Below are positions 1-25,413 of a stretch of DNA of 25,413 nt, one piece after another. Made by a program: the position numbers and the translations under genes. Origin of the DNA: a virus. The stretch lies in IMG/VR virus record IMGVR_UViG_3300046471_000161, positions 1 to 25,413 of that record; one strand, given 5' to 3'. Numbering within the stretch: the stretch's first letter is position 1; the number at the start of each line of letters is the position of its first letter. The notes under the pieces are model-generated. The model was not told the origin of the DNA. It was given only the letters and a program-made list of their open reading frames with translations, and did no database searches.

Positions 1-1014
1 CGCTGCAGCCATCAACTGCTGACGCATGAAGTCCGGGTAGTTGTTGCCCGCGTCCGGCGGTTTGGAAAATTCCACCTCTTCGCCCGGACCGAGTTCCTGC
101 ATGGTGCCGGGTTCGAGTGCAACCATGGGCGTGAAGCCGTCGCGGTCCAGATCCAATAACGCGCCGGTGACCGGATCGCGTGGAGCCGGACCCGAGTCAG
201 GCGACGGGCGTTTGATGAAACCGGCGAACAGGTTGGCCACCTCCTGACGGAACAGCACCGCGTCGTCGTAGTTGTCCAGACTGCGCAGCCGTTTCAGAAC
301 CGGCGACAATCGCGGCACACCGCGCAACTGGCCAGGTTCGACCGGTTCGAAGATGTGCAGCACCTGCGCGGCCGGGACGCGCACTAGCTGGTTGTAGCCG
401 GCGTTCAACGAGGCCGCATCACGCGGGTGCGACAGGTACATCCAATAAGCTACCCGCTTGCCGCCGGGCGTGAACTCGATGCCGGCGCGGATGACGTTGC
501 CGTTCTTGGTGCTCTCGAATTTGTCGTGCGGCACGAACTCCGGCGCCAGAATCTGCAACTGCAGCGGAACCGCCAAGCCTTCGTCCCGACTGCGAGGACG
601 CAAGCGAACAAAGCATTCACCCGATGTTTCCACCGTGCGCGCCACCAGCGCCTGCTGGCCGTAAAAGTCGGTGCGGTCATCCGCATCAGATTCATCAACC
701 CAATCGCTCCACAGCTCCTGCAGCAGCTTGCGCAGGGCATCATCATCGGTCGCTGGCCGAGGGGTGATGCCGGTGCCGATCAGGTTGCTGACGCGCTTGT
801 CGATGACGTTGAAGGCATATGGGTCATTGCGAACCGCTGCCCGGGAGCGCGACCGCAAATTGCGCAGTGCCGGGGTGTTGATGCTGTTGATCCCGTTGTC
901 GGGAGCGTCCCAGTTAGCGGATCGGCGGCCTTCACCAGCGCCTTCGTAACTGGCCTTGATGTTGGACGGCAGCACAAAGCCGTTACGGGTCAACGTCGGA
1001 AAATGTCGGGCCAT
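1..1014 (-). CDS. Phage portal protein, lambda gpB family (C-terminal part beyond window)
   Basis: The minus strand is open for 338 codons from an ATG at 1014 to the window edge, so the gene is partial. The translation begins MARHFPTLTRNGFVLPSN and contains DPYAFNVIDKRVSNLIGTGI, then SGECFVRLRPRSRD and LHIFEPVEPGQLRGVPRLSP. This order is typical of lambda-family portals, which form the dodecameric ring at the capsid vertex through which DNA is packaged. The ATG overlaps the TAA of the gpW gene (TAATG), indicating coupled translation in the late operon terminase-gpW-portal. In this family a ClpP-like protease/scaffold gene usually follows; it would lie outside the window. The family call is from recognised sequence character and gene order. 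Confidence 0.93.
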   Translation of the reverse strand, partial: MARHFPTLTRNGFVLPSNIKASYEGAGEGRRSANWDAPDNGINSINTPALRNLRSRSRAAVRNDPYAFNVIDKRVSNLIGTGITPRPATDDDALRKLLQELWSDWVDESDADDRTDFYGQQALVARTVETSGECFVRLRPRSRDEGLAVPLQLQILAPEFVPHDKFESTKNGNVIRAGIEFTPGGKRVAYWMYLSHPRDAASLNAGYNQLVRVPAAQVLHIFEPVEPGQLRGVPRLSPVLKRLRSLDNYDDAVLFRQEVANLFAGFIKRPSPDSGPAPRDPVTGALLDLDRDGFTPMVALEPGTMQELGPGEEVEFSKPPDAGNNYPDFMRQQLMAAA

Positions 1015-1220
1015 TAAAGTCCCTTGCCTCCGTGATAAAGGCGAACCACGCGCGAACGTGGCCCGGCGGCGCTGGCCAGCGACGAGCGTATTTCTTCGCG
1101 CGCCTTGAGCAGCTCATCGACCGTGCGGTATTCCACGGTACGGTCGGTGTAGCGCACAGTTTTCTCACCGCGAGCAATGGCCGCCTCAACCGCGTCGAGG
1201 TGCTTTTTCGTAAATGACAT
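1014..1220 (-). CDS. gpW-family head-tail joining protein
   Basis: This 68-aa protein begins MSFTKKHLDAVEAAIARGEK and continues with RTVEYRTVDELLKAREEI. That matches lambda gpW in size (68 aa) and layout: an N-terminal helix, a short beta hairpin and a second helix. gpW is added to the filled head and is needed before tail attachment. The gene sits exactly where lambda W sits, between the large terminase (one base upstream) and the portal gene (overlapping). The Arg/Lys-rich tail is also usual. No anomaly is visible. Confidence 0.9.
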   Translation of the reverse strand: MSFTKKHLDAVEAAIARGEKTVRYTDRTVEYRTVDELLKAREEIRSSLASAAGPRSRVVRLYHGGKGL

Positions 1221-1221
1221 A

Positions 1222-3216
1222 TCAGCGTCTCTTCAGGTAGCCACTGGTGGAGCTGCGGCGTTGTGGGGGAGCGGCTGCCGGACGTGATTTCACGGCTGGT
1301 TGCGGCGCCTGTGGTGCGGCCGGTGTTTCGACTGGCCGGCTGAGCCGCTCGCTCTGAACGGGTTGGCCACTATCGCCCGAAGCCGACTGGATGACCGCCT
1401 GCCGAATCCGCGCCCAATCGTGATCCTGGTAGCGATTGATGCCGAGGTAATGGGCCATGGCCAGGTTGTAAACCAACAGGTCGAGCGCTTCGTTGCGCTC
1501 GGCCTTGCCCTTGGTCCATTCGATGCGTTTATGCCCCCTGACGTAACGGGTGACTTTGCGCTCAGCCACACACTGGGCGAAAAAGTCATCCGGCAGGTCG
1601 TTGGCAAAGTGCAGCGCTCCCGGGCCGGTGTCGAATGCATAGCGGTTGTAGATCCAGTCCTTCGCCGTGTCGGTACCGACAATCCATAGTTCGGCGCCAT
1701 GCCGTTCAGTCAGGCCCTTCCATGTCACGTCGACCATCGAAGGTCGCTGCGCGATCACCGGCCGGCCCCGCTTGCTCGCCCCCTTGATGGCGAACACGCT
1801 GCGCCAGCGGCGCATACGACAGAACTGATAGACCTCATCCGTATGGTTACCACCGGAGTCGACCGCAGTAGCCATGATCATCAGCTCAGCACCACAAGGG
1901 TGTCGGTAACGGGCCTTGAGTAACTCGTCCAGCGCCACCCAGGTGCGCTCATCGGCAGGGTCGCCGGAGACCACTTGAAAGTCGACCACCCAGCGCTCCA
2001 TGCCAGCGCCCCAACCCATCACCATCAGTTCCAGGCGGTTGGCTTGGGTGTCAACAGAAGCGGTCAGCATCAACACGCCGTCGGGCATTGAGCCAAGCCC
2101 GTAGTTTTCCAGTCGCGCCCGATCCATCAGCACACCGGCTGAGGTTTGCTCCTGAGCGCTATCCCAGACCTTGGCCAGACGGGTGTTGTAAAACACCTGC
2201 ATCGGCTCCAGATCGCCTTTGGCCTGAGCCTTTTTAGCCTTCTCGAATTGCTTGGCCAACGAGGCCCAACCGGTCCAGCCGGGCGGCGAGTACAACGCAT
2301 TCAAGTTAAAACCAATGGTTTCGCCATCGCCCTGGGTGTGTGCTCGCCACTCCCCTTTCGCCAGCATCTCGCCCTTATAGCGTTCCTCGATCAGTACGTC
2401 GCAGTCGGGGCCGGCACACTGGTAATGCACAACCTGAAAATCCGCCGAGTAATGCAAACGCTCCCACTCCAGAACCTGCATGTGTTCACAGGTTGGGCAC
2501 GGCACGTAGTAGTAACGCTGATCGCTGACCTCAAACAGATCAGCGATCCGGGACGCCCCCCTGACCGTCGGCGAACTGGAAAAGTAAAATTTTGCGTTAC
2601 GGCCGAAAGTACTACCGCGAGTCTCGGCCAGTTCGACCGGGTCGCCCTCTTCGCCCACGTCCACACTCCAGCGATCAACCTCGTCGCCGTAGATGTAGCG
2701 TGCGGAAAGCTCCGCCAGGTTGGCCGCAGAACCGGCCGTGGTGATGTACAGCGAACCACCCTCGAACTCCTTCGTGTCCATGGTGTTGCGCGCATCTCGC
2801 GAGCGGTTGGACGCCACGCGCTCACGCAGCACCGGCGTGGCCTTGATGGTTTTACCAATCCGCGAAGATACCCGCTTGGCCAACCCCAGACTGGGCAACA
2901 ACGTCAGGATGTTGGACGGGGCCATATGGATCAGGCCACCGATCCAGTTCAAGGCGATCTGCGTCTTCATCAATTGCGAAGCCACCATGGTCACCACCCG
3001 CTTGCACGGGTGGGCAGGTGACAGACAGCGCATCGGCTCACGCGCATAAGGGGTGCGCGAAGTGTGGTATTGACCAGGCTCGGCCGCACCCGTGTCGCGC
3101 GGGATGCGCATGTACTCGTCGGCCCACTGATCAATCCAGACATCTGGCTCTGGTCGCTGCCCACGGAAATACGCTTCGCGGTACACCGTCGCACCGTTCG
3201 ACATTTCTAAGGACAT
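1222..3216 (-). CDS. Terminase large subunit, GpA family
   Basis: The 664-aa product has the size of lambda gpA. Near residues 79-86 is VASQLMKTQ, the deviant Walker A segment of GpA-type packaging ATPases, and GDEVD at about 177-181 is the Walker B/catalytic Glu. CPTC followed later by CAGPDC forms a zinc-binding pair often seen in this family. ATAVDSGGNHTDEVYQF marks the start of the C-terminal nuclease domain that cuts cos. The C-terminus is Pro/Ala/Arg-rich. I chose the ATG at 3216, four bases after the small-terminase stop; an ATG at 3204 (second Met) is an alternative and neither has a strong ribosome site, suggesting coupling. An upstream in-frame Met at 3273 lies inside the small-terminase gene and is unlikely. 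Confidence 0.95.
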   Translation of the reverse strand: MSLEMSNGATVYREAYFRGQRPEPDVWIDQWADEYMRIPRDTGAAEPGQYHTSRTPYAREPMRCLSPAHPCKRVVTMVASQLMKTQIALNWIGGLIHMAPSNILTLLPSLGLAKRVSSRIGKTIKATPVLRERVASNRSRDARNTMDTKEFEGGSLYITTAGSAANLAELSARYIYGDEVDRWSVDVGEEGDPVELAETRGSTFGRNAKFYFSSSPTVRGASRIADLFEVSDQRYYYVPCPTCEHMQVLEWERLHYSADFQVVHYQCAGPDCDVLIEERYKGEMLAKGEWRAHTQGDGETIGFNLNALYSPPGWTGWASLAKQFEKAKKAQAKGDLEPMQVFYNTRLAKVWDSAQEQTSAGVLMDRARLENYGLGSMPDGVLMLTASVDTQANRLELMVMGWGAGMERWVVDFQVVSGDPADERTWVALDELLKARYRHPCGAELMIMATAVDSGGNHTDEVYQFCRMRRWRSVFAIKGASKRGRPVIAQRPSMVDVTWKGLTERHGAELWIVGTDTAKDWIYNRYAFDTGPGALHFANDLPDDFFAQCVAERKVTRYVRGHKRIEWTKGKAERNEALDLLVYNLAMAHYLGINRYQDHDWARIRQAVIQSASGDSGQPVQSERLSRPVETPAAPQAPQPAVKSRPAAAPPQRRSSTSGYLKRR

Positions 3217-3220
3217 AGGG

Positions 3221-3790
3221 TTAGCTCGGGGTAATGGCTTGTTCGAGATCTGCTGTAGACAGCCGCTCAGCATCTTCCAGTGTTTGTCGTAAAGCGGCCG
3301 TCAGACGCTTTTCGATTTGCCATGGATCAGACAGCGAGGCCAGTTCAGGCGATAGCTGTGGAGCCATTCCAAGCAAAAGATCGCGCAGTAAACGACCGGC
3401 GTTATAGGCTGCATCTTCGACCGCTTTGCGCTCTACCAAGGTGCCTTGGGCTTTAAGGAAGTTGTTTTTTTCCTGAAGCGACAGGTAGTGCTCACGAAGA
3501 GCGCGTGACTTTTGAAAGTCGGGTACCTGACCAGAGGGGTCATCTACAAAGTCTGCGATGACTATTTCCAGCGGTGGCTGATCACTCCGCTTCGGGCGAT
3601 TGCGCTCATGTCGAGCGGCGACGGCGGCCTTACTCGGGTCGCTCGTCATGGCCAGAAGCTTCTCGCTGGCCTCCACATCAATCTTCCCGGCAGCGTTCAG
3701 AACCAGTCGTTCATTCTTGACCAGCTTGCCGACGTACTGCCTCGACCACCCCTTCAGCTCGCAGTACTCCTTGCGAGTTACAAAAGCCAT
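3221..3790 (-). CDS. Terminase small subunit, Nu1-like
   Basis: The 189-aa protein starts MAFVTRKEYCELKGWSRQYV. This is an N-terminal winged-helix domain of the Nu1/MerR type (residues ~5-45) that in this family binds cos DNA. It continues into a helical oligomerisation region (RALREHYLSLQEKNNFLKAQG) and a C-terminal segment that would contact the large subunit. ATG 3790 follows GGAGGCCGC, a good ribosome site; the in-frame Met 36 bases upstream has none. It opens the late structural operon and is preceded by the presumed cos region, as lambda Nu1 is. Confidence 0.85.
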   Translation of the reverse strand: MAFVTRKEYCELKGWSRQYVGKLVKNERLVLNAAGKIDVEASEKLLAMTSDPSKAAVAARHERNRPKRSDQPPLEIVIADFVDDPSGQVPDFQKSRALREHYLSLQEKNNFLKAQGTLVERKAVEDAAYNAGRLLRDLLLGMAPQLSPELASLSDPWQIEKRLTAALRQTLEDAERLSTADLEQAITPS

Positions 3791-3817
3791 GCGGCCTCCA
3801 TCGTCGTGGCTTGTTAA

Positions 3818-3849
3818 GCCTGTCAACTAACCCGGCTTAGTTGACAGGC
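3818..3849. repeat. Perfect 13-bp inverted repeat upstream of terminase
   Basis: Arms at 3818-3830 (GCCTGTCAACTAA) and 3837-3849 (its exact complement) flank CCCGGC. The repeat contains the heptamer TGTCAAC in both orientations. The same heptamer recurs at 3993-4017. It has no poly-T on either side, so it is not a normal terminator; a protein-binding site, possibly terminase or an operator, fits better. Confidence 0.75.
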
Positions 3850-4212
3850 CTTCCGACCATTGCGCCGGGGCTGCTGTTTAAGAAAATGAACAGGCACGAA
3901 AAGGCTATACAGCCCAATAGAACCGGGGGTTACTTCACTACAAAACACTGTTTGGATCACGCGAACCCTGTCGCTGGAAACCCAGAATTTCTTGTCAACC
4001 TGTCAACCACTGTCAACTAACTTTCCAGCCCTGTGGCTAACGCTTTCCCGCGGGTTTCCGACCCCGTACCCTTCGGATAACCCCAGGGTCCCCGGCGATG
4101 TCAGCTCCAGGTCGGGTCGGGGCTCACCTTTGATCCACGACTCCTTCCCGTCATCGCCTATCACGCGGACCTGCATTGGCCAATTTCCTTGGAATATTTG
4201 ATTGTCAGCGAC
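3850..4212. other. Non-coding interval between holin and terminase, candidate cos region
   Basis: No credible gene is present. Besides the heptamers it contains the palindrome CCCGCGGG near 4049-4056 and G/C-rich short repeats around 4063-4125 (GACCCCGTACCC, CCAGGGTCCCC, GGTCGGGTCGGGGC). One of these could hold the nicking site. The cohesive-end sequence itself cannot be picked by eye. No endolysin or Rz gene lies between the holin and this interval, so lysis genes must be elsewhere in the phage. Confidence 0.4.
3993..4017. repeat. Three tandem TGTCAAC heptamers (candidate terminase-binding part of cos)
   Basis: TGTCAAC occurs at 3993-3999, 4001-4007 and 4011-4017, start-to-start 8 and 10 bp. 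Together with the two copies in the inverted repeat at 3818-3849 that makes five within 200 bp, all in the gap ahead of the small terminase. Lambda cosB also consists of repeated small-terminase sites next to Nu1. The cos assignment is inference from position and repetition. Confidence 0.5.
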
Positions 4213-4533
4213 CTACTCGTCGACTTGAATGCCTGCCTTCTTTGCCAAGAACCTGGTGTACAAACCACCGGCTACATCGGCACCAATCACCGCAATAACG
4301 ATGCCCAGTCCGGCGGCCAGGTACAGGTTGTTCCAGAGCGCCATTGTTAGCAGCAAAGTGGCCATGCCCAAGAGGCCGGACGCGAGAAAACGCAACGCTA
4401 CTCGCTGCAAGATCTGTCGTAGTCCGAGGTCGCTGCCAGACGCTCTCAGCATCTCGCCCGACAGGCCCGCCATGCTCAACAGAATCAACAGCCAAAGGGG
4501 TACATCCGCGAGCGCCTGTTGTTCCGTGCTCAT
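4213..4533 (-). CDS. Phage holin
   Basis: The 106-aa protein begins MSTEQQALADVPLWLLILLS. Hydrophobic stretches lie at about residues 12-25, 48-66 and 70-92, giving two to three membrane segments, and the end is short and charged (LAKKAGIQVDE). That is the pattern of Pseudomonas phage holins, which form the inner-membrane holes at lysis. ATG 4533 follows GAGGACTACAA, a good ribosome site. It lies just downstream of tandem terminators and a candidate late promoter and upstream of the presumed cos region, as S does in lambda, but without adjacent R or Rz. A longer overlapping frame starting at 4546 has no membrane character and is a shadow. Confidence 0.82.
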   Translation of the reverse strand: MSTEQQALADVPLWLLILLSMAGLSGEMLRASGSDLGLRQILQRVALRFLASGLLGMATLLLTMALWNNLYLAAGLGIVIAVIGADVAGGLYTRFLAKKAGIQVDE

Positions 4534-4611
4534 TTGTAGTCCTCAAATAGGTTCGGCCTCCATGTCACTGTCATCCGCTAAAAGCAAAGAGCCAGGCATG
4601 GGACCGAAAAC

Positions 4612-4639
4612 GAAAAAGCCCCGCACGAGGGCGGGGCTT
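4612..4639 (-). terminator. Rho-independent terminator (minus strand), tR'-like
   Basis: A 9-bp stem AAGCCCCGC/GCGGGGCTT (4616-4624 with 4631-4639) with a 6-nt loop is followed on the minus strand by five T. It precedes the holin gene in the direction of late transcription, a position where a Q-type antiterminator would act. Confidence 0.85.
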
Positions 4640-4652
4640 ATAAATTGGTATG

Positions 4653-4680
4653 AAAAAACCCGACTCGATGGCCGGGTTTT
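4653..4680 (-). terminator. Second tandem terminator (minus strand)
   Basis: The stem AAAACCCG/CGGGTTTT (4655-4662 with 4673-4680) ends on the minus strand in a run of six T. It lies immediately before the terminator at 4612-4639; tandem terminators here imply that late expression depends on antitermination. Confidence 0.85.
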
Positions 4681-4749
4681 GAAAGCGTCTCGCTGCGTTC
4701 ACAGCAGTTCACGCTGCTATGAAACCAGAGTTATTCCGCGCGGAAAACC

Positions 4750-4779
4750 TTTATTTTCCGGTGCCTTCACGAATGACAA
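4750..4779 (-). promoter_or_regulatory. Candidate late promoter (pR'-like)
   Basis: On the minus strand, TTGTCA (4779-4774, 5/6 to consensus) is followed after 18 bp by AATAAA (4755-4750, 4/6). It lies 27 bp past the stop of the cargo gene and about 70-140 bp ahead of the two terminators, matching lambda pR'-tR' layout. A short inverted repeat CGGAAAA/TTTTCCG (4741-4760) overlaps the -10. The -10 match is only moderate. Confidence 0.4.
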
Positions 4780-4805
4780 CAAAATCTTTCGCCAAGAATT
4801 AACCT

Positions 4806-6326
4806 CTATGACTCAGAAAACCTCTCAGAAATTTCCTCACGCATTTCCTTGAGAATATCTAACAGCGGGATCGGCCTACCTCCTTTTTTTGAAAACTCTT
4901 GGATATGCATCTCAAAATTAAATTTCTGAGTGCGTGGATTTGAATCTATTTGCTTCGCATACTCCAAGAACTCTACAAGCCCCACCCTTCCGGCACTTAC
5001 AAGATCCATCAGTTCTTCAAACTCATGAATTGTCAGAAAATACATATTCTCTATTGGAATTTGGTGATCCGACGAGTAAGCGCTCCGAACTTTATCAAGC
5101 TCTGCACCTCCAACAACATTTGCGAACGCCATCCCATTTCCAACATATAGCTCTTTGTATGTCACCACCAAAAGATAATTATTGGCGCGCTGACAAATAA
5201 CCGGATTCTTCACGCTGACTTTAGGCAATCTCGAAATGACTTCATGACCCTGCTCAAAGGCTTTAATCAGAGATGTTTTAACCGCTCGACGCATATCCAT
5301 CTTTCGAACCGCGGCCATCCCCCCTTGAGCCATTTCCACTCCCTTCGCATCAATAAGAACATTTGATTCGTCGTCCGCAATCAAAAAATCTATTACCCCT
5401 CCAACACCTGGTAGTTCTTTAATTAACTCGCTCTCTATCGCTATTGGAAGCTTCGTTTTTTTTAGCCACTCACCGACATACTTTTCAAAAGACTTTCCGA
5501 ACGGGTTATTAAAAGCGTTAACATCGTCCGACTTCAAAAGATCGAATACGAAATGCCCCAATGAACGACTCAGAACGGCAGGAGACACGCACCAATATTT
5601 ACCGTCGACCTTGACTAAAGGAAACTTCAAAAAAGGGGTTTGATGTAAAAATTCTTCGGGGCTCCGTCCATCAGTATCGGCGTCCCTCAAGGCTTTATTC
5701 AAATCATTTACATCGATTGAAATTGCTCGAAGATATGCATCAACGTCATACGCTTCAAATGGTGGACAAAGTGCAAAGAGATAATCCCGGCTTAAAATTC
5801 TGCCCTGACTTTCCACTGCAGCCAACAGCACAAACGAAATTCTAAGGAACGTTTCAATAGGGAGGCCGACCAGTTTCAAAAAACGCGTTTTGAAATAATG
5901 GTTACTTGGAACTCTAGAAAAAATTATTTCCTGCCTAGCCAAATCAACAAGCTTACCTTCTGCCTGATAAAAAAACTGCTGGTATGCAAGAGCCCTCATG
6001 AAGAGTCGCACCTCTTCGTACTCATCAGGCATCTTATCACTATCAGTTAGATCCAAGACTTTTTGCAACAGCGCTAGGTACTGCACACTATTAATGGAAG
6101 GTCGCGGCAAAAAGCTATTAGCGAGTTCATCCGAGTAAACCCACTTTATTAGAAGCAGCACTAGCCAAGGTTGCCGAGCAGCTTTGTCTTGTTTATTTTT
6201 TGAAGGAGCATAAAGATAACCAAGCGACGCATCCAATATGCTTAGGGGATAATACTTTCTAAACTCACCCTGAATTTCTCGAAAACCTTTTTCAAACGCC
6301 GCAAGCGACTCCATTGCCTTACTCAT
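4806..6326 (-). CDS. Unknown cargo protein with PD-(D/E)XK nuclease motif
   Basis: This 506-aa protein starts at ATG 6326 (MSKAMESLAAFEKGF) behind the strong site GAGGGGAG; a Met 33 bases upstream lacks one. The N-terminal ~280 residues look mainly helical and match no family I recognise. Around residues 310-329 is GVIDFLIADDESNVLIDAKG. The Asp313...Asp326-Ala-Lys328 pattern is the classic PD-(D/E)XK nuclease core, with acidic residues just upstream (ESELIKE) that could supply the first motif residue. The gene is clearly richer in A+T than its neighbours and sits alone between the Q-like gene and the late promoter, a site that commonly carries acquired genes. A defence or superinfection-exclusion nuclease is the best guess; function is not established by sequence. 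Confidence 0.85.
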   Translation of the reverse strand: MSKAMESLAAFEKGFREIQGEFRKYYPLSILDASLGYLYAPSKNKQDKAARQPWLVLLLIKWVYSDELANSFLPRPSINSVQYLALLQKVLDLTDSDKMPDEYEEVRLFMRALAYQQFFYQAEGKLVDLARQEIIFSRVPSNHYFKTRFLKLVGLPIETFLRISFVLLAAVESQGRILSRDYLFALCPPFEAYDVDAYLRAISIDVNDLNKALRDADTDGRSPEEFLHQTPFLKFPLVKVDGKYWCVSPAVLSRSLGHFVFDLLKSDDVNAFNNPFGKSFEKYVGEWLKKTKLPIAIESELIKELPGVGGVIDFLIADDESNVLIDAKGVEMAQGGMAAVRKMDMRRAVKTSLIKAFEQGHEVISRLPKVSVKNPVICQRANNYLLVVTYKELYVGNGMAFANVVGGAELDKVRSAYSSDHQIPIENMYFLTIHEFEELMDLVSAGRVGLVEFLEYAKQIDSNPRTQKFNFEMHIQEFSKKGGRPIPLLDILKEMREEISERFSES

Positions 6327-6355
6327 GCTGCTCCCCTCAACGCGATGAAAACGAT

Positions 6356-6381
6356 CCACGAAATGTACATTAAAATCGTGG
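6356..6381. repeat. Inverted repeat upstream of the PD-(D/E)XK cargo gene
   Basis: CCACGA (6356-6361) and TCGTGG (6376-6381) flank an A+T-rich centre that includes the palindrome AATGTACATT. It lies 30-55 bp before the start codon and could be an operator. The 123-bp gap 6327-6449 has A+T-rich -10-like words but no convincing full promoter by eye. Confidence 0.45.
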
Positions 6382-6449
6382 AAAGATCGTCATTGGTTGA
6401 AGGTAAGCATTGGCTTTCAGAAATAATGTATTTTAAGAACGCATCTACA

Positions 6450-6839
6450 CTATGCGATCAAGTCGACATGGCTTATGGCGCAATCGATCCAGGCTGATCC
6501 AGCCCTAACCAGTTCACGCGCCTTACCCTCACTTATGCCGAAGTGTCTACCAACTCTAACCATCGGCCACTTAGCACCAAAATAGAGCCAAACTACATCT
6601 CCCATCTGCTGATCACGGTGCGCTAGTCTCGCAACGGCATGATCAATAGCTACAGCCCAATCATCAGTAATGCAATAATTTTTGGTTTCGGATACCTGCG
6701 CAATCGCCTGACGCATCAGAGCTAATGTCGGGGACGTATAGCCTGGCACACCCATCCCATCCATCCTCCACCAGCCCCACTGCTCCAGTAAGTATTCGGT
6801 GTCTCCCAATGGTCGGCCAGCCGGCTTACGAATCATCAT
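6450..6839 (-). CDS. Q-type late antitermination protein (PF06530-like)
   Basis: The 129-aa protein has features I recognise from the Phage_antitermQ family: an early LEQWGWWRMDG segment, then GVPGYTSPTLALMRQAI, then DDWAVAIDHAVARLA. It ends in a C-terminal helix-turn-helix (WPMVRVGRHFGISEGKARELVRAG). It would bind near the late promoter and let RNA polymerase read through the terminators at 4612-4680. It is the last core gene of the early operon, four bases after the upstream stop. ATG 6839 and the next ATG at 6836 are both possible; GGGGATTGAAGGA precedes them. Confidence 0.8.
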   Translation of the reverse strand: MMIRKPAGRPLGDTEYLLEQWGWWRMDGMGVPGYTSPTLALMRQAIAQVSETKNYCITDDWAVAIDHAVARLAHRDQQMGDVVWLYFGAKWPMVRVGRHFGISEGKARELVRAGSAWIDCAISHVDLIA

Positions 6840-6843
6840 TCCT

Positions 6844-7164
6844 TCAATCCCCTGTGTAATTTGTGCCGCCCGCCCCCAGGCGGTTCGATCGTTCGTATTG
6901 GCTTTGTGGTTCGCTCATCAGCGGCGAACCTTTCAGCGCCGCAATTTCACGCTGAGCGTGCTGCAATTTGAAACTCAATTGAGTGACCAACTCGTCGGAA
7001 GAAAGCACCAACTTGCTCCCCCAAACAACCCAACCTGAGCCGTTGCAATCAGTGCAAACCAGCTCATAAAACAGCCCTTTCACCACCGCGTTCCCCGCGC
7101 AGATTGAGCAAGGCTCCAGCTCGATCCGTTCCCGCTTAAAGCCAGGCACTCGCCCTTTTTGCAT
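6844..7164 (-). CDS. Small zinc-binding phage protein (CxxC pair, DnaJ-like)
   Basis: The 106-aa protein has CSIC at about residue 19 and CTDCNGSG at about residue 38. These two CxxC knuckles, the second in the CxxCxGxG form of DnaJ zinc domains, should bind one zinc ion. A helical stretch (LVTQLSFKLQHAQREIAALKG) follows. The function is unknown; small CxxCxG proteins are common next to late regulators in Pseudomonas phages. The start overlaps the last 29 bases of the recombinase gene, with GAGG upstream. Confidence 0.8.
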   Translation of the reverse strand: MQKGRVPGFKRERIELEPCSICAGNAVVKGLFYELVCTDCNGSGWVVWGSKLVLSSDELVTQLSFKLQHAQREIAALKGSPLMSEPQSQYERSNRLGAGGTNYTGD

Positions 7165-8449
7165 GATTTGAAACCTCGCCTATGGTTGTTTCTTCAATGG
7201 CCTTGCAGGCCTTATGGTCTGCGGCTCCCAGCGAATTACCAGAATCTTCAAATCTAAAGCCGGTCAATCCATGAATCGCTGCAAAGCCTTTCTGATCTAG
7301 ATGTGCGTGCCACTGTTCGAGGGCATCACGCTTGCGGCTCATCACGTCCGACTGGATATAAACCTTCACGTTGTGGCCCATCGCGTGGTTGATCAGCAGC
7401 TCGCCAATCAGGTGGTCGATGCCGAGATCTGCCCAGCCAGTGCGGGCCAACTTGCGCAGGTCGTGACTGGTCCACTCGCCCTGCCCCAACCGACGAAACA
7501 CGGCGCAGCCCTGAGCCTCGCCCAGTGACTTGCCGTTGCGCGCCGGGAACAGACACTGGCCCTCATAGCCTCGGGCGTATTGACCTTCGCGGTACCGGGT
7601 CAGCAGCGTGCACACTTGCTCCGTCAGGGGAAGTTGATGCTCGACACCGGTTTTCGTGTTCTCGGCCGGGATGAACCATTCCCGCTCGGCCAGGCTGATA
7701 TGCGACCAGCGCGCCATACGGGTTTCACCGATCCGCGTGCCGTGGCAGAGCATCATCAGCGCAAGCATCGAATCCAGCGGCTCGGTGGCCATGACGTCGG
7801 CCAGTTGCCCGAGGAGACCTTCCAACTGAACACCGCGAAGCCGAGACGGCTTGATGCCGACCTTCGCCTTGGAGAAATCGTTGAACCGGATAGCAGCCAT
7901 CGGGTTGGGCGTGATCATCCCCAGCTTGGCCGCCTGCCGGAATGCCAAGGCCAACAGCTGGAACGCGGAACGCACGTAGTCGATGGAAACCGTCTCCTGC
8001 AGCGGCCACATCAACAGGGTGTCGAGTGCGGGCTTGTCGACGCCGATCAGGGGCAGCTCACCGAGACGCGGCTTCAGGTGGCACTTGATGATCGAGGCGC
8101 CGGTGTTTTTGCGCTTGGTCGACAGATTGCGATCGCGCGACATGCGATCAGCGAACCAGTCCAGCAGTTCGCCAACAGCGTTCCACTTCGACAGGCTCGC
8201 GCCCTCCCCGGCGGCCAGACGCAGCCGAAGCGACGGCAGCGCCGCTACAACCTGTTTGTGAGTCAGCTCGGGGAAGGTGCCGATGGGATTCCACTTGCCC
8301 TTCAACACCAGGTACCACGAACCACCGGTTCGAGCCTTGTTGAAACGCAGGTACAGGCCCTTATTCTCAATGTCGCGTACGTCCTGTACGGTGCCGGCCA
8401 CTTGGCGTTTGATCTCAGCTTCGGTGATCTTCACCGCGGCGGTACTCAT
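7136..8449 (-). CDS. Second tyrosine recombinase, inside the lytic operon
   Basis: The 437-aa product begins MSTAAVKITEAEIKRQV at ATG 8449, which overlaps the previous stop (ATGA) and follows GAAGGGGG. A DUF4102-like arm-binding region (LYLRFNKARTGGSWYLVLKG) comes first, then a SAM-like core-binding domain. The catalytic domain has HGTRIGE with Arg239, SHDLRKLART with His329/Arg332, INHAMGHN, and VYIQSD with candidate nucleophile Tyr364. All key residues are present, so it should be active. It is a different protein from the integrase at 23292. Being in the early lytic operon, far from the attachment site, it may serve dimer resolution or a lost module rather than lysogeny. I recall similar genes at this place in other Pseudomonas prophages. 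Confidence 0.88.
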   Translation of the reverse strand: MSTAAVKITEAEIKRQVAGTVQDVRDIENKGLYLRFNKARTGGSWYLVLKGKWNPIGTFPELTHKQVVAALPSLRLRLAAGEGASLSKWNAVGELLDWFADRMSRDRNLSTKRKNTGASIIKCHLKPRLGELPLIGVDKPALDTLLMWPLQETVSIDYVRSAFQLLALAFRQAAKLGMITPNPMAAIRFNDFSKAKVGIKPSRLRGVQLEGLLGQLADVMATEPLDSMLALMMLCHGTRIGETRMARWSHISLAEREWFIPAENTKTGVEHQLPLTEQVCTLLTRYREGQYARGYEGQCLFPARNGKSLGEAQGCAVFRRLGQGEWTSHDLRKLARTGWADLGIDHLIGELLINHAMGHNVKVYIQSDVMSRKRDALEQWHAHLDQKGFAAIHGLTGFRFEDSGNSLGAADHKACKAIEETTIGEVSNHAKRASAWL

Positions 8450-8748
8450 GCGGCCCCCTTCACGGTGAGAATTCCAGCCATGATCAGGGCTTCGTGGGTT
8501 TCGGCGATGGCGCGCGGCACGTCCTGCCAGTCGATCTCGCCGGCGGCGCGGCCGTCGATCACGTCGTGGCAAGCGCTGCACGCGTACACCGCCACGGTGT
8601 CAAAGCCTTTCATGCCCATACCCTTCTGCCCGCAAGGCAGATGCGCGAGGACGGTGGTTTCTGGATTGTGATTGCAGATGCCTGGCATCCGGACGGTGCA
8701 CTCTTGGCCATCGGCCGAGGCGCGAAGCTTCTTCGAGCTCACTCGCAT
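8446..8748 (-). CDS. DUF1364 family protein (predicted HNH-like nuclease)
   Basis: The 100-aa protein begins MRVSSKKLRASADGQECTVR and has CNHNPETTVLAHLP, then YACSACHDVIDGR. Paired Cys and His residues (CNH...H, CSACHD) are the DUF1364 signature, an HNH/zinc-finger-like fold suggested to act in phage recombination. The ATG at 8748 overlaps the preceding gene by 10 bases, and the TGA overlaps the recombinase ATG. An in-frame Met at 8802 gives an Arg-rich, uncharacteristic extension and is rejected. Confidence 0.85.
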   Translation of the reverse strand: MRVSSKKLRASADGQECTVRMPGICNHNPETTVLAHLPCGQKGMGMKGFDTVAVYACSACHDVIDGRAAGEIDWQDVPRAIAETHEALIMAGILTVKGAA

Positions 8749-8948
8749 GCAGGCTTCCCCGTCACGACGTCTACGACTTCGTAGGTCCCAGGCCACATCC
8801 ACGAGCCATAACGCTTGGCCATGGCCTCGTCGGCAAACAGCGCCAGCGCGTGATCAGGCGGCGAACTCAAATCGACCTTGAACGAGCAGCAGAACACTGC
8901 GAATCGATAGGTATCGATTTCGGGTACAGCAAGGCGACGGTCACACAC
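8739..8948 (-). CDS. Conserved-looking 69-aa phage protein, GTG start
   Basis: The reading frame from GTG 8948 gives VCDRRLAVPEIDTYRFAVFC and ends VVDVVTGKPACE. The GTG overlaps the stop of the P-like gene by 8 bases and has GGAGGGC upstream. Its end overlaps DUF1364 by 10 bases, so it fits the packed operon. An ATG at 9044 would place 96 bases inside the previous gene with no ribosome site. I do not recognise the family; it looks soluble, with no motif. Confidence 0.7.
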   Translation of the reverse strand: MCDRRLAVPEIDTYRFAVFCCSFKVDLSSPPDHALALFADEAMAKRYGSWMWPGTYEVVDVVTGKPACE

Positions 8949-9612
8949 GTTCTGCCCTCCCCGCACGCATCGCGCGCAAGTTGGCCAAAGCGGTGTTACC
9001 CACTTCGGGGTTGCGATCAAGCTTAGGCGCAGCAAGTTCAGCAATAGGGATAGAGCCTAGGGGTTCACCCTTCCAGATCTTCCTGCACTGGGCCAAGTAG
9101 TGACGCTCGAAGCTCGCCAAACCAAGTTCACGCGAGAGCAATGGCAGGCCATGAAAACCAGCGGCCGCAGTAGCGTGGTAGACCGCAGCGTGCATCCACT
9201 TGGCCGAATCACGCATAGCGGGATGGCAGTTGCGAAGACCTTGGGCGTATGCCTTTTCGACGCTCGGCAATCCCAGCCCTTCAGGGGCAAAGCACCAGCT
9301 GACGAAAACGCCGGGCGCCGGAACAAATGCAGACTTACTCGCACTCAGGACGCGCATGCCGTGGTCGATTTGCTCCATTCGATTGATCCCGGAGCGCATG
9401 AACTCGCCGAGCCATTCAAGCTTCGAGGCGTTCATCACGGCCTCAGTCGGCCAAGACTGGCGCCATGCACCACAGGCACCGCGAAGACGCAGGAACAAAT
9501 CGTCGATGACAACTTTGGTCGATGGATCAACCTCGGCCACTACTGGGTCGGACGTCGGCACGTAGGTAGGGTCGGTTCGCCGTTTGGCAATAAGATCGCG
9601 TGCAGATTTCAT
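8941..9612 (-). CDS. Replication protein P-like (helicase loader)
   Basis: The 223-aa protein starts at ATG 9612, which overlaps the O-like gene stop (ATGA) and follows AAGGGGG. It carries LFLRLRGACGAWRQSWPTE, LEWLGEFMRSGINRMEQIDHG and a long helical C-terminal half. This is the layout of lambda P/gp14-type loaders that bring host DnaB helicase to the O-bound origin. Gene order O-P supports the call more than sequence identity, which I cannot measure. Confidence 0.72.
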   Translation of the reverse strand: MKSARDLIAKRRTDPTYVPTSDPVVAEVDPSTKVVIDDLFLRLRGACGAWRQSWPTEAVMNASKLEWLGEFMRSGINRMEQIDHGMRVLSASKSAFVPAPGVFVSWCFAPEGLGLPSVEKAYAQGLRNCHPAMRDSAKWMHAAVYHATAAAGFHGLPLLSRELGLASFERHYLAQCRKIWKGEPLGSIPIAELAAPKLDRNPEVGNTALANLRAMRAGRAERV

Positions 9613-10391
9613 AGCCGAACCCCCTTGGCAGTCCAGTCACCGGTCGCATCCATCTCTTCCTCAATGTCACCGGACTTCACAGCGCGATCACGCTTGATCC
9701 ACTTGGCAAGGCGGTGGCACCAGCCAGCGGCGTTGTCACGGGTATCGGGTTTGGCGATGAAGAAACCTTTGAACGAGTTAATCAACTCATCGGTAGCCGA
9801 TGAGATCGGCAAGCACATCAGGCGAAGCTGGTCTTCCAACTGTGTCGCGCTGAACTCCCAGTCGGCAAACATCGAAAAGCGCTGGCGAGGATCTTCGAGA
9901 GCTTGTCGATCCTGAACATCGACCACGCCAGAAAACTCGCGCTGCAGCTGCTGTTCGGTTACCTGATGGTTAATTGACGTATTGGGTGCAGCCGCTGCAC
10001 CCCGTTCTGTCGTAGGTTGCACCCCGTTCTGTTGTGAATTGCACCCCGTGCCGTCATCTGCACCCCGTTCGGAACGGGGTGCAGAATTTGCACCCCGCAA
10101 TAGTTGAAGGTCGTAAACGATTGGGCGGCGGTCGTGGCGATCAATGTGAACAGCAGCGATCGCCTGGTTGCCCTGCTTGATCAGCCCGGATCTCTCCAAG
10201 TCATTCAGTTTGTAACGCACGGTGCGCTCGGAAAGACCGGTGTCCTGAGCCAACGTGGTAGCCGACGGGAACGCGCCAGCACCATTCGATCCGGCATAGT
10301 TGGCCAGGCACAGCAGAACGTGCCGGGCACTGGCATCCTTGAGAACTTGCGTGGGCAAAGACAGCGCCCATGACATTGCTTGAACGCTCAC
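9609..10391 (-). CDS. Replication initiator O-like protein with winged helix and DnaT-like C-terminus
   Basis: The 260-aa protein starts at GTG 10391 (VSVQAMSW), preceded by GGAG at a 7-base spacing; ATG 10376 is an alternative. Residues ~18-75 form a helix-turn-helix of the HTH_36 type (FPSATTLAQDTGLSERTVRY). The middle is low-complexity and coincides with the iteron array at 9996-10098. The C-terminal part (SMFADWEFSATQLEDQLRLM and FIAKPDTRDNAAGWCHRLAK) resembles the DnaT/PriC-type DNA-binding domain of phage O proteins. It would bind the origin inside its own gene and recruit the P-like loader. Confidence 0.82.
   Translation of the reverse strand: MSVQAMSWALSLPTQVLKDASARHVLLCLANYAGSNGAGAFPSATTLAQDTGLSERTVRYKLNDLERSGLIKQGNQAIAAVHIDRHDRRPIVYDLQLLRGANSAPRSERGADDGTGCNSQQNGVQPTTERGAAAAPNTSINHQVTEQQLQREFSGVVDVQDRQALEDPRQRFSMFADWEFSATQLEDQLRLMCLPISSATDELINSFKGFFIAKPDTRDNAAGWCHRLAKWIKRDRAVKSGDIEEEMDATGDWTAKGVRL
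9996..10098. repeat. Iteron array inside the O-like gene, candidate replication origin
   Basis: TGCACCCCGTT-type repeats start at 9996, 10018, 10040 and 10059, with a shorter copy (TGCACCCCGC) at 10089. The first three are spaced exactly 22 bp (about two helical turns). The copy at 10059-10069 pairs with an inverted copy at 10073-10083 to give 11-bp arms around CGG. Lambda ori likewise has O-binding iterons inside O. A stretch richer in A+T follows at about 9961-9985 on the low-coordinate side, possibly the unwinding region. Confidence 0.85.
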
Positions 10392-10437
10392 AGCGAGGCT
10401 CCGATATTCAGTTCGGCAAAACGAGATGACGTGTGTT

Positions 10438-10471
10438 GCGACACGCTTTGCGAACTCTGAAAACGTGTCGC
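10438..10471. repeat. Inverted repeat between O-like and CII-like genes
   Basis: GCGACACG (10438-10445) and CGTGTCGC (10464-10471) are exact complements 18 bp apart, upstream of the O-like GTG. It could be a regulator site or a hairpin in the early transcript. No function is known. Confidence 0.5.
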
Positions 10472-10487
10472 GACATTGTTCTGGGTA

Positions 10488-10516
10488 TTGCTAGAATTTG
10501 GCTGGCTCTGCATAAT
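10488..10516 (+). promoter_or_regulatory. Sigma70-type promoter antisense to the early operon (pO-like)
   Basis: TTGCTA (10488-10493, 4/6) is separated by exactly 17 bp from CATAAT (10511-10516, 5/6). Transcription would run on the plus strand, against the cII-O operon, from about 10523. Lambda has its pO promoter for OOP RNA in the same place and orientation. Confidence 0.6.
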
Positions 10517-10522
10517 CGGGTC

Positions 10523-10566
10523 TCTCTAGTTTTGCGAATCAGCCGACCTTCTCCGTCGGCTTTTTT
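10523..10566 (+). ncRNA. Candidate OOP-like small antisense-side RNA
   Basis: The promoter at 10488-10516 and the terminator at 10542-10566 bound a transcript of about 44 nt. It lies between the CII-like and O-like genes on the strand opposite to them, as OOP RNA does in lambda. Unlike OOP it would stop about 12 bases short of the CII-like stop codon unless it reads through, so it need not silence cII the same way. It is predicted from signals only. Confidence 0.45.
10542..10566 (+). terminator. Rho-independent terminator, plus strand
   Basis: GCCGAC (10542-10547) pairs with GTCGGC (10555-10560), followed by six T. It is strong in the plus direction only; the minus strand shows A residues before the hairpin, not T after it, so it should not stop the early operon. 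Confidence 0.85.
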
Positions 10567-10577
10567 GTGCCCGGGAT

Positions 10578-11000
10578 TCAGGCGGCCTTCACCGAGGCAT
10601 CCATCACGTCTAGGCTCTGCCGAACGTGATTGATCTCCTGGCTGATCAAGTTTTTCTCGAAAGAACTGACGTGGTTGTCATCCAGCGCCTGGTGAACCGC
10701 GATGGTCAGATCGGCGACCTCTTTGCCGACGTTGATCAGCGACTTGGTGAGCGCTTGCGGCTCCGGCGCCGACTTCGATACCAAGTCAAAGCCGAACTCA
10801 TTGGCCAAGGCCAGCAACGGGCGCATATCGCCGGTGTGCAGCAAGATCCCGAACAGATGCTCAATAGTCAGGTGATGCGCCGCGTTGTCCGGGTTTGAGC
10901 GCTGCAGCAAGCTCACGTGTGCCATGCACATCTTCCCGGCCAACTCCTCTGCCCCGCTTTCCTTGACGGTGGTGTGGCAAGCCCTCAAGAAATCTTCCAT
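10578..11000 (-). CDS. Phage regulatory protein CII, CP76 family
   Basis: The 140-aa protein begins MEDFLRACHTTVKESGAEEL and contains HVSLLQRSNPDNAAHHLTIE, the hallmark of the Phage_CP76/CII family found in Pseudomonas and other proteobacterial phages. The N-terminal part should be the DNA-binding region; the C-terminal half (KSLINVGKEVADLTIAVHQA) is helical and may oligomerise. It lies between cro and the O-like gene, the cII position, and probably tunes the lysis-lysogeny choice. ATG 11000 has GAGAG upstream; Met codons 54 bases further up lie in the cro-cII gap and give an unfamiliar extension. Confidence 0.85.
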   Translation of the reverse strand: MEDFLRACHTTVKESGAEELAGKMCMAHVSLLQRSNPDNAAHHLTIEHLFGILLHTGDMRPLLALANEFGFDLVSKSAPEPQALTKSLINVGKEVADLTIAVHQALDDNHVSSFEKNLISQEINHVRQSLDVMDASVKAA

Positions 11001-11081
11001 TCGTAAACTCTCAAATTTGTTTCCGTGGCGCCCTGCTAGTACGTGGGCGATCATTTGTTCAGGCAGTTGGCAATGACTGCC

Positions 11082-11285
11082 TCAGGCTGCCGTGCGCTTG
11101 GGGCGCGCCGGGATCGGACGAATCTCGTTCGCCTCAATACGCCCATCGTCGTAAACGGTGATTTCGATGCTTCTGCCGGCTCGAACCATTTGCGAGATCG
11201 CGCTCTGGTTCACGCCGAGAGCAGCAGCAAGCGCGGCTTGAGTGCCGTGCTCTTCTAGGTATTTGCTCAAAGGGATCTTTTTCAT
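11082..11285 (-). CDS. cro: Cro-type repressor
   Basis: The 67-aa protein MKKIPLSKYLEEHGTQAALA contains a helix-turn-helix (QAALAAALGVNQSAISQMVR) and a short beta strand region (SIEITVYDDGRIEANEIRPI), just like lambda-type Cro in size and order. It is divergent from cI across the operators and is the first gene of the minus-strand early operon driven by pR. It should bind the TAGCAGCGCTGCTA operators and lower cI and early expression. Confidence 0.9.
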   Translation of the reverse strand: MKKIPLSKYLEEHGTQAALAAALGVNQSAISQMVRAGRSIEITVYDDGRIEANEIRPIPARPKRTAA

Positions 11286-11315
11286 GGAATTTCCACGGCT
11301 TAATATCTACCATGA

Positions 11316-11344
11316 ATAGTAGCAGCGCTGCTTTTTATCAGCAA
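11316..11344 (-). promoter_or_regulatory. pR promoter for cro and the early operon
   Basis: On the minus strand TTGCTG (11344-11339) is followed after 17 bp by TACTAT (11321-11316). An operator (11320-11333) fills the end of the spacer and the first -10 bases, so repressor binding blocks polymerase. The geometry is identical to pL at 14665-14693. Confidence 0.75.
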
Positions 11345-11387
11345 CAAAATACTAGCAGTGCTATTTGCTTGGATATCAGCTCTGCTA
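11320..11387. promoter_or_regulatory. OR: three CI/Cro operators between cro and cI, including the pRM region
   Basis: 14-bp sites related to TAGCAGCGCTGCTA lie at 11320-11333 (one mismatch), 11353-11366 (TAGCAGTGCTATTT) and 11374-11387 (TATCAGCTCTGCTA). Start-to-start distances are 33 and 21 bp. A weak pRM for cI can be drawn with TTGCTT (11365-11370) and TAATAC (11386-11391), overlapping the third site. This would allow repression by full occupancy and activation from the middle site. Confidence 0.85.
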
Positions 11388-11401
11388 ATACTCTTGCCCG
11401 T

Positions 11402-12190
11402 ATGAAAATACGTCGCCCCCTCACCTCCGAAGAAGTCGCCGAGAGCGCTAGGCTCAAAGCTATCTACGAACAGCGCAAATCAGCTGCAAAAGCTGCCGGG
11501 CGCAGCCTTACGCAGGCGGACGTTGCTGAAGCGTGTGGATGGTCTGGGCAAAGTGCATTCAGCCAATACGCCACCGGGAAGGTGCCATTGAATGTGGAGG
11601 CGCTGCTGAAGCTCGCTAGGGCGCTCGACTTTGATGCAAGTGAGGTCAGCTCTCGACTGTTATCCACTGTCGCCAGCGTGCAGCAAGACCGCATACAGCC
11701 GAACGTAAAACTTGGCAGCATCGAAATTTGGGACGACGAAACTCCACTCGATGACGACGAGGTCTACGTCCCCTTCCTTCATGAAGTAGAGCTGGCGGCT
11801 GGATCTGGCAGGTTTGCGATTGAGGAAAACGCAAACTCGCGACTGCGCTTCAACAAGAAGGATCTGCGCCACAACGGTGTTCAGTTCAGCAACGCGAAGT
11901 GCGTGAAGGTCGGCGGCAATAGCATGGTGCCCGTGCTGCGCGACGGCGCGACGGTAGGTGTAAACGTTGGGAAAAACTCCCTGAGCGATATCGTCGACGG
12001 TGAGATGTACGCCATCAACCACAACGGCCAGCTGCGCGTGAAGCAGGTTTACCGCATCCCTACTGGGCTCCGCCTGCGCAGCTTCAACCGTGACGAGCAC
12101 CCGGACGAGGACTACACGTTCCAACAAATCCAGGAGCAGCAGATTTCGATTTTGGGGCATGTGTTCTGGTGGGCGATGTACTCGCGCTGA
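11402..12190 (+). CDS. cI: CI-type repressor with S24/LexA-like self-cleavage domain
   Basis: The 262-aa protein from ATG 11402 begins MKIRRPLTSEEVAESARLKA. A helix-turn-helix lies around residues 38-60 (SLTQADVAEACGWSGQSAFS). The C-terminal peptidase-S24 domain has Ser174 in GGNSMVP and Lys214 in LRVKQVYR, the catalytic dyad, and LAAGSG is a plausible Ala-Gly cleavage site. It maintains lysogeny and should be inactivated after RecA-dependent SOS signalling. An in-frame ATG at 11312 lies within the operators and encodes an unusual leader, so it was rejected. No ribosome site precedes ATG 11402, consistent with a leaderless message from pRM as in lambda. Confidence 0.93.
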   Translation: MKIRRPLTSEEVAESARLKAIYEQRKSAAKAAGRSLTQADVAEACGWSGQSAFSQYATGKVPLNVEALLKLARALDFDASEVSSRLLSTVASVQQDRIQPNVKLGSIEIWDDETPLDDDEVYVPFLHEVELAAGSGRFAIEENANSRLRFNKKDLRHNGVQFSNAKCVKVGGNSMVPVLRDGATVGVNVGKNSLSDIVDGEMYAINHNGQLRVKQVYRIPTGLRLRSFNRDEHPDEDYTFQQIQEQQISILGHVFWWAMYSR

Positions 12191-12275
12191 CGGCTGAGGA
12201 CTAATTGGCTGAATATGCGAATGAACGTGGTGATCGGCCGGATAACCCGGTAAACGGGAAAACGCGGATGAACTC

Positions 12276-12488
12276 ATGGAGAAATTTGGGCTTCCGGGGA
12301 AAGGTTTGGACCTTGTTTGGCTGGCCTTCTTGGTGCTGACCGCGAGCGAATCAGGCGATAGCTGGATGGGTGGAGGCTAATCCGGCCGTAAGCGTGTTTT
12401 CAGTCCTAACTTTCTCGTACTATGCGTTTTTGTTGCTGTGGTGGAGCTGGTACTGCTCAACCACTTCTACGATGCGCAACCGAGATGA
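12276..12488 (+). pseudogene. Small membrane-protein gene split by an in-frame stop
   Basis: From ATG 12276 the frame reads MEKFGLPGKGLDLVWLAFLV and meets TAA at 12378-12380. Without any frame change it continues SGRKRVFSPNFLVLCVFVAV to a TGA at 12486-12488. The two halves (34 and 35 residues) each have one hydrophobic segment, giving a 70-residue, two-helix protein if the stop is ignored. This suggests a decayed gene rather than chance, but two separate tiny genes are also possible; the second half has no start codon near its beginning. It lies between cI and the next unit's promoter. The rest of 12191-12596 shows nothing convincing. Confidence 0.5.
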
Positions 12489-12596
12489 AGGCGGAAAGGC
12501 GGGAAAGGTTGTGCGGCATGCGTGACCCTGCAAGGTGCAGGGGGACCAAGGAGAAAAAAGCGAGCGCGCGCGCCGAGGAATATTTTTTGGAATAAT

Positions 12597-12626
12597 TTGA
12601 CTGTGTTTTTGTAGTTGCTCTATGAT
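12597..12626 (+). promoter_or_regulatory. Strong sigma70 promoter for the two-gene unit after cI
   Basis: TTGACT (12597-12602, 5/6) and TATGAT (12621-12626, 5/6) are 18 bp apart, with the start expected near 12633. It gives the unit expression independent of pRM in the lysogen. Confidence 0.8.
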
Positions 12627-12649
12627 TCTCTCAAGCCTTAGAGAGAATC
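12624..12649. promoter_or_regulatory. Perfect 9-bp inverted repeat over -10, start site and ribosome site
   Basis: GATTCTCTC (12624-12632) and GAGAGAATC (12641-12649) flank AAGCCTTA. The left arm covers half of the -10 box and the right arm contains the AGAGAG ribosome site of the gene at 12655. It could be the operator of the downstream HTH protein, giving autorepression, or an RNA hairpin that hides the ribosome site. Confidence 0.75.
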
Positions 12650-12654
12650 CCCGC

Positions 12655-13293
12655 ATGAGCGCCCAGTTATCCGATTCCCAAATCAGCAATCTGATCAAAC
12701 CCTACGAACAAGTCATCGCAGAAGCCGTACTCAAAGGCTGGAAGCAATGGCTTGAGGTGCCAAATCGAGCTCAGTTCTATAACAGAACTCGGGCAAACGT
12801 CGTTTGGGACTATACCGTTGGCGCTCTAGAAGCGGCGCTTGACCCGCTTCCTGGTATCCACGTTAACCGAGCAGGAAACACCTGTATTTTCATGATTGGT
12901 CAGCAATTAGCCTTTCGCTTCAAAAAAGGCGACGAAAAGGGCTTTAGCAGCAATTACCCGACGCCTATGGCTCTTGCCTTCCACGACCCCGAACAGCAAG
13001 TTCTGGGTATTCCAGAGGCAGTAAAGACCGAGATTATTTACATTCTCAACAAACTTGAAACCGAGATTTTTCAAGTCCGCATGGTTCGCAGGGATGGGGA
13101 GTCGGTAGCTTGGTCTCATCCAATCTATGAGCGACCAGTTGCACCTGTTGAAGCTATCCCAAGCGGATTGCCCGCAGTGCCATCGAAGGACTCGCACACC
13201 GCCCAGCCCGCGAAAAGGCGCCGAGCAATGGTCAAGAAAGGCCTGGCACCAGTTAAACCTACTGAATTTAAACCATCCCGGCCGTCGTCATGA
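12655..13293 (+). CDS. Unknown 212-aa protein, partner of an HTH/zinc-protease gene
   Basis: The product starts at ATG 12655 (MSAQLSDSQISNLIKPYEQV) behind AGAGAG. Its first ~165 residues look like a compact alpha/beta domain (ALDPLPGIHVNRAGNTCIFM, QLAFRFKKGDEKGFSSNYPT). The last ~50 residues are Pro/Lys/Arg-rich and likely disordered. I do not recognise the family. The stop overlaps the next ATG (ATGA), so the two genes are co-translated and probably work together. It lies in the rexAB-like slot between cI and pL. By arrangement it could be a toxin or effector controlled by the downstream protein; this is inference. Confidence 0.82.
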   Translation: MSAQLSDSQISNLIKPYEQVIAEAVLKGWKQWLEVPNRAQFYNRTRANVVWDYTVGALEAALDPLPGIHVNRAGNTCIFMIGQQLAFRFKKGDEKGFSSNYPTPMALAFHDPEQQVLGIPEAVKTEIIYILNKLETEIFQVRMVRRDGESVAWSHPIYERPVAPVEAIPSGLPAVPSKDSHTAQPAKRRRAMVKKGLAPVKPTEFKPSRPSS

Positions 13294-14354
13294 CCAACAC
13301 ATTTAACCCTGAGATGCTTCAGCTGGCCCGGCAGTTTCGCGGTTTCAGCCAAAGCGCTCTATCCAAATCCATGAATATCACACAAGGCTACCTATCAAAG
13401 ATTGAAAATGGATTGATGGAGCCTGCCGAGGAGATGGTTGAAGCTTTCTGCAAGGGACTTTCATTTCCTAGGGAATATTTTTTTAACCAAGATCGGGTCT
13501 ATGGGCTGCCGGTTAGCGTTCATGCGTATCGCAAAAAGGCTACTGTCCCGCAGAAGACGCTTGACGCCATCCAAGCTGAAATGAATCTGCGCATCATGCA
13601 CTACAGAAAGCTTCTTAAATCCGTCGACCTCGCGAAGGATTATGAGCTCCCGTATCTAGACATCGACCAGTACAATGGCGATACCGATGAGATTGCATTC
13701 CTTGTCAGAAGATCGTGGATGATCCCTGACGGACCGATCAAAAATCTCGCCGATTTCGTGGAACGCGCCGGCGTTTTGATATTTGTTTGCGATTTTCCTG
13801 CTGGAAAAATTGACGGCGTAACCCTTGCCATTAATGGGATGCCACCTTGTATTTTTCTGAGCAAAAATCAATCCGCAGATAGAATGAGATTTTCACTTGC
13901 TCATGAGCTCGGCCATTTAGTGATGCATCGACAACCCAGCCCTACAATGGAGGACGAGGCGAACAAATTCGCAGCCGCGTTACTGATGCCAGAAAAAGAT
14001 ATTTTCTACCAGTTGAAGAATATCAGCATCCAGTCGCTGGCCGCACTGAAGCCTGTATGGAAAGTATCTATGGGCGCCTTGCTCTATCGGGCGGGCACGA
14101 TCGGCGCAATTACAAAGTCCCAGAGTGATTATATGTGGAGACAAATTGGCAGCCTCGGCTATCGACTGAGGGAGCCCGCCGAACTGGATTTTCCGCATGA
14201 GAAGGCTCATCTGACTTCAGAAATCTTGGAGCTACACATGGAGGACCTGGGGTATTCGCTTGAAGATCTAATGAGCATCCTTGGTTTGGTGCCTGAAGAC
14301 TTTGGCAATTTGTATAATTTTAAGCAAAAACCACGCCTTAGCATCGTGAAATAA
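13290..14354 (+). CDS. HTH (XRE) plus ImmA/IrrE-type zinc metallopeptidase (COG2856/DUF955)
   Basis: The 354-aa protein begins MTNTFNPEMLQLARQFRGFS. Residues ~10-60 are an XRE helix-turn-helix (SQSALSKSMNITQGYLSKIE). The central region ends in AHELGH at residues 204-209, the HExxH zinc site (His205, Glu206, His209), followed by DEANKFAAALLMP, which supplies the third ligand region. ImmA cleaves the phage repressor ImmR in ICEBs1, and IrrE/PprI cleaves DdrO; fused HTH-COG2856 proteins also occur in toxin-antitoxin-like pairs. Here it probably regulates its own operon and responds to stress or infection. The start overlaps the partner's stop. Terminator-like hairpins follow. Confidence 0.88.
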   Translation: MTNTFNPEMLQLARQFRGFSQSALSKSMNITQGYLSKIENGLMEPAEEMVEAFCKGLSFPREYFFNQDRVYGLPVSVHAYRKKATVPQKTLDAIQAEMNLRIMHYRKLLKSVDLAKDYELPYLDIDQYNGDTDEIAFLVRRSWMIPDGPIKNLADFVERAGVLIFVCDFPAGKIDGVTLAINGMPPCIFLSKNQSADRMRFSLAHELGHLVMHRQPSPTMEDEANKFAAALLMPEKDIFYQLKNISIQSLAALKPVWKVSMGALLYRAGTIGAITKSQSDYMWRQIGSLGYRLREPAELDFPHEKAHLTSEILELHMEDLGYSLEDLMSILGLVPEDFGNLYNFKQKPRLSIVK

Positions 14355-14361
14355 GCGATCC

Positions 14362-14384
14362 AGCCCGGCCATGTGCCGGGTTTC
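14362..14384 (+). terminator. Hairpin after the zinc-protease gene, weak terminator
   Basis: CCCGGC (14364-14369) pairs with GCCGGG (14375-14380) over a 5-nt loop, followed by TTTCCT. The T run is short, so termination may be partial; the better terminator at 14611-14632 lies further on. Confidence 0.55.
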
Positions 14385-14398
14385 CTGTACCTCCCCTC

Positions 14399-14548
14399 CT
14401 ACGTTCGCCTCCAGGCCCTTCTGCTGCTTGAGCGAAATCTCGTACCAGCCTCTCTCACTGGCTGACACCACTCACCCGTAGTAATCAGTCCGTCCTGCTC
14501 CAAGAGGTCCGCCATTTTGAGCAGCTCATCGTACCGCTCTTCTACATC
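14399..14548 (-). pseudogene. Possible remnant of a small phage gene
   Basis: The minus strand is open for 49 codons, with protein-like character in the first half (VEERYDELLKMADLLEQDGL), then an Arg/Ser-rich tail before TAG at 14401-14399. No start codon lies at its beginning; the first ATG is at 14515. It may be a truncated gene left between the zinc-protease gene and pL, or chance. The rest of 14355-14610 shows nothing else. Confidence 0.25.
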
Positions 14549-14610
14549 GCGTCAACTCAGTATTCGTTGGTTGGGCGTTTTAATCGTTAGCTGAACAATT
14601 TCCGCGAGAA

Positions 14611-14632
14611 GCCCGCCCAGTGCGGGTTTTTC
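14611..14632 (+). terminator. Rho-independent terminator ahead of pL
   Basis: CCCGC (14612-14616) and GCGGG (14622-14626), extendable by flanking A/T pairs, are followed by five T. It insulates the pL operon from the cI-side genes. Confidence 0.8.
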
Positions 14633-14653
14633 TACGCGCGCAGAAAATATTAT

Positions 14654-14693
14654 TAGCAGCGCTATTTACTTCTAATAGCAGCGCTGCTACTTT
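14654..14693 (+). promoter_or_regulatory. OL/pL: two operators and promoter of the plus-strand operon
   Basis: Operators lie at 14654-14667 (TAGCAGCGCTATTT) and 14676-14689 (the perfect palindrome TAGCAGCGCTGCTA), 22 bp start to start. The promoter reads TTTACT (14665-14670), 17 bp, TACTTT (14688-14693). The second operator overlaps spacer and -10 exactly as at pR. CI should therefore silence this operon in the lysogen together with pR. Confidence 0.85.
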
Positions 14694-14994
14694 TATTTGC
14701 AAGCCACACAAAAAAGGCCCAGCAGCGAAAGCCGCGCCGCTCTTTAACAATCAGCGCAACAAACAAACCAACAGACCGCATTGCCTCTACCGGCGACCGG
14801 CGAGCAGACAGGCCTGAAAGCCTGCCAACGACAGGAACAACCTGGACGGCTGCTCGATGGTGAAACGCCTTAACCGTGTGAGTGACCCGGCATGCAATGC
14901 GCCCCGCCATTTCCGGCGGCAATAGGACGGACAGCATCACTAAGCAGCCTTCAAGCGAGGGCTGCTTGGGATGACAACCGACAGGTAATCAACC
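14694..14994 (+). other. Leader of the pL transcript
   Basis: No clear gene lies in these 301 bases. There are hairpins such as AGCAGCC/GGCTGCT near 14943-14969 and a CAGGC/GCCTG pair near 14808-14824. One short frame (14856-14925, MVKRLNRVSDPACNAPRHFR then RQ) is Arg-rich, but its ribosome site is weak. In lambda this place holds nut sites and N; neither is recognisable here. Confidence 0.4.
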
Positions 14995-15297
14995 ATGAAG
15001 CACGCAACAGAAATTGCTCAGGTCGAAATGCACCCACTGATGCAACAGCGCCGGGACGTTCTCAACGCCTTGTTTGTTCGCACCCACGCAGCCCGTGGAG
15101 AGTTCGCCCGACTTACAGGTCTGGCAGCGCCGGATAAGAAAGTGCGCTTTCAGGTGAGGACGGTCGGCAATGCCTACCACATCGTTGACCTGGTCACCGG
15201 CAAGACAAAGGCCTTCCGCTTCAATTATCAGGTCGCGCTGAACATGGCGATCGCATTCGAAAAGCAGGCCAATCGCCTGGCGGAAGGTGTGCATTGA
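14995..15297 (+). CDS. Unknown 100-aa protein, first gene of pL operon
   Basis: The ATG at 14995 follows AGGTAA. The protein (MKHATEIAQVEMHPLMQQRR) has a C-terminal part with VGNAYHIVDLVTGKTKAFRF, a small beta-rich patch, then a helix ending LAEGVH. No family is recognised. It is translationally coupled with the next gene (TTGA overlap) and is not interrupted, so it belongs to the phage core rather than cargo. Confidence 0.75.
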   Translation: MKHATEIAQVEMHPLMQQRRDVLNALFVRTHAARGEFARLTGLAAPDKKVRFQVRTVGNAYHIVDLVTGKTKAFRFNYQVALNMAIAFEKQANRLAEGVH

Positions 15298-15599
15298 TCG
15301 GTGCACCAATGCCAAACCCACGAGACCAGTTGCTCGACAACCTGAACCAGCAACTTGATCAGTTCTTCGGTTCCGGCGGTAAGGCTCAGCAAATCCCCAG
15401 TGGCGTCACTGGCGATCCAAAGCTGGCATCCACACCGCACCACGACCGTCTGCGCGTCGAGCGCAACAAGATCGCCCCGAAGGTTCGCGAACTGGCCGAA
15501 GCCGGCAAGGCCATCAGCGAGACGGCCAAGACACTGCACATGCACGTCAAGCGGGTTGCGCTGATCGCCAGCGAGAACGGATTCAAGTTCAACTCATGA
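15294..15599 (+). CDS. Unknown 101-aa protein with C-terminal HTH-like segment
   Basis: TTG at 15294 overlaps the preceding TGA and has GGAAGG six bases upstream; ATG 15309 (MPNPRDQLLDNLNQQLDQFF) is the alternative but has a poor ribosome site. The C-terminal half (KVRELAEAGKAISETAKTLH, then HVKRVALIASENGF) looks like a resolvase- or sigma-type helix-turn-helix, so DNA binding is possible. The stop overlaps a downstream ATG (ATGA). Confidence 0.7.
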   Translation: MIGAPMPNPRDQLLDNLNQQLDQFFGSGGKAQQIPSGVTGDPKLASTPHHDRLRVERNKIAPKVRELAEAGKAISETAKTLHMHVKRVALIASENGFKFNS

Positions 15600-15787
15600 A
15601 ACGCATCGGTAACCGGGCGACGACGCGCCGCCGACAGACCTGGCTGGACTTACCGGCCAGCGGAATTGAAGAGGTAGGCCATGGCCGAGGAAAAGGAACT
15701 GACGGAGGAAGCCAAGAAGCAACGCAGAAAGCGCGAGAAGGCAGCAGCAAAGGACGCTGCATTGGGCGTCGAGAAGTTTACGATTGA
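15596..15787 (+). CDS. Small basic protein, 63 aa, ending altered by recombination
   Basis: ATG 15596 overlaps the upstream stop. The frame gives MKRIGNRATTRRRQTWLDLP, then ASGIEEVGHG, and runs 33 codons further inside the next gene. The segment PASGIEEVGHG is encoded again at 17147-17179, where it stops right after GHG, and the single base difference between the copies is synonymous (AGC/AGT). So the natural protein probably ended there, and the present tail (RGKGTDGG...) is a product of recombination. The ribosome site is weak and expression would depend on coupling. Confidence 0.4.
   Translation: MKRIGNRATTRRRQTWLDLPASGIEEVGHGRGKGTDGGSQEATQKAREGSSKGRCIGRREVYD
15653..15685 (+). repeat. 33-bp direct repeat, copy 1
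   Basis: It matches 17147-17179 with one mismatch. It covers the end of the small basic frame, the GAAGAGGTAGGCC ribosome site and the ATGGC start of the following gene. The copies lie 1,494 bp apart and bracket one plus-strand and two minus-strand genes. Confidence 0.9.
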
Positions 15788-16046
15788 GGTGGCCGGCGTG
15801 TTCAAGCCAGACCTCAAGCGGGTCATGGCCACCCACGGCTTCAAAAACCAGCAGGAGGTGTATCAGAATCTGCTGCGAAACCTGATCGCCGCCGACATCG
15901 AGACCCAGGCCAAGATGCTGCAGTGTGTCATGACACCTTTCGTTGTTACTGAAAAAGTGTCGCGCATTATTCGGGCCGCTGGAATGAAGTCGCTCGCCGA
16001 CGACCCGCCAGAGCCAGAAGACGAAGTCGATGCGCCGACGGTTTAG
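15681..16046 (+). CDS. Unknown 121-aa protein, Lys/Glu-rich N-terminus
   Basis: ATG 15681 follows GAAGAGGTAGGCC. The first ~35 residues are highly charged (MAEEKELTEEAKKQRRKREK). A compact region follows (VEKFTIEVAGVFKPDLKRVM, GFKNQQEVYQNLLRNLIAAD), resembling a ribbon-helix-helix or small DNA-binding fold, then an acidic tail. I do not know the family. A role in regulation is possible but unproven. It ends 15 bp before the converging DUF5677-like gene. Confidence 0.72.
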   Translation: MAEEKELTEEAKKQRRKREKAAAKDAALGVEKFTIEVAGVFKPDLKRVMATHGFKNQQEVYQNLLRNLIAADIETQAKMLQCVMTPFVVTEKVSRIIRAAGMKSLADDPPEPEDEVDAPTV

Positions 16047-16061
16047 TTACCGCCCCTTAAA

Positions 16062-16796
16062 TCATTCAGAAACGAAGTTCTCATCTAAAGCCTTACAAGC
16101 TATATCCAGACAGCTCTGGACAAGACCTAGCGTAAATTCAAGGTGGTAGTCAGTTGGCCCTGTTATTAATCCAACTTGCTCATCCGAGACTTGGAGCGAA
16201 GAATCCATCGACCTAAAGGTTGCGTGGCTCGCTGCTACCGATAGGCCGCGGTAAAGGGTGTCGTATATCGGCATGAGGTTAGCAATTCGGGCGGCGTCAT
16301 ATGTTGAAAAACCTGGAGCACTACCCTCGCCCCGGCGAATGACTTCAGTGAGATCCGCTATGTTCTGGTCGGTCAAGCCTCTAGTCGATAGGGAGTCGAT
16401 CATCGCCTTAGCTTGCTTTCTCTCGTCTATGTCGGATTGCCGAGAGATCCTTGAAAATGTGTTTGGATCATTGATTAAAGCCACGCCATGAAACATAGCC
16501 TCCGCCGCTGAACGCGTCACGGTTTGAGCATCTACGACGAGTCCGCTTTCGCATAAAATAATTGCAGCCTGACAACTTCTTACTGTCCGCTGCAGAAAAA
16601 TCAAAGCAGCCAACATGTGCGGTTCTTGCCAGTCAACGCCTGCCGCCATCATCGAGCGTTGAGCATCGTCAGATGCAGACTCAGCGATTTCAAAGGACTG
16701 CGCATAGGTAGCCCTGAGTTTCTCTCGCACGAAATCCATTGATGGGGATAAGAAGCCCCTGAGATTCAGAGCATTATCCAAGGCGAGTTGGTCCAT
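16062..16796 (-). CDS. DUF5677-like protein (cargo gene on opposite strand)
   Basis: The 244-aa product starts at ATG 16796 (MDQLALDNALNLRGFLSPSM) with GAAGGA upstream; a longer frame to 16895 would translate a repeat element and was rejected. It is mostly helical. FLQRTVRSCQAAIILCESGL with TVTRSAAEAMFHGVALINDP, and later VAASHATFRSMD, give the Arg-Ser-x-x-Glu and Ser-x-His pattern I associate with DUF5677, a family of unknown biochemistry often found in accessory DNA. It faces against the pL operon, with a 56-bp repeated element just upstream. Confidence 0.75.
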   Translation of the reverse strand: MDQLALDNALNLRGFLSPSMDFVREKLRATYAQSFEIAESASDDAQRSMMAAGVDWQEPHMLAALIFLQRTVRSCQAAIILCESGLVVDAQTVTRSAAEAMFHGVALINDPNTFSRISRQSDIDERKQAKAMIDSLSTRGLTDQNIADLTEVIRRGEGSAPGFSTYDAARIANLMPIYDTLYRGLSVAASHATFRSMDSSLQVSDEQVGLITGPTDYHLEFTLGLVQSCLDIACKALDENFVSE

Positions 16797-16848
16797 TCTG
16801 CGATCCTTCAGCTGTTTAGAGTCATATCGAGCGGCTTCAGTGCATGGA

Positions 16849-16904
16849 GTTCGGCTCCATGCCGGGCCGAACACAAATACCGCAACGATCGGCAATACGC
16901 CAGC
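16849..16904 (-). repeat. 56-bp element upstream of the DUF5677-like gene (copy A)
   Basis: It aligns without gaps to 19084-19139 (about 42 of 56 positions; 29 of the first 33). On the minus strand it reads GTATTTGTGTTCG, then a G/C-rich hairpin segment; in this copy GTTCGGC pairs with GCCGAAC. It sits 50-110 bp before the start codon, so it may carry a promoter or a structured leader. Confidence 0.65.
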
Positions 16905-17093
16905 TCAGACGAAACTCGGTGGCTCAACGATTTGATGTGCCGACTCCATGTAGCTGGCCAGGTCGATCACCTCGCGAAGGAACACGACCACCTCCAGCTT
17001 CACAGCGTCATCCGGCAGCCCTATCCGTTTCAGCATCGCTTTAGCGTCCTCTCCGATAGCCGCTAGCGCATCTATATCGCTCTGCAATCTCAT
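16905..17093 (-). CDS. Unknown 62-aa protein
   Basis: ATG 17093 (MRLQSDIDALAAIGEDAKAM) follows AGGAGGCCGAC, one of the best ribosome sites in the window. The protein is helical and acidic, with VKLEVVVFLREVIDLASYME. It lies upstream of the DUF5677-like gene on the same strand, with the repeat element between them. No family is recognised. Confidence 0.75.
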   Translation of the reverse strand: MRLQSDIDALAAIGEDAKAMLKRIGLPDDAVKLEVVVFLREVIDLASYMESAHQIVEPPSFV

Positions 17094-17146
17094 GTCGGCC
17101 TCCTGCCAGTGTGAGTTGAGTCATAGATACACCACTTGGTGACGAG

Positions 17147-17179
17147 CCGGCCAGTGGAATTGAAGAGGTAGGCCATGGC
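17147..17179 (+). repeat. 33-bp direct repeat, copy 2
   Basis: It is 32/33 identical to 15653-15685. It includes the ribosome site and first codon of the decayed gene at 17175. The 5' part of the small gene that ended here is missing, marking a recombination joint with the minus-strand cargo block. Confidence 0.9.
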
Positions 17180-17496
17180 TAAGACTGGACAAGAACGATC
17201 GGCGAAAACCGCCGACAAGCGGATCTAGTACGACGAGAAGGAATTGCGGCACCGGTTACGCCTAGGTAGCCGGAAGAAGCTCGAAGCGCTGATGGCCTGG
17301 AAATGATATCGAGGAAATCAGCGAGGCTGATTCAGAACATGATTTGAACGCTCACGCGCTTGGGCCAACATTCTCATATCAAGTGATTCAAAGTCCGCGC
17401 CACGAAGCCCAAATAAGCGAAAACGTGGCGCGATTGTTTCGAGAGGCAAGCTGGGCGGAGCTGAAGCGCGAACCGGGTGATTTCGCCCTTGATTAA
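17175..17496 (+). pseudogene. Decayed phage gene: one nonsense codon and one frameshift
   Basis: ATG 17175 with a good ribosome site gives MAKTGQERSAKTADKRI, then TAG at 17226-17228. The frame continues YDEKELRHRLRLGSRKKLEA to AAATGA at 17301-17306. Dropping one A from the run at 17301-17303 restores NDIEEISEADSEHDLNAHAL and so on through VARLFREASWAELKRE to TAA at 17494-17496. Restored length is about 106 aa. The N-terminus resembles Arc-like or other small phage DNA-binding proteins, but the family is not certain. It is inactive unless suppressed. Confidence 0.8.
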
Positions 17497-17548
17497 TAAG
17501 CTGACAGCAGGTCTCACTATTCAGCGGACAGCAATAACACAATTTAAA

Positions 17549-18226
17549 TCAACCAATTGATCGTTTAAAAGTAACATTGGCTATCCTGCCAGAACCTTCA
17601 ATCATTTCTGCCCTCATTATGTATTTCTCAATCGATTCCTTTCCGACCCCGTAAACGTACTTGATTGAAAACAAATAATCCTTATCAGATTTATTCATGG
17701 CGACTACAAACTCATGCGATTTACCAGCAGCAATTGCACTGCAATCGTAAACCTGCTGAACACCGATAAAGACAACAACACTTTCAGCATTCTTTCCGAT
17801 ATTCTCCATTTTGATCTTCACATCCATGTCTTTTCCTGACGCGCCCGGAACTCTTGCGGAGAGCTTGATATTTGGACGGCTTTCTAACTCCATAATCTCT
17901 CGATTATATCTTACGTTTTCCAGCTCCGTTTCCAATTGTCTCCCAGCTATTCCAACCATTTCTTTCTGCTGGTCTACCGAATTTTTTAGCTCTTTCGCCT
18001 GTAACTGCAATGCCTCTGAGCTGAGCTTCAACTCGCGACCCTGCTGTAGATACCCGAGTACCAACCACAGAAAGGCTATTGGCCCAAACACCCCTGCGAG
18101 AAAATCACCTATCGCGTTTAGCTCAAGAGCTGGAAGTGTTGCACGCTTCCAATAGACGAGAACGGCCACACCCACAAGATAAACGCCCGTAACCACGCCG
18201 CCTACAGCTTCTGATCTGAACTTCAT
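17549..18226 (-). CDS. Two-TM membrane protein with coiled coil (cargo)
   Basis: ATG 18226 (MKFRSEAVGGVVTGVYLVGV) has GGAG at a good distance; a Met four codons earlier does not. Two membrane helices lie at about residues 9-26 and 38-60. A coiled coil follows (ELKLSSEALQLQAKELKNSV to LETELENVRYN), then a ~110-residue soluble domain with beta character (SRPNIKLSARVPG, AESVVVFIGVQQVY). The layout suits an inner-membrane sensor or exclusion protein; no family is recognised. It is A+T-rich and opposes the pL operon. Confidence 0.78.
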   Translation of the reverse strand: MKFRSEAVGGVVTGVYLVGVAVLVYWKRATLPALELNAIGDFLAGVFGPIAFLWLVLGYLQQGRELKLSSEALQLQAKELKNSVDQQKEMVGIAGRQLETELENVRYNREIMELESRPNIKLSARVPGASGKDMDVKIKMENIGKNAESVVVFIGVQQVYDCSAIAAGKSHEFVVAMNKSDKDYLFSIKYVYGVGKESIEKYIMRAEMIEGSGRIANVTFKRSIG

Positions 18227-18372
18227 AACTCGCTCCATCGAATGATCGCGAGATAGTAGATGCTATATCAACCACCTGGAAGCGTTTTGCCATCGCTCCA
18301 CTACCCCATTCGACCACGGAGGTGGCGCCTCACTGGAGATAATCCATAAGCCACTACCACGCCCCGCAGAGA

Positions 18373-18723
18373 TTGGCCGCCGCGTCATCGCTTAATGGGA
18401 GGCCCGGCTTAATCCTCGCCGACCGCGGTCACTACATTGGAGTGGTGCTGGACGAAGATCCGAAGAAGCGGATCAGCAACTACCACCCCGCCCACGAAAT
18501 GCAGTACGGCGAGATGGCGGAAACGCTTCCGCTCAAAGAATGGTTGGTGCTTCCGTTCAAGCATGGTTGGGAGGACCTCGACTGGAACCTCGAAGCCCGA
18601 GAAGATCTGGTCAGAGTCTGGGGCGCCGCTCGAAGCCAGGCCAAGTACAAAGCCTACGAGCGGCTTCAGGAGTACTGCCACAGCATCAGGGCGATGCTGT
18701 ATTGCAAAGTCCGGCGAGCATGA
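18373..18723 (+). CDS. Unknown phage protein, probably truncated at the N-terminus
   Basis: The frame contains ADRGHYIGVVLDEDPKKRIS, LPLKEWLVLPFKHGWEDLDW and AREDLVRVWGAARSQAKYKA, which looks like a genuine phage protein of about 100 residues. The only start is TTG 18373, without a ribosome site, and the frame opens only at 18343 after a TAA, so the original start may have been lost by recombination with the adjacent minus-strand cargo. The function is unknown. Confidence 0.55.
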   Translation: MAAASSLNGRPGLILADRGHYIGVVLDEDPKKRISNYHPAHEMQYGEMAETLPLKEWLVLPFKHGWEDLDWNLEAREDLVRVWGAARSQAKYKAYERLQEYCHSIRAMLYCKVRRA

Positions 18724-18740
18724 CCTGATCTTTGAATCTG

Positions 18741-19070
18741 TCAGGAAGATTGATTGCGGCGGGCTAGAAATTCTTCCCTCGCTGACACGACCCTCTGCAC
18801 AAGTCCAGAGGAGCGTGGACTACCAAGCTCATCCACCAAAACCAGAGTGAACGAGCACTTGCAGCCGATGCTGTTATCGTCGCGGCTCATCCAATCTCTT
18901 ATCTCGTCAGCAGTGAACAATTCACCGCTGCGCTGAGCATGCGAAGTCCGTGATGAAGGCGAAAGCGCCGACATGTGCATAAAGCGATGCAGGATATTGA
19001 GTCTATTGCAGTCGGCCTCATCCTTTTCGAGCCCCGTCAGCCTCATCTGGTGAAGATCTAAATCGTTCAT
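18741..19070 (-). CDS. Unknown 109-aa protein with IGCKC motif (cargo)
   Basis: ATG 19070 (MNDLDLHQMRLTGLEKDEAD) follows GGAG. The C-terminal part, DEIRDWMSRDDNSIGCKCSF then LVLVDELGSPRSSGLVQRVV, has a Cys-x-Cys pair in a motif reminiscent of C-terminal tails of phage head-morphogenesis proteins, but the protein is too short for that role. I leave the function open. The longer frame to 19133 is the repeated upstream element and not coding. Confidence 0.7.
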   Translation of the reverse strand: MNDLDLHQMRLTGLEKDEADCNRLNILHRFMHMSALSPSSRTSHAQRSGELFTADEIRDWMSRDDNSIGCKCSFTLVLVDELGSPRSSGLVQRVVSAREEFLARRNQSS

Positions 19071-19083
19071 CCGCGCACTCCGT

Positions 19084-19139
19084 GTTCCGGCCCATGCCGG
19101 GACGAACACAAATACCCCACATCTGCGAATCACGCCAGC
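19084..19139 (-). repeat. 56-bp element upstream of the 109-aa cargo gene (copy B)
   Basis: It is the partner of 16849-16904. On the minus strand GGGGTATTTGTGTTCG is followed by CCGGC/GCCGG hairpin arms, ending about 14 bases before the start codon. A fragment of it (CTGACGTGATTCG) also recurs near 21025-21040 ahead of the zinc-ribbon gene. Confidence 0.65.
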
Positions 19140-19228
19140 CGGCGAGGCAGGTGCATGCTTGGAGATAGCTCACATCTGACACCAACGAATTGGGCCATAC
19201 CGAACAATAAATAGACTAAGACTACTTT

Positions 19229-19927
19229 TTAAATCGAACGCAGAAGTTTAAGTCTCAACGTTCTCTCTACAACAGAAAACTCCTGATTTAAATCAGCTAG
19301 GTATTCATCATCGCCACCACCGTCCTCATAGAGTATATCTCTTTGCTTCCCCAATATTTGGGAGTATGCCTGCCGCATATCCTCAGTCTGCTTGGAATCA
19401 ATCGTAATTAGGTACGCTCTAACGTGAATAAAAAGCTCTCTCTCCAACCTGAACAATGGCTGGCAAAGAGATTTTACCTCACCGTCCCAAACCGCCTCGG
19501 ATTCGAGAACATTGGCGAGTAACTTAGACTTCACATCACCCAGTTTTTCAAATCGCTCTCCATAAGCTTTTGCGACTATTTCTGTATTCTCGTAAACAAC
19601 ATAGTTTCCACCTTCTTTTCTACCTTCATATCCAAGAATCATAGGATTTCTGACATGCCCTATTGCCTCGCGATACCTATAAAGTTCAACCAGTAGCCTT
19701 CTTGCAAGGTCATGATCAGCGGTTGCAATGCCTTGATTCCTCCATTCACCAATACCTCGGAAGGCAACGATCACTGCCGCGACAGTAACCAGTACCCCGC
19801 CGATATCGAACAGATCATGAACACTATCCACTTTGAAAAAGTCAGTTGCTACCCGTATCTGAGCCCAAAGAACTCCGCAGCAGAACAATAAGAAACACCC
19901 CAGCCAAACCACCCAGTCCCGACGCAT
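19229..19927 (-). CDS. Two-TM membrane protein with long helical domain (cargo)
   Basis: ATG 19927 (MRRDWVVWLGCFLLFCCGVL) follows GGGGAGTGGGTT; an upstream Met at 19984 overlaps the divergent gene's start and is unlikely. Helices at about 5-24 and 40-58 (FDIGGVLVTVAAVIVAFRG) are membrane segments. The remaining ~170 residues are soluble and helical (ADHDLARRLLVELYRYREAI). The hairpin-plus-helical layout is like bacterial proteins of unknown function in accessory DNA. It is A+T-rich. It overlaps nothing and is divergent from the DUF2786 gene, 47 bp away. Confidence 0.77.
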   Translation of the reverse strand: MRRDWVVWLGCFLLFCCGVLWAQIRVATDFFKVDSVHDLFDIGGVLVTVAAVIVAFRGIGEWRNQGIATADHDLARRLLVELYRYREAIGHVRNPMILGYEGRKEGGNYVVYENTEIVAKAYGERFEKLGDVKSKLLANVLESEAVWDGEVKSLCQPLFRLERELFIHVRAYLITIDSKQTEDMRQAYSQILGKQRDILYEDGGGDDEYLADLNQEFSVVERTLRLKLLRSI

Positions 19928-19974
19928 AACCCACTCCCCTGTAGATCCCGGAACTATACCGGCGAGGATCCCCG

Positions 19975-20751
19975 ATGTCCGCACAACAGATCGACGAAAA
20001 GAAACTCGAGCGCGCGATTCGCAAGATCAAGCACTGCCTGGCATTGGCGCAGAGTGTCAACGAGAACGAGGCTGCAACGGCGCTTCGGCAGGCACAGGCG
20101 CTGATGCGCGAGTACCGGCTGACCGAAATGGATGTGAAGCTGAGCGACGTCGGCGAAGTCGAGTCGCAATTCTACCGGGCCGAACGCCTGCCGACGTGGG
20201 AGCGGAACCTGAGCGGTGCAGTTGCCCACGTTTTCGGGTGCACCTCTTTGTACGGTCGGCAGTACTGCAGTGAAAAGGATCGAATCATCGCCCGCACTTC
20301 CTTCGTGGGGGTGACACCTGCACAGCACATCGCGCTGTATGCGTTTGAAGCGCTGCTGACAAAGCTAAAATTTGCCCGCAAGGAATACGTGGCAATGGTG
20401 CGTTCGGGTGTCTACCGCAGCTCCTTCTCAGCCGAGACGGCAGGCGACCACTTCGCCCTCGCATGGGTCAACGAGGTTTACGGAAAGCTTAGCGCCCTTG
20501 TACCGAAAGACGAAGACGATATCACGTCAGCAAGCGATGGCCGCGACATCATCGCCGTCGAAGCTCAAGACAAGACACTGATCACCGAGTACCTTGCAAA
20601 CAAAGGAGTGGGCAAAGCCCGTAAAGCGCGCGATGTCGACATCGACCTTAATGCGCAAATCGCGGGAATGCTTGCCGGCCGCAGGGTTGATCTACATGCC
20701 GGCATTGCGCGCGGCTGCGACGAAACCCTAACTCTATCCGTAACCGCCTGA
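19975..20751 (+). CDS. DUF2786-domain phage protein
   Basis: The 258-aa product from ATG 19975 has GAGGATCC upstream. Residues ~10-50 (KLERAIRKIKHCLALAQSVN, EAATALRQAQALMREYRLTE) are a clear DUF2786 domain, common in phage and plasmid proteins and of unknown biochemistry. The remainder (SFVGVTPAQHIALYAFEALL, YRSSFSAETAGDHFALAWVN) is the family's usual C-terminal half. It is a core gene of the pL operon, in the region where lambda carries recombination genes; no exo/bet pair is seen. Confidence 0.87.
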   Translation: MSAQQIDEKKLERAIRKIKHCLALAQSVNENEAATALRQAQALMREYRLTEMDVKLSDVGEVESQFYRAERLPTWERNLSGAVAHVFGCTSLYGRQYCSEKDRIIARTSFVGVTPAQHIALYAFEALLTKLKFARKEYVAMVRSGVYRSSFSAETAGDHFALAWVNEVYGKLSALVPKDEDDITSASDGRDIIAVEAQDKTLITEYLANKGVGKARKARDVDIDLNAQIAGMLAGRRVDLHAGIARGCDETLTLSVTA

Positions 20752-20781
20752 CTCTTACTCACTTACTGCTTAATGTGGCTT

Positions 20782-20976
20782 TTACCCATTGCCATGGTCA
20801 AATCCACCTCCGTCGACCAGCTGGACCTCAAACTGTGCTCCCGGAATACCCGGTGAAGAGGCGACCCATCGAATCACATGCCGGGCACTGCATTTTGGGC
20901 AGGGAATTTCGATTTGATCCTTGCTGTCATCCAGATCGAACCGAAGTTCTTCATCACACTTTTTGCATCTGGCCAT
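20782..20976 (-). CDS. Small zinc-ribbon protein
   Basis: The 64-aa protein MARCKKCDEELRFDLDDSKD has CKKC near the start and CPKC around residue 26, a four-Cys zinc ribbon. An ordinary beta tail (GAQFEVQLVDGGG) follows. GAGGATGCTCAG precedes the ATG. It may bind nucleic acid or just be a structural zinc protein; it is downstream of the DUF2971 gene on the same strand. Confidence 0.75.
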   Translation of the reverse strand: MARCKKCDEELRFDLDDSKDQIEIPCPKCSARHVIRWVASSPGIPGAQFEVQLVDGGGFDHGNG

Positions 20977-21063
20977 CTGAGCATCCTCACAAAGGTATCA
21001 GCTCAGCATAGCGCCTCCCCGCTTCTTCGAATCACGTCAGTCATGTGATGCCGGGACTACGAA

Positions 21064-21846
21064 TTATGACCGATAGGGAATGTCGGAAAAAACGATAGGC
21101 AAATTGCGCAAACCGCAGGCGTAGAGAAGAGATTCCAAAGACCTTCCTGCGAGTTCTTGATTTGAGACTGGACCAACGTGGATCGCTAATACGCTCTCAA
21201 TCGGAAAATCGATTTCCATATATGGAATTAGGTAATCACCGCGTGCGCGGTGAAGCACACCTGAACGCTCATAGTCGCTTTTACCAATAATGCGGACTTC
21301 GTGCTCGGCTTCAAAATGATTGTTTTTAATAATACTTATCCCAGCAGTAAACGCCTGCAAATGATCTGTCGGAGTATTTAGTTTTGACGTCATATAAACG
21401 GAAGATTTATCCACCAAACTCCTTATCAACCCTTCTGAATGATATTTTTTATCTACAGAATCATAAATACATTCATAAAGAGCGTGCTTCTTCTCCAGCT
21501 CAGACCTTGAAAACTCAATAGCGAAATTCCCGTAAGCCCTCCATTGACTTAATAAATTTCTAGCCCTACTAAAAGAACAAGTGTACAAATTGTTGCTGTG
21601 TGCGAAATCTTTATATGCTTGTAACACACCCTTAGTATAAGCAAGTCCTGCCTTGAACCGCTCTATCTCAGGCTCAGCATCAAAGGCCCACTCATCAGCA
21701 CGCTTTGATACCACCGCCAGTCCTTCCTGGAACTCTTGAGAGTCATTCAGAAACCCAATATTTGTCAGCCACAGTTTCTTGCTTTTGATAATTGCGGCGA
21801 CCGCGGATATGTCCGTGTAATGGTACAAAGAATCATTATTAGACAT
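21064..21846 (-). CDS. DUF2971 family protein (cargo)
   Basis: The 260-aa protein begins MSNNDSLYHYTDISAVAAII at ATG 21846, behind GGAGCGCTTA. The opening LYHYTDISAVAAIIKSKKLW followed by FLNDSQEF, later YTCSFSRARNLLSQWRAYGN and HEVRI, is the DUF2971 signature. The HYT...I..K.LW start resembles the NAD-binding face of ADP-ribosyltransferase folds such as DarT; this link is inference. DUF2971 genes are frequent in accessory and defence regions. The gene is A+T-rich and faces against the operon. A plausible promoter (TTGGTT, 18 bp, TAGGTT) lies in the 74-bp divergent gap. Confidence 0.85.
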   Translation of the reverse strand: MSNNDSLYHYTDISAVAAIIKSKKLWLTNIGFLNDSQEFQEGLAVVSKRADEWAFDAEPEIERFKAGLAYTKGVLQAYKDFAHSNNLYTCSFSRARNLLSQWRAYGNFAIEFSRSELEKKHALYECIYDSVDKKYHSEGLIRSLVDKSSVYMTSKLNTPTDHLQAFTAGISIIKNNHFEAEHEVRIIGKSDYERSGVLHRARGDYLIPYMEIDFPIESVLAIHVGPVSNQELAGRSLESLLYACGLRNLPIVFSDIPYRS

Positions 21847-21920
21847 TAAGCGCTCCATTTATTGCCCAATTAAAATTAACCTAGCCTATCTGATTTTGCT
21901 AAACCAAACGAGGTTGTCCC

Positions 21921-22412
21921 ATGCCCACAGAAAACAAACCGGCCGAGCTGTTTCCGAGCTTGGCGACTGGCGCCGCGCTTGATGCTTCGACCTGGACGGA
22001 CTTCGTAGAACGCCTCAGTTATGACTGCAACGGCGCCGGCGTTAAGTGGCACCACACAGCAGCCCTGCTGCTAGCAGATATTGAGCGCGTCGATCGCGTT
22101 GGACTTATCAAACACTGGCCGGTAAAGCGGGATGAAAACGGCATGTTCTGGCACCCGGATCTGCCGTCTTTCGATAAGGGTGACGGCGACAAGTGCGAGA
22201 AATGGCTCGCCGAACAGAGTTTAGTTGTGAAGATGTCCAGCATTGAGGACGCCCCGGACGAGATCTCGGAGCGCTACTTTGACTCCCAAAATCCGGACTG
22301 CGGCTATTGGGAACCCGATCGTCCAGATGGCGAAGGCTGGTTCTGCCTTTCGATTCACGACACTGACGATGGCCCGGTCTGTTGGTGGGCGCGACGCGAG
22401 GTGACGCAATGA
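21921..22412 (+). CDS. Unknown 163-aa acidic phage protein
   Basis: ATG 21921 (MPTENKPAELFPSLATGAAL) follows GAGG. The protein is acidic and Trp-rich (HPDLPSFDKGDGDKCEKWLA, GYWEPDRPDGEGWFCLSIHD). No family is recognised. It is part of the plus-strand pL operon and resembles small cytosolic proteins common in Pseudomonas phages. A 17-codon frame (22409-22462) overlaps its stop and may be the broken start of a following gene. Confidence 0.72.
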   Translation: MPTENKPAELFPSLATGAALDASTWTDFVERLSYDCNGAGVKWHHTAALLLADIERVDRVGLIKHWPVKRDENGMFWHPDLPSFDKGDGDKCEKWLAEQSLVVKMSSIEDAPDEISERYFDSQNPDCGYWEPDRPDGEGWFCLSIHDTDDGPVCWWARREVTQ

Positions 22413-22443
22413 TCTTCGCCCCGCTCTACACGGCATACCTCAT

Positions 22444-22662
22444 CTACAAAGGGCCTCGGTGACAGCCAGTAAGCAAACCTCTTCGCTTCGCGTCATTCAA
22501 AAGCTCGCGCCCCACAATTCGCGCAAGGACCTCCGGCGGTGAAGCCCCAACAACGGCGTATTTCGAGTCAAAGGTTGATCGAACATGAATCATGCCTTTA
22601 TCGACGGAATAGGAAATCGTGTAGCTCTGCCCTTCGAAATCAATTTCTAAAGTCCCTCGCAT
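22444..22662 (-). CDS. Unknown 72-aa protein (cargo)
   Basis: ATG 22662 (MRGTLEIDFEGQSYTISYSV) follows CAGGAG, a strong site. The N-terminal half is a beta meander (GMIHVRSTFDSKYAVVGASP), and the end is a short helix (EVLARIVGRELLNDAKRRGL). No family is recognised. It overlaps the tiny plus-strand frame at 22409 and opposes the operon, like the other cargo genes. Confidence 0.68.
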   Translation of the reverse strand: MRGTLEIDFEGQSYTISYSVDKGMIHVRSTFDSKYAVVGASPPEVLARIVGRELLNDAKRRGLLTGCHRGPL

Positions 22663-22755
22663 AGCAACTCCTGCGCTTTTGATCTTGAAACCCTAACCGT
22701 AGACCCATTCTCTCGACTCAACAGCCTGCCGGTGTAAGGCGGGTGAGGAATCCTC

Positions 22756-23004
22756 ATGCCCGAATTAACGTACGACCAGAAGCTGGTGGATTACGCAACG
22801 GCACCGAAAGCATCGGTCGGCACCATCTGCCAGATCGAGAACGGCGATTTCGTTAAGCACTGGTGCGGGAAGCTGCGCGGCAAGTTCATTCAGGTCGGCC
22901 CCACTTGGAAGGCCGCGACAAAGCAGCAAGCAATCGAAAAGGCTCGGGAGTTTCGCGAGCAGTGCCGGGCAGAAGCAAAAGCGAAAGGTTTGTTGCCCGC
23001 ATAA
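22756..23004 (+). CDS. Unknown 82-aa phage protein
   Basis: ATG 22756 (MPELTYDQKLVDYATAPKAS) follows GAGGAATCC. The protein is basic and helical at its end (QQAIEKAREFREQCRAEAKA). No family is recognised. It is 43 bp before the DUF4224 gene and probably transcribed with it and the integrase. Confidence 0.7.
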   Translation: MPELTYDQKLVDYATAPKASVGTICQIENGDFVKHWCGKLRGKFIQVGPTWKAATKQQAIEKAREFREQCRAEAKAKGLLPA

Positions 23005-23047
23005 CCATCACCAACTTCTACCGCCAGGCGCGGCATGGAGCATCACA

Positions 23048-23290
23048 ATGGAAACTGAAATTCTCTCCGACGAGGAACTGGCCGCCCTCACCGGCTACAA
23101 GGCCCGGGCCTACCAGCGCCGCTGGCTGATTGATCGCCAGTGGGTGTTCGTCGAAAGCCGCGGCAAGCGCCCTCTAGTGGGCCGCATGTATGCCCGCATG
23201 AAGCTGGGCATGATCAGCCCTACGATTGCCGATACGAACCCGCCGCCGGCTGCACCGGTATGGACACCAGACTACTCGCGAGTGAATTGA
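23048..23290 (+). CDS. DUF4224 protein, likely excisionase/directionality factor position
   Basis: The 80-aa protein METEILSDEELAALTGYKAR has the DUF4224 pattern (LSDEEL..LTGYK...Q..WL) followed by basic residues (SRGKRPLVGRMYARMKLGM). DUF4224 genes usually sit directly before phage integrases, as here (one base between stop and ATG), and are suggested to help integration or excision. GGAGCATCACA precedes the ATG. Confidence 0.85.
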   Translation: METEILSDEELAALTGYKARAYQRRWLIDRQWVFVESRGKRPLVGRMYARMKLGMISPTIADTNPPPAAPVWTPDYSRVN

Positions 23291-23291
23291 T

Positions 23292-24341
23292 ATGCGCCCC
23301 CGCAAGGCCGACACACGCAGCTTGCCGCCTCGGATGTACCAGTGGACACGAACACGAAAAAGCGGAAAGATTTGGATCGCCTATTACTATTTGGATATGA
23401 CAGGCAAGGCGATCCCGCTGGGCAAGGATCTGGACTTGGCCCGGGTCAAATGGGCGGAGCTGGAGGCGAAGGAAAAGCCGCTTGATCTGCGCACTATGAA
23501 AGGCATCTTCGACCGATATATCCGCGACATCGTATCGAAGAAAGCGGCACGGACGCAGAAGGACAACTTGGCGGAGATCAAGCAGCTTCGGCCCATGTTC
23601 GACAGCGCTCCCATCGACTCAATCACCCCAGCAACTATCGCAGGGTACCGCGACGCGCGGACCGCCAAGGTTCGCGCGAATCGCGAGATTGCAACCCTCT
23701 CCCACGTTTTCAACATTGCTCGAGAATGGGGACTGACGACCAAAGAAAATCCCTGCCAGGGCGTGCGAAAAAACAAGGAAACGCCGAGGGACTATTACGC
23801 AAATGATTTGGTTTGGGATGCTGTTTACATGAAGGCAGCTCAAGAGCTGAAGGACGCGATGGACTTGGCCTATCTGACCGGGCAAAGACCGGCAGATGTC
23901 CTAGTCATGAGGAAGGACGATGTCGAGGGAAATTACTTGGGTGTGCAGCAGAACAAGACACACAAAAAGCTGCGTATCCAGATGACTGACGGTGATGAGC
24001 CAAACAGTCTGGGCCTGTTGATCGGGAAAATGGCCGAGCGCAATGCTCAGCACATTTGCAGCTATTTGATCGTGAGCGCACGCGGCAAGCGGATGACCGC
24101 GAAGATGCTTCGCGATCGATGGGACGACGCCAGAGAAAGGGCCAAGAAAGAAGCTGAAGAAAAAGGCGATGTTCAGCTGGCTGAGAAAATCGGAGGCTTC
24201 CAGTTCAGAGACATCAGGCCGAAAGCGGCGTCGGAAATCCTCGACGTCGGCGATGCGAGCCTACTCTTGGGACACACCAAAGGAGACATTACCGAGCGCG
24301 TATATCGACGAATTGGCGCCATTGCCAAGCCATCGAAATAG
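23292..24341 (+). CDS. int: Phage integrase, tyrosine recombinase
   Basis: The 349-aa protein begins MRPRKADTRSLPPRMYQWTR. An N-terminal arm-binding part is followed by a SAM-like core-binding domain (residues ~65-165, DLRTMKGIFDRYIRDIVSKK). The catalytic domain has Arg199 in LTGQRP, Arg309 in FRDIRPKAAS, His328 in LLGHT and Tyr338 in RVYRRIG. Where many relatives have His in box II (HxxR), this one has Arg306; I recall the same FRDxRxKA form in related phage integrases, so it is probably active. It ends 124 bp before the tRNA-Ser fragment, as expected for site-specific integration there. Confidence 0.95.
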   Translation: MRPRKADTRSLPPRMYQWTRTRKSGKIWIAYYYLDMTGKAIPLGKDLDLARVKWAELEAKEKPLDLRTMKGIFDRYIRDIVSKKAARTQKDNLAEIKQLRPMFDSAPIDSITPATIAGYRDARTAKVRANREIATLSHVFNIAREWGLTTKENPCQGVRKNKETPRDYYANDLVWDAVYMKAAQELKDAMDLAYLTGQRPADVLVMRKDDVEGNYLGVQQNKTHKKLRIQMTDGDEPNSLGLLIGKMAERNAQHICSYLIVSARGKRMTAKMLRDRWDDARERAKKEAEEKGDVQLAEKIGGFQFRDIRPKAASEILDVGDASLLLGHTKGDITERVYRRIGAIAKPSK

Positions 24342-24464
24342 CCCCAAAAACCGTTACAAAACTCAAAATCCGCCCCTTGTAGAATGCGGGCTGTAGAGGT
24401 GTCAAAAAATAAACGTATCGTAACGAAAAGCGGCTACAGGCCCCGATTTCATTGGCTTTGCATA

Positions 24465-24525
24465 TCGGTCTTGAAAACCGTCGACTGTAACAGGTCCATG
24501 AGTTCGAATCCCATCGCCTCCGCCA
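24465..24525 (+). other. Attachment site: 3' part of tRNA-Ser(UGA), prophage-host junction
   Basis: From about 24465 the sequence follows a tRNA: anticodon arm with loop CTTGAAA (anticodon TGA at 24472-24474), a long class-II variable arm, T arm (GTTCGAATC) and acceptor end CGCCTCC-G-CCA ending at 24525. The 5' half (D arm and 5' acceptor strand) is absent, so this is the copy left at the int-side end. The functional tRNA should be at the other prophage end, outside the window. The exact crossover inside the 61-bp segment is unknown. Confidence 0.88.
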
Positions 24526-24535
24526 TATTTGGTAC

Positions 24536-24567
24536 CGACAAAGCCCTGATTATTCAGGGCTTTGTCG
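24536..24567 (+). terminator. Terminator downstream of the tRNA-Ser fragment
   Basis: A perfect 14-bp stem CGACAAAGCCCTGA with its complement (24536-24549 and 24554-24567) around TTAT is followed by TTT. It is the natural terminator of the host tRNA gene, so host DNA begins here. Confidence 0.88.
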
Positions 24568-24827
24568 TTTCTGGCGTCCTGAAAAATTTCCTTTCTGCCA
24601 GCAAGCCTTGAGCGTTTACTGCTGCCGATCGCAGCGTCATGCCCAGAACCAGCTCCTTGATGAAGGCCTGGCTAATAATTGCGGTGTTCATGAACACCTG
24701 GCCACCCGTCAAGGGACGTGAAGCGCGTCGCTGACGCAAGCTTCTCCTCCGCTATCACGTTCTCATTGCCACGATGCTGGCCGTGTTGTGATATGCCTTC
24801 AGCACTTCGCTGATTGCGCCAGTGCCG
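24568..24827. other. Interval after the prophage end without a convincing gene
   Basis: A minus-strand frame (24554-24739, containing MNTAIISQAFIKELVLGMTL) runs into the tRNA terminator and lacks a clear ribosome site. It may be a remnant of a host gene or chance. Nothing else is recognised. Confidence 0.4.
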
Positions 24828-24911
24828 TCATCCTCTCGCCACACCGCTTGCAGGGCCTCTCGCACACCCCGCCAACATCACTACCGCCAGCGCTACTATC
24901 AAAATCCGCAT
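24828..24911 (-). CDS. Very short lipoprotein-like frame
   Basis: ATG 24911, two bases after the upstream gene's stop and behind AAGGAGTAAAT, gives 27 residues starting MRILIVALAVVMLAGC. LAGC is a perfect lipobox, so a lipidated peptide of about 12 residues would remain. It may be a tiny entericidin-like lipoprotein or the stump of a longer one cut by mutation. Confidence 0.4.
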   Translation of the reverse strand: MRILIVALAVVMLAGCARGPASGVARG

Positions 24912-24913
24912 AT

Positions 24914-25240
24914 TTACTCCTTGTGGTCTCGCACGCTGAAGGTGAAGAAATAGAACGAAATTTTCTCGTCCTCAAGATCCCTCAGCTCGTACCGGACTCT
25001 ATCAAGTCCATCGTCGATTCGAGTTACGACGAGGTCCATGAATTGGGTTAGCCCGCCACCGAAGCCGCTTAGGTTCAGTGCGCTCACGTCACGAAAAACA
25101 GCCGTCACACGCTCGGTTTCTGGATCATCGGAGGAAGACATACTCAGCGTGAGTTTGTATTTGAAATCCACCATTTCGAGCTGCATCGAAGCTACGCAGT
25201 TATTCTCGAAAAAAAGCTGATTGAGGCGAGACAGTTCCAT
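24914..25240 (-). CDS. Unknown 108-aa protein outside the prophage
   Basis: ATG 25240 (MELSRLNQLFFENNCVASMQ) follows CGAGGTTGTAA. The protein appears to be a small alpha/beta domain with alternating hydrophobic strands (MVDFKYKLTLSMSSSDD, RVTAVFRDVSALNLSGFGGG). No signal peptide or known motif is seen. It is the middle of three minus-strand frames that touch each other. It may be host or part of another element; the family is not recognised. Confidence 0.68.
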   Translation of the reverse strand: MELSRLNQLFFENNCVASMQLEMVDFKYKLTLSMSSSDDPETERVTAVFRDVSALNLSGFGGGLTQFMDLVVTRIDDGLDRVRYELRDLEDEKISFYFFTFSVRDHKE

Positions 25241-25306
25241 TTACAACCTCGAGGAAAAATCAGGTGGTGCACATACCGTAGCCAACGCTCCTACGACCAG
25301 TTTCAT
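25241..25306 (-). CDS. Very short frame with signal-peptide-like start
   Basis: ATG 25306 behind CAGGAG encodes MKLVVGALATVCAPPDFSSR then L. The start looks like a lipoprotein signal peptide, but the frame stops two bases before the next ATG. Either it is a coupling leader or a truncated lipoprotein gene. Nothing is seen in 25307-25413. Confidence 0.3.
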   Translation of the reverse strand: MKLVVGALATVCAPPDFSSRL

Positions 25307-25413
25307 GAAGGTCGCTCCTGTGAGAAAGAATGCACGATATCACCGGTTTTACCTCGATGAGCCCTGCACGCTTCGAAAATCCTCTCTCCGGCGCGGTATC
25401 ACAATTCAACAGC

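Follow-up and report, generated by a model that had tools for sequence, protein, structure and literature searches.

A GAPS1-Family Gene with a Predicted PD-(D/E)XK Nuclease Domain in the Variable Slot between Q and Holin of a Pseudomonas-Type Lambda-Like Phage

Introduction

GAPS1 is a named protein family already tied to anti-phage defence. A GAPS1-like protein has been described in the Klebsiella prophage ST437-OXA245phi4.1 in the Phold paper (PMC12774648), which cites Mahata et al. (2024, Nat Microbiol 9:3268) for GAPS1, and a meeting report states that many phages are blocked by the GAPS1 of K. pneumoniae (PMC12908700). Two further kinds of described system come close to the locus reported here: the prophage hotspots of P2, P4, K139-like and Bacillus elements (PMC9122126; for P2 also PMC9519451), and Tai/Ati of phage phi80 (PMC11364771). 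We analysed a 25.4-kb virus record, called the window throughout (the whole stretch of DNA, 25,413 nucleotides), in which an earlier note, made from the sequence alone, had singled out one A+T-rich gene as a plausible defence nuclease.

Results

The Gene and the Borders of Its Slot

The gene is an intact frame of 506 codons, with its ATG at 6326–6324 and its stop codon at 4808–4806; the earlier note had placed it exactly, and its strand is minus. It lies in a slot whose parts are as follows.

6450–6839, minus strand: antiterminator Q, which borders the slot upstream (Pfam Phage_antitermQ, 8.8e-10; phrog_79, 5.8e-29)
6331–6338, minus strand: ribosome binding site GAGGGGAG (from the sequence; the same letters stand in loci L002 and L004)
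4806–6326, minus strand: GAPS1-family gene, 506 aa (NCBIfam NF047931; AlphaFold model)
4748–6449, no strand: variable cargo slot, from the Q stop codon to the conserved block (from the comparison intervals)
4534–4747, minus strand: conserved 213-bp block before holin (matched in 80 of 80 comparison intervals)
4734–4745, no strand: palindrome TTCCGCGCGGAA, marking the slot's downstream border (unchanged in 45 of 83 intervals, with no more than one mismatch in 72 of 83)
About 4653–4680, minus strand: terminator-like hairpin 1, AAAACCCG...CGGGTTTT (from the sequence; conserved)
About 4616–4639, minus strand: terminator-like hairpin 2 (from a scan; conserved)
4213–4533, minus strand: holin, downstream border (Pfam Phage_holin_3_5, 1.2e-22)

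In the order of transcription, the integrase gene is followed by a 106-aa phage protein, Q, the GAPS1-family gene, holin, the small terminase, and what we take, from reading its sequence, to be the large terminase (TerL). The GC content of the GAPS1-family gene is 42.5% (40.5% at third codon positions, GC3), compared with 60.6% (GC3 72.2%) for TerL and 60.1% (GC3 74.1%) for integrase. Much of the earlier description of the locus stands: the ribosome site is present, the gene is A+T-rich next to phage neighbours of about 60% GC, both Pfam and PHROGs identify the upstream gene as antitermination Q, two conserved hairpins lie in tandem between the gene and holin, and the slot in the window contains a single cargo gene. 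With dN/dS of about 0.10 against two copies that are ~95% identical, the protein is maintained under purifying selection, and this value, together with full-length homologs in many genomes, shows that the reading frame is not a chance one.

The conserved block begins at about 4747 with the palindrome and contains both hairpins, and among the matches listed, 71–80 of 80 comparison intervals match over nearly its whole length. This position and conservation point to the Q-dependent late-promoter (pR') region, within which the palindrome is possibly a Q-binding or late-promoter element. A simple promoter scan found no sigma-70-like promoter upstream of the GAPS1-family gene, and no terminator was recognised between Q and the gene, which has the sense orientation, so that it may be read through from Q during lytic growth. 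No RNA families were found within the window.

Several other features of the window deserve mention. A protein with a helix-turn-helix and an HExxH metallopeptidase-like motif (13290–14354, plus strand; PADLOC RmrA match, 3e-65) is encoded in the rightward half, directly behind an open reading frame at 12622–13293 (plus strand). In another low-GC patch, an A+T-rich frame at 21064–21858 (minus strand) encodes 264 aa and weakly resembles PDC-S31 of PADLOC (E 0.018); it is perhaps a second accessory gene. Two A+T-rich frames, at 17549–18238 and 19229–19984 (both minus strand), have N termini resembling membrane segments and are possibly further accessory genes; neither has a match in PADLOC or the PDB.

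Membership of the GAPS1 Family

By its sequence, the 506-aa protein belongs to the GAPS1 family: it matches NCBIfam NF047931 (antiphage_GapS1) with 456.2 bits (E 1.2e-136) over the whole model (positions 1–455 of 455), against a curated cut-off of 320 bits. The homolog in ST437-OXA245phi4.1 shares 28% identity over 96% of the query. The description of the protein as uncharacterised has therefore to be dropped, as the family bears a name and its role as an anti-phage system has been published (NF047931; PMC12774648; PMC12908700), and the suggested role in defence gains from the curation of the family as antiphage GapS1. In PHROGs the protein falls into an unnamed family (3.6e-55), while Pfam (2025) and PADLOC-DB (2023) do not recognise it; only weak hints of SfsA-, NERD-, and RmuC-type nucleases appeared, and sequence searches of the PDB, whether started from the protein or from a profile of 23 rows, gave no match. 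At the level of the gene, what we report extends a known family to a new carrier.

A PD-(D/E)XK Fold with Conserved Active-Site Residues

The C-terminal domain (residues ~269–432) has the features of a PD-(D/E)XK nuclease, and the codons of its core are located as follows.

5388–5390, minus strand: codon of catalytic Asp313 (D in 30 of 30 homologs)
5343–5351, minus strand: codons 326–328, D326-A-K328, the (D/E)-x-K motif (D or E at 326 and K328 in 30 of 30 homologs)
5250–5252, minus strand: codon of Gln359, the second-helix glutamine of the nuclease core (Q in 30 of 30 homologs)

Asp313, Asp326, and Lys328 are found at the residue numbers first proposed for them, and the alignment of 30 homologs, mostly 14–35% identical to the window protein, shows the triad in every one, with D313, K328, and Q359 invariant and position 326 occupied by D or E. 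A further acidic residue, E281, is conserved in 28 of 30. In an alignment of 23 sequences, nine columns are invariant, three of them being D313, K328, and Q359 and the others P53, R111, Q117, Q121, F149, and P236. A profile built from the whole set of 23 was too diverse to scan the collection with, and a narrower one was used there.

The AlphaFold model (16-row alignment; pLDDT 79.5, pTM 0.82) places a helix at 269–290, strands at 295–297, 314–318, and 321–328, a helix at 342–369, and a strand at 382–389, an order (helix-strand-strand-strand-helix-strand) that is that of the PD-(D/E)XK core. D313 adjoins the second strand, and D326 and K328 close the third, while the loop 331–345 beside the active site is poorly modelled. 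Foldseek searches of the PDB with the model return Upx (9wuf; E 7e-5, probability 1.00) as the top match and the nickase N.BspD6I as the second, with the R.BspD6I small subunit (probability 0.98), VC1899, Cdn1, and Holliday junction resolvase lower in the ranking; among viral models the matches are PD-(D/E)XK-type proteins, including a phage PD-(D/E)XK protein with probability 0.97. Because the TM-scores are modest, these matches support the fold class and not a close relationship. Conserved residues, order of elements, and nuclease matches thus agree with the PD-(D/E)XK assignment made from the motif, model and matches alike showing a nuclease fold, and we infer that the domain is a metal-dependent nuclease.

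The N-terminal domain (residues ~1–235) is all-helical. Its best-conserved stretch, with R111, Q117, and Q121, coincides with the region where the model is least confident (111–123), and the half modelled alone is weak (pLDDT 69.7, pTM 0.45). A structure search with that weak model gave no solved match, in keeping with the earlier remark that this half resembled nothing recognisable. The helical domain is probably a sensor or binder of the trigger, or a regulator.

Exchange of Cargo between Q and Holin

We compared relatives in the viral collection, using the best 80 of 146 matches to holin and the best 80 of 317 matches to Q, and found at least 126 loci with both genes, giving at least 83 distinct Q–holin intervals. 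Across these, the DNA from Q to the presumed late-promoter block is exchanged completely: aside from a single match, which falls within the GAPS1 coding sequence, none of the 80 comparison intervals has the 200 bp that follow Q in common with the window. At least 82 intervals hold one or more open reading frames of 100 aa or longer, called mechanically and so perhaps including small spurious frames, and among the matches listed, the main cargo falls into at least 51 unrelated families and is oriented along the phage transcript in 52 of 82 cases and against it in 30. In one locus (L113) the slot is nearly empty, with 53 variable bases. The proposal that this is an insertion point is upheld by the comparison, as 80 of 80 intervals share the 3' block and the cargo differs. 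Such an arrangement would allow cargo between Q and the late promoter to be swapped without breaking the early or the late operon.

Known defence systems are found in the slot. It holds a complete two-gene Dazbog system in L133 (DzbA, 5e-139; DzbB, 2e-27), a PARIS-like pair in L130 (AriA-like, 4e-33; AriB-like, 5e-10), and in L152 an NsnA/PD-T4-2_A protein (9e-72, 4e-33) with a weak match to PD-T4-2_B behind it, and other slots match OLD/Gabija/Septu-type ATPases and the GmrSD, ApeA, NACHT, and DUF4238 families. There is non-defence cargo too, such as a MerR regulator. PADLOC matches were obtained for ~17 of 61 slot families and, at the same loci, ~7 of 61 families outside the slot, the latter mostly repressor-like or exonuclease-like; these counts are approximate because matches are not listed for each member. 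Both the known systems and the approximate counts support the view of the slot as a defence hotspot. Two antisense cargo families recur in the intervals numbered L064–L219, one of 343 aa in at least 11 loci and one of 481 aa in at least 5; representatives of both lack a PADLOC match, and we regard these families as good candidates for unknown defence genes.

Distribution of the GAPS1 Gene

The window shares the position of its GAPS1 gene, between Q and holin, with L002, L003, L004, and L042, and the contig of L043 begins within the gene and runs on to holin; the five complete copies from the slot group together in a single clade (support 100/99). Elsewhere, the gene adjoins integrase in P2-like Klebsiella phages, stands beside genes of an integrative conjugative element (ICE) in Klebsiella, and occurs on plasmids (in two cases close to recombinase genes) and on Pseudomonas contigs that lack the Q and holin flanks. 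No neighbouring gene common to the Q-slot, P2-like phage, ICE, plasmid, and chromosomal copies was seen, which suggests that the gene works singly, with no constant partner. In a draw of genomes from the genus of Pseudomonas proteolytica (genome G007), 14 of 400 had a match, 6 of them above the cut-off, and in a draw from its class, 6 of 369 and 2, respectively, both draws containing G007 itself, which had been picked for carrying the gene.

Some relatives stand apart. The homolog on one viral contig (L063) is split into two frames (7962–8378 and ~8493–9305) and is probably a pseudogene. A 5.9-kb human-faecal "phage" scaffold (MT837992.1; L034, 884–2422) carries GAPS1 beside integrase-like frames, and this copy differs little from the Pseudomonas proteolytica gene (L008). 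Genomes of the genus Pseudomonas also encode distant relatives of 526–528 aa, ~14% identical and with an E-L/M-K motif (L025, L026, and L027), perhaps a sister family outside the curated NF047931 model.

Discussion

The explanation that we favour, with high confidence, is that the window encodes a single-gene anti-phage nuclease of the GAPS1 family, produced by the lysogen against rival phages and lodged in a defence hotspot. A temperate lambda-like phage of Pseudomonas would carry the gene as accessory cargo, expressed most likely in the lysogen, where the window copy would protect the cell; the C-terminal domain would cut a nucleic acid substrate, the helical N-terminal domain would sense the trigger or regulate the cutting, and rivals would be stopped by cutting of their DNA or by death of the infected cell. 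That the slots of sister phages hold known defence systems favours a role in defence.

The gene might instead serve the lytic cycle, as a delayed-early nuclease made after Q that breaks host DNA or processes the phage's own DNA and plays no part in defence. Such a role would fit a gene that follows Q immediately in the sense orientation, as our scan recognised neither a terminator between the two nor a promoter of the gene's own; among the matches listed, however, most sister phages lack the gene and carry unrelated genes in the slot, and 30 of 82 main slot genes oppose the lytic transcript, whereas full-length homologs in P2-like phages, ICE, plasmids, and chromosomes share no common lytic context and the family is curated as antiphage. 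We consider a purely lytic function improbable. Less probable still is a catalytically dead binding protein that has retained the nuclease fold, for which one could point to the poorly modelled loop next to the active site, but all four core residues are conserved in the 30 homologs, down to 14% identity.

Within the anti-phage explanation itself, the target may differ. No modification partner gene is present beside the GAPS1-family gene, and without a modification enzyme the protein must spare its own cell through a trigger or through specificity for certain structures. As nothing of this kind marks self DNA and unregulated cutting would harm the host, and as the helical N-terminal half may serve as a sensor, the protein may well cause abortive infection by attacking the DNA or RNA of the host, and not be a cutter of invader DNA; we give this a little under an even chance, and it is compatible with the GAPS1-family defence reading preferred here, under which the protein is about as likely to cut the invader's DNA directly as to act by abortive killing.

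For the slot as a whole, a broader proposal seems to us evenly balanced: that the Q/late-promoter interval of lambda-like Pseudomonas phages is a large, undescribed hotspot with dozens of families, whose unannotated cargo, such as the two recurrent antisense families, would consist mostly of unknown anti-phage systems, perhaps swapped by recombination through the conserved block. Our literature search, which covered few subscription papers and preprints, found no description of a hotspot at the Q border of Pseudomonas prophages, and the available part of Rousset et al. does not list the Q/late-promoter slot among its prophage hotspots. The slot, from the Q stop codon to the palindrome and tandem terminators, is compact and easily searched, its contents can be cloned and screened singly, and it holds known as well as many unrecognised candidate defence genes.

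Comparison with Known Systems

The closest solved structure is that of Upx (PDB 9wuf), an anti-phage protein for which our literature search found no structure paper. It is only a distant match, given a TM-score of 0.34: the two share 13% identity, and Upx has 1212 aa, compared with 506 in the window protein. Sequence homology to Upx along the protein was not seen: the likeness is one of fold, with no PDB sequence match.

Like Tai/Ati of the lambda-like phage phi80, the window gene would be a prophage defence gene of a lambda-like phage, but protein and mechanism differ, that of phi80 concerning tail assembly. In phi80 a known self-protection (counter-defence) gene stands under Q-controlled late transcription (PMC11364771), whereas none was found at the window locus.

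The resemblance to GAPS1 itself is the strongest, with a full-length match above the curated cut-off, a single gene, and a relative previously noted in a Klebsiella prophage (PMC12774648). The window copy differs in its carrier, a Pseudomonas-type phage, and in its place between Q and the late promoter, and the five slot members make up a clade separate (100/99) from other GAPS1. The family takes its name from Gamma-Mobile-Trio elements; the neighbours identified at the window copy are phage genes. GAPS1 thereby gains a new carrier, the Pseudomonas-type lambda-like phages, and support for its nuclease site at the level of residues.

With the P2, P4, K139-like, and Bacillus hotspots (PMC9122126; PMC9519451), the slot shares a fixed site with swapped, defence-rich cargo; here the site is the Q/late-promoter border, and its carriers are lambda-like Pseudomonas phages.
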